Below, one piece after another: positions 1-64,000 of a stretch of DNA of 64,000 bases. The translations under genes and the position numbers were made by a program. Origin of the DNA: Marasmius tenuissimus. Lineage: Eukaryota; Basidiomycota; Agaricomycetes; Agaricales; Marasmiaceae. Under the pieces are notes generated by a model, which worked only from the letters and a program-made list of their open reading frames with translations, was not told the DNA's origin and did no database searches. Every line of letters starts with the position of its first letter. The stretch's first letter is position 1. The stretch lies in the NCBI GenBank assembly GCA_029532415.1, contig JAQOTA010000054.1:1860001-1924000 (forward strand). Reading direction: 5' to 3'.

Positions 1-1332
1 TGCCGTGACTCCCAATCTCAGTCTCTCCGGCCCATGACCTGCCATCAGGCGGCGCTCGAGGCCATCTTTGAGCAACAAGCCTTTCAAATCGTTGTCGAAC
101 TTCAGATCGACATTTAGCACCTTCAGTCGAGGCCACAAACTATTAGTGTGTGGACCGGGTGCTAGGTAGGCCGTATCTGAGATACTTCTGAGGATATCCT
201 GGCTCTCGCTCTTTCCCAGAAATGCGAGCTCGGAAACGGAAGGGAAAGATGCGAAGAACATTCGGTATTTGAGTACGGTAAACTGGCAGTTGCAGAAAAT
301 GAGGGAGTTTAGGAGAGGAAATTTGTAGGCGTGAGGGGAGTATAGGAAAGGGTCAAGGTCGTGCTCGATTGCGTCCTTCAGTAGGATTTTTTTGAGTTGG
401 GGAGCCTCGATGTTTAGCAGTATGGAGCTGTAGTTCGACGCCCTGAAACTGGAGATGACGAGCGTGCGCAAGGCGGGCGTCGTAATGGGGCTCCCTTGAT
501 CAGGCCAGGACTGATTCCCGACCACATCGCCGGAGATCGACAAGTCAAGCAACGAGGGGCTGGCGTTAAGAAGAGCTTGAAATTCGGGAAAATAGATGCG
601 GATTCGTCTCGTATGGTCGATCGAGAGGGTGGTGACCGTTGACATTGGGGGGCGAAAGAGGTAGACGGCAAGTCCACGCAAATACAAAACTCTAAGTCGT
701 GGGCAGCCGCTGGTGAAAATTTGGGGAGCAGAAAAACTGTCGCTTTGCGCAGGACGCAAACGATCAGAAACTTCGACCCCAATGGAGAGGAATTCCAGTG
801 CTGGCGCCCAGACGGGGACTAGACGCAATAAAAAGGGATTGTCGATGCTATGTTCAGACGAGTGAATCCAACAGCGGCGCCACCTCGTTATGTGGAGAAG
901 GGCGAGGTCAAATGTTTTCTGCTGAGCCTGAAATTTCTCCTCGTCGTCATCGTCTTCATCGTCGTCGGCATCGTCATCGCTGTCCTCGTCACTGTCGTCG
1001 TCGTCGCTGCCGTTGTTGTTGTCGGGTGGTCTACCATGGATTATGATTACGTTGAGAGGACTTCCTGAGGATCGATCGAGGTACGCCGACACTGCTTCAT
1101 AGCATCCACCGTGTTTGACGAAGATAGTCGTCCAGAGGGTGCTGGTGCCCAGGGCTATTTGGCGCCAGCGGTGGCTGACATGGGATAGCTGAATCTCGAA
1201 GCCCCTCTTCAACTTCACGGAGGGGACACTGTACTCTCCGAGTTGCAAATTGCAATTCTCAACGACGTTGTCGCTCGGTTGGCTGAGCCAGAATATCGAG
1301 GCCAGAATTTCCGCTGGGAGGACGGAAGACAT
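1..1332 (-). CDS. F-box/LRR-type protein (3' end outside window)
   Basis: One uninterrupted minus-strand frame runs from ATG at 1332 to the window edge (444 codons, no stop). The F-box starts at once: LPAEILASIFWLSQ near residues 5-18, followed by the SHVSHRWRQIALGT block that mushroom F-box proteins carry. Leucine-rich segments fill the C-terminal half (PRLRVLYLRG, PALRTLVISS, APQLKKILLKD). An Asp/Glu-rich spacer of about 28 residues (plus-strand 930-1010) separates the F-box from the leucine-rich part. F-box proteins bind Skp1 and act as substrate adaptors of SCF ubiquitin ligases; the substrate here is unknown. An upstream start near 1427 joined by one intron is possible but needs splicing; 1332 needs none. 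The family is large and lineage-expanded in Agaricomycetes. Confidence 0.85.
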   Translation of the reverse strand, partial: MSSVLPAEILASIFWLSQPSDNVVENCNLQLGEYSVPSVKLKRGFEIQLSHVSHRWRQIALGTSTLWTTIFVKHGGCYEAVSAYLDRSSGSPLNVIIIHGRPPDNNNGSDDDDSDEDSDDDADDDEDDDDEEKFQAQQKTFDLALLHITRWRRCWIHSSEHSIDNPFLLRLVPVWAPALEFLSIGVEVSDRLRPAQSDSFSAPQIFTSGCPRLRVLYLRGLAVYLFRPPMSTVTTLSIDHTRRIRIYFPEFQALLNASPSLLDLSISGDVVGNQSWPDQGSPITTPALRTLVISSFRASNYSSILLNIEAPQLKKILLKDAIEHDLDPFLYSPHAYKFPLLNSLIFCNCQFTVLKYRMFFASFPSVSELAFLGKSESQDILRSISDTAYLAPGPHTNSLWPRLKVLNVDLKFDNDLKGLLLKDGLERRLMAGHGPERLRLGVTA

Positions 1333-2086
1333 GCGAGGAGGAAGGTCCAGGGTCCTTTGGGGTCCTTTACATACTGATAGCATGGATCATTGTAAAGAAC
1401 GGAACTCAACAAATTGTGATCAGCCACTCCAAGGACTCGAAGATGTGAAGAACAAACTGTTACATTATATTCAATTTAGATGGTCCGATAGAGCCTGGGG
1501 ACTTCCCAAATCCTCTCGGATATCCACCGGATGGTACGTGTGGGAATGCGCCAACGCTCCGGAAATTCAGTGAAGACTAGTTCTAAAATAAGCAAGGCAA
1601 AACCTGCACGTTGGAGAGACATTTGACTACTGTTTTAGAATCACTTAGAATAACTTACGAGAGTCCGACTCCTCAGGTTGCCACTGAGTCGCAAGTTCGA
1701 GAGCTTGTCGCGTAAGAGTTGACGTTGAGTACTGACCTATTACACTCAATTCGTATGGTCACAGGTCACAGCCATTTTCGAAAACCCCGCCAATGATTTT
1801 TTCTCGATTTATCAGATTTTCTGGCAAAAAGTTTATCTCAAAAATGGTCACACGCCATACGAATTGAGTGAAATAGGTCAGTATTTGAGTCCTTCCTAAT
1901 AAGCTTCTCGGTACTCCTTATCATTGAGGTTGTGTTTTTGCCCTTGGTTGATGCTCAACGTTCAAGTTCCGAGTCTGGTATGTCCGATGGCTGTTATAGT
2001 CCGAGCCGGAACCAGGATGGGTGTGCTGCAGCCTGCATGGAGACCGCTCCCGCGAAGCGAGTGTCGGAGATTGATGGAGATTGACC
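1333..2086. other. Intergenic region upstream of the F-box gene
   Basis: No gene is visible apart from a possible first exon of the F-box gene near 1380-1427 (minus strand). The stretch holds the MITE at 1732-1881 and ends at the target duplication of the large transposon (ATTGACC at 2080-2086). Confidence 0.6.
1732..1881. mobile_element. 150-bp MITE with 27-bp TIRs and TA target duplication
   Basis: The ends are inverted copies, 1732-1758 and 1855-1881, beginning CTGACCTATT and differing at one of 27 positions. The similarity continues imperfectly inward for roughly 15 more bases (ATGGTCACA-like words). TA lies directly outside both ends (1730-1731 and 1882-1883), the target duplication typical of Tc1/mariner-type elements. 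No coding capacity. The near-identity of the arms suggests a fairly young insertion. Confidence 0.85.
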
Positions 2087-2104
2087 CCCAGTGAAAACCG
2101 ACAA
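2087..2104. repeat. Left terminal inverted repeat of the large transposon
   Basis: Eighteen bases starting CCCAGTG, perfectly complementary to 17911-17928. A diverged second copy of the terminus (CCCCCGGTGAAAATGACAC) lies about 125 bp further in, at 2212-2230. Confidence 0.92.
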
Positions 2105-2382
2105 AAATTTTTGGGTATTCCAGGGTATTGTGGGGTACTTTATCTTCGGGATTTCGTCATTTTTGTCGTTCCTGCATATTCCTGGCTATTGTAGAATATT
2201 TCGGGACGAAACCCCCGGTGAAAATGACACCATATGTTTGTATCACTTTACTCTCATTATGCAACCAGTCCCTTGGCGACCTGGACATGCCCCCGCAGCT
2301 GTAGCCGAGCATACCGCTGAATACTGCTGAATATTCTTGGATACCTCGCCTCCATCCCTTCCTAAGCGTCTCTGCCAACACC
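2105..2382. repeat. Left subterminal repeat region and transposase leader
   Basis: Contains several copies of a TATTCC-centred word (GGTATTCCAGGGTATT, CATATTCCTGGCTATTG, CTGAATATTC) and an iterated copy of the terminus near 2212. The same word in opposite orientation fills the right end. In CACTA-like elements such subterminal repeats bind the transposase; that role is inferred here. The transposase start codon at 2383 closes the region. Confidence 0.65.
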
Positions 2383-4014
2383 ATGCCAAAAGCAAGATCG
2401 AAACAGAATTCACGTTCGACAAAATCAACACCCGAAAAACCTAAGATAGAAGGTGTGCCTGCAGATCAGCCTTCCCCATCGGACGGGAAAGAGGCCATTT
2501 GCAAATGCTATAAGTCGTGTGGTGGACCAGGTGGAGTTGGGGTGTGGGTTTCTAGACCACAGAAGAGCCGGCACAAAAAACGGGATCAGACATACCTTGC
2601 TAGGGCAGGCACAATCTCACTTAACTTCGCTGGGACCGCATCAGGCTCAGGAATACCTCCATCCAACCCAATTGAGGGTGGTTCAATCACCCAAATTCCC
2701 AATCACTTCACCCCCATCGGGGAGGACCTGCCATTTCCGCTCAATAACGAAGACGACTTGATCAATCCCGATGTACCTGTTAGTATCCTGGGTTCATCTA
2801 CAAACAGATCAGGTACTAACATTCAAAACTTGTTGTAGAGTAATCCACACAATGATAATATCAATGATATGCCCACGAACGTCCCAGTTTCCCCTCACTC
2901 TACCGATACCCCTTCTGCAGAGGAAGAAGAATACGATCTGCTCGATCCAGATAGCCTGAATGACATTGAGTCCCAGCAACCCCAGCCAGAGCCTACGGGG
3001 GCTACGACAGAAACAGACTTTACTCCTGCACCCACAATCGAGTCATCTGTTAAGGAAATTCGGATAGCCGATCAATTTGTTCGTATGCTTCAGGCGGCCA
3101 CAATCAATGGTCCCGAGGCAGACATAGAACCTCTACCCTCCAATTTCGTACATCGATTGCAAAACCCTCCAACCGAACCACTGGTGCTCACTGAAGGCGA
3201 CAAACGCCTTTCGATAGAGGTGTTTTTGGCAGTCTCTAATGCATCGGAGAAGACCTACACCATGGTACGTGAGAGGATACGCAAATGCTATCCCGAAAGC
3301 AAGATGCTTTCTTACCATGAAGTGAAAAACACTGTCGCTGAACTCAGTGGTGTCACAGCCATTCAACGCGACATGTGTGTGAACTCATGTATGGGCTATA
3401 CGGGACCATTTCACGATCGTCTGAGCTGCGAATACTGTCAGCAACCAAGATTTGACAGTGGTGGTCAGGCGCGAAAGACATTCACCTGGATACCGATAGG
3501 ACCGCAGCTGCAGGCATTGTGGCGAAATCATGACAACGCGGAAAAACTGCACTACCGTCATAATTATACGAAAAAGGTCATGGAGGAGCTCGTTCAGGGA
3601 CAAGGAACCAGAAACACTCCTATAAGCGATTTCTTTGACGGCGAGGATTATCTGGCTGCCTTTGAGGAAGGAAAAATCAGGGAAGAAGACATGGTTCTTG
3701 TCCTATCCATAGACGGCGCACAGCTCTATCGAAACAAGGCGTCAGATTGTTGGATCTACATTTGGATCATCTACAACTACTCTCCCCAACTACGTTACAA
3801 AAAGAAGCACGTACTTCCCGGGGGCTTTATTGGTGGACCCAACAAACCAAAGCACATTGATAGTTTTATCTTGAGTGCTTTGTACCACCTCTCTGCCCTA
3901 CAGGCAGAGGGCCTTACTATCTGGGATGCCTATAAAGATAACACCGTCAGCATCAACCCGTTTTTCGCCCTGGCGTGTGCAGATGGACCATGTATGGCCT
4001 CACTTAGCGGTGTA

Positions 4015-6723
4015 AAGCGCCACTCGCGGTGTATAATAAAATCTAACTCGTAGGTCAAATCCTCCCAACACTCAAGAGTGTAGCTGAAGGGTGTGGGAAT
4101 CGGGGATCGGCGTTGATCGTAGGTTCCGCTCTTAGCCAGACTGCAATAGTAGGCTGAAGGAAATCTGACTCAAGAAACTATCCAACTAAGGTAGCTTCGC
4201 CTCTGAAACCAGTTCGGAGGTCAAAAGTGGGGTTCGGAAGAGAGGTTTATAGGTTGCTTCGGGGAGCGTAGAGTTTTGTTTGGTGCTTCGGAAGTGCGTT
4301 CTTAGGCTTCAACTAGCTTCAGAACCACTCGAACAGCGAGGGGTAACAAGACAATCAAATCGAACAATGGCAATAAGACTCCAATCAAGTCTGTCAATGA
4401 CCGAAGACCAACTGTCAACGGCGAACAATATCCTCAGCCCAATTAGCTTCGGAAGTTCAACAATAGCTCAGCCAGTCAAGTTGGCGTCGCAGACAAACAA
4501 TGCAAAGTCAAGGTCAAGCAAGTGTTCAATGGATTTTCTAGGTTTGGGCAAACAAAGTTCTATTCCGTTCTAATGTCTCTCCAGAAGCGCTCCCGAGTCA
4601 ACTGACTACCCAACAAGTGGAATAGCTTCGTATCCTCTGAATACTAATCGTACGGATTGCTTGGGGATTCTTGATGAAAAACCCCACTGCTTATATACCC
4701 TAGGAGGCTCTAATTCTACCTAATTGTACAAATATCGAATAAATCATGCCTCGGAGGCATAAACTACCTACTTTGGAATATACTTGGAGAGTTTTGTGTT
4801 TAATCTACGCTTTTGAACCCCAAAGTCAAAACCAATAATTTGCTTCGGAAGTATCATCAGCCTCGAACATTCTCTAACATTCTTTTCTTCCGGGTCTCTC
4901 CTATCAATGGTTCCGTTCTCCCTATCTGCCTCCGCAGCAGTGATGCTCCGGTTCCAGACTCTTCAATCATCATAGGTCATCCTGTTCTGTCTGCCTCCGA
5001 AGCATATACTCCCTTCATCTGAAGCAACGTACTGCCTCCGAAGTGCTAGTAGGTACCTATATTCCTCGAGTTACCCAGCCATCCGCAGCCAGGTCGATGT
5101 CCTTTCTGTAGGTCGGATAGCTCTGACGCCCTACCATCCATATGGTCGCCCCACTATATCCAATCCTGGTACCTTAGATACCGGGTAATAGTTCAATGGT
5201 TCAGCCAGAACTCCTACTCGATTCTTCGGTACACCATTCCTTTCTTTCTCAGTCCCCTGCCTTCCAATGCAGTCAAGCGCTGCGTATGGCTACCAGCACC
5301 AACTATGCCCTTTGTACAGTCAATATCTCCATGTATGAGTACAGTGGAGGTACAGCTATGGGGCAATTCCTTTGATCACTTCTCGATCATTGTTTAGCGC
5401 CCGGTGCCTGGTTCGGATCCACGCCTCCGAAGCGCTAATTTCCTGGTTTCCGAAGTAAAATTTCCACTTCTGCGGCAAGTCCAGAGGTCAGTATAAGCAA
5501 ATACTAGGTCGCCCCAGTTCCTTGCTTACTTTTTCCCCGAGCGCACTATGGCACGCTTGCACAATATTGAAGATCACTTCCGCAACTTGCTCTATAGTAA
5601 GTCTCTCAATTTTCTAAACTCCGAGGCGGCTTGCTGACTCCCTCTTCAGAGTTGTATAAGCTCTGGTGGTATCCAGAAGACTACTCTAATAAGATCAAGG
5701 AGCGCCGCATCATCCTACCCATTCCACTCGACGCAGAACGAGAGGCTATCCTCGGAATCATCTTCCAGCATTTCTTCCTCAGTCGCCATAGATCCATCTA
5801 CTGGGGCTACGTGATTCGTTACGACATGATCCAGGACGAAATCTATCTCTGCGAGGACACCTTTGACCACTTTATTCCTCACGATGCCAGGTCTGTTATT
5901 GACATGGTCGCTGAGTCCATTGCTCGAGTTGGTTTCCTCGACTTCAAAACCGCTCGTACTCCTGGAGCCGTCAACGCTTGGATCGACGCCGTCGTCAGCT
6001 GTGCTGAGTGCCCAGCACCTCCGAAGCTTGACTATACCAAGCTCTCGTTCTTCCAATATTCCCCTGTCATGGGTCGTTGGCTCTCTCGATCCTTTTCTTT
6101 CTATAATCCTATTTTATGCGATCCATTCTATACCGATTATCTAGATCATGAAACCTTCATTGATTCTTATTATCCTGAAGATTCCGACGTAGATAATTAC
6201 TTCGGTTGGGATGAGGTAGCTCTAGCCAATATGGATGACTAGCGTAACCTGTAGTATACCTAGTATACTTGAATCAATCATGCCTCCGAGGCGAGGCCTC
6301 GACCTTATACCAAGCTTCTGAGGCTCGACTTAGTCTCGCTTTCCGACCATCCATGCTTCCGCGGTGACCTCCTCTGTCTATCCCTACTAGTACGGGTCTT
6401 CGTTAAGTCTGATTCTGTTATTCTAATCCTTAGTACGATGCCTCCGAGCCACTGGAGATATTCCCTTGTTATGACTACAGGTCCTAGTCGTGCCTCCGAA
6501 GTGATACTTTCGTCAGTTATACGACTCCTACAGTTTTCAGAGATAAGGAGAGACGCCTCCGAGGCGCTATTCTTTCCTTATGCTAGGATCTGAGCCTTTT
6601 ACTAGCCGCTCGGGACTCGCTCTAGTACTCGTATTACCTAGTCATTTCTTATCTGTTTTATGCTAAAATCGCACAAAGTCAAGGCTCCGAAGCTGCTTTT
6701 TAATAGCAGGCGCTACAGCGGAT
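4015..6723 (+). mobile_element. 2.7-kb insertion element with dispersed palindromic words
   Basis: The element interrupts the transposase frame and is bounded by GTGTA on both sides (4010-4014 and 6724-6728), a 5-bp target duplication. Taking out element plus one copy restores the frame exactly. No convincing terminal inverted repeats (left end AAGCGCCACTCGCGG, right end GCTACAGCGGAT), no reverse transcriptase and no tyrosine or DDE recombinase motifs were seen, so it is probably non-autonomous or of an unfamiliar type. About 25 copies of a word close to GCCTCCGAAGC or its complement are spread through it. One spliced gene (5548-6242) is present. Apart from that gene and the repeats, 4015-5547 and 6243-6723 show nothing assignable. 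Confidence 0.8.
5548..6242 (+). CDS. Unrecognised 213-aa protein of the inserted element
   Basis: ATG at 5548 opens a 16-codon exon; a GT-AG intron at 5597-5649 joins it to a long exon ending at TAG 6240-6242. The product is rich in aromatic and acidic residues (YKLWWYPEDYSNKIKER near the start, a YYPEDSDVDNYFGWDE tail). No transmembrane segment, signal peptide, zinc cluster or catalytic signature of a known recombinase was seen. The gene itself holds one copy of the element's repeat word (CCTCCGAAGC near 6018), so repeat and coding sequence have evolved together. The intact frame and regular splice sites argue that it is or recently was functional. Its role in mobility of the host element is inference from position only. 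Confidence 0.6.
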
Positions 6724-9673
6724 GTGTAGGCCATCACGGAAAAGTCCACTGTCGCTATTATTGCCCATTGACAGGCAGGCACAAACCTGGTGCATCGATG
6801 TACTATCCCGCACGGATGAAGCCAAAGGACAATAATGCTCCCAGTTGCGATCATCCTAATGTGAAACTGGCGACTCTGCTCGGAGGTTTTACAGTAGAAG
6901 ATTGCATTCAGCGCTACGACTCGAACATGAATACTATGCGCCTCGCCACAGGCAAAACCGACTACGACCGGAAACGCCTCCAAACTGGTATATCGAAACC
7001 TTCCATTTTCAGTGGCCTGAACAGAAACCATTCCCTCCCTGTTCCAACATGCTTCCCTGGCGATATCATGCATCTGCTGTGTCTCAACATACCTGACTTG
7101 ATGATTTCCCTCTGGCGGGGTATGATAGATTGTGATACGAAGTTGGGTGATGATAAGGATTCTTGGTATTGGTCGGTGTTGAAAGGAGATGTGTGGAAGG
7201 AGCACGGGAAGCAGGTTGCTATGTGTATCCCATACATACCAGGATCCTTTGATCGTCCACCCAGAAATCCAGCGGAGAAGATCAACAGTGGTTACAAGGC
7301 CTGGGAATTTCTCATTTACTTCTTCGGCCTTGGACCATGTCTGTTCTATGGCGTCCTTCCCAACGACATTTGGGAACACTACTGCAAACTTGTTAGGGGA
7401 TTTAGACTTATGATGCAGGAGGGCATCACAGTACAGGAGATAGAGGAAGCCTCTCAACTTTTTAGCTCATTCTCGAATGATTTCGAGAAGATCTACATCC
7501 AACGAAAAGGCTCACGAATCCATTTCGTACGACCTTGTATACACGGCATCTCTCATATCCCTGCGGAGACTATCCGCCTTGGACCGTATATCATCTTCTC
7601 TCAGTGGGTCATGGAACGCACTATTGGAAACCTCGGAGAGGAAGTCAAAAACCATTGCAGTCCGTATGCGAACTTGGAGCAGAGAGGTGTCCATCAATGT
7701 CAGGTAAATGCTTTGAAGGCCCTGATACCCGATTTAGACCCTCCTGACAACCCACTCCCTCAGGGTGCTCTTGATCTTGGTGATGGTTATCTCCTCCTAC
7801 GAGCTAGAGACCGAACTGCACGTCGCTTAGCGGAAGTAGAGTACAAGGCTTGGAGATTGTATTGTATCTCCAAAGGCATGTCTGAGGAAGATTTGCCAGA
7901 TGTACACAAGGTTCGTTGTTGGGCAAAGCTCCGTCTTCCTAATGGCCAGAACGCTCGAGCGCGTTGGAAAGAGGAACCTAAGGGAATAGAGCATGTGCGT
8001 ATGTCTCGTCATGTCAAGGTAACGTTGAATTCATGCTGCAAACATAGTTGAGTGCTAACTATCTCTTCTGCGTCAAGTTGCAGCACAAAGACACTTTACG
8101 AGTAGGAGAGGTTCACTTTTACTTCGTAGACAAAATCGCCGGCAAGGAAAAGCATCTTGCCATCGTGTCGCTATTTGGGGAACCCAATAAAGAACTCTAT
8201 GAGAAGTCGAGCAAGACCTACAGCACAATGGAGCACCATCGTGACGTTGATGTTCATGTTGTTGAGGTCAAGTCCATACTCTCGGTCGTCATCATGGAAC
8301 CAGATCCTCGCTATAAATGCAGGATTCAGGACGGCTCCGAGAACAACCGTTGGTTTATGGTTGAGAAGCCTGGCCTCACAATTTCGGGATTACAAGGGTT
8401 TAATGAAGCAGAGGACGAGTCACTAGCCAGTCAGGAGGGATTATAATATTTTGTACTTGATTACTTTGTATATCTAGACTGTCGTTGACCCTCGTATAAA
8501 TGTACTGGCCACCACGCGCCTATTACCAGAGCATTAGCGCCAGCGACGTCACCGGCTGTTCAACATACCAACCGGCAGTTTCGCTTAGTCGCTACTTCCC
8601 TCTCTCTCTCTTACTTCCACCTGTCAAAATACATACGGGTTTGAAGGTGCCTAAAACCCAACTCATACTGGTTTTTTTCTCACCTGCTAATAAGCCAATT
8701 GAACCCGAAGGCCCTCTCGCGTCAGTCTCGAAAACTCTTGTGACTGCGGTGGAAAAATGGTTCGGAAATGAATTGTCTCAGGTCTGGATAAAAGGTACGC
8801 AAATTCTTATTCAATTCATGTGTTATCAACCAGCTGAACACATGAAAAATTTGGGTGCTTCATGAAGGTTGGGTGCTAGAACTTGTACCTGGCCTACCCA
8901 CCCCTCGTACATCGTAAATCCCCTCGGCGGCCACGACATCGGGCTCAAATCAACATGCTCGACTGCAAAGAACCCGACGGTGCTCGACTATTCTGGAAAC
9001 TTTAGTCCTCCTGAAAAATAGAGGCTATGAGAGTCGTGATGGTTCCCAGATCCGCCGTAAACACCATACATCCCCCTCTCAATTCCAGACGACCTACTCC
9101 CCGCGCAAACTGCAGCAAGACATACGTTCTGAGCTCTACCGACAGCGCTACGTCTCTATCAGACCAGCTTTGGTCTCACCTCCCTAGTCTCTTGGAGGCG
9201 CATGTGTCCTTACGCCAGTGCAACAACGTGGACCCCAACTCGACCGTATCCAAGAGGTGCATCGGTACCCCAGAGATGCATCGACCCCTCAAGCTTGTCA
9301 CTGAACCTCGTCTCTCACCGACAGTCCTATCTGACCTCGTCTCTGACCTAGATCCCCCATTTGTCGACTTCCGTCTGTCGTTGATGCAGACGCCATACCT
9401 CCAAACCACACCTTGGAATCTTCACAGCCCCGGCTCTCCGAGTTTGAAGCTCAACTGTCGAATCTTGGTAGTGGAAGAATGATTTTTGTTGGGCTGAACA
9501 GTTGGATCGAGTTGGATTGGTCGACGGCAGCGAGCTTCGATGACCATGTCATCTCGATACTCCGTCATATCTCCTTGTTAATGGTGCCAGTCGCTCGTGG
9601 TCGTTGACGACGATAGTCCCCACTGGATGCCAACGTTTTTATCGCTGTGCGAGGCGTTGGCAGCTTTGTTGTG

Positions 9674-9718
9674 AGCGGGTGCTTAAAATTTCAGACACGA
9701 AAATATAAGCGCCGGCGA
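9674..9718. repeat. 45-bp imperfect palindrome, copy 1
   Basis: Read on the minus strand it begins TCGCCGGCGCT and matches the copy at 10871-10915 at roughly 70% of positions, with the same arm-loop-arm form. It lies about 680 bp before the ubiquitin remnant. Confidence 0.55.
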
Positions 9719-10398
9719 CAATGTGACTACTTTCTCTCCCTACTCCAATGTCTGTGGCCCGAAGCACTCGTTCCTTTGAATACGCCATCATCAGCCTCAT
9801 TGTCGTCCAAATCATCTCCAAAACCACCTTCACTCTGTTCCGTCTCTCTTGACACCCAATATCACTCTCCATCCTTCGAAACTCCACCAACGTACCAATT
9901 ATGAGTTCCTCCACTCCCTCGCAAGATACGTCAGCTCTTTAGTCATCTTTGGCTGAGACGAAGGCGACGGCGACGACGACGACGAATGATAGCTTCGTCG
10001 AGGTTTGTGTCGAACTTTAACCCTCTGTGCCATCCATCTTCACATCCTCCGCCTACTCCTCGCCTTTCCCTTCCTCCGTCAGCAGATCCGGATCAGCCCT
10101 CTCTTTCCTGTTTTCCTTCGACCTCCGAATCGTAGCACCCAAAAACCCAAAATAATGGTGAATAGCGGCGGTATTTGACATACTCGTGAGGGAAAGTAGG
10201 GTCGGGAATGACTCGATGCGACCGTGGGTCCTTCGGCGAGTAAATGTTATCTTCGGGTTTTGGGCAGGTACATACACCCATGAATCTCTCGCATCTCTTC
10301 TCACCACCCTGCTCAGACGAGAAATTTCCACGTCAAATTCATAACGCCTGCTGAACAGGTCCTCCAACCCGGCTCTCGAGGTCTCCATGACGGCCTGT

Positions 10399-10757
10399 AG
10401 ATCTTTATGAAGACCCCCCGCCAGCAAGATTTTCTCCTCGGAGTCGAGTCGTCGGACACCATTGACAATGTCAGGGCGAAAATTCAAGACTGACATTCCT
10501 CCCTATCAGCGTCTCATCTTCGCCGGCAAACAGCTAGAGCATGGCGAACTCTTTCTGACTACAACGTCCAGAACGAGTCCACTCTTCCCTCCTTCCTTTG
10601 TTTTCTTCGCGACATTCGAGACCATCGTCTTGGAGGTCGAGTCGTCTGACACCATCGACAATGGCAAGGCGAAGATCCAGGACAAGGAGGGCATCTCCAA
10701 CCAGCAGCGTCTCATTTTCGACGGAAAGCAGTTGGAAGATGGCTGCACCCTTGCTTA
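10399..10757 (+). pseudogene. Polyubiquitin remnant (two degenerate repeats)
   Basis: Repeat 1 begins near 10399 with QIFMKTP-like sequence, then [15 protein letters not shown]. It loses frame around 10490 and continues as [13 protein letters not shown] and, after another shift, [13 protein letters not shown]. Repeat 2 starts near 10620: [33 protein letters not shown], then a stop soon after. These are the signature blocks of ubiquitin. The processing end LRLRGG is missing from both repeats, and frameshifts and substitutions (RTL replaced by CTL) show decay. The piece sits inside the transposon, so it looks like a captured host fragment rather than a resident gene. Confidence 0.85.
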
Positions 10758-10870
10758 AAGGGTCACTAGACTTGATGCGACATCGAAACGGATCACAGGA
10801 TCCACAAACACAATTAGGAGGGAGATTGGGAACTGGAAATCTTGTGGGAATCGTCATCGTTGGATGTTGG

Positions 10871-10915
10871 TCGCCGGCGCTAAAAATAACGCGTCAGATA
10901 ATTTTAGCGCCGGCG
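10871..10915. repeat. 45-bp perfect-arm palindrome, copy 2
   Basis: Arms 10872-10885 (CGCCGGCGCTAAAA) and 10902-10915 are perfect complements of 14 bases around a 16-base loop. TGG lies on both sides, a possible 3-bp target duplication, too short to be sure. Confidence 0.7.
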
Positions 10916-11437
10916 TGGATCTCAACGTGGAAAATGTACAACGCGGACAACACAAGGTCAATTGATGCCTCCTCCTCCTCCTCCTTGCTCTTGACCACCA
11001 CCACCCACCCTTCCTAAGACTTTTTTCTTACCTTTGGGCTCGCGGCCCACAACAGCCTTTCACCACGTTTCCCTACTCAACAACCATAACATTCTCATAC
11101 CCCCCCCCCCCACCCAGATGGAAAACCATACAAGGAGACATCCCGAATCTGCGCGTGTTATTCTTGATCTTGTAAATGTGGGGCTACGTGTCACTCAAAC
11201 AGGATCTGTGTGGAGGCTACCAGAGTCAGCGAGTGAACTCATGTCTTTCCTGGAAGAGGTGGCAGGTGAGACCCATCTTATCTAGTGTTGGTTTTGCCTC
11301 GTATTGACCACCTCCCAGCGGAACCTCAACAGCTAGACAATAATCACCTCGACAATAATCACCCTCGTCCTCTTTCTAGCCCTTTTTCTCATTCTCATTC
11401 TCTTTTTCATCCTCATCCTCGCCCTCGTCGCTACTCT

Positions 11438-14400
11438 ATGTCTGGTCCCATCCAAGGGCCCGATATCACTTCTCTCTCCCTGGAACTGAGAGAGTTACAA
11501 CAATTAGAATTGTCGTCACCACCTCCCGCATCATCACCGCCTCCCGCATTGTCGCCTATACTTCCAACATTTTCAACACTGCCGCCATCGTCACCACCAT
11601 CGTCACCATTGCTATCATCATCACCGCCATTACATCTGACTCCATCACCACCACCACTTCCCCCTCCTCCGTTGCGTCTCTCACTTCTCTCAATACCCCC
11701 ACCAACCTCACCAACCTCATCAACCTCTACGTTAACGCCAATCCCTGAGTCACCATCTACCCTATCATCCCCACTCACTCCTATCACATCTTCGGAGTCT
11801 TCAGACTCTGCAGAGTCTGCATTTGCGCTCTCGGAAAGCCTCTCGAGAGGTTGTAAACGTCGTAAACGCTTACGACGGGGAAGTCTTTCGGAACGGCGTA
11901 AACGCTCGCGCTGTTCTGATACGTATGAACCCGAATCCCCATCCGAAGATGATGGCGTCCGTGAAGCTTCCCGGGATTCCGATTTTTCGTACCCTTCACG
12001 ATCGTCATCTGCGGTCCCAAGTGCGATAGGGGAAGCACCCGGGGAAGCACAGAACCCTGTGGCCCGTTTGAGAGGAGGGGTGTGGCATCCCGACTGCAGA
12101 AGAAATTCGAGGCCACTGGATAGAGAAAGAGATGCGAGTGCCGACGTGGTGGACAGAGTTGTGCCCATCAACCGAGCTGAGGGCTCGTCTGGGGTTGATG
12201 ACACACAGGAGGACGACACACAGGAGGACGAGTTGGGTAACATTGCTCAGGAACAAGTGCAGCATATCGGTGACCCGAGGCTCGTGACTTGGATAGTCAA
12301 CAAGGCGAAGAAGCATAACCTTGACCCCAGATCCGGAACTACCTATGTCATCATGTACGAGCTGCACTCGAAGTCTATCACGGCAAGGCAGAAAGAATCT
12401 TGGGCGGACAACATGATTGGTGCGCTTGACGGAAGTCTCCTCAGATCTAACGCGAATGGATGTGACATCAGTCTCGCTGATGCCGCTGAAATGCTATGCC
12501 AAAGCAAAGCACGGGAGCGAGTTTTGAGCTTGCTGAACATCCTCTCGCTTGTGAACTTCAGAATGCGAGTGGAAAGGTACGTGAGTCTGGTTATGCGGGA
12601 TACTGCAACAACTGACGTTCACTTAGCATCTTAAGAGATACGCGGGGGACTAGGTTAGATGTCTACATGGACTTCTTGGCAAAGAAAGATGTGGGGAAGA
12701 AGGTCACGTATGTGACCTTCTGTAGATGGCTCAACCAAGGGACTACATTCGCAGAGCTTGCAGCCGCAGGCAGCGTATACTTCCTCTTTCTTATAGCAGC
12801 AGGCCATCTCAAGTCCAGATTTGGTCCCCTGACGATACAAGACACCTATCTCATATGCAGAGCCTTTTTGCGACCAGATGACGGAGGTAAGCTTTGTTAG
12901 TTTGTATACAGTATGGCTGCTCACTGATCCTTCATTAGATTCAAACCTCGGAAAGCTCGTGAAGGAGGTGTTTATCCCCGCGATATGTGCACTTCGCAAA
13001 CGTCTTTCTATATCTGTGGCCACCGCTATACCTTCGAAACTTCGAGAACACTTCAAACTAAAAGACGATATTATCTCCTGCACCGACTTGAAGCAGTCCC
13101 ACGAATACTACTCGTCTCTTCTACATAAGTGAGCCTCCAGTATTCGAACTCTCCTTTGGATCACCTACTAATTCCTGGGTAGTTTCTGGACACAACCTGA
13201 ACGAGATTGGAATGCGTGGAAGTGCTTTGAACTCACTCAATCCGAAGTAGGCTGTCCTCCCCCCCCCAACACTGTCCTGATCAGCGATTACTCTGTCGAA
13301 CGGTTACATACAGCGCCATTGGGCCAATCACCCAGACTGGACCTACCTGGACCCACGCTGAGCAGCGTAGTCTGCATATTGACTCAGTACGATCCTACCC
13401 ATGAACGCAACAAGTTTCCTTGTAAAAAGGATATGGATAGTCGCTTAGAGTGGACCCTCGAGAGGAGGGAATTGTTAAATTCGCCGAAATCATATGTTCG
13501 ACCAGCTTCAGTTGAGGAGTTCATCAAGAAAGTAGGTCCTACCCTTTGTCATTGGACATATGGGTCGTGCTAAAAACCACCAGCTCACCAACAACCTGCG
13601 GGACGGATACAGAGAAAACCCCGATGTGTATCTCTACTACGATGGAGACCAGTTGGGCCATCAGTATGTATCTCTCTGCTTTCTAAACCCGTTATTCTCA
13701 CCTGTGCCCTAGGGTTGTTGACATTCGCGACCGACATGGTGTAACGATCGCTCTTATTGGGAGCACGGTACCATGTGATCTGATGGCGGGTTTGTTAACC
13801 CTCTTTCAAGCTCTATTTCCCGAGTTGGAATACACCGATAGTTCCGAGGATCACACGAGGAAGTTCAGGTGCTGCCACCTAACCCTCTATAACCGCTATT
13901 CCATCAATGTAGGTCTTGAAAACAAGGGTGAAATTGGGTGACTGACATGCTCTGTTCGTTACATTCAGGGACACGATGCACCAAATGATGCGGACCCTTT
14001 CACTCTCCAGAAGGAAGGCAAACGCCCATGCGACGTGAACCAACTCACCCCACGATTTTCAGCCGAGTTCTACGAGCAAGAGACGCGAGCCACAAGACTG
14101 TTAAATGCAATAAAACCTATTATTGAGCATCTCGCACGGGTGGTACGTTTCGGAGCTCAGTTCTGTGCGAACTCTAACACAATATATGTTTAGATGCGGG
14201 AGAGGTTTCCCAAAGAGAACGGCGACCTGGTGGCCTTTATCAGTGGCCTCCCATTAGATGCTGCTTCTCCTGTGCATCCGTACGGAGGTGTTGCTGTCAA
14301 CCTGAATGCCGCAACAATAGTGCACCTCGATCCGAAGGATTTGAATCTGTGCTTGGTACTCGCTCTTCATGACTGCACAGGGGGAGAGCTGGTATTAGAA

Positions 14401-14595
14401 GGACCGGGTATCATCATCAAACTCAAGTCCGGAGATTTTGTTATCTTTCCGTCCAAGAGGCACAGTCACTATAATCTTGATTTCAAAGGTCTGAGAGTGT
14501 CGTTCGCATTTAGTACCGACATTGCGGCCAAACAGTGGATAAAGGATAACAATGGGTGGCTCTCGAATCAATATATGAAGTCTACTGATAGGTAA
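11438..14595 (+). CDS. TET/JBP-like 2-oxoglutarate/Fe(II) dioxygenase inside the transposon
   Basis: Eight exons fit GT-AG rules and keep frame: 11438-12576, 12627-12886, 12939-13128, 13183-13531, 13584-13663, 13713-13908, 13969-14142, 14194-14595, giving 929 aa. Residues 1-270 are low complexity (Pro/Ser/Thr, then KRRKRLRRGSLSERRKR, a likely nuclear signal). The middle (about 290-640) is a conserved-looking helical region of unknown fold. The last 133 residues hold the double-stranded beta-helix: HLD at about 840-842 (first iron ligands), GGELVLEGPG, LKSGDFVIF, a distal His at about 886 or 888 (RHSHYN), and Arg about 897 in GLRVSFAF for 2-oxoglutarate. All expected catalytic positions are present. 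Family members oxidise 5-methylcytosine or thymine in DNA; the actual substrate is not readable from sequence. Other 2OG oxygenases are less likely given spacing and context. Confidence 0.83.
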
Positions 14596-14777
14596 AACGA
14601 TGTCTATATTCTCCCCAATTTTAGTTGGCGTACTTAAAAATATCTGAACTACCTAACGAGCGAATGAGCGACTGATTGTCTGAATCCCATAAGCGTATGC
14701 GATCACCTGACCTGATAGAAAGACAAAACCGCGAAGAGGACAGCCACTGCAAATAACGTCACTTATTCCTGACTGCC

Positions 14778-17243
14778 ATGTCAGAGTACGAAGATCCCCT
14801 TCAGCGAACAGAATCTGTTAGCACTGTGATATCTCTTGGCGACTCCATCGTTGAAAGACAACGTGAAGAAAGCTTCTCTGGGCCGTGGACGTCACCAAAG
14901 CTACCTAGCCCTGATTCAGAGTTACATCTCCATTTCAATACCGGGATCTCCTCGACTTACGTTCAGGACAGCGGTGTGGCGGGCACAGTGTCGGCGACTT
15001 ACACTGACTCCGCTACTTACGTCCAAAACAGCCTGACGTCGAATACGTCGAATATACACTCGGCTTCTTACATTCAGAACAACTCGGCGACGGAGAACTT
15101 GGATACCCGTCTTATCTTAAAGGAAATCAATATGCTACGGTCAGTATATCATACCTTCAGCACCACATTTGATGTTGAACGTTGAACGTTAACCCCGAGT
15201 TTAGCCTTACCAGCGAAGCGATTCTCAACAGGCTCAGGCCAGATTTGCTGGCACCTGCTGAAGCTAGGGGTGATAGTAAAGCTCCAAATCCTTTCGCCAC
15301 CCAGGGCATGACTGGTTTACCGGAGCTTGACCAGAAGGACTATAGTGCCGTCAACTATTGGCACGTTGGCCAGTGGAAGGGTCCCCCCGTATCGAAGGCG
15401 GCTGATGCTGGAGAAGAGTTGGCGAAAGAGGCAGGGTCAAAGAAGAAGAAAAAGAAGAAAGCGGCCGAGAATCAGGATCAGGATTCGACCGTCGACACCA
15501 AGAAACAGGAACGTGAGTATGCAGCCCTGAAGTTTATTGAAGACCAGAACGGCATTCCTGTTCCTGGCGCACGTCTAGGGATGGTTACCAGGGATGCCCG
15601 GGCCTTTTTCAGGGCAAAGGTGCTTGCTGGGAAAATAACGTCTGGCGGATGGGACCAGGTCGAGCTCCCTGTGCGCATCGAGTATTATCAAGACATGCGA
15701 CTTCTGATTCCAGAGCTCCAGTTGTGCTTTGGTAATTGGAAAGCTGACCGAGTCGCAAAAGAGATCTTCTCAGGGTGGTGGCAGAGCCACCGAAAGGCCA
15801 TGGCTAAGGAAGAAGAGGCACCCTCATCCTCTGCTCTTCCAAAGCTGGTTAAGACACGCATCTCGACTGCTCCCAACTCAACCACTCCCATCTCGACGGT
15901 CTCAACTATTGCCGTCACTGTTGCTCAAGTTCCTTCAACTCCAACTCCAGCCTCAGATCCTATTCAGACTTCTATTCCTTTACCTCCGACTCCTGTCTCG
16001 ACTCCAGTCTCGCCTGTTCCTGTCCTACCGATCTCAATACCCACTCAGACAATGTCGACACCCATTCAGACAATGTCAACTACGATTCAAACGACTACAA
16101 TTCAAACGACTCCAATTCAGACGACTCCGACTCCGACGACTCCGATGACTCCGACTCCGACGACTCCGACGACCACCACGAGAATTATTCATGCCCCTCC
16201 TATTCTTATCTCGCCTGTCTCTGTTCCCCTCATACCGGTCTCATTCCCTATTCAGATGACGCCAACTCCCGTACAGACAACACCGATCCAGTCAAATCCC
16301 ATCACAACTCCTGTCCCTCCGACGACTCTTATTCCATCAACTCCAATTCCGTCGGTTCCGATTCTGTCGGTTCCATCCGAGACGCCTGATGATAGTGCTG
16401 ATGTCGCGATGGCAGACTCACTCCTGGCAAATACATCCTCGGCAACTCCTTCCCCGCCCACTCCAGCTCAGGCTACTACCTCCAGTAAACGACCCCGTTC
16501 GGAATCACTGATAGGCGTCAGCGAGGATGATCCCATGCTGTCAGAAGGTGCAGGTACAGATTCAGGTGGAGGACAAGATGCTGCTCCCCCCTCAAAGAAG
16601 GCAAGGTCTAGCGGCCCAAAGATACCACGTATCAAGGTGACGTATTCCAAAAATCTATCTGTTTATCCTAAATGTGATTCTGATATGCTCGAACTTTAGT
16701 TGAAAGTGAATCTGTATGAGTTACCTTCCCTCTTGACATATTGACAGCGTACTCACGGCCTTTCTTTTCTCTTATACTAGGTACCCGGAATGCGAAGAGG
16801 ACAATAATACCCAACAGGATCATGATATGGACGAAAATCCTGAGGGAGCCGACCTCAGTAACCACGAAGACCCTTCTTCTGGACCATCCGGAGCAACTGC
16901 CGAAAAACTGAAAAGGCCGGTGCCCTCTAGATACAACCCACAGAAGTTTCTTCAGTTTGGGATCGAGGGCACAGCTCAGTAAGTACACCTCGAATCAACC
17001 CACACACGTTCATTCAGTCACCTTTATTTCCTCTCACAGGAATCTCGCGAAAAGATATTACAGTCAGAAAGTGCGCCCAGAATTACCCGCCAACGAGATA
17101 CCTCAGGGTGATTACTTTACATGGTATCTAAAAACGATGGAGGAAGATCTATGGGTGGTACGCCTACGAATCTTCCTATCTTATTGCAATATCTGACATC
17201 TGTGTAGGGCTTCCATCGTGCCGCGAAGGCGAACGGAAAGTAG
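14778..17243 (+). CDS. Lysine-rich accessory protein of the transposon
   Basis: Six exons: 14778-15139, 15205-16636, 16700-16713 (14 nt), 16781-16978, 17040-17157, 17208-17243, giving 719 aa in one frame. It starts 182 bp after the oxidase gene, same strand. The N-terminal part has a repeated S-[AS]-[ST]-Y-[VI]-Q pattern (TYVQDS, TYVQNS, SYIQNN). Around residues 200-210 is GSKKKKKKKAA, a probable nuclear signal. The conserved-looking core follows (RIEYYQDMRLLIPELQLC, GNWKADRVAKEIFSGWW). Then comes about 190 residues of Thr/Pro repeats and an acidic C-terminal part. I recall similar W-rich cores in mushroom hypothetical proteins but cannot name a domain. DNA or chromatin binding together with the oxidase or transposase is inference from basic character and linkage. 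Confidence 0.72.
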
Positions 17244-17910
17244 TTTTTGTAGCCCAGGTATGATCTTCTTCAGCGGGGACAACCAGACAACTCAACGCCA
17301 CATAAACAGTTCGAACTTTCGCTACGATCATTACAGTGATAGCAACATCGATGATTGCATCCCACGGAGATCAGAACGTCGAAACTGTTTTCTTGTTATT
17401 TACACATATTCCTATCTAGTAATGCTAGCGATATCATGGCGCTGTCGTATCGTAGAATAGGTATCCATAGTCAATGCATTCAATTATTATCAATACCTGA
17501 CAATATGTGGACGGGCGAATCAAAGCAATCCAGAGCGAATAGCAGGGAATAGCTCGCATTTAGTCAATTATCAATATGTGTGCATAGCTCGCAGTTTGTC
17601 AGTCATCAATATGTGAGAATACCCCACAGTCTCTTGATATCGTTTCAAAAGAATAGCAGAGAATAGGTCTAATAGGTTGACTCGAAATAGCTGGGAATAG
17701 GTCCATCTGTAAACATAGGGAATAGCAGGGAATAGCTCGCAGCCTGCCATAACAGACTAGGTTATGTCGCTCTCAAATAGCTGAGCATGGTTCGATATTG
17801 CGCAAACACCTATATCAGGGCCATTCTCAGCTATTTGTGGCCTTTTTTGCGCGACATCGCTTATACACATCAAAAAAATAGCCCAGACTACCTGAGAATG
17901 CCTGAGAATA
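17244..17910. repeat. Right subterminal repeats of the large transposon
   Basis: From about 17440 to 17910 the word GGGAATAGC or GAATAGG recurs (for example AGCAGGGAATAGCTCGCA near 17535 and again near 17725), as does ATCAATATGTG, and GAGAATGCCTGAGAATA just before the terminus. These are inverted relative to the TATTCC words at the left end. No gene is seen here. Confidence 0.75.
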
Positions 17911-17928
17911 TTGTCGGTTTTCACTGGG
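17911..17928. repeat. Right terminal inverted repeat of the large transposon
   Basis: TTGTCGGTTTTCACTGGG, complement of 2087-2104, followed by the target copy ATTGACC at 17929-17935. Confidence 0.92.
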
Positions 17929-17935
17929 ATTGACC

Positions 17936-19583
17936 TCCCGGGATGGCCTATCAGTTCGGCTGAGTGAGCGTGGATGAAACGATGATGGCTAACAAAACAG
18001 AGGAGGCGGCAATGAAGATGTCGTCAGTTGATTGTGGTATTAAGGAGTCACCACGGTTGGCGGCACATTGCGGTGGCAGATCCATCGAAGACATGTTGAT
18101 GGCTGGTCGACTATGATTGGGCAAGGACAGGCCAGGACCCAGGTGTGTTAGATTCCGGTCAAAAAAAGAGGCTGCCCAAGGTCGCAGCGCCGAGCGTCTA
18201 GTCGGTGGAAATTGTCGGTTGCTGCTGGCTTAGGTAAAATAGGGACATGAAGGGCACTTCATCAATCACCTTTGAATCTGGAAAGTGTGCAGATAGGTGT
18301 GGATCAGAGGGGACTCGGGAGCCAGCCTGCATCTGGAATGAGGTTTTCGTCAAATAGTTTGGCCCATACTATATAGCCAACGGTGGAATATAGAGCACCA
18401 TATAGCCATGGTTGACCATATAGCGCTATATAGCCATCAGCAAATAGCCGCGGGCTCAATCTCCAAATCGGGGTGAAATTGACCAGAACGACCAACATGG
18501 GTCGCCATGACCCTTTCTAACCAGGGTTCTGTTGTAACAAATCTAGCTGGGCTTGCGGTCAAATACGGAAAAATGATCCTGACCTATTCAACGTCCAGGG
18601 CTCGTAACTCACAGTTGTCCACTCTGGTTCTTACTTAAATCAAAAGGATGTCCCTCAGTGTCCCGCCACTTTCCCTGTTGAACACATCCATGATCCTGTT
18701 ATAAGTAGAACGGGATTCATTGGACTTGGAAAATTTTATATCCCCTGGAAGGTACGTTCCATTATCTACACGCTGTCCGTGAAGTATGTGTTGACTTTAT
18801 CACTTTTTCTTCCCTCACCCTACTTGTTTGGGTCCTCAGCCGGTGCGAATACAGTCGTCATCCCACTACTCTGTATGTATATTGTCCTCTCCGATTCAGT
18901 CGTATAGCCTAGTGTGCACTATGTACAGTATTACCAGTGATAAATCAAGGATTCACTGTTTTTACCCCCAAGCAAAACATCCTGCAATGCAACAATCAAA
19001 TGAGGCGGCGTGTCGAAAATTCTTACGGAAAATGCTAAATCGGGTGGCCCTGTCCATAGCCGAGAGGGCTATATAGCGCGACAGAGCCACTCAATTGGGG
19101 CAATATAGAGCTATATAGACAGGGGTCGGCTCTGCGGGCTCTGTGGCTCTGTGGGCTATATACTGCTATATAGCCCATGCCCCATTTCCAGATGTGAGCC
19201 AGCCTGCGGGGCCGAAGTGTTGCTCCGTAATTCGATGACGTCATGGCCGATGACACTGTGGGGTCCTTGTAGATCCTCAGTGCAGAGGTTATTCGTGGCT
19301 GGACGATTGGAGGCTCGGAGGCTCGGTTTAATTGGTGTGAGTTGGTAAGGGTATCCCGGTGTAGCATCAGTACAAATTTTGACGTCTTTCCATACATAGC
19401 ACCATACTTAAGTAAGTATGTACATACATCTGCCACTGTACGTGAATCATGAGCCGGAAACACTGTACTAATCGATATACACTATTGGCATATGTGTAGG
19501 GAAAGATACAACTAATAGATACAACAAATTTTCACCGTTATGGTCACATCACTCGGTCCAGCTATCATGACCTATCGACATAT
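17936..19583. other. Gene-free stretch right of the large transposon
   Basis: No gene is seen. It holds the TIR element 18330-19194. The remainder (17936-18318 and 19207-19583) has no assignable content. Confidence 0.6.
18330..19194. mobile_element. Non-autonomous TIR element with CTATATAG subterminal repeats
   Basis: Ends CATCTGGAATGAGG (18330-18343) and the complement of CATCTGGAAATGGGG (to 19194) form short inverted repeats. GAGCCAGCCTG stands outside both ends (18319-18329 and 19196-19206), a direct repeat of 11 bases, which would suit a MULE-like element (9-11 bp duplications). CTATATAG or CATATAG words cluster just inside each end (18372-18436 and 19067-19175) and are absent from the middle. 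There is no open frame of note. One extra base before the right-hand direct repeat leaves the exact end uncertain. Confidence 0.6.
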
Positions 19584-21130
19584 CTAGACATTCGACGTAT
19601 TGACGTTGTACACAACGCCAGGAGTATGATGGTCTGTGCCCGTTTTCTGGAGAGGAGCTAGTGAGGAAAAGAGCTACGAGCGCCGCCTGTACTTACCACC
19701 GGATCCAACGGGTAGTTACCATTCCAATCAGTGGTTTCCTCAACCTTGACCTGAATACCATCCAATGGGTGTCGATTGGCCTCGGCGGTTCGACCTAATA
19801 CCGTGCTGTTGATGCTAAATACACCACTCGGCTCGTCCGACTGCGAGGACCCCCGAGCATTATTGATCTGGATCCGGCTATTGAACGCCACCAGCAACGA
19901 GTTGGAGTAGAGCTTGGCAAGGCATATATCGGGGGTCATATGATAGTTCTTGCTGGGCACGACAACGAAAAGGATGAGATGCAGCGACGTGAAAAGAGCT
20001 GTATGACGGAGGACAGTAAGTACCAAAATTTGATCAATGATCGGGTCCTAGACAACATACCAGTTAAGCTACCGGTTTCCATCGTGAGCCTAATGATGCG
20101 GTTTACACGATTCCGAGTCTCTGTGAAGCCCCCGTTGTATTTAGAAAGCTGGAGGATGATGAGGACTCAACGTAAGTACTGAACGACCAGAAGACTGAAA
20201 CAGCTGTGTGATAACTCACCACATATGTCATTGACAACGCCACGAGAATATCGCAAAATGCGTTGCCGCCGAGCCATACCTGGGGTGAATTATTCAGCGA
20301 CCTTCGGAATAAGCGGAACTTAGAGGTTGTTCAGGCCTACCGCCACGGCGGGTACCATAGTCTTATCATTTGCCACGTTGGACCATGTTCCATTCCTTTT
20401 CACGTAGAGTGCACTGGCCTGGGACGCCGCCAGTTCTGTCAATGCCGTCTGCATGGAGCTCGGTCAGTACGGGTAGTCCCCGAGAGTGGGCTTAAAGTAA
20501 GCGAACGATCGTAATTATGATTGAGATGATCTTGGAACGCGATAGGAGATATATCCGGTAAGCAAAGCAGGTTTGAACCAGGAAGGCGACTAAAATTTGA
20601 TCAATAACGATTATCGCACAGTGCCAAGTTGCAAATGCGACTCACCAAATCCAGGTACGGTACACCCATGAAACCAGTAGAGGTGGACACTGTCTAAAGC
20701 TTTCATGTTTCCATATCCATAAGCAAATATCGCGAATACGTCGTGGGTGACCAAAACCGTCTGAACAAGCTCGACGATATAAACCCCATAAACCAGAAGT
20801 TGGAACTTCAGGGCGTCATTCGGGAAGGCGTTGTAATACAAGTCTTGGGAATCATATATCAGCTACAACTTTCACTGAGCGAGACAAAACACACGCACAG
20901 GTCTGTACACTCAGAGCTCCGAAGAGTCCGTAGTTGCACAAGTAGCCGAGCAACTATACGTCGATCATGCGTTGAGATAGGTGCCCTATACATGACCCTT
21001 GAAGTCGACGTACCAATGGGCCAGTCCTGTACAAGCATCGATTAGTCTTCCTGTACACGGAAGTTGAATATTGAAGTATCCATACTTACGCGGTAGCGAT
21101 TGATGAGGGGATGTCAAGAGAATCGGACAT
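19584..21130 (-). CDS. DUF6534-family multi-pass membrane protein
   Basis: Start ATG at 21130 (MSDSLDIPSSIATA); the first exon ends at 21090, then further short exons follow. Recognisable blocks in family order: TGPL, GYLCNYGLFGALSVQ, YYNAFPNDALKFQLLVYG, VELVQTVLVTHDVF, VAFLVQTCFAYRIYLLSRSK, AKLYSNSLLVAFNSRI. The last is the hallmark near the cytoplasmic tail of DUF6534 proteins, a mushroom-expanded family with seven predicted membrane helices and unknown function. Near the 3' end a perfect GTAAGT donor after DPV and an acceptor near 19637 give a tail ending NTSNV with TAG at 19584-19586; without that splice the frame would end at 19658. Exon borders in 20030-20480 were not all resolved. Confidence 0.75.
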
Positions 21131-21245
21131 CGCTAGCAGCTCCCTCAAAGGGCAGGAGATGGGTGTGTCAACCGACGAGCTTTTAAGAGATTTATGGCCA
21201 GCCGTCCGATCGTTCTGTTCGATTCACGATTCACTACTATTCATT

Positions 21246-21879
21246 CTAGTCCACCCTCTTCCCATCCAATGCAATGGTTTTGCCACCTTGCAGCCACAAT
21301 TCACCGTAGTCTGTATACGTTCGACGATCGGATCCTGATGTTAGGCCGTTTGTAGAAAGACAGCATGCGGGACGCATCGTAGCATTGAAAGTCCAGGTCT
21401 CGTCGCAACAATCTTGCCTATACACATCAAAGATTAGTGATGGAGGATGAACTTGAAAGATGGAACCAGGAAGATGGGAAGTTAAATAATAGGTACATAT
21501 CGCATTACGATTGTAAAACTTGCACGGGTGGGAACCGGTCATATTCGGACTTGATCAAAGCATCACCGATTTCCGAGTATCCCGACTCCGCCGTCCTCAC
21601 GATCAGCCACTTTAAGTTGAGCAAGACGACTATGGGGATCATGAGCTTGCCTTCTACTTTGGCAGATATGCGATAATCATTGTATGGGTCAAGCGGGAGA
21701 ACGGGGGCACGTGTCGAGGGGTGAGCTCTGGTGAGCTCGAAGTTGCATCCAGATAGGTCTTGAACCTGCCACAGTGACAAATGCGTGTGCGTTCCTCTCA
21801 CGCATATCCAAGGGTGGACCTGCAAATCAGTACCAGGAGCGGTTCTGATCAGAGTCCTGCCACCAGGTGCATCTGCCAC
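21246..21879 (-). CDS. Possible small unrecognised gene
   Basis: Two minus-strand coding-like segments lie between the DUF6534 gene and SMC6. 21505-21879 carries a hydrophobic stretch MIPIVVLLNLKWLIV after charged sequence; 21246-21430 carries a cysteine-rich part (QDCCDETWTF, MRPACCL). An AG acceptor near 21419 would link them, but no strong donor was found and the 5' end is unclear. It could be one spliced gene, a decayed gene, or chance. No family recognised. Between 21880 and 22207 nothing further is seen. Confidence 0.25.
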
Positions 21880-22207
21880 TTTGCTGTACTAGGCTACACG
21901 AGAACTGATGATGTTCTACGCCGGGAAGACCTGGGGACTAAAATGTTTCGTCGGGGGACTCAACCACGCCACAGACGTAAGAGCTACAAAAAAAATGGTA
22001 CGAAAACTTGTATATTAGAAAGAGTCGTACGGTTATTCGGTGGCGAGGATACAAGTAAGGTGTAGTCAATGTATAACGTACGAGTAAGTATACCATTCAG
22101 AAGGCTTTACAATACGGTGAGTGACGCGGCAAAGTTCGAACGGAAACACGAAAACAGACTCAGAAGAGAAGAGAGGAAACAACACAACGAACGACCAGTC
22201 CCATCGT

Positions 22208-25200
22208 TTACGACGCCTGGGCCATAGCCAATACCCCTTGCCCCCTTTCTGGGTCTGTCATACGGTGGACCCTTACCGTAGGCCCAATGTTGATATTGTT
22301 CATGTCCTGTGGCGTAATCAAGATGTACTGTTTCTTGTCCGATTGGTTTGCTGTGTCGATCTACAAGGGTACGGGTGTTAGTTAGATCGCCAGTAGATTG
22401 TCGGGACAGGGTAGAGTGGGGTTTACAGGCATGTATGTAGCGTGCCAGAAGTAATCTAAGGGTACGGGCGTAGAACTCACCATCATTCTCATACTAATTC
22501 TCCGATTGACGGCGTCCATGAACACGTCGAACTCGTCCAAGCATCTAAGCGGACATCCGATGGCTTCCCAAAGCGAAAGAAGAAGGCAGATAGTCGAAAA
22601 TGATTTTTCACCACCGCTGAGTGCCTGAATCTCTTTTTCTCGGGCTTTGTTGTTCGCTTGATCTTCGGTTTTGACCTGACGGAGGCGGGCGGAGAATGTA
22701 GTCAATCATCTGAGAGAAATGCACCGAGAGTCCAGATCACTCACGTGTAACGACAAAGTCGAGTCCTCATGATTGAACTTGATATTCCCGAAGTAACCTC
22801 GTTGTGAGAGGTTATATGTGAAGACTAGACGACATCTCAACGCGATGTGCAACCGGAAGTCTTGCCATCTCTTCATTCGGCTGGTTACAGAGAATCTAAG
22901 GAGCTATACACGAGCGAGGAATTAACGGGGTGGAAGGCGAGGCGGGATCAGTGAGATACCTTGTTCAATTTGATCATCGCACCAAGTTCCTTCTTCGCAC
23001 TTTCCAATTTCGCCTTGGTCCTGTTGACTTCTATGGTGGTTTCTTCAATTGTGTAACCTTGCCTGCAGGAGGCAGGACGACTGCGTGAGCATCAACCAAG
23101 ACAAAAAAGGACCTGACAACAAACCTTTTCTCCCTCTCCTTCAATGCATTATCCACAGATTGGATCTGCCTCTGGATGGCCTTAGGTTCGCGCTTCGTCT
23201 CCACGCGTTCATTATTGGTATACTTGTTTGCATCATTGTTCCATATCTGTAGGACGCAGGGGAACCAGTCAGCAACCGAAAACCCACGTATGAGGTAAAA
23301 GGGGATGGCAATATGCCGTACCGTGAACTCAGCCTGCAAGGTCGCAAGGCCCTCGTTCTGCTTATCCAACCCGCTCTGCTCCTCCTTCAACTTATCTTCA
23401 AAGTGTTTCTTGTGCGTTTGGGCAGTCAGCCGGGCAGTCGCTGCGTCGGATACTTTGTTCTACAGAAACATGAATCAACTATCCGTGAGGAAACGAATAA
23501 GAAGAGAGAACATACCACGAGCTCTGTATGCTGGAACTTCCAAGAATCGACCTTTTGCCTCAGATCGTGCTCGTTCCGCTGATATTCCATCATCGTCTTC
23601 GAAAGTTCTTCGATCCTGTTGCTGACATCGTGGAACTGATTCTCAAGGTCCTCCTTTTCTTGCTCATGTTCCTGAAATGGTGAGTACAGTTGGATCTTCG
23701 GGAATGTATGAGTGTGACGACCACTTACATATTTCGTCCCCTCGATGGTCTGAATATCGATTGGAATCTCTTCCTGTGCCTCTTCCTCGATAGCGCGCTG
23801 TCGACCCTTTGCTTGGCTAACGCGCCGGTGGGTACTTGCGTGCTCTTGCTGTTATACGGGAACCGTGCGATAATAGATAAGTGGCCAATCGATACCACAA
23901 AAACGCGCAGTCACCTTCTTCGCCTCGATCTCGGTTCGAAGTTTGTGGTACTTGAGCTTTAGCTGATTCACTTCCTGTGCAAGTGGTTGATGCTGAGCTT
24001 CGGCAGTTTGCCTTTCAGATTCGTATCGCCTGTAAGTCAGGTGAGATCGTAAACACCCGAAAATCGAAGTAGATCGGACCACTAACCCTTTCTCATCCGA
24101 AGCTTTACCCGTCAAGAGAAGTTCAGAATTGCCATCACGACGTCCGAAATTGATGGGATTGGTGGAACCTCCTCCTTCTCTGTGGCGCACAAAGTCAATT
24201 TCGAGGGAAATTTCCTGGGACGATCACATACCCGAAGCGACGGATGTCAAAACCATCCGCAGTCCAAGCCTGTCCGGAACCGTTCTGCCGCAGGACGTCT
24301 TCGCCCACACGACGATTTTCTCCCAGCATCATTCGTTCGATGGCCCTTTGATTGATGAAGATTCGCTTGACGTACTCGTCGGAGAACTGTTCTATGATGA
24401 ATTTCCAATACTACCCTGGACAAGGAGACAAAAGAGTACCTCGAGAGCGCGCAAAACGGTCAAGAAATCTGCATGGGGTTCGCCACGGCTGTAGTCGAAT
24501 AGATCTTGCTCGTAGATGATAATCGTGATGTGGGAGCTGCATAAGTGCGCGTCAGTAAAGCAATCCATTAGTTGAGACGCGTTCACACTTGAATTACTTT
24601 TTGGTTTCGTTCAAAAGTCCCTTCAAAGTCTTTTGGTCTCGTGAATCAGTGACCGCAAAGGCCGTCAGGAGCCGACCGAGCTGTTTCCTGAGTAGCGGAG
24701 CCCATTTCTTCGGATCCTTCACTTTCACATACTCTCCCAAAGGCCCCAGCGGTGTCTGCCCATGCCACTTCATTTGGCTGATCTTCTGCACAATGAAACC
24801 GATTCCATTCCCATACGCAACGTAACGATTCTTCTCCATGTCATTGCATCGCGTGATCATGTTCCGGCAGTCTGTGATCCTCTGTCTCAGAGCGTCAAGC
24901 TCAGCACCCTTCGTTTCGCCTTCCTTCTTCACCGCGTCGACCTCCTCAGTCAGAGAACGGATGGTTGCAGCAAGCTCCGCCAATTTAGCTTCTTCAGTCT
25001 CTGTGACTTCCTTAGCGGCAGTGAGCTTGCGCTGGTGCTCGTCACGTTTCGCTTGAGTGTTAGCTGTCATTCGCTGCGTCTCGGTGTCGATTTGCTGCTG
25101 CAAGGCCTCGATAGTCCTTATCAAGACATTGATACTATCGTTCATAGTGCGCTTGTCGTTCTATTGAGGTGGTCAGTAAACGGCGTCCGGCTCAAAATCT

Positions 25201-26883
25201 GTCAGAGGGTATAGCATGTACCTTGCACTCAGCGATCTCCCGCCGTTGATTAGCCACCTTCTGCTTCGCTTCCTGATACGTTTCCTTCAATTCGTCCTGA
25301 GTGCCAAACTCCTCCAGTTCTTGCTCCAAGCGCTTGACCTCATCATTGGTTTTATCGAATTCTTTCTGCAACGGAACGTTAATATCAAGACGTCCCGCAT
25401 TCTTGGATACGTTGCAATGATTTACCTCTGCCTTATTGATCTCCTCTTGAATCTTTTCCAATCTACGTGCTTGCTTTTCGACCTCTCCGACCTTCTCTTC
25501 GAGTTCTCGTTGCTTCATATTGACATGAGCCCATGCAAGTTCTCTCTTGAGATCGTCAATTCGCTTCTGCTGTTCCCGAGCTTTGGATGCTTCTTCGAAT
25601 TTGAGCGTAGCTTCCTTGAATGCGGATTCCAGGTCGGGAATGGCACTCCGTTTGTGCTCAAGGACTTTCGTTGTGTTGGTGATGTTTTCCAAGCACGTTT
25701 CGTATTCAGCTGAGAGTTGGGAGAGCTGAGTGCCACGAAGGAAGAACTGCCGGTCGATGTTAATCAAAAATGCTGTATTGCCTCATTGATAGTGCCACTG
25801 ACCTGGTACTTCTCCGCTGCAGTAGACGAGCTCAGGAATTGTCGAGCAGCATCTACAACACAGTCAAAATGAGAGTAATTTTGAGATCATCAGGGTCCCT
25901 TCACCTTGGGTCAAGACGTTCATGGGATTGTCAACTTGAATGTTCATATGATCGCAAATAGCAGCGAGCTCCTCTTTCTTGTTGCTAACGACGTGACCAT
26001 TTTTACCTTTGATCTTCCAAGACGAGCTCCCCTGGGTGGTGAAACGCCTCGTGATAAAGATAGAGTTCCCGTATTCCTCAGGCTTGTACGCTTCCTCTCC
26101 CTGGTTCTTAAGACAGATAGTAACCTCAGCGACTCTGTAAATGAGGTTAAGTGGTTGAACTACCAAGCATCAGTGAATAGCGACACATACTGTTGGCCCT
26201 CGCGGATGAAGGACTTGAGGCCGGAACCACGACCCGTAGAGGCAGTCTTGCCACCCAACGCAACCGTGATTGCGGATAAGACAGCACTTTTACCACCTAA
26301 AAGAGCCGGTTAGGTCCTGAAAAAAGAAATGTGCTTCGAATATACCTACTTCCGTTATGACCTGATAGTTTCTTCTCTCAGCAAGGTGGAGATACGAACA
26401 ATGAGAGCTCACGTACCGATAATGAAGTTGATGTTCGGTCCAAAATTGAAGCTGAGAGATTTGTGACACATAAACTGGTGCATCTCAATCGACTCAATGA
26501 TTCCATAGTCTGCAACGCCCTATTTCTTGCATTAGCATGGCACGAATGTGTAGGCAAGCCGCAAGAGAAAGACAGTGGCTCACCCCATATCCAGCCTTGT
26601 TACGCTTCGCTTGCAGGTTCTGGAAGACGGTTTCTCCATACTGTTCTTCGAATGCTTCAGCATCGACATCCTCGTTGTCATCCTCAACCTCTTCGTCCTC
26701 TGCCTGGTCTTCGTCAGGCTCTGCACGCGCCTTACCCTTCCCCTTATTCCTTTTGACGCGTCCTCTTTGACGAGTCTCCTGCTCTTCGTCGCTATCATCG
26801 GCCGTACGCGCACGCTTGGTATTTTGAGACGCGTCAAGTTCGCGTTCGTCGTCGCTATCGGCTGCCACACGTCTCTTTGGCAT
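22208..26883 (-). CDS. SMC6: SMC6, structural maintenance of chromosomes protein 6
   Basis: Start ATG at 26883; TAA at 22208-22210; many short introns. N-terminal 100 residues are acidic and basic (nuclear, [16 protein letters not shown]). The ATPase head begins with [17 protein letters not shown] and [10 protein letters not shown]; the Walker A loop GHNGSGKS is assembled from three exons, the middle one only 12 nt (26350-26361). GKNGHVVSN and [14 protein letters not shown] follow, typical of SMC6. Long coiled coils (25192-25767 and others) flank a hinge near 24.5-24.9 kb. The C-terminal head has [18 protein letters not shown] (signature) and [14 protein letters not shown] (Walker B), ending with [14 protein letters not shown]6 pairs with SMC5 in the repair and chromosome-topology complex that includes a SUMO ligase. 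Its promoter is shared with the divergent gene at 27064 (180 bp apart). Confidence 0.93.
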
Positions 26884-27063
26884 GGTAGTGGTGGTGAGGA
26901 GGAAAGAAGAGCAAACTTGAAACGGGTGTTTACGTGATCCGTTTCCTTTGTTTACTTGTGGACGGTCATGGGGCCACTCACGTGCTCGTGACTCGATTGG
27001 AAAATTTGCCCGAGATCGCCGATATCGCTCTCATTTCTCCAATCCGTGCATTCGATTTGACAT

Positions 27064-27402
27064 ATGGGCAGGAGTGCGAAGCTACACAAACGAGTGGCAT
27101 GTCTCTAAAGAATCGTATTAAGAAGATGGCTAATTATCGTTATCTAGTCCAAAAAGACGGGCTCGTCCACTGCACCTACATCCAAGACCACTTCTCAAGG
27201 ACAATCTCAAGCTCAAGTTCAGCATGCTAAGAAAAAAGCCAATCTAAAGGAAAAATCCAAGACCACAGCTTCGCAAGCCAACAGGAAAGAGGGCGAACAT
27301 GTCCTGGGAGACGTGGATTACGTCTCGTTGATGATGGGAGGCAGACGCAAAGCAAAAGAAGAGGCGGTCAAATTAGCAGCTTTGAAGGCTATGGAGGAGT
27401 GA
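27064..27402 (+). CDS. Small lysine-rich protein, hypothetical
   Basis: ATG at 27064 gives MGRSAKLHKRV; an intron of about 50 bp (start 27094 with GT, or 27097 with a GC donor; end 27147) joins exon 2 from 27148 to TGA 27400-27402. The product, about 95 residues, is very basic (AKKKANLKEKSKT) and ends with a conserved-looking block GDVDYVSLMMGGRRKAKEEA. Size and charge suit a nucleolar or ribosome-assembly factor, but I cannot name the family. Head-to-head with SMC6. Confidence 0.55.
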
Positions 27403-27944
27403 ACCGCGCTCTGGAACCTCGCCGTAGAAGTGTCATGTAAGTTGTTGTGCTTGTCTTCCCAGCTACATCTCATTCCGATTCAGTAAGGCCCCCCTAGCCC
27501 GAACGCTTGCATGAGACCCGTTTAGAGGGATTGAAAGCACTGCTTAGTATCCTCGAGGTACCCTATTCGACAGCGACAACGGATGCGCAATCGTGGGCTA
27601 GCTTCCCGGCCAGCCAGACGCTATCTGTCCTTAAACGGTCAACTAGAATCATCTGCGCGCTTGAATTTCGCTTGTTTTTATACCAGCCACCCGGTCCATT
27701 CGTAAATGTGGATACCCTGTATGCTACAGTGTCTTCATGTACGCATTCCACAGTCCAAGCATATCTAACAAGAGAAGCAAGTGTCTTAGAACGAAAGCAG
27801 TAGTACCCTTGTCGAAAAGGTGGAGGGGGGGAAAGTGGAAATTTAAGAGCAGAAAACGAAAGCGATTGTGAAAGCAGACAGTAATAGATGAGTAAAAATA
27901 CAGCTGTGAACGTCCGAGGCGGCGAGAAGACCCTATGACCAACT
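27403..27944. other. Intergenic region between convergent genes
   Basis: 3' flanks of the small basic gene (plus) and of the membrane protein (minus). No gene, RNA or repeat seen. Confidence 0.5.
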
Positions 27945-29674
27945 TTATACACGATCAGACGCATCCCTACCGTAACGACCAGGCTCGACCGTAATGGGGA
28001 ATGGGATGCTGCTCCTACGACCACTACCGCGAGTATCGACGGTGTATGCGTCCGACAAGGCTGAGATTGGCACTGACCCATGGAGAGGTCGAGCGTACAG
28101 GTATTGCGAATCCACTGATGCAGACGACATCCTGCCGTTGTATGCTGCAGAGGGGCGCAGCACAGAGGACGTTATGGTTCCTGGGGACTCGAAAAATGGC
28201 GCAGTACCACCGTATCTATCAAATCCATGCATCTCGGCGTATGTAGGAGAGGTCCCAAAGAATGAGGAGTTCTTCGGAACGTCCGCAGGCCGTGCACGGT
28301 CGGTCGAGCTGGCGTCGTCCGCTTGGCGGTTCCCAAGGTAAGAAGATGGCGGGGACCTTGGGGATATCGGTAGCCTCGAATCTCGGTCACTGTTATCACC
28401 GGCTATATCAAGCATCGTCTCGATATCCATACCCGAGAGGGGGGTAGCACTCGACTTCCTGATCGTGCTCCGGGGAGTCGTGCTTCCCCAGTCGATGCTG
28501 GTTCGTGGATAATCAGATATAGTGGGGGAGTATTTGGACGACACGTAAGGAGGGTCCCGAACGTAGCCTTCAGGGTAAGATATAGTGGTGGGTGTTGGGA
28601 GTGGTGGTAATGGTAACGAGGGCCTGCGCTTAGCCTCCTCCATACCATGTCCCTGGCTGAAAGTGTCTGGGCCATTTGTGGAACGCGGGGCATTGTACAT
28701 GGGGGAAGTTTCCATGGCACGCCTCCTGCGTCTACGTTCACGCAAAAGATACAGTGCCATGATGCCACCGACGAGGAAGATTACTGCGCCTCCGACACTC
28801 AGCCCAATTTTGACAGACCTGGGGAAAAAGCGTCAACAAGTGATTCAGTCGTACCATTGAAACATTGAAACGGGCGTACCTGGACATGCCTCCGTTGCTA
28901 TCTGCTGATTCGTTACCGCCCGTTTGGCCATGAAAGTTTCCAAAGTTGGGAAAACATTTGGTGGAGCTTGCAGAGTCCCCGGCAACTAAATCGAGGCACA
29001 ATCGTGAGTCGGCGAGAATGCACATAAGATTGTGTAAACGGACCGGTGAGCAATGGCGACGTGCGTCGCGTACCATTCCTATCATCGTACATCAACATGA
29101 TTTGAATCCCGCGAAACGCCTGCATGTTGAACGTTGCTGTACCATTCGACGCCGTAGACCTCTTCAACGGATATGAAAAACCGTTGGGTGCGAAGAGTCG
29201 AACATCGGGTGCCTGTGTCGTGTTGTAGGTCACGGAAAAATCCTCGCACTGCCTGACGGCTCCTCCAACCAAAGAGAAAGGGGAGGAAGTAGAATTGACG
29301 GGGGTCGACGGGAGGCAAGAGGTCGTGTCAGAGGGAAAAACCCGGGTGAGATCTGACACGAGCGTAATGGCTTGACCTTCAGTGTCCTGAAGAGAGGTGA
29401 GGAATGTAGTGTTTGTCCTCAAGGGAATGAAATTGAGGTTCAATCCAGTCGATCTGAGAGCGTTTGACGATACTGGAATTGAAACGGGAACCGAATCTGG
29501 GGGAAGAAAGAGAAGAGACGCAGGAGTAGAACTAGAGTTCCTTGCGCTGGTATCCCCCTTAAAATTGATTGAGAACGGTCCGCATTGGTCGACCTTGGTG
29601 AGACTGAGTCTGAAAGAGTTAGAAAGAACGACCTGCGGTCCCAAAGCCAGGAAACCGAGAAGTAAAACAAACAT
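27945..29674 (-). CDS. Type I single-pass membrane protein, unknown function
   Basis: Start ATG at 29674: MFVLLLGFLALGPQVVLS is a signal peptide. Three exons, with introns near 28990-29078 and 28818-28879. The ectodomain of about 240 residues has two Cys pairs and several N-glycosylation sequons (NSS, NTT, NGT) and ends in a Gly/Ser/Asn linker. One transmembrane helix follows (SVGGAVIFLVGGIMALYLL), then a basic stop-transfer RERRRRRR. The cytoplasmic tail of about 265 residues is Ser/Pro-rich with many possible phosphorylation sites. This architecture is common in basidiomycetes (mid-size ectodomain, one helix, disordered tail), probably a cell-surface sensor or wall-associated protein. No named domain recognised. 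Confidence 0.75.
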
Positions 29675-30194
29675 AGAAACGAATGGAGGGAAATGAACGA
29701 AGAAATACAATCAACACTTGACCATGCAGACTAAAGGCTGCAGATCGCGGACTGGCCGCCGAAAGAAGTGGAAGAGGTCGAAGGGAAAGGGAAGAGACAC
29801 CGTCAGGGAGAATTGCTTCGAATTTTGATGACGAATTGAAATTCAAGAGTACGGTCGCTGGTAACCTCCATCAAAACGAACCTGGGAGAATTCACAGAGT
29901 AACAGCGCGATTCCTTATCTCTATTAGTGCCGAAAGTGAGCTTGTAGGACACTATAGGTGTCATTTTGGAGGTGTACAGCAGTTGATAGTTCGCGTCGAT
30001 CCTTCTATCTTGACCCGAAGCCTCAAAGCGGTGGAAACGCGACAAGATGCGAACAGTGCCACTGGTTTCCCGGTTGCACCTCGGGACGGCTGTAGCAACT
30101 GCCGAAAGGCACTCGGACACGTGGTACACGTGATGCCAACAATATCCCCCCTCGGCAAAGCGCGTCCGAGGCGGGGAACGCTCGGACCACCATC
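29675..30194. promoter_or_regulatory. Divergent promoter region
   Basis: 520 bp between the start codons of the membrane protein (minus) and the E1-alpha gene (plus), so both promoters must lie here. No clear TATA box or other known element was recognised. Confidence 0.4.
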
Positions 30195-32100
30195 ATGTTC
30201 CGTCGTTTGGCTTCCTCTTGCTCGAAAACGTCTGTAGCTCTCAACTACTCCAGAGGCCTCGCAACGGCTCAAACTCCTCAAGTAACCGGTCTCTCTGGCG
30301 CTCGTTTGCCCAATTCACAATCCTACATCACTCCCAAACTTCATTTCTTCAATTCCGTTACCCCAGACGGCCAACAGATACCCACTTATCGTGTTCTCGA
30401 TGGCGTCGGAAAGCCTTTGGAGGATGCTGTCATGCCTGAGGTGAGATTAATTTGCTGGAATCATTCTATGTATCTCTGAAAGTGACGATGTGTAGATAGA
30501 CGAAGCATACGCAAGAAAACTGTGGGTCCGGATCTTATCCAGCAGAGCGAACGTTCATTTCCCCACCCTCCAGCTATGAGAATATGCAACTTCTACCTGC
30601 CCTTGATACTGTTCTATACAATGTACAGCGGCAAGGGAAGATATCCTTTTATGTGAGTGTCGATAGCACCCTTCCCTGCATTCTACTGACTGGCCTGTCT
30701 GCGCTAGATGACAGCTGTAAGCGCGTTTTTCGGTGTCTGAAGAGCTTACAAGATGACGGGTCTCTAGTTTGGAGAAGAAGCTACCATTATAGGCTCGGCA
30801 GCAGGTCTCAAAGACGACGACGAGTGAGTGTCCCCGCCAGAATCGTGTACCGTTAGCTTACACCTTTGTGTCTACCCCAGAGTACTCGGTAAACTCATCC
30901 CACCTGATCCTCCCTCGCCTTCTTAATCTGCTTTCTTAGGCCAGTACCGTGAAATGGGAGTCTTGCTTTGGCGAGGCTTCACTCTCGACAATGTTATGAA
31001 TCAATGTTTCGGTAACGAGGAGGATTTCTGTGGGAAGGGTAGACAGATGCCTGTGGTGCGTGCTCTGTTCCATTGCCTATCTCCTACGGTCTTCTCATTC
31101 CAGCCCCTCTCTAGCACTTCGGCTCTATTGATCACCATTTCCACACCATTTCTTCCACCTTAGCCACCCAAATTCCCCAAGCTGCTGGTGTAGGATTCGC
31201 TCTCCGCCGTGACCCAGAACGGCGCGGTAAATCGGTTGCAGCCTGCTTCTTCGGAGAAGGTGCCGCGTCAGAAGGAGGTCTGTAGCGTCGCTCATCTCCT
31301 GGAACTCGCCTTATTGACCTATTCTCTACCTCTCATTAGACTTCCACGCCGGGATGCTACTGGCGTCAACAATTCCATCGCCTACGGTTTACATCGCCCG
31401 TAACAACGGCTTCGCTATCAGCACACCCAGCACCGAGCAGTTCTATGGAGATGGTATAGCGAGTCGAGGTCCTGGTTATGGAATCGATACCGTGCGGGTA
31501 GACGGGAACGATGTTCTCGCGGTTATGTCTGCCGTGAGCGAAGCCAGGCGGAGAGCTGCCGAACAGGGCAGAGCAGTCTTGGTCGAGTGCATGTCGTACC
31601 GGTATGTCAATCCATCCGTCTCTTAGAGAGTACCTCGGTTCTCAACGAAGCACTCACAGTGTCGGACACCACTCTACTTCGGACGACTCATTCGCGTATC
31701 GGGCTCGTGCTGAAGTCGAGGACTGGAAGAAAGTCGATAACCCCATCGTTAGATTCAGGTTGTTTTTGGAGGAGAAGGGCTGGTGGGATTCAACCGCAGA
31801 GGAAGAACTCAAGACGCGGCAAAGGGCCGACGTGATGAAGGCGTTCAAACGCGCTGAAAGTCTTCCACGGCCTCAGGTGAGCGAGTTATTTGAGGACGTT
31901 TATGGTGGTGAAATGCCTTGGAACATTGTGAGTGTCACGTACTAGTCCGGCCATTCTTTAGCTGACCGTTCTCTCAGAAAGAGCAAAAGGCGGAACTGGC
32001 CTCCTTGCTCAAGAAATACGGAAACACATGGGCCCCGTGGAAGAACGAACTAGGTAGATTTAGAAACAAGGGAGAGGAATTGCTCAAGGAAGCCAAATAG
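30195..32100 (+). CDS. BCKDHA: Branched-chain 2-oxoacid dehydrogenase E1 alpha subunit
   Basis: Mitochondrial subunit of the complex that oxidatively decarboxylates the 2-oxoacids of Val, Leu and Ile. The N terminus ([13 protein letters not shown]) is a targeting sequence. Family blocks: [58 protein letters not shown], the thiamine-diphosphate loop ([13 protein letters not shown] then [10 protein letters not shown]), [15 protein letters not shown], and the phosphorylation-loop region [13 protein letters not shown]. At least eight introns; one exon is only 8 nt (30881-30888, AGTACTCG), needed to read [10 protein letters not shown]. Stop TAG at 32098-32100. Product size matches the roughly 445-aa animal enzyme. 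No lesion seen. Confidence 0.93.
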
Positions 32101-32251
32101 ATATATTCTTCTGGATAGCCTGCACCCATACGGCATTGTATCATACCGACAATGTAATATGTTGAGGAAGGAAAAGGATGATAATACATACGATTTCCAC
32201 TTTGGCGAAACGCGTTTGAGTTTTGATTTGTAGATTACAGATAACTTACCC

Positions 32252-33418
32252 TCAGTCGTGGCCATGGCCAAGGAGGGAACTCAGTACGAATGGTATGAAC
32301 ATCCCCAATACAATGAACCCCAAACGCATCGCTTTACTGAGATCCTCCCCTTGCGAACCCATATGTTGTGAGACCAACGTTGCAACGTAGAGGAACGAGC
32401 CGCCCTTCACGACGGGGACAATCAGCACAGAATGTGTGCAGGAGGCAGATTTACTCACCGACAAGAGTAGAGCTGTTCCAGTCCAGGTGGGGTTCCCTTT
32501 CCCTCCAAAGAACGTGATGAAGAAATAAGTAGCAACGGTTGACACCGGGGTCGAAGCACTGAAAACGGCAAGGTGTTTTTTGCAGTCGGGACGCGGCAAA
32601 GACGTAGCCAGGAGTGAAGTTGTCATTGCCAGAGATGTCGGTACTAAAGAGATCGCGTTCAGAGGATTCGATAGCGAGGAGACGTGTTCAGTACTCACGC
32701 TTATGGACTATGATAGCCAGGAAAACGACGATAGACAAGCCGGTAGCTGCTCCCGATTCCGACGCGAACGAAACTCCCAGGGCCAACCCATCGGCCAAGC
32801 TGTGCACAACCAGACCAACTGTGAGAGGAAGAGCCTGTGAAGGGTCCCCCGAGCCCGTGAAATCTTCTGAGCGCGTCTTGCGCGTACGCGACCCGCTGCC
32901 CTGCTGCGAAGCTACTCCTTGTTCATTCTCCAATTCGTCAAGTTCCGCGTCAAAGTCAACAGACGATCCACGTTCATGGTTTGGGTTGCTGAGGGGGAGT
33001 TCGTAGCCGTGATGGTGATGGCCAGCGTGTGATGTGAATTGTTCGACGAGAAGCATGAACGTGAAGCCAGCCAGAAGAGATAGTGCGATCCGTGCTGAGG
33101 GTATCTCCGAGCCGGGTTTGGCTTCTACTAATGCCTCAAGTCCTCTGTGGTATGATATTAGTGAATAATATTTACAATGTGATGAGAGATCCACAACTCA
33201 CTCTGGTATGATCACTCCTAGTGCAGTACCCAAAAGCAGACCCGTGCCGACCATCGTGAGACGAGACATGAAGGATTCTAAGTGTCATTTAGTACGGCGT
33301 TGAAGCGTGAAGAATCCTTGGGGAGATACAGACTTGAGAGGGTGAGTGAGAGGGGAAGCATCCCGCATCCGAAGGATGCAACTCCGAGAAAAGTGGACAG
33401 CAGAAGAAGTGCCAACAT
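32252..33418 (-). CDS. ZIP-family metal transporter, ZIP9/ATX2-like
   Basis: Start ATG 33418 (MLALLLLSTFLGVASF, first membrane helix); five or so exons; stop at 32252. Helix with FMSRLTMVGTGLLLGTALG, then a His-rich loop (HAGHHHHGYE) and an acidic variable loop. The metal-site helices contain HSLADGLALGVS and FLAIIVHKAPTALAL, the paired His signature of ZIP9 (SLC39A9) and yeast Atx2. A final helix ends in GHGHD. Relatives are Golgi transporters for zinc or manganese; which metal cannot be read here. Convergent with the E1-alpha gene, 151 bp apart. Confidence 0.85.
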
Positions 33419-33857
33419 TCCGATACGCGACGTGTATGAGCCCAGGGATTGGTCGTTGGCTTCGATGAGTAACTGGCAGGACGCAGAGTTTGTGCAGGGT
33501 TGTGAATAGCAGTCGTCGCGTCGTCCCACGTTGCACGTTGCTCTCTGCCGAGAGAGATAAGATAAGATGAGCTGTGCCTGGGCCGTGAGGGTTCTCTGCA
33601 GGGTCCTGCGTCTCAAGACCTACGCTCGGGATAAAGATACGAAAAAGTCTACAAGTTAAGTATATCCAGAATTGGCATCAGTATTGTAAGCATTAGGTAT
33701 CGGTATCGAAGTTCAGGATACTAAGACTAGAAATACAGATCATCTACAGCTGGTTGATGTGTTCAGAAGTGCAGTGGAAAGGCGCAATAAGCATAAGTAA
33801 AGGCAAAAACAAACAACAAGCCCAAAATAAAATCATGCGTTGCAGAACGTTGCAATG
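33419..33857. other. Intergenic: ZIP gene promoter and ULP2 3' flank
   Basis: No gene or repeat recognised. A longer reading of the ZIP first exon to 33616 is open but lacks family support. Confidence 0.45.
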
Positions 33858-36800
33858 TCATCTCAAACGGTTGGGGCGATTGGTATTCTGCTTACTCCCG
33901 TAAGTCTTGGTGGGTTTCTTCTTCGAGGTCGCGAGATTCTCCTGAACTATCTCCATCTCGTCGTCCGAGTCTGAGTCTGGGACTTCGATAGCTTCTTTCT
34001 TCTTCCTCTCCAACTCCTCTTCAGCTTCTCGAGCAGCTTTCTCTTTTCTCCACTCCAGCGAAAGCTCTCTAATTCGCTCAGCGAGTTGCTGGCGATGTCC
34101 CTCTACACCTCGTGCGTTCCAATCTTCGTGACGATCAGCTTGTGGTGTACGTGGAGAGCGCTACAAAAGACTTTTGATGAGAGTGTGAAACGAGGGAGAG
34201 CTTTTGACACTCACATCTCTCGTTATGGTCTTGACGAGGTGGTCCGTCTTCTCCACAAACGTGCGTGCAAAGTGTAGAAGATAAAGGCCACAGTCACAGA
34301 AGTTGGGTTGCAGAGGAACCTGAGCATTGACGTTAGTGACGAAAAACATGAACGAAACCATGTCCTACCTGTGCGTACTTCCCGGTTGGTTTTGTGATGT
34401 CCGCGGCTTCCTTCTTCTTCTTCTCTATTGCCTCGTATTTCAGGTAATTGGACAACACGTTGACCACTTTCGGATGTTTCTGGCACAAAGAATCCATGAT
34501 GAATATGTACGGGCTTGAGGGACTGTTAGCGCCGTTGAACAAACAAGAGTGAATAACCTACATTGACTTTGATACGTCGGTAGTCAATGGTTGGGGGGCA
34601 CCCGCCTCAGATGCTTTGACCTCTAAGGGCTCCGATACCCTCTGCTTCTCCTTTCCAGAGCCAGCAGTGCCGTAGAAATTCTCGGTAGGTATAGCCCCCA
34701 TGGCGTTCTGCGGTTCTTCTCGAGCCTCCGTCTCCTCTATATCCACAACGGTTGCTTTATCATCCGCCTCTGCCATGCTAACATCGTCATCGTCATCTGC
34801 GACGGAGCCGTCGGGTTGTGTCAAATGGGCTGTGACGCTCGCAGCACTTTCCGCATCATCCTCATCGCAGTCCATCGCTGTTACGCTTTCCAGGTCATCA
34901 TCGTGAGAGACAGTGGCTGTCGCAACGATGTTCATGTCGGGTTCATCGTCATCGGTTGACAAGGTATTTAGAGCCTCGGCGGCACTGTCTGCTCCGACCG
35001 CGGTATCGGATGTGCCTGCAATTGTCAATTCCTCCAGCTGGTCATTTGTTCGGTCGTTGGATTCTCCAGCGTCGCCAGCGGTAGTATCCGCAGTGATATT
35101 GCTATGAGCTTGAGACAATCGCGTTCGACCCCTTGTCGCAGGGACGGGTTTCTCTTCCGGTGGGAGCAAAGTGTACTCCGGTTGGTAAATAACAGCAAGG
35201 TACCAATGAAAACTGCAAAGCCTTTCAGCGGGGGTCCGTAAGTTGTCTGGAGACTGGACGCACTTCTCATTGATTGGCACAATCACATATTTCTTCTTGA
35301 ATATGTCGATCTTGTTTGTCCACCGTGCAACGGTTTTATAGCTTTCCTCGATGCTTGAGTGACACTTCAGCATGTATACTCGTTCAGAGGACGAATTTAT
35401 CTCACTTCTTCTTGTTGAGCTTCTTGTAGAAAAACGAGTTGAATATGTAGATTTGTTCCGCCAATTCGGGTGAGTTCTGCTCAAGCTCTTTGTGCCAAAG
35501 TCTACATAGGAATATTAGGCCGATCTGAATGCGACAGAGCAAGTACTCACTTGAGTCCGAATTCTATGAGAGTATCGTTCAGATATTCGCCTGGTTGTAA
35601 TCGACTGAGGTCGCCATTTGTGATGTTAACGGCACCTGTGGTTGCGGGTGGGTAACAGAGAATACTGGGAAGGCTCGGTCAGTACATTCAAGACGGGGTA
35701 GATATATCTCCTTACACTTCCTCTGGATCTTCGAGGGGGGACTTGCGTTTTGCTTGAGGTTCGTGGCGCGATGAACGGCGGAGACCAGACGTCTGATTTT
35801 CCTGCACAGATTGCTTACTTGATTGCGTGACTACTATGAGCGAAGCATGGAAATCATGAAAAGTGCAGTGACCCACAGTTGGAATGGATTGGGTTTAGAG
35901 CTTGGCTCAGGTTTGGAGGGACGACTTCTGACAGTTTTCGTGTCAGCGGAATGGGAGCTAGATGGCGCCGAGTTACGTCGGAGCCGGGGATTGTCACTCG
36001 AGCTGGGTTTCTCCCGCGCTGCGTCCAGTATATTGGGTGTCTTGCTCATCGTTGAGATGTCGTTGACCCCTCCCTGGGAGTATGTGGCTTCGATTCGGCC
36101 TTGTGCTATGGACCACAGAGCGTTATTCGCGTTTATCCTATCCTGAGGTGAGTTAAAACACTCCAATGCAGCCGAAGAACAGCACGGACATGTGTGATTG
36201 ACAGCTCCCCTTCCCTTCTGTCACTGCACCTCTCAAAAGGCCCTCTAGACGCTTCCAATCCTTGTCCAACCATGATTCATCAGCTGCATCGAGCTTAAAC
36301 GTCACAAACCCTTTAAAATTCTCGCCTGAGTCCAACAACACTGTCAGAATGATTCCTCATGCGGGACAAATATCAAATATTTCGCACCCCTCGTGAAATA
36401 ATCCTTGAATGGACGCCAAACGTTTCCCTCCAAGAGCCTGGAAGGGTGACTATTTTGACCACTGGGAGGGCCGAGGTGTAGTCGGAATCCTCTTTCCAGG
36501 TAGGAAGCTGCACACTTTGTTGACAATGGAAAAAAGAGAGGGCGATGAGGGAGACGAACCTCAACAGATTTGATCAGGGAGAGAGGTAGTTCTTCGACAT
36601 AGTTGGGACCATCTATCCTGATGACTTGAGACGCCGAAGAAAAGTATATATGGCATGGTTCCTCGTAGTGCAAGTGCCCTAGGCACCATTCCTTCACAGG
36701 CAAACAGAGTTCTTGCGGACGGGATTTCTCTTTCTGCTTGCCCTTGCCACCGCCATGGTGGTACGACGTTGAAGCGGTAGCAATGGCATCTGACGGCTCC

Positions 36801-37763
36801 TGTGGTGTTATATGCTAGGCAACATTGGTTCGGCGTGGTGGCACACTATAGCACGAAAGAGCTCACCGTTTCAAATGTACTTTGCACCTTGCCATGGGCC
36901 CTTCCTCCTTTGGGCTTCATCTTCCTCTTCAAATCGTAGTGAGGGACAGCCTTTTGTACGATTCCTTCGTATTGCTTGACTATCTTCTCCACCTTCCCTG
37001 GTGGACTAGCACGCTCAGTCATGCCGTCTGCGGACTCGATAGGAGACGAGGGGGACGATAATGGATCACCAGAGCGCCCAGCCGTCGGCTGCCATTCAGT
37101 GACTGGCCTCTCAGGTTTTGCTGGTGTTTTCAATATTACTGAGAGCTGATCGGGGGAAGTGTCACGAGCCTGGATAACGGGCACACCAATGTCTTCGTCT
37201 TCGTCGTCCATAACAGTGATAATTTCTGGTCTTTCTGGGGCAATTCTGGGTGTACCACCGCGTTTCTCTGCAATAGATACATTGGTTCAAGTCTGAGAAG
37301 GAAGGGGAGAGCAGTGTGCTCACTGTTGGGGTGAGCATTTCCTGGTATATGCGGATTATCTCCAAAGGTTGGTTCCACTCGTTTCCTCTTCGTAGGGGGT
37401 AGACGAAGAGGTGGTAGATCATCGACGGGCACCAATACCGCACCTCGTGCATGATTACCATCCTTGCGGTTGAGGTTGTTGCCCATTCGGCCGGAATAAG
37501 GATTGAAACTGCGCTGAGGATTGGACGAGTGAATCTAATTGTCACTGTCTGCAACAAGGAGTCTTTACATTAGTTGGCGCCTGAATAACGGTCGGACCGT
37601 TCTTCCATCTGTAAGTCATCAGTAAAAGACTGCAAGGAGAGCGAGGAACAGGCACGCACGGGACACTTCCACCACTAGTCGATCCCATCGACGCGTCTCT
37701 GTAATTCGATCGAAGTCCGCTGAGAATTTGAAGGCTGTTGATGTCTTTTTTACCAAGAATCAT
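33858..37763 (-). CDS. ULP2: Ulp2/SENP6-7-type SUMO protease (C48 family)
   Basis: ATG at 37763, TGA at 33858-33860; about 13 exons. N-terminal third: disordered, with a beta-rich segment around 36.3-36.7 kb (CHIYFSSASQVIRIDGPNYV, then FKGFVTFKLD), perhaps a binding domain. The protease begins at GDLSRLQPGEYLNDTLIEFG and FNSFFYKKL. Catalytic His in SFHWYLAVIYQPE, then Asp in IMDSLCQKHPKVV, and Gln and Cys in QPNFCDCGLYLLHF; all are present. Between His and Asp lies an acidic Ser/Asp-rich insert of about 170 residues, as in SENP6/7 and Ulp2, which trim poly-SUMO chains. The C-terminal tail is charged (WRKEKAAREAEEELERKKKE). Ulp2 acts in the nucleus. The exact first exons are less certain than the catalytic part. 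Confidence 0.85.
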
Positions 37764-38196
37764 TGAACGACGACAGGAGAGAAAGCGACATAAGTCGACG
37801 GGGTGAACGAAACAGCGGACGGTGGCTCGCTTGAGAGAGGTGTCACTACAATGTCACGTTCTTCCATTTGCCTGGCTTTGCCCCATAGTACTCTGCATCA
37901 TTACTCAGATATACGAGCCATTGTTGTATTGATTCTGCCACAAGCATACACAAGACACAGACTGCCCTCAGACTACCCTACGCTGGATACGAACTCATAA
38001 ATTCTCTTTGGTTTGCTTACATAATACACTACAAGTCCGTATGGACGACTGAAAACCAGTCTCGCCCTCCAGGGTTGAAGCTGGTTGAGGAAACCTTTCC
38101 CAGGTCTCCACACTCAACGAGCACGATGACTCCTGACTGGAGTTGTGCGCGTTTGCACAAGGCCCAATCCGTTCAACGGTCTGTAGTGCAGAGCCC
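37764..38196. other. Intergenic: ULP2 promoter and FOL3 3' flank
   Basis: No gene, RNA or repeat recognised. Confidence 0.45.
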
Positions 38197-39618
38197 CTAC
38201 AGGTCCAACTGTAATATTCGATAAAAGTCGGCTACCAGGTACAAGCTGCCTGCTATAACCACAAGATGTGGATCAGACTCTTTGGTGGCAGCCCATCGCA
38301 ACGCATGATCCAATGCAGCCTCGTCGCTTTCATCGGCTACCCAAACCTCTGTATCAGAGTCGATGCTTCTCACGGCATCACGTATCTCCGCTGGTGGAAC
38401 GGACTTGACCCAAGGCATCCCCTCCGGGGAGGTGAATCGTAAGGCAGCGACCCGAAATTTGACGTGTGCATCTCGAGCAGGCTGGGGTAGCAGTGCAGAG
38501 AGTGTCTGTATCGGAGTCTTCGGCGGCGAGTGGGATAGTGCCAAAATGTAAGTGATCCAAATTGTCCGTTGTTGTTTCACCAGCCCGCAAAGATGATGAA
38601 CGTATTGCGCCAGGGTTTCAGCTGACGCAGGATTGTGTGCACCGTCGGCCAAAACGAGCAGCTTCGGCTTTTCGACTAGGTGAAACGACAGTCTACCGCG
38701 CCAGCGGGTAGTCGCGATACCTCGCGTAACGTTGGAAGGCGTCAAACGTGCACTTAGCCCGAGAGAGATGCACGATGGGTGAGAGATGAGGAGAGAGACA
38801 ATTGTCAATGCCAAAGCGAGGTTGTCTAGTTGGTGTTCGCCATGTAGTGGTAAAAGCGCGCCGACAGGCTCCTGGAAGCAAGAAATTGTGAATGATACTG
38901 GCTGGGGTGCTGGGGGTTGTGGGTTAGGAGCCGACGCTGAGAATGGGGGTGGTGTAGGTCCATCTAGTGATTCGTCCCAATGCCTCTGTTCCACACGACC
39001 AGAGATGAAAAGTTCCCCACCCTTCTCAGCAACAATGCTCCTACACACACTTTCAACTTCGGAATATTTCTGGCTCCCTAACACAAATGGCTTGTCCTTC
39101 CGCGCTATTGCTGCTTTCTCGTGTGTGATGGCGGATACGGTGCTGCCCAAAAACGCTTGATGATCCAGATCCACCGAAGTGAGCGCCGAAACAACGACAC
39201 TTGAGTCCGGTATGACATTTGTCGCGTCCAATCGTCCACCCATTCCAACTTCGAGCACCACAAAGTCGACCTGAGCTCTCTCGAAGATCACCAATGCGGT
39301 GAGAGTCAACAGTTCGAAGCTGCTGACGGTGATATCGTGCTTGGTTGCCATCGACAGGACATGGTCCTTGGCCGAGTTGTAAACACTTAGTGAAACAGGT
39401 TCCTCATTGATAATGATGGAATCGTTTATCGAGACGAGGTGTGGACTATTGAAACGTCCAACAGACAAAGGAGGAGAAGCTGCGCGTAGGATGGAAGCTA
39501 CTAGTGCGCAAACACTCCCTTTGCCGTTAGTTCCAGCAATGTGGATGGTCGGACGAGTGTACGGCGGAAGAAGATGATATAGTCGCTGGATACGTTCGAG
39601 GGTTAAGTCTATCGACAT
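38197..39618 (-). CDS. FOL3: Dihydrofolate synthase / folylpolyglutamate synthase
   Basis: Single exon of 473 codons, ATG at 39618 (MSIDLTLERIQRLYHLL). This start is chosen over an in-frame one at 39714 because family members begin with this helix. Mur-ligase ATP-binding loop IHIAGTNGKGSVCALV at residues about 26-41, folate-site RFNSPHLVSINDSI, and EVGMGGRLDATNV with the family's Asp-Ala-Thr-Asn. Mid-domain DLDHQAFLGSTVSAITHEKA has the His and Lys ligands for ATP and metal. The C-terminal domain has LVLADGAHNPASAE. It adds glutamate to dihydropteroate, the last step unique to de novo folate synthesis. Domain order and length suit fungal Fol3 better than the longer Met7-type enzyme. Confidence 0.9.
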   Translation of the reverse strand: MSIDLTLERIQRLYHLLPPYTRPTIHIAGTNGKGSVCALVASILRAASPPLSVGRFNSPHLVSINDSIIINEEPVSLSVYNSAKDHVLSMATKHDITVSSFELLTLTALVIFERAQVDFVVLEVGMGGRLDATNVIPDSSVVVSALTSVDLDHQAFLGSTVSAITHEKAAIARKDKPFVLGSQKYSEVESVCRSIVAEKGGELFISGRVEQRHWDESLDGPTPPPFSASAPNPQPPAPQPVSFTISCFQEPVGALLPLHGEHQLDNLALALTIVSLLISHPSCISLGLSARLTPSNVTRGIATTRWRGRLSFHLVEKPKLLVLADGAHNPASAETLAQYVHHLCGLVKQQRTIWITYILALSHSPPKTPIQTLSALLPQPARDAHVKFRVAALRFTSPEGMPWVKSVPPAEIRDAVRSIDSDTEVWVADESDEAALDHALRWAATKESDPHLVVIAGSLYLVADFYRILQLDL

Positions 39619-41480
39619 GATGGTGTCAGGGCTGGCTTCTGATAAAGAAAATGAGCCCAAAGGTTGCGAGAAAGCGAAGAAAAAATGCGAGTTCGCTAAG
39701 CCAATAGGGCCCAAGCTTACCGAGGGGTATGGTTCCAGGAGATCAGTGCGAGTACATTCATGGCAGGGAAAGAGAGAGGAAACTTGAAGCGGAAGCGATA
39801 AGCGTTAAGCGCCAGACACCAGGGGCTGTGTTTATAAGCGCTCGTTCGTCTTGCCTTTCGTCCTCGATGAAGTTCGATTTCCTACCAGCTCCTAGCTGCC
39901 TCTCACGACAAAAAAGAATCAGTCACGGTAAGCTGAGCCTTCTAACAAACGAATAGGCAGCTACGAACTCGCTTACAAGTAAAAAGTCGGGAAGATTGGA
40001 ACTCAGCCTAATCCACAGCGAATCACACTCCAAGCTTCAGTAGATTCAAGCTTCCAGTACCAGCATTTACGTGTTAGAACTTGTAGGGCATCCTTTGCTC
40101 GTGTATCGGCCGGGAAACCCTAATCCTGCGTCTAGTAGGGACTTCTTCTGCCTATCTTTCCAGATGCAATACTTAACTTTGGTAGATTTTGGTCTCGCAG
40201 CTCGTCGAGAGCATCGATTATGGCCTCATTTGATCCCACCTCACACCTTAACTCCGTAGCTGCCGCAGCCGGTCTAATCGAGACGTCTCATTCGGCATGT
40301 AGGACGTACAAACACACGCTTGACGTGCACCAGAAGCTTCGAGGACCCGCTTTTGGGGGCTGAGAAGGAACAAGTTTGGGCCATCGACAGCAGCCCGTCC
40401 TCGTTTTAAGTAGCCTCCTCATTGGATGCTATTCTGTAATCGGCTTTTTTCGACCCATTGGCAAGCATCGATTGCAAGCAACGGCATGGATCGAGGGGAC
40501 TACGTCGTCGTCGACGTCGTGGTCGGAGCTTCAGTCGTCGCTCAAAAGTCGAGACCATACGGAATTTGTAGTCGTCTGTACTTCGGACGATTCAAAAGGT
40601 CAGTATCGTCTTCTGACTATTTCTGTTCTAGGTGGGAGCTCGCGAAGTTTTCCCGACACCCACACCCTCGATCATCGATCATCTTGAACTTTCTTAGAGC
40701 TACCTCATGTGAAGTTGGGGTAGCCTGGATAGGGAGGAGCCAGGACATCGCAGGGTAGCCTGTGATGACCAGCAACCTCTATATCTCCGAGCTCCGTACC
40801 CGTTTCTACACATGACGAGACGGTGGAAATGTTTGAAGAAGCCTTCAGCATCTAGTGGGTCGTGTTACATGATTTAATTTTCCCGCTCAATGTACTCCAC
40901 TCTTGTCTGGTGTGTTGGGACCAGTGGGGAGATAGTGGAGAGATAGTGACAATTTGGCTTTCAGTGGGGCGAGCAAAAGGTACATATTTCAGGATACAAG
41001 TCAAGGCCTGTATCATCATTTTCTGGTATTACTAGCCACTAGTGCTACCATATTTACCAGTGGGATGAGGCGTTTTTTATTGAGAATTCCATCCCTCGAT
41101 GTGATGGAGCTTGCATCTCTAATACTCCTATGGGAAGCCTCTTAACACCTCTTAGGATCTGGATCTCTACCTATTCTGAAATCAAGAAACTTGGAAGATA
41201 GCTCAGGCCAGTCCCACTACACGGGGAACTCGGCGATGATGATAATGTAAGACTTTACCACGTGGGCAGGCGACCGCGCTAAACGCGTCTCTGTTTGCTA
41301 CATACACTGCCAAGTTCATACCAGGACCTTGTTCATTGCTTGCTTTGCTTTCTGTGCCGACTTCTTGAACCCAAGCGGTGACCTGCTCGATATTTACCAG
41401 GCTCGGGCTTCACCCGACGAAAAGATACTCCTACCAAACTTGAAGAAGCCTGTCAAAGAGAACACGAATCCGGTCCTGTC
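39619..41480. other. Gene-poor interval upstream of AOS1
   Basis: About 1.9 kb without an assignable gene. At 40376-40760 (plus) a coding-like frame (SWSELQSSLKSRDHTEFVVV, then a possible GTCAGT donor near 40601) could be part of a spliced gene, but no partner exons or family were found. The rest shows nothing. Confidence 0.4.
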
Positions 41481-44048
41481 ATGTCTTCATCAACAACACC
41501 CAATACAGAGTTCACGGAGGAAGAGCAAGGTCGCTATGACCGACAGATTCGTCTATGGGGTATTGAAGCACAACAGAGGTCTGTATTCTCGCGCCCAATT
41601 CATTCCATATCAAGTGCTCGCCATCGTAGCTATGTTATCTTTCACAAAACTCGATGCTGATATCCTCAATAGGATGCGAAATGCCACGATTCTCGTGGTC
41701 AACATGAAGGGAACAGCAACAGAAACCATAAAAAACATTGTATTGGCTGGAATAGGAACCTTGATCATCGTAGACGGCAACAACGTGACTGAGGAAGATC
41801 TAGGGGCGGGCTTTTTCTTCAGAGATGAAGATGTAGGGTCAAAAGTGAGTCTTTCTTCTTTTGTTTGCCCAGGTGGTATCGCGTCTTTGTTATTTTTGGC
41901 CTTCTTTCTCGGGTTTGCTTTATCTTTTACTCTTCCTACCTTACTTCAATGCACTCGAAAGTTGGTTACTATGATCGCAACCTGCTCGCTGGCCTTCGGT
42001 ACACGACACAATATCATACATGAGCAGAGAATTACTCTTCTCTTGCACACCGCCATTCAAACAACCATGTATGGCTTCACCGTCATGATCCTGTCGCGTA
42101 CCCTCCCATCCCCTTCCATCCCTCCCTTCTTTTTCCCAGTACCCCAAGCATATCCCATCCCCTTTTAACTTTCTGTTGCCTCGGGCCGGGACATCATCGG
42201 TTCTAACATTAATCTCCGGTTACGGTCTGCAGAGAGTCGATGTCGCAAAGTCCCGAATTGAGAGCTTGAACCCACTCGTGGCCGTGAAGACGGTACCGTC
42301 GTTCGATGCTATCGATCCCCAGGCATTCGAGACCACGGTCAGGGACGTAGACTTGGTCTGTGTAACAGACTGGGATAGGGATGGCGTGGTAAGTCATTCA
42401 CTCCTGCCTTTCTTTGGGGTGCTGGCGACTGATTCTTCGGTTTTGTCGGGCTTCTTCCTTCTCATCATGCACACAACTTCCCAACGCCATCCGAACACCC
42501 TCGACCTGAACCTATCATCTCAAATGAACCCTCTTTTGGTCAATTCTCCATACTTTCAACACCCGAACTCAATCATTGTGCACTATCAAGATCCGAATGA
42601 ACAACGTCTGTCGTCGGGCAGGCAAACCCTTCTATGCTGGAGGAACCTATGGCCTTCTAGGATATATCTTTTGTGATCTCCTCGATCACCCTTCTGTTTC
42701 TCCGTGAGTTTTTCCCTGGTGCCCCGTTCCTTCCTTCCCTTGTCTTGTCTTGTCTTGTGTTCCAGTCCTTTCCAGTCTTCATTTTCACGTTCTTACCACG
42801 CGTCGCATTGACATCATTCAACCACGCGCTTACTCGACGCACGAGTTTTATGAGGTGTTATATTACAGTAATCTTCTCGAATTCGCGAGGGTCGTGGGAC
42901 TTTGGATGTTTTGATGTCTTGCTTACTTCCCCGGATTTTCGACCCTGCGGGGAATTGGATAGTGGGAGACGCAGTTGTGATTGGTTGAGGTTAAGTCTAT
43001 TTCTGGCCAAGGTTTTCTTACGTTCTGTTTCGGTTGATGGCTTCCTTTCGACTTCCGTGCCTTGTTGGTATACTTCTCTCCCTGATTCAAACTGCTTGCG
43101 CGCGGTTTTTCCGCCACTTCGCCCCATTGGTTTCCATCCGTCTGATGCTGCCTTCGTGCTTGGGCCTGCGGTCCCGACTGGCTTGCTTGACCGAATCAAC
43201 ATCAGCACGGTTACTGACTTGACCGATCTGGCTTTGACTCTTTCAGGAAAGGAAAAACTACGACTTCGTACGTCCCGCTTGAGACTGCGCTGCGCCACCG
43301 ATGGTCGAGTCTCACAAGGAGACAGACAAAGGAATTGAACCCTGCGGCGGTGTTTCTAGTGTTAGGTGCGTTTATACCGCCGTCCCATTTTTTGTCGATG
43401 TTTTTGTGGCTATGTTCGCCAAGAGAAATGAGACTTCTTTTCTTTCCTGCTCTTTTCCGTTCGCACAGCGCCTTGAACTCCCTTACTCCCTCATTTATTC
43501 CTTTCCTCCTGACGTTCACGCCTTTGTCCGTACCTGTCGCTGTTGGGTCACTTGCTAATACACGTCCTTTCAAACTCTAGCAATTTGGCATTATCAGTCA
43601 GTACACGCAGGGAGTCTTCCTTCCTCCGCCCATGACGCACCAGAGCTCCAAAACATTGCGGATGCGCTGTTGAAGGAGGCGGACGTGAATAAACAAGTGC
43701 TTGAGAAAGTATCTGAGGATCTATTCGAGTGAGTTCCCAAGAGCATTACCCTCGTCCGTTCCCGTCGCTCCCTTACCCGTTATAATTTCCCCTCCAGTCC
43801 CTCTATCCAACGCCCTCGTTTACTGACATCTCCTTACCTTTCACAGGTCAGCAACCCCCTCCACTCCACATGAATTCAGTCCCGTCTGCGCTGTCGTTGG
43901 TGGAATGCTCGGACAGGATATTCTCAAATGCCTGGGTGGCCGGGATATACCGATCGCAAATTTCTTTGTGTTCGATGGTATTGGAGCCGGAGGAGCAGGG
44001 ACAGGCGGAGGTGGGGGCGGGGCCAGTGTGGTTCGGATGGGTATGTAA
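41481..44048 (+). CDS. AOS1: AOS1/SAE1, regulatory subunit of the SUMO-activating enzyme
   Basis: Exon 1 starts at ATG 41481 and carries EEEQGRYDRQIRLWGIEAQQ. Exon 2 (from about 41673) has RNATILVVNMKGTATETIKN and TLIIVDGNNVTEEDLGAGFF. Later exons carry KSRIESLNPLV, DLVCVTDWDRDGV, MNNVCRRAGKPFYAGGTYG, SYVPLETALRHRW with RRQTKELNPAAVFLV, then CAVVGGMLGQDILK and NFFVFDGIG. TAA at 44046-44048. These match the inactive-adenylation-domain subunit that pairs with Uba2 to load SUMO onto Ubc9; the catalytic cysteine belongs to Uba2. The glycine-rich tail (GAGGAGTGGGG) is unusual. Several introns are long for this genome (41846 to about 42230, and about 42702-43244), and parts of them are open in other frames; those parts are not coding. 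Confidence 0.88.
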
Positions 44049-47000
44049 GTTTGGGATGAGGTACTCGTGGTGTCTGTATCCTTGGTTGCAACCTCTCGTA
44101 CACAACGACGACGATGCAGGGGGATGTACGGGTACAGTGGCACTCGGAGGAAATTGGTGTATACGGCATAACCTACCTGTTCTCTACTCTGTTCGTGCAA
44201 CGCGCGGCTATCGAAGGCTTGCATGTCTAACGTCACGGATGGCATTAAGTATCAAGGAGGGATGTCCTCGGAAAATCGATGTCCACCAACTGGGGCTTAG
44301 GCCGAAAGACATCAGGCAGCCACAGTCCAATACAACAGCATGTTGCTAAGTTAAAGCGTCGCGTGGTGATTCTCCCTCATGATAATCGTTTTTTTTTTCT
44401 CATTGTCAAAGTCCCTTCAGAATTCGACCTCAACAATCCCCGCAATGCCGCGGAAAGGAAGCGAAAGAAGGTCGATTAATCACTTCTACTTGATACATTG
44501 AGCCTACGAACAGACTTGTACTAGGATTGGGACTTCCCATGGTCAGTTCTCTCTCTCGCGAGCCTCGGGGACCGGTGGTCTCCACGCGACTGCATCTGTC
44601 TCAGTGTCGAGCAAATTATCACAAGACGCGAAGATAGAATGGTGACCTTGAGTGTTGGAACTTTGATACTCTGCAGAGGCTCAATCTGATCGTGCGATTG
44701 AGACTTCGAGCCTGGCGAAAAGCACTGCACCATTGGCATGAAATCTGTGTTTAGACGTGCGATCTTCAGGGACGGAGGGGACGGAACTAGCTCCAGTTGA
44801 AAAGCGTGTGCGGAGGAAATCAGAACGTAGTAGTTGTTGGTTATGTGCATGCAGGACCGGGTCCAGTTCGCTCGGGTGCGACCCTTCTAAACAAGAATTC
44901 TTCTACCTTCAATTCTAAAACGGACTAAAGACACCGAAGGTCCTACGACTGGCAGATGTATTTGCTTGTATTTGACGGCGGTTTTCCGGAACTCATCTTG
45001 GCCAACGTATCACGAGCGGGTGCGCCACACTGCTCTTTTCCAAGGGAAAATCTTCGGCGGCCGGTGCTGCTTCGCACATGCTCATTCGATACTGCTCTAT
45101 GCTGGTAAGTACGTGGTGTGGGGGAACGGGGGCTATCCAGTCAAAGAGGAAGACAAGCACTGGGAGCATGGCCATTGAGTGCGGTGGGGATCGAGGCCTA
45201 AGATTCTCAGGAAAGGTGGGGAAATTAGTCGAAGAATCCGAATCGGGTTTCGTCTTGCAGAAGGCCATGGCTTCAACCAAGGGTAGCTAGCACGGTTATT
45301 CAAAGCCTCTACCTCCCGTTAACCCGGGACTTTCGAGCTCGGGACGACGGTGAGTGCCTGCCAACAAGGACTCGTCTGCCACGGGCAGAATCCTATAATT
45401 ATTTTAACGTTCGACATACCCGAATCGGTCACTCCTTCGGATGCGCAAGAAACTCCCAGGCTTGAGGACCGTAATGTTGATCCCCCACACCACCATATCC
45501 AAATGGACTCGTTAAACCCCCAGGGCCCACGCCAACAAATCGGAATTCCGCGAAATCGCCGCAGCTGGTCAATAGATGACATTCCACCCCGCATTCGTTA
45601 TCAATCCGCTATTGAATGAAAATCTTCATACATACCTATCATACCTCGCATTTACGTGTTGATGATACGATTGAGTTTACTTGGGAAGTTTATGATCTAG
45701 GTAGACTTCGCGTCTCCCTCCGTCACTTTCTGGAGGACAGGGAAAGGTATATAGAGGAAAAAGGGCGCCAGGGATAGCAAGATAGAAAGGGTGGATCTGT
45801 ACAAGAGACTCTCCAACCGGTTCAGGGACGGAGGCACTCCCGCGAAAGTATTTTTGAGGCACGGGTCGTACGTCGAAGTTAGGCTTCAGTTTTGTGTATT
45901 GTCCGCCAGTATCAGTGCCGCATCAGTGTATCAGATGTATAGACACAAAACCGCTGCCAATGGTCCCGGGATACTCGTGGTTTTTTTTTTGCATTCCCTT
46001 TACCGGGACGTTGTTGCAGGCGTTTGGCAACTAAGCGGCCACTTGCAAGTCCGATCGAAGTTGTATACGGGAAATGCCGATTTAGACGATGGGACCAAGA
46101 CAACGTCCGAAACCCAGGGCCACCACAAAGTTGCATTCCAGCTGTACGAGGGAACAATAATTCACCAAGACTGTCAATTGCCATGGGCAAGAGCAGGAAC
46201 TTGGAAGTGGAGCTCTCGTTATTAATATATGTAGATGAGTCGGTCAGTTCCTAGAAGTGGAGCGACTTTAGGTTGAGTTTAAGATAGAGTTCCTGAAAGT
46301 GGAACTCCTCAAAACCGTCGAAGAAGGCCTGACTTTACCTCGATGCGGTGAAAGTTCGCGAACATGTGGATTACGGGGCTTACGGAACCGACGGATGGCG
46401 TGGTCCGACAGCACTTAGTCTCCTCTTGCAGTATTTGGGAAGACTCACGCAGGATATGTTCACCCAATTCCACAAAAGGTGAGATGATTAGAATAGATCA
46501 TCGACGAGGAGGGCGGCCGTTGTATTTGAAAAAGGACGAATCATGATAGGTAGATAGAGCCCGAGCATTTCGATAGTGACCACAGAGTAACCGATCGTTG
46601 TACATCGAAGAGCACCCGCCAGATGGTGACGAGAGCCAGTCGGGACGTCGGTAGGGTCGAATTTGGGCACAGGGTCACATGTAGTGGCGTTTCTCGCAGA
46701 GATATTCAGGGCAGCAAGGTCGTGAACATCAAGTTTCAAGTTGAAGAAAACGAGCAGAGGGAGCCAGAAAGGGTCCGGCCCGGGCGACGACTAAGGCCGA
46801 CTGATGGGCGTGCGTGCAAGCTTTAAACGCGAGGTATGATGTCGTCTCGACGTCGCTTCCCAGAGCTTTATTGCCTCCGAAATCTGAGCACCGTGAAGCA
46901 TGGGATTAACTATCATCGATGAGAACACATGTCCAGTCTTCGAGGTTCATGAGAGGTTGTTTGTCGGGTTGAACTTCAATAGCAGTGACCGGGACGGCAA

Positions 47001-48284
47001 GGGGAAGGGAGGGTCACTTGAGAAGTTTTGTTTGTAGATCTAGAGGATGAGTAGATCAACCACGAGGAAACGGAGTACAACCCTGGGTCCTGCGTAGAAG
47101 GACATGGAAACCCGGGAGACGTTTCACGTTTGAACGAGTGTGTGAGAAAAAAATATATGAGGGGACGTATTCAGATGTTAATTGATGAATATTATTACTC
47201 GTAAATGATGGTGGGAGACTCCAAAGCCATACGTACCCACCTTTTCTAGTCATGGAGTCCACCAGTGGCGAGTTAGCACAAGGATGATGGGGGTCACTTG
47301 GGAAAATTAAGGGCAGGAATCGAATCAGAGTCGACTCTAATTCTGACTCTCCGGGCTCTGACGTTGATATCGGATGGGCGATGACTGGGAGCCATCGGAG
47401 AAATTGTCTATGACACCAAGCCTGAGGGTCTGTTCAGAGGTTATGAAATAAGCAAGGCTCAAGGGGAATCAACTGACGAAAGAGCCTGAGGGAGGATAGC
47501 AGACTTACTTTGGGGTTACATGCAGACAAATGGCCCTCGTAATGGAGAACCCAGGCTTGAGTCTCAGGATTCTGATTCTAATTAGAATCGACATCGAGTC
47601 GAGCGGCGAGACCTAAATTCGGGCAAAATATAAACGCCAGATCTCTACGCTCGTACTTACCCAAGGGGTACCCCAAAAGACAGAGTCGGACGCCGAGAAA
47701 ACCGCGACTCTTGAGATTCGCGACTCCGAGGTCTGCAAAGTAGATCAGTTAGCAAAGATCAGAACAACTTGAGGACCAGGAGAAACGTACAACAAGAGGG
47801 CTGGAACAACCATCGAAAACGGGACTGACCTGGGCACCTAACGTAGTTTTCAGCCGGGAGGACGAATAGTGAATATAGTGTTTGCATTCGTGTCTGGTAT
47901 GGACAGTGGTATTGTCAGGTAATGTTACATTGGCGTCAAAGGAGCGTAGTAGGCTACAGGTTGTCGATTGTTTAAAGCGAATAGTAGGATTTTTCGTGGA
48001 ACGAATAGCACGAACATAGCAAAGCACAGGGGAATAAGGTCGGACAGAGGGGGGTATCGATGTAAATCAACGAAAACGGAACCGCACCGGAGAAGGGGGG
48101 AAAGGAAATCAATCGTATACAAACACATAAGTAACGAAAGAGATGGAAAATGAAGGAACAAAGATCGAGGAAGAAAGAGGGGGTATAGGATGCCCCAAGT
48201 CGGCTGATGACGAGGGGCGTTGGACCAGGATCCTTCACCATCATTTTTGCACTATAACTGAACCCATAAAAAAACCGTGGAAAC
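44049..48284. other. Gene-poor 4.2-kb interval
   Basis: No gene could be built. Coding-like patches are 44400-44479 plus (ending EFDLNNPRNAAERKRKKVD), 45791-46225 plus (144 codons), 46352-46481 plus (GAYGTDGWRGPTALS then a possible GTGAGA donor) and 46530-46740 minus. None matched a family I know and they do not join by good splice sites. Near 47320-47600, GAATC/GATTC words recur around a short palindrome (ATTCTAATTAGAAT). A decayed gene or transposon is the likeliest origin. Confidence 0.4.
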
Positions 48285-50690
48285 CTACACAACCATATCC
48301 ATCGGGCCTCCCATTCCGCCCATACCCTGCATCCCGCCCATTACTTGAGGTGGAGGAGTCCCGCCTCCCATGCCACCCATCGAAATCCCTGTTGAGATGG
48401 AACATCCGCTCCCTGAGCTTCCGGATCCATCTCTGTCGTCATCTAATAGATAATTCCTCTCGATCTCGGAAAGGATGCTCAAGAAGTCCCATAGGAAAGC
48501 GTGTGCTCTAGCTGCTGACTGAGGTGCTGTCTCTGCCTTGCGGACAGCATCGAGGAGAGTTGAGGCAACGAAGCGAACTTTGTGAACGAGGGACGGGCCG
48601 TTTGTGGCTATAGATTGAATCGGAATGCTGCGGAGGCGGCTATGAGTCACAGGATAAAGAGGGTGGGGAAGGGACACACCTATGAAGGATATTCAAAAGC
48701 TCACTTGCAACAGCTTCCCTATCCTCGGCAACCTGCTGTTCATCCAGCGTGCCTTGTAGGCTGATAATCAACTCATCCCGGTATTGTTCGATTACAAATC
48801 TAACCAGTTGCTACACGGCGGCCGCAAATAAAAAAAACCCCGTCAGGACTCTTCAAAGAAAGGATTCACGTCGTAAATACATACCTGTGTGACATACAAA
48901 TTTGCCTGCATGACCAGGAAGGGATTTAAGGCATTCGCCCTGCTCGCATTTGGATTGTCAAAGAAGTCTTTGACCTCAGCAAACGTCGCCTGTCTGAAAC
49001 CAGGGCCGCCGTATTCCGGGCTTGGCTGTCGCGGGGTCGCCCAGTTCACCCTCTTGAGACACAAAGGTTCCGGTGCAAGTGAAAGGGCACCCATGATGCG
49101 TTGATGGAGGGATTGCACCTCCTCCAATCGAGCAGTGGCGAATTGACCTTGAGGAGGAGATCGTTTATCGACCCGTATACGGACGAGGATCTCTCCCAGG
49201 AGTGCGAAAATCCGGGAGATGTAGTTGAGCCCGCTCACGATAGCTGTCTTGCCGCTCGGCTGGGGCAGGTACGCTGATGGGGTAATGTACTCATCGTCGA
49301 GCTCCTTCGGGAAATGCACCGAGCAGTCTTCGTCCCGTAGGCATATCGGCCGGCCTAGTAGAATCGACATAGACTTGTCTGCGCCAAAGAGAAGCCAGAA
49401 TATCCGTCGACGGACTTCACATTCAATAGGGTCTAGGCCTTCGTAAGAGGACTCTTCGTGCATCCGCAGGGTCACCGCGATGTGAGAGGCTTCGCCGAAA
49501 GCTGCATGCTGTGTTGCGTCATGACCTTCGCAGAAGTGGTAGACACAGTCGCTGGGCGAAAGTGAGTAACTGAGTAGAGAACGAATGGAAGATCGACACC
49601 TACAAGTACCGGATAACGACGTGCATGCTGGTCGGGGGGTCGTAAGTTGCAACAGTGATGTGCCTCGACGCTTCATGGCACGTCTGAGCTAACCGTCTGA
49701 CGACGGGTCGCTCAAGTGGGAGATACGACCGGGGCACTTGAACGAGCGTACTAGCCACGGTCGACATGACCAGCGCAAAGAACAACGGATCCCGTTCCTC
49801 TCTCCGCGCGTGGAGATCAGCCATGAACGATGGCTTATGTACACACGGCGTGAGCGGGTAGACGAAATCGAAAAACAAGGCGATGATGAGACTGATTGTA
49901 TCACGTGGCGCGATTTCCTCGAGACGATGGGGGGCGTAAAAGTAAGAGAGAGGGGGCAGAGGCGGGGGTACTGCTGAGCGGGGAAACCATTTGGGAGCGT
50001 ATTCGGAGGTAGTAGACTGCGGTGGGTATTCGTCGGGTGATTTGGGGGAGGTATAATGACTGTAATCTGCTGCTATAGGGTATCGAGAGGGAGGAATAGG
50101 AATGCGAGGAACCGTAGGATGAATGGCTGGTGGAGATAGAGACTGGGCTGGTGAATTTGGCTCAACATCTGTAGGAGAATCTGCCTGCGGAGGAGGTGAC
50201 TGTGTTGACTGGACCTGTGGTTGAACCTGTTGTTGGTGTTGCTGCTGTGCTGCTGCCTCTTGAAGACGTCTAAGATACAGATTGGGAGGACCACGCTTCT
50301 TTGGTTGATATTCGTACGTGCACGGAATTCCAAGCGTTATACAGTGTTTGCACGACTGTTTCGAATCTTCTGGATTCTCTCTGGCGCAGCGCACCTTGCG
50401 AGCACGACACGCATCGCAGCCTACAAAGGAAAAAAGAAAGAAAAAGGAAAAAAATTAGGGACGTTCTGGAGGACGTCGGAGGTACGCACTTTGACTCTGT
50501 CTTCTGTTCATGGTTGAAGGAGAGAGGAAAACATCAAATGGTGAGAATGCGGGGTAGTGAGCGGAGAATCATCGGGGACTCACTTGCGTTTACTTTTAGT
50601 CTGTTCTGTTCCTCCCACCAACACTCCAACATTGTCATCCGATGGCGGAGTAGCAGAACTGTTCTCCTTCTTTGTTCGCGACATGGGCAT
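48285..50690 (-). CDS. Zn2Cys6 fungal transcription factor
   Basis: Start at 50690 or, in frame two codons later, 50684 (MSRTKKENSS). The binuclear zinc cluster spans the first intron: GCDACRARKVRC, then ESKQ-type spacer and CKHCITLGIPC, with spacing C-x2-C-x6-C-x11-C-x2-C-x6-C. A Gln/Pro-rich linker follows. The fungal-specific middle homology region runs from about ALFFDFVYPLTPCVHKPSF through CVYHFCEGHDATQHAAFGEA, IECEVRRRIFWLLFGADKS and DEDCSVHFPKELDDEYI. The C-terminal tail is rich in Gly and Met (GGMGGGTPPP, GGMQGMGGMGG), ending at TAA 48285. Such proteins bind CGG-type DNA half-sites and often control sugar or secondary metabolism. The target genes cannot be told from this window, since no cluster surrounds it. 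Confidence 0.88.
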
Positions 50691-50848
50691 TGAAAAATCA
50701 GCTTCAGTCCAGAGAGCCTGTTGGCCTTTTAATCGCGGCTAATCTCTGGCCATGTGCTCATAACTGAAAAACGAAAAAAGCGAAAAAAAAACAAATCCTA
50801 GTTAATTATTTATTTTTATGAAACTATTTTATCGTGTTCCTAATTCGG

Positions 50849-53800
50849 TTATTTATTTATTTTCAGTATTTGCCTCATAAACTCCATCTCCCGATCTCCT
50901 GTGGTACAAACCAGATCCCGGAACACCGCCCGTCCCAACATTACATCTCCCGCTCTCAACGCACAGAACACGAGATACTTTCCCAGACCGACATTCCGAG
51001 CAATCCCATGCCCTTGTCCAGGCAGATCTCGCAACAGTTCGTATGCATCTCGTACTGCCTCTTTCTTCCCCCCCGCTTGTTCAATACTACCACGTATCCA
51101 CATATCCACACCCTTCATGTCCAACCCTAAGTGACCCCATTGGGAGAGGACATCGCGTACGAGTTCCTTGTCGTTGTGAGCTAGACCCCATTTCAAAAGG
51201 ATCCCCAAGGTAACCGTGTCCGGTTGTATTCCACGCGCAACCATCCTGGACACCAGTTTTGCAGCGCTCCGTGGCGAGTCCTCCGCTAGAACCGTAAGTG
51301 CAGTGTTCATATCGTGCATGTCAGGGACTTCGTTACGTTGGAGCAGTACCTGGAGCCTTTTGTTAGTACCGATCGTCGTAACACGGAGCCACACTTACTT
51401 TGAACGCATCAAAGCCCTCCTTGACCTTGCCAACGATGAAGTACGCCCTGGCCAGGCTTGTGATGACCTCATGTTTCGCATCCTCGAGTGGTAGGTACAC
51501 TTCAACGTAAGAGTCGATGATGTGGTCCAGAAACACTCTGAGGTCCTGCTCCCGCTCCCTGTACACTTGAGTATCCAGCAATTCCCCTTGATAGTCTCCC
51601 TCCAGTGGGAGGTCCTTTCTCTCTTTCCTCGCGCCAGAGCGACTGATGACCCCTTTCCTCCCTGCCTTCGCTTCCTGCGTCCTCCTAACATTCTCAAAAC
51701 ACCCAACAGCCCTCGTCAAAACCCCCGGGCTCCCTACCACAAGCGCCCGGTCCTTGCCCTTCGCATAGCGTGTGTAGAGAACCCTCGTAACCCCAGCGAA
51801 GCCCTGCGACGCAGCCAGCGCTATAAACTCCGCGCGATTAGGCGCTGGCAGGAATATCGGGGGTGGCGGAGGGACCCCAGTCGGCTCTTCATCGAACGGT
51901 TGGGTCGTCGACGGAATTCCGGCAACCTCACAAGCCAACTCCCTCGCCAACCACGACTGCGCTCCTCCCGGCACTTTGATCGCGTGAGGAGAAGCCTCCG
52001 GCCTAGCACCAACACCCTCCTCGACGATCGTCTTGAACATCCAAAGAACTACTTGTCCTGGAGGTCCCGCAAGTCGTCTTCCTTGGGGCTGAGGGGCTTG
52101 GGTTTTGGAGTGTCCGTAACCTCTCGTGAAGGCGTACAGCCCGACACAGTCATTCGTAAACCTGTTCTGCATGCCTACTGTGTAACAGGTCCGTATGAGT
52201 CCTTCCAGCCCAACGTCCTCGATCTCTAGAGCCGCAAGGGTACACAGTCGCTTGATCAACCCGACGCAAGCACGAAATTCCGACGGACGAGGCGACACAA
52301 GTGACGCGTACAACACGTCCTGTGTGAGAGGAATGAGGTCCGTCAGGGATGTTTCGACGGAAGACGACCATTCCTCAGAATGGGGAAATCCCGACGCAGC
52401 GAAGCGAGAACGAGTCAAGGGCGGTGCTAAGGGTATCAACATTGCATCCAGCACTTTCATTCCCAGCATCCTGAAGTCCCACCTCACGCACGCACGCGCA
52501 AGGGTCATAGAGAGTATGGTCCGAAGCCTCTCTTGCTGTTGTTCCTCATCGGCGGACGATTCGGATTCTGGCATCGAATAGACGGCTTCGACGGGTACCC
52601 AGCCACCCTGGAGGAGCTGAGTGAAAAGGTCGATTGCTTCTTTTGGGACTCTCGATTCTTCCTCTGATACAGATCGTAGCTGTAACAGCCGTCTCAAAGC
52701 CATGAAAGCGACATATACCGCGTCGGGGGGACCCCTCTTGTTGATGCCGGGGCGTTCAGAAAGTGGTAAATTCACCACGTTCCGTCGGACGCGGGGGTAC
52801 ACGAATTGAAGTAATGCCAGGTCGGTATCCTCGACTCCTTCCTCTACAAAGTTTTGGGTCTCGTCCAGAACGTCTTCCGTCACCGGCGTCGCTCGGGCGC
52901 TTCCCTCCCCAGGATCAGAGTATGCCTCCTTCGGATGAAGCCTTGTGCAGAGTTGCACAACCAACCACCGGAACCGCTGATGCGGCAGGGAGTCAATCCA
53001 TGTCCCGGCTCCATACGAGTCGTCAGAGGAAAGAGGAGCTGTAGTAGTTGAAGTAGACGGTAAGGTGACTGTAAAGGTAGAAGAAAGCGCCTGAAGGACA
53101 CCCAACGCCGTTTTGCCCCACAGGCGCGACAAGTCAAGTGAGAAGATAAGGTGTTGGAGGAAAGTGTGTTTCGAGGTGTAGATGTCCGGGTTGACAGCCT
53201 GTGAAGGAGGAGATGAGGACGTAGAAAAGGCGCCGGAGAATGACTGGGACGAGGAGGAAGAAGAGGGGGACTCAAGAGGCGGGAGGTCGAGGTGGGGTGG
53301 GATATTTAGCTGCATCTCCGGGATTGAGTTCATATTCAGTTGCGGTAGAACACCATCTCTCGGAAGTTCCTCGTATCCCGGCGCATGATAAAGTGGAGCA
53401 GATGTAGTTGAATCCGTCGACAGAGAGGAAGAAATAGAGGGCGTATCCTCGGTCACGGTTGCTGACAATGGGTTCGGAGAATACTGGAGCTCTTCTTGCA
53501 TCCCGTGCAACGGTAACTCTAAGACATCCCAAACCAACCAGTTAAGCGCCCTGTCGTTCTTCGCCTGCCAGGCTTCGAGTATGAGGCTATGGTAGTCTCG
53601 GAGTGTCATGGTGAAATGCTCTGTTTCTTCGGGTTCGGGTGCTTTTTCTTTGCCCTTGCCGCGTTTTGCGGACTTCTGAGTTTTCTTCGCTTTGGATTTC
53701 CTGAGTAGTGTCTGCTCCTGGGTACTAAAATCTCCGGATGCCCTCCTCTTCTCACTTGTGTCCCCACGACGCTTTAGGTACTCTTCGAGCGTAACGCATG

Positions 53801-54218
53801 CTTCATTTGAGGATGACCCAGACAGAACGGTCACCTTTCCCTTCCCTTCTTTCCCCTTCCCTTTCCATGTCCATGCTCGTTTTCCTTTTCCCGTTCTAGA
53901 TTTGGAGTTCGGGAAAGATGGCTCAGGTTCGGAGTATTGCAACGCGGATGGCTTAGGTTCGGGAAAAGAAACTTGTATAGGCATGTATCTGGCTCGAGTA
54001 CTAGCATATCGTGATTGTTGAAGATGACGAAAATTCGTGGTGTTGGTGGTGGCTTTCGGTTTCGAATATCGTCTGACACGAGGTCCAGCTCTCGTCGCGG
54101 TCGCAGTGGTTGCAATGGATATGAGCGAAGCCAATTCTGTAGGAATATTCCCGTATGTATTCGAATTTGTGGAAGATGAGTATATCTGGCTCAACAGAGT
54201 ACGACGGCAGGTGAACAT
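50849..54218 (-). CDS. PPR-like protein, probably mitochondrial
   Basis: Two exons: 54218-51399 (940 codons) and 51349-50849, joined by a 49-bp intron with GTAAGT donor, TACTAAC branch site and CAG acceptor, giving 1,106 aa. The first 70 residues are rich in Arg, Ser and Thr with few acids, as in mitochondrial targeting sequences. A basic, disordered part follows (GKGKRAWTWKGKGKEGKGK). Helical-pair repeats fill the rest; the clearest PPR-type unit spans the splice junction (MHDMNTALTVLAEDSP, then GIQPDTVTLGILLKWGLAH). PPR proteins bind organellar RNA in processing or translation; fungal ones diverge fast and the RNA target cannot be predicted. Distinct repeats earlier in the chain are not obvious by eye. 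Confidence 0.72.
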
Positions 54219-57200
54219 TCGCGTTTATTCTGAAGGCCTGTTGCATGCCATTTCCATTTGACCTTGGTCAGCCAATCTAGAGACATGACGGTAGAGGTAG
54301 GAACGCACCGCATACCTCCCTCTAATGTTCAGACTCTGAACTCAATTTCTCTAGCTGTTCTCCGGAATTTTGACGACAAGACGACGAGACGACCGTGATT
54401 GACGCGAGGTGCAAGTATGGAAAAATTTCCGACATTTCCGTGGCACGGGCCAGGCAGGATAGGCGTGAGAGTTATCTTCCTTCTTCGGTATGCTTGACTC
54501 ATGCTCAATGTGCCCACTGCAAGCAGTTGGACTTGACCCTCTTCTGAACGTTTGAGCCGCAACGCAAGCTCTGTTAACACGAAAATGTCCGTCATCAACT
54601 TCTACGCTGCAAAAGCTGCAATTTCTGCAAATATCTTTGAAACTAAGCCTCTGTTACACCGGTAGAACGCGAAATACTTGCATAACAAGACTTCCTAGCA
54701 TGGCGTGGGTTCAAAACCTCAGAAAAGCTTCATTCCGGCGCATTGCAGAGTCCCATGGGTAGGCCGCCCTACATTCATTTGCCGAGTGCGTCATTTCACT
54801 TCCCCTCGCCCTGACTCTCACCAGTTCAAGTTAGCAGCTGTCCTCAAAAGGGTACAAGAGAATGCAGAAATGCGACCGATGCGAACATGGGGGAGAGCGG
54901 TCTTCCTGTTCTTGCGTTCTGATACAAGTCATACGCACGGAACTCGGATTGAGCACATATAAGGTACACGGAGTCTATCGAGACATCGAGACTTGTAAGC
55001 CAAGTCGGGGGTTCTAATCATCTCTTTGTCCTTTGTTAGGTACAGCACGAAGTGCGATGTGTCCAACCAATGCGAACGCGGGTACATATCAGGGCTCGAA
55101 CTTTCCTCTTTCGTATGGTCAATTTATCGTGCCTGCTATGGGCAGGTAAGTTATACCTTCTCTGCTCCAAGTCCGTTGAATTGAGAAAGTCTCATCGGGC
55201 CTCGTATGGCTCAAACACGCAGAGCTCGAGATATTGTGTTTCGAGAGTGCGGCACCGACACTGACTGACACTCAAAGGACTGACTTTGGGGACCATCAGA
55301 ACGAGGGTAGGGCGAGTCTCATGAATATAATCGTCGTCTGGCTCATTCTCGCGATACGGAGGTATGCCCGAGTCTCAATATCCTTTCCCAGACCTGCCAT
55401 TGAACCAAAAATCCCCCTCGTAAGGTGGAAGATTATCGATTATGGGCTGTCATACTGCCCGAACTTCCCCGCGGAAATTTCGGTACGGTTTGGGTCTGAG
55501 TCTCACGCCCATGCACGACGAGGCCCCTTCTAGTTCAATACCTTGAATGAATGTTCCTTAGAGAGCATCGCCTAGGGGCTCGATTACCAACAACCCAGTC
55601 GCTCTATTATCTCCCTTCCCCTACAAAATTTTCCGTGGCCAGCTCTGACGCTCACAAGGTACCCCTGGACTTGATGGAGTACAGTATTCATACGCGGCAT
55701 GGACCCAAAAGTTCGACATTTGGGCCTCATGATCGACTTTGGACATCTCGCAAGATCAAGTCCTTCCTTCATGCTATCTTTTGGACATCAATATCGATCG
55801 CTTCCTGGACCTCAAGTACGAATACATTAAATCACGCTTAGAAGTCCAAACCAACTTCAAGTTCTACCCGTGCCGGAGTTATGTCCACAGGGCTTCAGAT
55901 CACTGCGCTGGAGCGACCGTGCCTTTATCAGTTGACGGTCTGAGTCTTCTTTCCACCCAGTAACTAAACATTGAAAGCGGGACGAAACAGGCTTACAGCT
56001 CCGACCGGGTGCTGTTGGACATTCGAACCATCGATGGATCTATGCATTGGAGTTCTTGAGATCAGACATCTCCCCCCGCAGCACCCAGCACAGTAAGTCC
56101 CGATTCGTCGTTCAATAGTATTAGAAGCCTCGCACATTGGTGGACGGATACATTTGGGGGGCCTATTTACGGATTGCTATTGTTCTGATCAACAACATTT
56201 TGATTCATCCGCTCCTTCTCTCCTTTTGCTGTCGTTCGGGACCATGGAAGGACTGGTGCGTGTGTTTCTTTTTTCTCCCCACTTTGGTTTATCAAGTTTT
56301 GAATAGAAGTACACAGGAACGGACCCTTTCTATCGTCTCCACCCTCTCGTATTTGTCTTATTTTCTTTCTCGCCGATTCTCTCCCGCCTTCCCTTTGTCA
56401 CGAGGTGGCGACATCAAGATTTTTTCTTCTCTCAGACTCCAGGTCGAAGCGTGAGCAAACGTATAACTGGCCTCGCCGCACAACATCCCTGCGATAATCG
56501 GAAATTCCAAGGTCCCAAACTACTTTACGGCAGACTCATCTTACTCGACTTGGCGTATATTATGGAGTTACAAGCTGTGGTAGTAAGCTACGAATTTTTT
56601 TGCCATGATGTCGGTAGTAATTTAGTATCCACAGCCGTAACTGCACAACGCGCCCTCAGAGATCAGGACAAATAAGTAGCTCTCTGGCAATATTGCATCG
56701 ATGCACAACGAGGCGTCCGCGCCATGTTTTACAGTCCGACTCGGATTCGGAAAATTGAACAGACGTTTCCAATGTCATTTCCCCCTCCTCAGACTTCTTG
56801 CGGCTTACGGTAGTACCTGACGTCACGACGGTGGTTCATGTCCTCAATGTCTTGAAAATTAATGAAGATGGACGACGTCGGTGATTCCTACTCATTGAAT
56901 CGTCCCACAGAGATGGACACCAGATCTGTCGACATTTCTACCTCGCCGCCGGCGTGAAAGCTGATGAAGTCTTCAAGAACCTCACGCCAAGCCACAACCG
57001 AGTCCGGCATGACAAGAAAAGAGCCCTCGGAATGAAGATTACCTGGCTCAACTCGGCTCGATGATTCGATACGTGCCTTCATTAGAGAGGCACGGGCAGG
57101 TCCACACAGTATCCATGCAGCGTCTCGTAGTAACACCTCAATTAATTTTTAGGGCCGCTGACCCTTCAAGCTTCGAGCTCAACATTATACAGGCCCAGGT

Positions 57201-60200
57201 CCCAATAAACGACCCCCGATGAATATAGTAAACCCGAGCCGTAAAGTGAGTTCCGTGTCGACTATCCTTCTAGCAACTCTCTGACTCAATGTACGGGGAT
57301 GACAATGCTGGCAACAGCTTCCTGTTTCAGACGTTTCCATAGTGGAGTTTTTTACCGTCGACAGATAATCTTTCGTACCAGGAGGGTCCACGGTCACCAA
57401 TGTACGTCGGCCTTGGGATTCGGAGGTGTTAGGCCCAAGGAAATCGGCGAGTCTCTTACATGATGAAATGCTTGAGATCTTTAGAATTGTTTCAAGTGAT
57501 CATGAAATCATGCTCATCACTCGACAAAGGACTTTCAGGGCTACATATCCTCCGCCACCATGGTGACCGCTTTGTACCTCAAAGGGGAGCTCAAGTTCAA
57601 GTTTAGCCGACTTAACCACGCCACAGTGGTACCACTTTCAGGATTGGAAGTCACGACCAAAGTATCAAAGGGGACTCCCGTCGTCTTTTGTAAATTACGA
57701 CCATCACCGCCACAAGAACCTGGAGGAATCTGGCCCCGTGGTTGCTGAATGCCTTGTTTCATACCCACGCGTGAAATGCTGTGGAATGCCAAAGCTGTCG
57801 TGAGCGCTAGGTCCCCGAAAGGAACGGGCAGCTATGGATGCGCACTGAGCAGGGGAATCGCCGTTTGGTCGATATCGAGCATGGCTTCTGGGGTGGGCCG
57901 TTTACTAAGGAAGAGCTACATGGCGTCCTACCCAAGAGATCGCCACCGGCGGAATTCGCCACTCCGACTCACGCAGTACGATCAGGGGCTGACAGAAGCG
58001 CCTCATCGTCCTGGCCTGTGATAGGCTGAACAAGAATGACCACGATGGCTTCGCCTCTGCTCAAACCATGACAGGACTTTCGGGACTTGCATTATGGGAA
58101 CGTGTGCCGATACTTTCGTTGGTATGGTTCGAACCCCTTGTGCAGGAACGTAAAATCATCACAAAGGTCAGCTCTTGTGGATACAATTCGAACATATTCT
58201 ATTGAACATGACACTAGCAGACAGCATTTTCCCAGATGCTCTCCGCCACTGACATGAACACGTCTCATCACGGTGCATCACTAAGCCCACCAACGACGTC
58301 CCTGCTCAGAATGCCTGAAGAAGGGACGGAAAAGTGAGATTTGAGGGCGTTCGCGTTAGCCTTCATGTACGTAGTGCCAGAGGCGCAGATGGGGCACTTT
58401 CGGGTTTTCGGACTTTGCGCCTCTCGCAACTTCTGGAACTGAACCTTAAAGCCACCAGCGTTCTATTTTGGTACCGTGAATCTTTCTCTCACTCATACAA
58501 CACGGAGAATACTCGACTGATTGAAGCTGATTTCAGGCTGACAATGACGACTCATGACAATCTCAATCATTTCTCCCGGCCTTGAGATCTTGGTGACACG
58601 CAGGAGCACGCCTGACTTGAGGTTGGAATGCCGACGGCTCACTGGTCCTTTTGGCTACCTGAATAGGACTGATCACTTTGTCTGGGACAAGGTCGGGAGG
58701 TCGGTCGGGAAAATATTCGGACGGCGTAGTACGTCGTTGACGCAGACTTCTTCTAGGATGTCTATTGAGTACTCATGATAGCCTCCAAAAACTATTGTCA
58801 CTGGGGCTGGATCGCCTCGTATCACAGCTGGATAGCTAGGAGGCTGAATTGATCGCCCGGGCTTAAACTAATCAATCCTAAATCCCGCCCTGGAGGAATT
58901 CAGATCCCATGGCCAGTGTGCTATTGAATTCTTTGGCAAGTCCCCGTTAGAGGCTCACCTAGGCTCGGTATCACTATCAACACCTCAAGTGACTTGGCAT
59001 AATGCTGTCACCTTCGTTCAGTTCTCAATTGCTGAGTGCACATACGCGGACTCATACACATGCTTCTTTCAGTACGATTCTCCAGAGTTTTAATCGATAT
59101 CGCCAGAAAAGGAATCGCGACACGACTCTCAGTAGCATTATTGCCATTTGAGTCTTCTGTACAGTGTTCGCCTCAGACCTTACATCGAATATCCTCCTGG
59201 AACTAGTACTTACCGGGACTCCCCTTGGACTGAGCTCGGATTTTCCCGCGTTTCTTCGCTTCAGTAAACGCTCCTCCTGTTTCCCAGTGGCTACCCGGCC
59301 CTCCCCAATTGCGACCTTCCTTCATTGCAGCTCTAGCCTGCAAAGCCTACGAGACTATCGTTCCTCCGCCTTATTTGTTCCGCATACTCCATGCAGTTGT
59401 ACCCAATGCTCGCTACACCCTATATCCCGTATGTAGAAGACGTAATGGTCATCATGCGGGTGTTCAACATACCGTCCCGTCCGACCCGACCAACATACCG
59501 TCGACGGGCCTCCACACGTAAAAATGCCTATGTACTCCCTGTACTCCCTTCGAAGCCAAAAAGCACGCATCGGACCACGGGATTTGGTCCGAGTTAACCT
59601 TTAACGTTGAATAGCTCATCGTCACGGTCGACAGTTGTAGTTCTTCTCGAACTTCTGTGTTAGTTTCCCCAGATACCCCTAGACCCCAGATTATGACGTA
59701 GGAGGTTTCGCCGAAGTAATAAGGGAATGTGCGAATGTGTTGCCCTGAAACCGGTGGCACGCTGTGGCACGTCCGATCCGGATGATTGCCTGAGTCAACA
59801 GCCACCGGGTGTTTGTATATGACTTTTGGAAGGTGAGTAACCTCGTGCAGGGAGGAACAAAGCGTGTGCTTAGCCTCGACTCTGGTCGAATCGGTGTTAG
59901 TAGTCGCCTAAGTTCAACCTCAAGAAAGGTATAACGATCTTCCTGGGCCTAAGACTCAAAAGCCGCCCTCGCATCTACAATCACGGAAGTTCCCTCGATA
60001 CGTCGGACTCGAACTGCATCCAGGCAGCATCCTTATACAGTCCCACTAACAAAATGATATCAGATGGCAGATGGAACTTGGAAGGAGGCTCACAACTCTG
60101 TCTCCGGTCGTTTATCGGAGGTTCCTTGGATTGTTTTTCCGAGTCCTGTGCCCACGGTCTGCTTCTGAGGTTCTTCTCCTGCTTTTTGGCGAACCAAGCC

Positions 60201-61656
60201 TGCAAGGAGTGCTCGCGGGGTAATCATGAATGTTGATGGACTTCTTCGGTTCTGAGGTGGCGGCACGAATGCTACGCGACCTCGAGTAGCCAGGAAAAGT
60301 AAGTGGTTGAATGGATCAACATCCATTGAAGCCAAGTGTAGGGGGATCTCTGAGATCTGACACTGGCTAGCTGGGTGTCTACCAAACTTCCTTGAGTGCC
60401 GCTGCTGGTCTCCAAGCCACTGAAGTAGGTTCGTGTCCAATTAGGCTGGCGACCACGATGGACTCGGACGAGAATCAACTCTAAGTTACGTTGAAGCCAC
60501 CGTTGCCCGTCATTGGCAACAAAGTCAATCTCGAAGGTCCTCCAGCCAATCATGGATGGATCTCCTCTGTTGTGTTATTTGATCCTGCTAACTACATAAC
60601 AAGTCACATCTGCTAAGTGTTAAGTCCTTGAGCACGGGACACGGACATAGCAAACGTACGAGGAACCTTAACAAACGTCCCACGAAACTCGTAAAAGGAT
60701 CGACGACGTTCGGTCGAGGGCGATTCGGTGGCTTTAAGAAACCACCCGAAACCGGATCGAAGTTTGCTCGTTCCTATCATTTGGGGAGCCGTCGCGTGCG
60801 TTTGCACCAAAGGTTTATGTGTTTCTATGTTCCATTCTTCTTCATTTCCATTTCGACCCGCCCCTCTTTTTATTAAACCATTGGGATTCCAGACCATCAA
60901 TAGGGTAGAGCTTTACACAATGCCTCGTTGGAATGATCGTGGTAGTTTTAGGTGTGGTCGCGACCCGGCCTATGGACTCGATTCTGTGTCACTTGAACAC
61001 TTGAACATTATGGGAGAAGACCAGGTAGAATATTCGTTTTTTGCACAATACATACCCGAAAAGGAATATGACAGTTGCCAACATAGTCTGCCATACGGTG
61101 AACGGTAACGGGAACGGTATCAGAAGTTACTTTGATCACGCTCAGAAGAGGCGTTTGAGAGCCCTGATGCTGGAGTGGAGTACTGGGGAAAGAGACTATG
61201 CAAGATCCGAACGCGCCTACCATTGCCAAAAGTCTATGGCACGTTTAACGGGGGCCGCGCTGCCCTGGACGATCAGGGTAAAGTCTGAGGACGACTCGGT
61301 TAATGAGGGAATCCTGAAACGCAGGAGTAGTCGTAGAGACTCGAGGTGTAGTAAGAGCCCGAGTGGCCTCTGCATTTATCTTTCAGGGCTTAGCTCTTAG
61401 TGCTTAACGTTGAGTTTGACTTGGAGCGTCGACGATTACGCACTCGGAGGTGAGAAAGAAGCGAAGGAGAAAGCCGGAGTTAGAGCACGACTAACTCCGC
61501 GTGCGAATGAGACTCGAGCGCTAATTTGACCTCGGGCGCCTAAATCATACTGGTGCTCAACTGCCCGAATCGCGAATTGTCCCAGGTCCAAGCCTCCCTA
61601 GAAAGTGGCTGATCCGTCAAAATAGATCGTTGTAAGTCCGAAGCTGACGTGTAGCT
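54219..61656. other. 7.4-kb gene-poor region with coding-like fragments
   Basis: No complete gene could be built on either strand. Patches that look once coding: 55038-55145 plus (AMCPTNANAGTYQGSNF between an AG acceptor and a GTAAGT donor, but the next exon hits a stop), 55739-55963 plus, 56930-57070 plus (CRHFYLAAGVKADEVFKNL), 57838-58029 plus (VDIEHGFWGGPFTKEEL), and 60090-60553 minus (IGWRTFEIDFVANDGQRW and then a frame change). Possible sources are decayed F-box-like or transposon genes. A small palindrome (GGAGTTAG arms) is near 61490. No rRNA or tRNA signature was seen. Confidence 0.4.
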
Positions 61657-63239
61657 CTACTCAACGCTTGTGATACTCCCAGATTTCGTGTCCAAACTAG
61701 CCCTCCCATCTTCACTCCCGCCCGAGTCATGGCCTTTAGTATGATTGTCACCTGCGATGTCTCCAGGTCTTGGGGTGCTCGTTCTTCTAGTTGGGGTCAT
61801 TGCGGAGAAAGAGCTCGTTCTATGAAAGACGGACGTCCCGTTGAATAGTGACGGTGAACGCGAGCCAGAACCTTACAGAGAAAGAGAAAAACACGGCAGC
61901 TGTATTAGTGACGGCAAGACAACTATGATGTATAGGTAGTCCCAGTACCAAGAAAGCTTCGCGCAGAGCCGATGGGCGTAGGTGCTTTTATTGAAGTCGT
62001 TCTAGGAGGGGGAGTGCCCTGTACCGTTTGGGTACGAGAGTCCCTTTCAAGGACCGGTGTTGTTCCACCATCTTCCTCAGTCTCCGTTATGGAGTCAAAA
62101 TTTGTATGTGACCTCGCCTCGTACATTGACTGCGCCTCCTGTGACTCCCGGTGCCATTGTTCTTCCTGTTCTTGTTGACGGCGCCATTCGGCCAGTTGAG
62201 TTGGACTGTACTCTCCCTCGTCGCGGCCGGCGTGTAAGTCAGCGGGAACAAAAAGCTCTTGTTGCTCATATTCATCAGGATCATCTTGTGCTAGTTCCGG
62301 CGGGAGCGTGTGTTCACCAGTCTGGGCTGGTATACGATGAAGTAAACCGTAGCTATGTTGAGTGATATGAGCTAATGCAATGGAGGACGCGTTTCACCAC
62401 CACGCACCCAAAAACGCATCCAAGCAACCCTTCGCCACCCCAGTGCCGATTCGGTACCAATACAACTTCACGTAGAGTGCTGTGAACGTTATCGCGGTGT
62501 CAGTAATAGACAAATTGCTGTTCGGGTACGGAGGTCACATACTCGAAATCGTGAGAGTAAACATAGACTCTGAGAGGTTTATCCACATGCTAACCATTCA
62601 CCAACGCGGTCAAATTGAAAATTCATCAGTATGGCTGCACAACATACCGTTTCGACCAGATCATAAAAGTCATTTTCGGCACTAAGAACGCCTCCAGACC
62701 ACCCGGTGATGTAATCTCCGTAGGGCACGAGCCCTGCACTTTCTGCTGGGCTGCCTTCTAGGACGTCTAGCACATGCCATACGTTATCCAGAGCAAACTC
62801 TGGTTCACACATCCGCATGCTGAGGCCCAACAAGGATGGTTTGCGATTCGTGTCTACTTGTGGACTCAAAGGTTGCGACCATTCTCGAGAAGGAACAATT
62901 GGAACGACTGGTTGGTGAGGAGCAGAATAAGTGAGATAAACTTGATGGACGGATCTTTGACGCACCCCGCGTTTCCTGACTCTTACTGCTCCAAATGATG
63001 AGGTTCAACACGCGTCCTTCGTGACTTTCTACAATCTTCTCTAATTCCGATGCGTTGAAGATACTAGAGTTGGCTGATGTCGAGGATGATATTGAAGGGT
63101 CGTCAAAACCAACAATGAAATCGAAAAACGGTTCGATCGATGCTTGGGAGGCAGGCGAGGATGGGGTGACTCGAAGAACGTGGAGAGCTCGAGAGGGTGG
63201 ATGGTGGCCTTCTTGAGATGTTGATTGACTCGCACCCAT
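61657..63239 (-). CDS. GRH1: GRASP55/65 homologue, Golgi reassembly stacking protein
   Basis: ATG at 63239: MGASQSTSQ has Gly2, suited to N-myristoylation. The exons give two PDZ-like GRASP repeats. First: LRVTPSSPASQASIEPFFDF and IVGFDD, with LNLIIWSSKSQETR and VPIVPSREW. Second: LLGLSMRMCEPEFALDNVW, HVLDVLEGSPAESAGLVPYG, DYITGWSGG, HVDKPLRVYVYSHDF, REVVLVPNRHWGGEG and the closing GYGLLHRIP. The C-terminal part is acidic, Gln/Glu-rich and then Ser/Thr/Pro-rich, ending SITSVE with TAG at 61657-61659. Introns include one at about 62918-62970 and one with donor GTGCGT after the second domain. GRASPs tether Golgi membranes and serve unconventional secretion; yeast Grh1 sits on COPII sites. Confidence 0.9.
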
Positions 63240-63534
63240 GATGCAGAGAGATTGGACTTGTACTTTGGGTCAGCTCCAGGTCAGCGCTCGTCAACGCGAG
63301 GTGAAACAAAGATGCATTGAACAGTCTGAGTACGACACGTGGAAGCAGTTAGGGGCGTACCACACAGAATTAGGCGCCATAGGCGCTTATCTTGTTCTTC
63401 TCGCTACTGCCACCATGATCCCTGGGGATGCAGTTGCTCGACCTCCCATTTCCCTTATGAAGACCGCGTTTTTGGCCTTGTCTCTAGCTTTCTTCGACTG
63501 TCGCACCTCGAAAGTTAACGCCCATGTGCTCACA

Positions 63535-63823
63535 GGCGGTCCGTTCCTACGGACCGCCAGCTATTTTCGGGACTATCCCTGACTATTCTCGCTGCTGTTT
63601 TCACGTACCTATGGCGCGTTCCTCCCTGGTCCATATCGTCACCGCTCCAATGCTCATTTCTTCTATACCAATGGATACGATCTCCAAAGTCAAAATGATG
63701 TTCAAACTCACACAGATCGCGTTTCTTCCAACTGTGTGACCTTGACAACCATATGCTCTCACCGAAGTGACGGTCCGTTGCTGTCCGTTGTATGATCTCG
63801 GAGCTATCCCTGACTATCTTCGC
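63535..63823. repeat. Direct repeats with a 24-bp hairpin
   Basis: A perfect hairpin (10-bp arms, GGCGGTCCGT, 4-base loop) lies at 63535-63558. About 50-70 bases including CGGTCCGTT and CTATCCCTGACTAT (63573-63586) recur in direct orientation near 63774-63823. The copies are 230 bp apart and imperfect. They lie between GRH1 and the secreted-protein gene, in its upstream region. They may be remnants of a small transposon. The rest of 63240-63939 holds no gene. Confidence 0.6.
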
Positions 63824-63878
63824 ATATTTTTGAGGCTGCTTCACGCCTAACTCATGCCTAAAATTAGTGAGAGTACGA

Positions 63879-63886
63879 TATAAAAA
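63879..63886 (+). promoter_or_regulatory. TATA box of the secreted-protein gene
   Basis: TATAAAAA, 61 bp upstream of the ATG at 63940, a usual distance for a TATA-driven fungal gene with a short leader. Confidence 0.6.
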
Positions 63887-63939
63887 TTGGCCCGTGCAAG
63901 TGAGCTCGAGCCTCGATAACCTCATCCTTTGGGCCCATA

Positions 63940-64000
63940 ATGCTGTCGCTGTTGCGGTTCGTTGCTACCGGTTTGCTTTTTATCCCCTCTGTATTCGCAG
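63940..64000 (+). CDS. Secreted protein, first exon only
   Basis: ATG at 63940 opens 20 codons of a classic signal peptide (MLSLLRFVATGLLFIPSVFA: Arg near the start, hydrophobic core, Ala-x-Ala-like cleavage after VFA). The frame is open to the window edge. Upstream TATA box at the right distance. Nothing of the mature protein is visible. Confidence 0.65.
   Translation, partial: MLSLLRFVATGLLFIPSVFA

What the first reader, a model, noticed from the sequence alone, without database searches (positions are those of the whole stretch)
2087..17928. A 15.8-kb DNA transposon with matched termini, target duplication and three plus-strand genes
Eighteen-base identical inverted ends, ATTGACC outside both, and inverted subterminal repeats bracket a transposase, a TET/JBP-type oxidase and an accessory gene. 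TET/JBP genes near transposons are known in mushrooms, mostly beside KDZ transposases. A complete unit with both ends and a Tnp2-type transposase is a clear case of an oxidase as transposon cargo.
Basis: partly seen in the sequence, partly recalled or inferred. Interest (0 to 1): 0.88.

Follow-up and report, generated by a model that had tools for sequence, protein, structure and literature searches.

The report
Mushroom transposon carrying a TET-like oxidase
A jumping gene in a Marasmius mushroom carries, besides the enzyme that moves it, a gene resembling the TET enzymes that help erase DNA methylation marks, which may let it escape silencing; such elements are already known in fungi, but this family has unusual ends, a 7-base target duplication and its own internal signal sequence.

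Summary
Window 2087-17928 is the window's only exact inverted 18-mer pair 0.5-20 kb apart and has a 7-bp duplication (ATTGACC) outside it; 20 simulated windows gave none. The same genome (Marasmius tenuissimus) holds four more full-length relatives, each with its own exact 7-bp duplication. Of 15 copies examined, shorter ones included, 12 have exact duplications, consensus NNT(G/C)ANN. One sister copy has a paralogous empty site.

Corrections: 2706 bp of the 15.8 kb is a nested, LTR-like insert that breaks this copy's transposase; the 13,130-bp C7 copy lacks it. The oxidase gene model (nine exons, 1018 aa) is open throughout.

The oxidase's catalytic exon is under strong purifying selection, and 7 of 7 close oxidase copies lie 7.9-10.6 kb downstream of a close transposase. 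A 45-bp internal palindrome is, by two pattern searches, confined to this family.

TET+ fungal transposons were catalogued by Kojima (2025), including relatives of this transposase. Different here: 7-bp duplications, CCCAGTG ends, a divergent HxD oxidase whose Tet_JBP match stays below Pfam's cut-off. New variant of a known kind. Anti-silencing is the likely role, inferred, not shown.

The parts
2080..2086 (.). 7-bp target-site duplication, left copy (ATTGACC)
2087..2104 (+). left terminal inverted repeat CCCAGTGAAAACCGACAA
2383..8446 (+). Tnp2-type transposase gene, exons 2383-2772, 2839-4010 continued at 6722-8018, and 8078-8446; broken by the insert at 4011-6716. Coordinates transferred from the model of the uninterrupted C7 copy
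4011..6716 (+). nested 2706-bp LTR-like insert (TG..CA ends, AGCGG duplicated at 4006-4010 and 6717-6721), probably a solo LTR; not part of the transposon proper
   Evidence: 41 matches in the genome, 35 of them (this one included) covering at least 2691 of 2706 bases at 92-100%; same-strand pairs about 17.5 kb apart on C7, C30 and C40 and three copies 7.0 kb apart on C5; only 40 of 204 candidates were scored
9675..9719 (.). internal palindrome, copy 1
10401..10755 (+). degenerate ubiquitin fragments (two partial units), seen only in the window and C7 copies
   Evidence: ubiquitin query typed from recall
10870..10914 (.). internal palindrome, copy 2, about 200 bp upstream of the oxidase start codon
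11118..14595 (+). TET/JBP-like 2OG-Fe(II) oxidase gene, nine exons (11118-11265, 11319-12576, 12627-12886, 12939-13128, 13183-13531, 13584-13663, 13713-13908, 13969-14142, 14194-14595), 1018 aa, no premature stop; the first splice acceptor was chosen among several open options
14778..17240 (+). third gene, several exons, function unknown, right end approximate
   Evidence: sequence; recognisable in C10 (34% over 516 columns) and C7b (39% over 201 residues); in C5a seen only as 65-69% nucleotide matches over that region
17531..17900 (.). subterminal AATAG-type repeats, right side
17911..17928 (-). right terminal inverted repeat
17929..17935 (.). 7-bp target-site duplication, right copy (ATTGACC)

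Best explanation
The feature is one copy of a multi-copy DNA transposon family of Marasmius. Shown: matched ends, 7-bp target duplications at NNT(G/C)ANN, dispersed copies, a precise empty site for a sister copy, and a Tnp2-type DDE transposase, a TET/JBP-like oxidase and a third gene that stay together in diverged subfamilies. Inferred: the transposase inserts the element through its ends; the oxidase oxidises 5-methylcytosine (or another modified base) on element DNA and so counteracts host methylation, keeping the element expressed and mobile; the internal palindrome and the subterminal repeats are binding sites for element-encoded proteins. The window copy has an insert in its transposase gene, so it could move only with transposase from other copies.
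For: Ends and TSDs. Five full-length copies (C28, C7, C10, C7b, C5a), each with an exact 7-bp TSD. Empty site for the C7 copy, 96% identical over 501 bases and read straight through, with one mismatch inside the single target copy. Two identical 1681-bp copies with different TSDs. Oxidase beside transposase in 7 of 7 close copies, same strand. Purifying selection on the catalytic exon against C10: dN 0.030, dS 1.21; transposase main exon dN 0.141, dS 1.60. HxD..H..R residues invariant in the 7 oxidase sequences aligned; H-to-R spacing of 9 as in CcTet. CpG transitions are 57 of 80 differences between the window and C7 copies, as 5mC deamination would give. Anti-silencing is the role proposed for such genes by Kojima (PMC12730594).
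Against: No biochemical or methylation data. The Tet_JBP match is below the Pfam cut-off in 7 of 7 full-length proteins. No TET chain was matched in the PDB by sequence or by profile. A Tet_JBP search of the genome found one sub-cut-off place, not in this element. Both structure predictions were of low confidence. The CpG excess has no control from outside transposons. 3 of 10 close transposases have no close oxidase in the search, so the oxidase may be dispensable. Two of 15 copies have no TSD and one has 6 of 7.
Confidence: 0.7

Rival explanations
1. The oxidase modifies DNA for a purpose other than demethylation: it makes an oxidised or hypermodified base that marks the element, helps cleavage or recruits factors, or it acts on 6mA or thymine.
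For: The oxidase is diverged from characterised TETs. CcTet acts on 5mC and 6mA (PMC11040006, listing and passages), and Kojima notes that other activities cannot be excluded. By residue counting, the CcTet positions Gly331 and Asp337 are Asp and Val here.
Against: It is the same enzyme superfamily as enzymes acting on 5mC, and the CpG-transition excess hints that 5mC is present in the element.
Confidence: 0.22
2. The oxidase is a passenger: a captured gene with no benefit to the element.
For: Some relatives of the transposase lack a close oxidase (3 of 10), and elements of this family do pick up host fragments, here ubiquitin.
Against: The oxidase recurs at the same place in four diverged subfamilies and is under stronger constraint than the transposase. 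No stop lies inside any of the 10 oxidase matches.
Confidence: 0.06
3. In the window copy, oxidase activity or a chromatin boundary protects the oxidase half from methylation while the transposase half decays.
For: CpG losses in the window copy: 38 of 280 sites in 2087-9850 against 8 of 437 in 9851-17928 (Fisher p about 5.5e-10).
Against: Differences other than CpG losses show the same contrast (19 in 5052 bases against 4 in 8078; odds ratios 7.6 and 8.4), so the right half is simply less diverged, probably by gene conversion or recombination between copies.
Confidence: 0.02

Closest known systems
TET+ EnSpm and TET+ Plavaka transposons of fungi (Kojima 2025, PMC12730594; parts 1-5 of 7 and legends read, supplements not)
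   Same: TIR DNA transposons with a CMCT-type DDE transposase and a TET/JBP-type gene, in Agaricales among others; same proposed role.
   Different: Published TSDs are 3 bp (EnSpm) and 2-3 bp (Plavaka), with CAC..GTG and CATCA..TGATG ends; here 7 bp and CCCAGTG..CACTGGG. The Agaricales TET genes of those lineages are PE type (HxE); this one is HxD. The element's transposase has no Plavaka Pfam match.
TET+ Kyakuja (KDZ) transposons of mushrooms (same paper)
   Same: 7-bp TSDs; TET/JBP gene; Agaricomycetes.
   Different: Kyakuja are described as having CA..TG ends and no TIRs. Here there are 18-bp TIRs and a tnp2 transposase; Pfam listed no KDZ family for it.
CcTet of Coprinopsis cinerea (PMC11040006, passages)
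   Same: HxD..H..R signature; H-to-R spacing 9 in both; HxD-to-H 48 here, 50 there.
   Different: No sequence match found in the PDB search; Gly331 and Asp337 positions are Asp and Val here by counting.
VANC anti-silencing proteins of Arabidopsis VANDAL transposons (PMC5735166, abstract and outline only)
   Same: A transposon-encoded protein proposed to undo DNA methylation on its own family; element-specific motifs in non-coding DNA.
   Different: VANC binding and methylation loss are shown by experiment. Here nothing is shown, and the protein is a predicted oxidase.

Membership tests
cut-and-paste (DDE) DNA transposon | terminal inverted repeats, constant-length target duplication, dispersed copies, empty site | tested here: met
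   the empty site is for the C7 copy, not the window copy
tnp2 / EnSpm-like (CMCT) transposase | Pfam Transposase_21 above its cut-off | tested here: met
   C7 copy 40.6 bits, cut-off 28.6; window 5' part 37 bits
[quoted passage not shown]
   D422, D512, C531, C535, H795, H799, E819 are invariant in 14 sequences: the H pair is H(3)H, but the C pair is C(3)C. Catalytic roles are my assignment
EnSpm / CMCT transposons as published | 2-5 bp TSDs and, mostly, CA..TG termini | tested here: not met
   7-bp TSD in 12 of 15 copies; ends CCC..GGG
Plavaka | Pfam PF18759 transposase domain | tested here: not met
   no match; of the 126 matches of PF18759 in the genome none overlaps the ten close transposases
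KDZ / Kyakuja | KDZ transposase homology | tested here: not met
   no KDZ family listed up to E 1 for the transposase
TET/JBP dioxygenase | HxD..H..R metal and 2OG residues | tested here: met
   invariant in the 7 sequences aligned; spacing compared with CcTet
TET/JBP dioxygenase | Pfam Tet_JBP above its cut-off | tested here: not met
   15.2-31.8 bits in 7 full-length proteins, cut-off 34.9; 7 of 7 C-terminal pieces match at E <= 1, best 2e-8
TET/JBP dioxygenase | TET fold | tested here: inconclusive
   models of pLDDT 33 and 37; no fold search was made
TET/JBP dioxygenase | oxidation of 5mC | not testable with these tools
   needs an enzyme assay
PE-type TET/JBP (Kojima) | HxE in place of HxD | tested here: not met
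   H559 and D561 are invariant
AG-type TET/JBP (CcTet-like) | Asp at the CcTet 337 position | tested here: inconclusive
   Val by residue counting from HxD; no structural alignment was possible

The most novel reading that the evidence does not exclude
The family is a self-targeting anti-silencing transposon. Its oxidase, with or without the third protein, binds the element-specific 45-bp palindrome and removes methylation only from its own family, including non-autonomous copies that kept the palindrome. It would be an enzyme-based fungal counterpart of plant VANC, carried by a Tnp2 lineage that makes 7-bp target duplications.
Probability: 0.2. Interest if true: 0.85.

Novelty: new variant of a known kind. 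Interest (0 to 1): 0.55.

Why it matters
[quoted passage not shown] This family offers several full-length copies, transposase copies without a close oxidase, non-autonomous copies with and without the palindrome, and a defined element-specific candidate binding site, so the anti-silencing idea becomes directly testable. It also adds a tnp2-type element that makes 7-bp target duplications at NNT(G/C)ANN.

Tried and rejected
Methylation boundary inside the window copy: rejected, because differences other than CpG losses show the same left/right contrast. Ubiquitin as functional cargo: rejected, degenerate and found only in the window and C7 copies among those compared. KDZ or Plavaka identity: rejected. 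Empty site for the window copy in its own genome: only its own two flanks and a repeat in the left flank matched; the C10 flanks were joined and printed but not searched. Structure of the oxidase: two predictions of low confidence, so no fold search was run. Distant oxidase relatives with an alignment: only two proteins, both already known. CpG observed/expected ratio: 0.76-0.90 in the full-length copies measured against 0.95-1.02 in the window flanks (4-kb bins 0.89-1.04), a weak difference. Print searches on 7-bp TSDs in CACTA/EnSpm-like fungal elements and on Plavaka, KDZ, TET and Tnp2: I saw the listings and, beyond them, only the papers named in the report; no matching element appeared. 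Supplements could not be read, so Kojima's Table S1 was not checked.
Full report
WHAT IS THERE. The window lies in contig C28 (1860001-1924000) of a 71-Mb, 70-contig assembly. The best oxidase hit is named Marasmius tenuissimus and lies on a contig of exactly the length of C10 (6,714,940 bases), so the host is taken to be that fungus, a mushroom reported among the causes of cacao thread blight (PMC8581569, search listing). The ends 2087-2104 and 17911-17928 are exact inverted repeats flanked by ATTGACC on both sides. This is the only exact inverted 18-mer pair 0.5-20 kb apart in the window; 20 simulated windows gave none.

COPIES. The exact terminus occurs 9 times in the genome (reversed control 0). 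With up to 3 mismatches it occurs 111 times against 56 for the control, so about half of the loose matches are chance. Paired ends give a 13,130-bp copy on C7 (about 99% identical to the window copy), a 14,471-bp copy on C10 (about 74% where aligned) and shorter copies of 1.4-3.7 kb. Two more full-length copies were found through their oxidase genes: C7b, C7:1867497-1880484 (12,988 bp), and C5a, C5:2493291-2507117 (13,827 bp). Of the 15 copies whose flanks I compared, 12 have an exact 7-bp duplication, one (m_C7) has 6 of 7, and two (m_C30b, m_C30c) have none. In the 12, position 3 is T in all, position 5 is A in 11, and position 4 is G or C in 11. The target of the C7 copy exists uninterrupted at C39:641695-642193, 96% identical, with a single target copy that differs by one base; four more distant relatives of the same repeat (71-75%) are also uninterrupted. 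Two 1,681-bp copies with different duplications are identical, which indicates recent movement.

CORRECTIONS. The window copy carries a 2,706-bp insert (4011-6716) in its transposase, with 5-bp duplications and TG..CA ends. The genome search lists 41 matches to it, 35 of them (this one included) nearly full length at 92-100%; only 40 of 204 candidates were scored. Same-strand pairs about 17.5 kb apart on C7, C30 and C40, and three copies 7.0 kb apart on C5, are what LTRs would give; here it stands alone, so I call it a probable solo LTR. The C7 copy lacks it and has an open transposase model of 1,075 codons.

GENES. The transposase matches Pfam Transposase_21/tnp2 (40.6 bits, cut-off 28.6) and 1278 proteins, of which the best 120 were listed; the named ones among them are Agaricomycetes, as far as I recall their taxonomy. 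In 14 aligned proteins D422, D512, C531, C535, H795, H799 and E819 are invariant. The spacing resembles RAG1/CACTA as I recall it, but the cysteine pair is C(3)C, not the published C(2)C. It is not Plavaka: PF18759 has 126 matches in this genome, none overlapping the ten close transposases. The oxidase is a nine-exon, 1,018-codon model without a premature stop. Six homologs were found, two in M. tenuissimus records and four in Marasmius sp. AFHP31; only a capped candidate set was scored, so this is a lower bound, and a second search with their alignment returned only two of the six. The HxD..H..R residues are invariant. The match to Tet_JBP is below the curated cut-off in all 7 full-length proteins; 7 of 7 C-terminal pieces match it at E <= 1, best 2e-8. 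Sequence and profile searches of the PDB found no TET, and a Tet_JBP search of the genome found one sub-cut-off place outside this element. The TET/JBP assignment therefore rests on weak profile matches plus the catalytic signature. The third gene was scanned only as two single-exon frames, without a match above cut-off; it is recognisable at 34% in C10 and 39% in C7b.

CARGO OR CORE. The oxidase query gives 10 places, none with an internal stop. Seven are close (87-95%), and all seven lie 7.9-10.6 kb downstream of a close transposase on the same strand. The other three are C69 (64%), C3 (63%) and C12 (34%). Conversely, 7 of 10 close transposases (82-100%) have a close oxidase; C61:250922, C7:883372 and C10:5250223 do not. 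The ends of the C23 copy and the right end of the C5:221039 copy were not read. Against C10, the catalytic exon has dN 0.030 and dS 1.21, the transposase main exon dN 0.141 and dS 1.60. Oxidase exons 7 and 8 show lower dS (0.34 and 0.57), possibly from recombination; several values, among them the catalytic exon against C7b, were saturated or not computed. The oxidase is thus a core gene of the family rather than an occasional passenger.

CIS ELEMENTS. A 45-bp palindrome (about TCGCCGGCGCTTAAAATTTCACATACGAAATTTTAGCGCCGGCGAC) lies between transposase and oxidase in the C28/C7, C10, C7b and C5a subfamilies, one to three times per copy, and in two of five non-autonomous copies examined (C30s and m_C49; not m_C7, m_C5, m_C10). 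In the window one copy ends about 200 bp upstream of the oxidase ATG. Its half-site WWTTTTAGCGCCGGC occurs 9 times in 71 Mb (control 0): eight lie inside copies of this family, one of them in the C5 copy whose right end I did not read, and one at C61:264670, 15 kb from a family end on that contig. A whole-palindrome pattern gives 8 matches (control 0), all in copies of the family, the same C5 copy included. These are exact patterns; looser versions elsewhere were not searched. The function is inferred.

METHYLATION TRACE. Between the window and C7 copies, 57 of 80 substitutions are CpG transitions, while CpG makes up about 11% of bases; 46 are losses in the window copy and 11 in C7. This fits 5mC deamination but lacks a control from outside transposons. 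Differences cluster in the left half, which looked like a methylation boundary; differences other than CpG losses cluster equally, so I reject that reading.

LITERATURE. Kojima 2025 (PMC12730594; parts 1-5 of 7 and the figure legends read; supplements not) describes TET+ transposons in 11 lineages, among them EnSpm (3-bp TSDs), Plavaka (2-3 bp) and Kyakuja (7 bp, no TIRs), and proposes escape from methylation-based silencing. The word Marasmius does not occur in its main text. Iyer et al. 2014 is not held and is known here only through citation. CcTet residues are from passages of PMC11040006; VANC from the abstract of PMC5735166; oxidised 5mC in transposons of Laccaria and Coprinopsis from passages of PMC8889193; two Marasmius oreades papers were searched for terms only (PMC9674265, PMC8290104). 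The element is a new variant of a known kind: same theme, different ends, TSD length and oxidase subtype.

Noticed in passing
window 1737-1883: A 147-bp palindromic repeat in the left flank, outside the element, with 38 other full or partial matches in the genome; looks like a MITE.
   Followed up: no
window 4011-6716: The nested insert is a probable solo LTR of an abundant retrotransposon; GCCTCCGAAG-like words recur inside it.
   Followed up: partly
window 10401-10755: Degenerate ubiquitin fragments between the two palindromes, in the window and C7 copies only among those compared: probably a captured host gene piece.
   Followed up: partly
window 9851-17928 against the C7 copy: This half is far less diverged than 2087-9850 in all classes of difference, which suggests gene conversion or recombination between copies.
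   Followed up: partly
G000:C69:645551-653059: An oxidase 64% identical to the query lies about 7 kb downstream of a transposase only 32% identical: perhaps the oxidase lineage is shared by a second transposon lineage. The DNA could not be fetched.
   Followed up: no
G000:C7:876540-885393: Facing family-like ends (2 and 3 mismatches) enclose a close transposase with one stop and no close oxidase: a candidate oxidase-less element of about 8.9 kb.
   Followed up: no
G000:C5:221039-240787: A family copy with a Plavaka match (C5:227999-228412) between its left end and its transposase: probably another nested insertion.
   Followed up: no
window 18382-18437 and about 19060-19170: Repeated ATATAGCC-type short units in the right flank, outside the element.
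   Followed up: no
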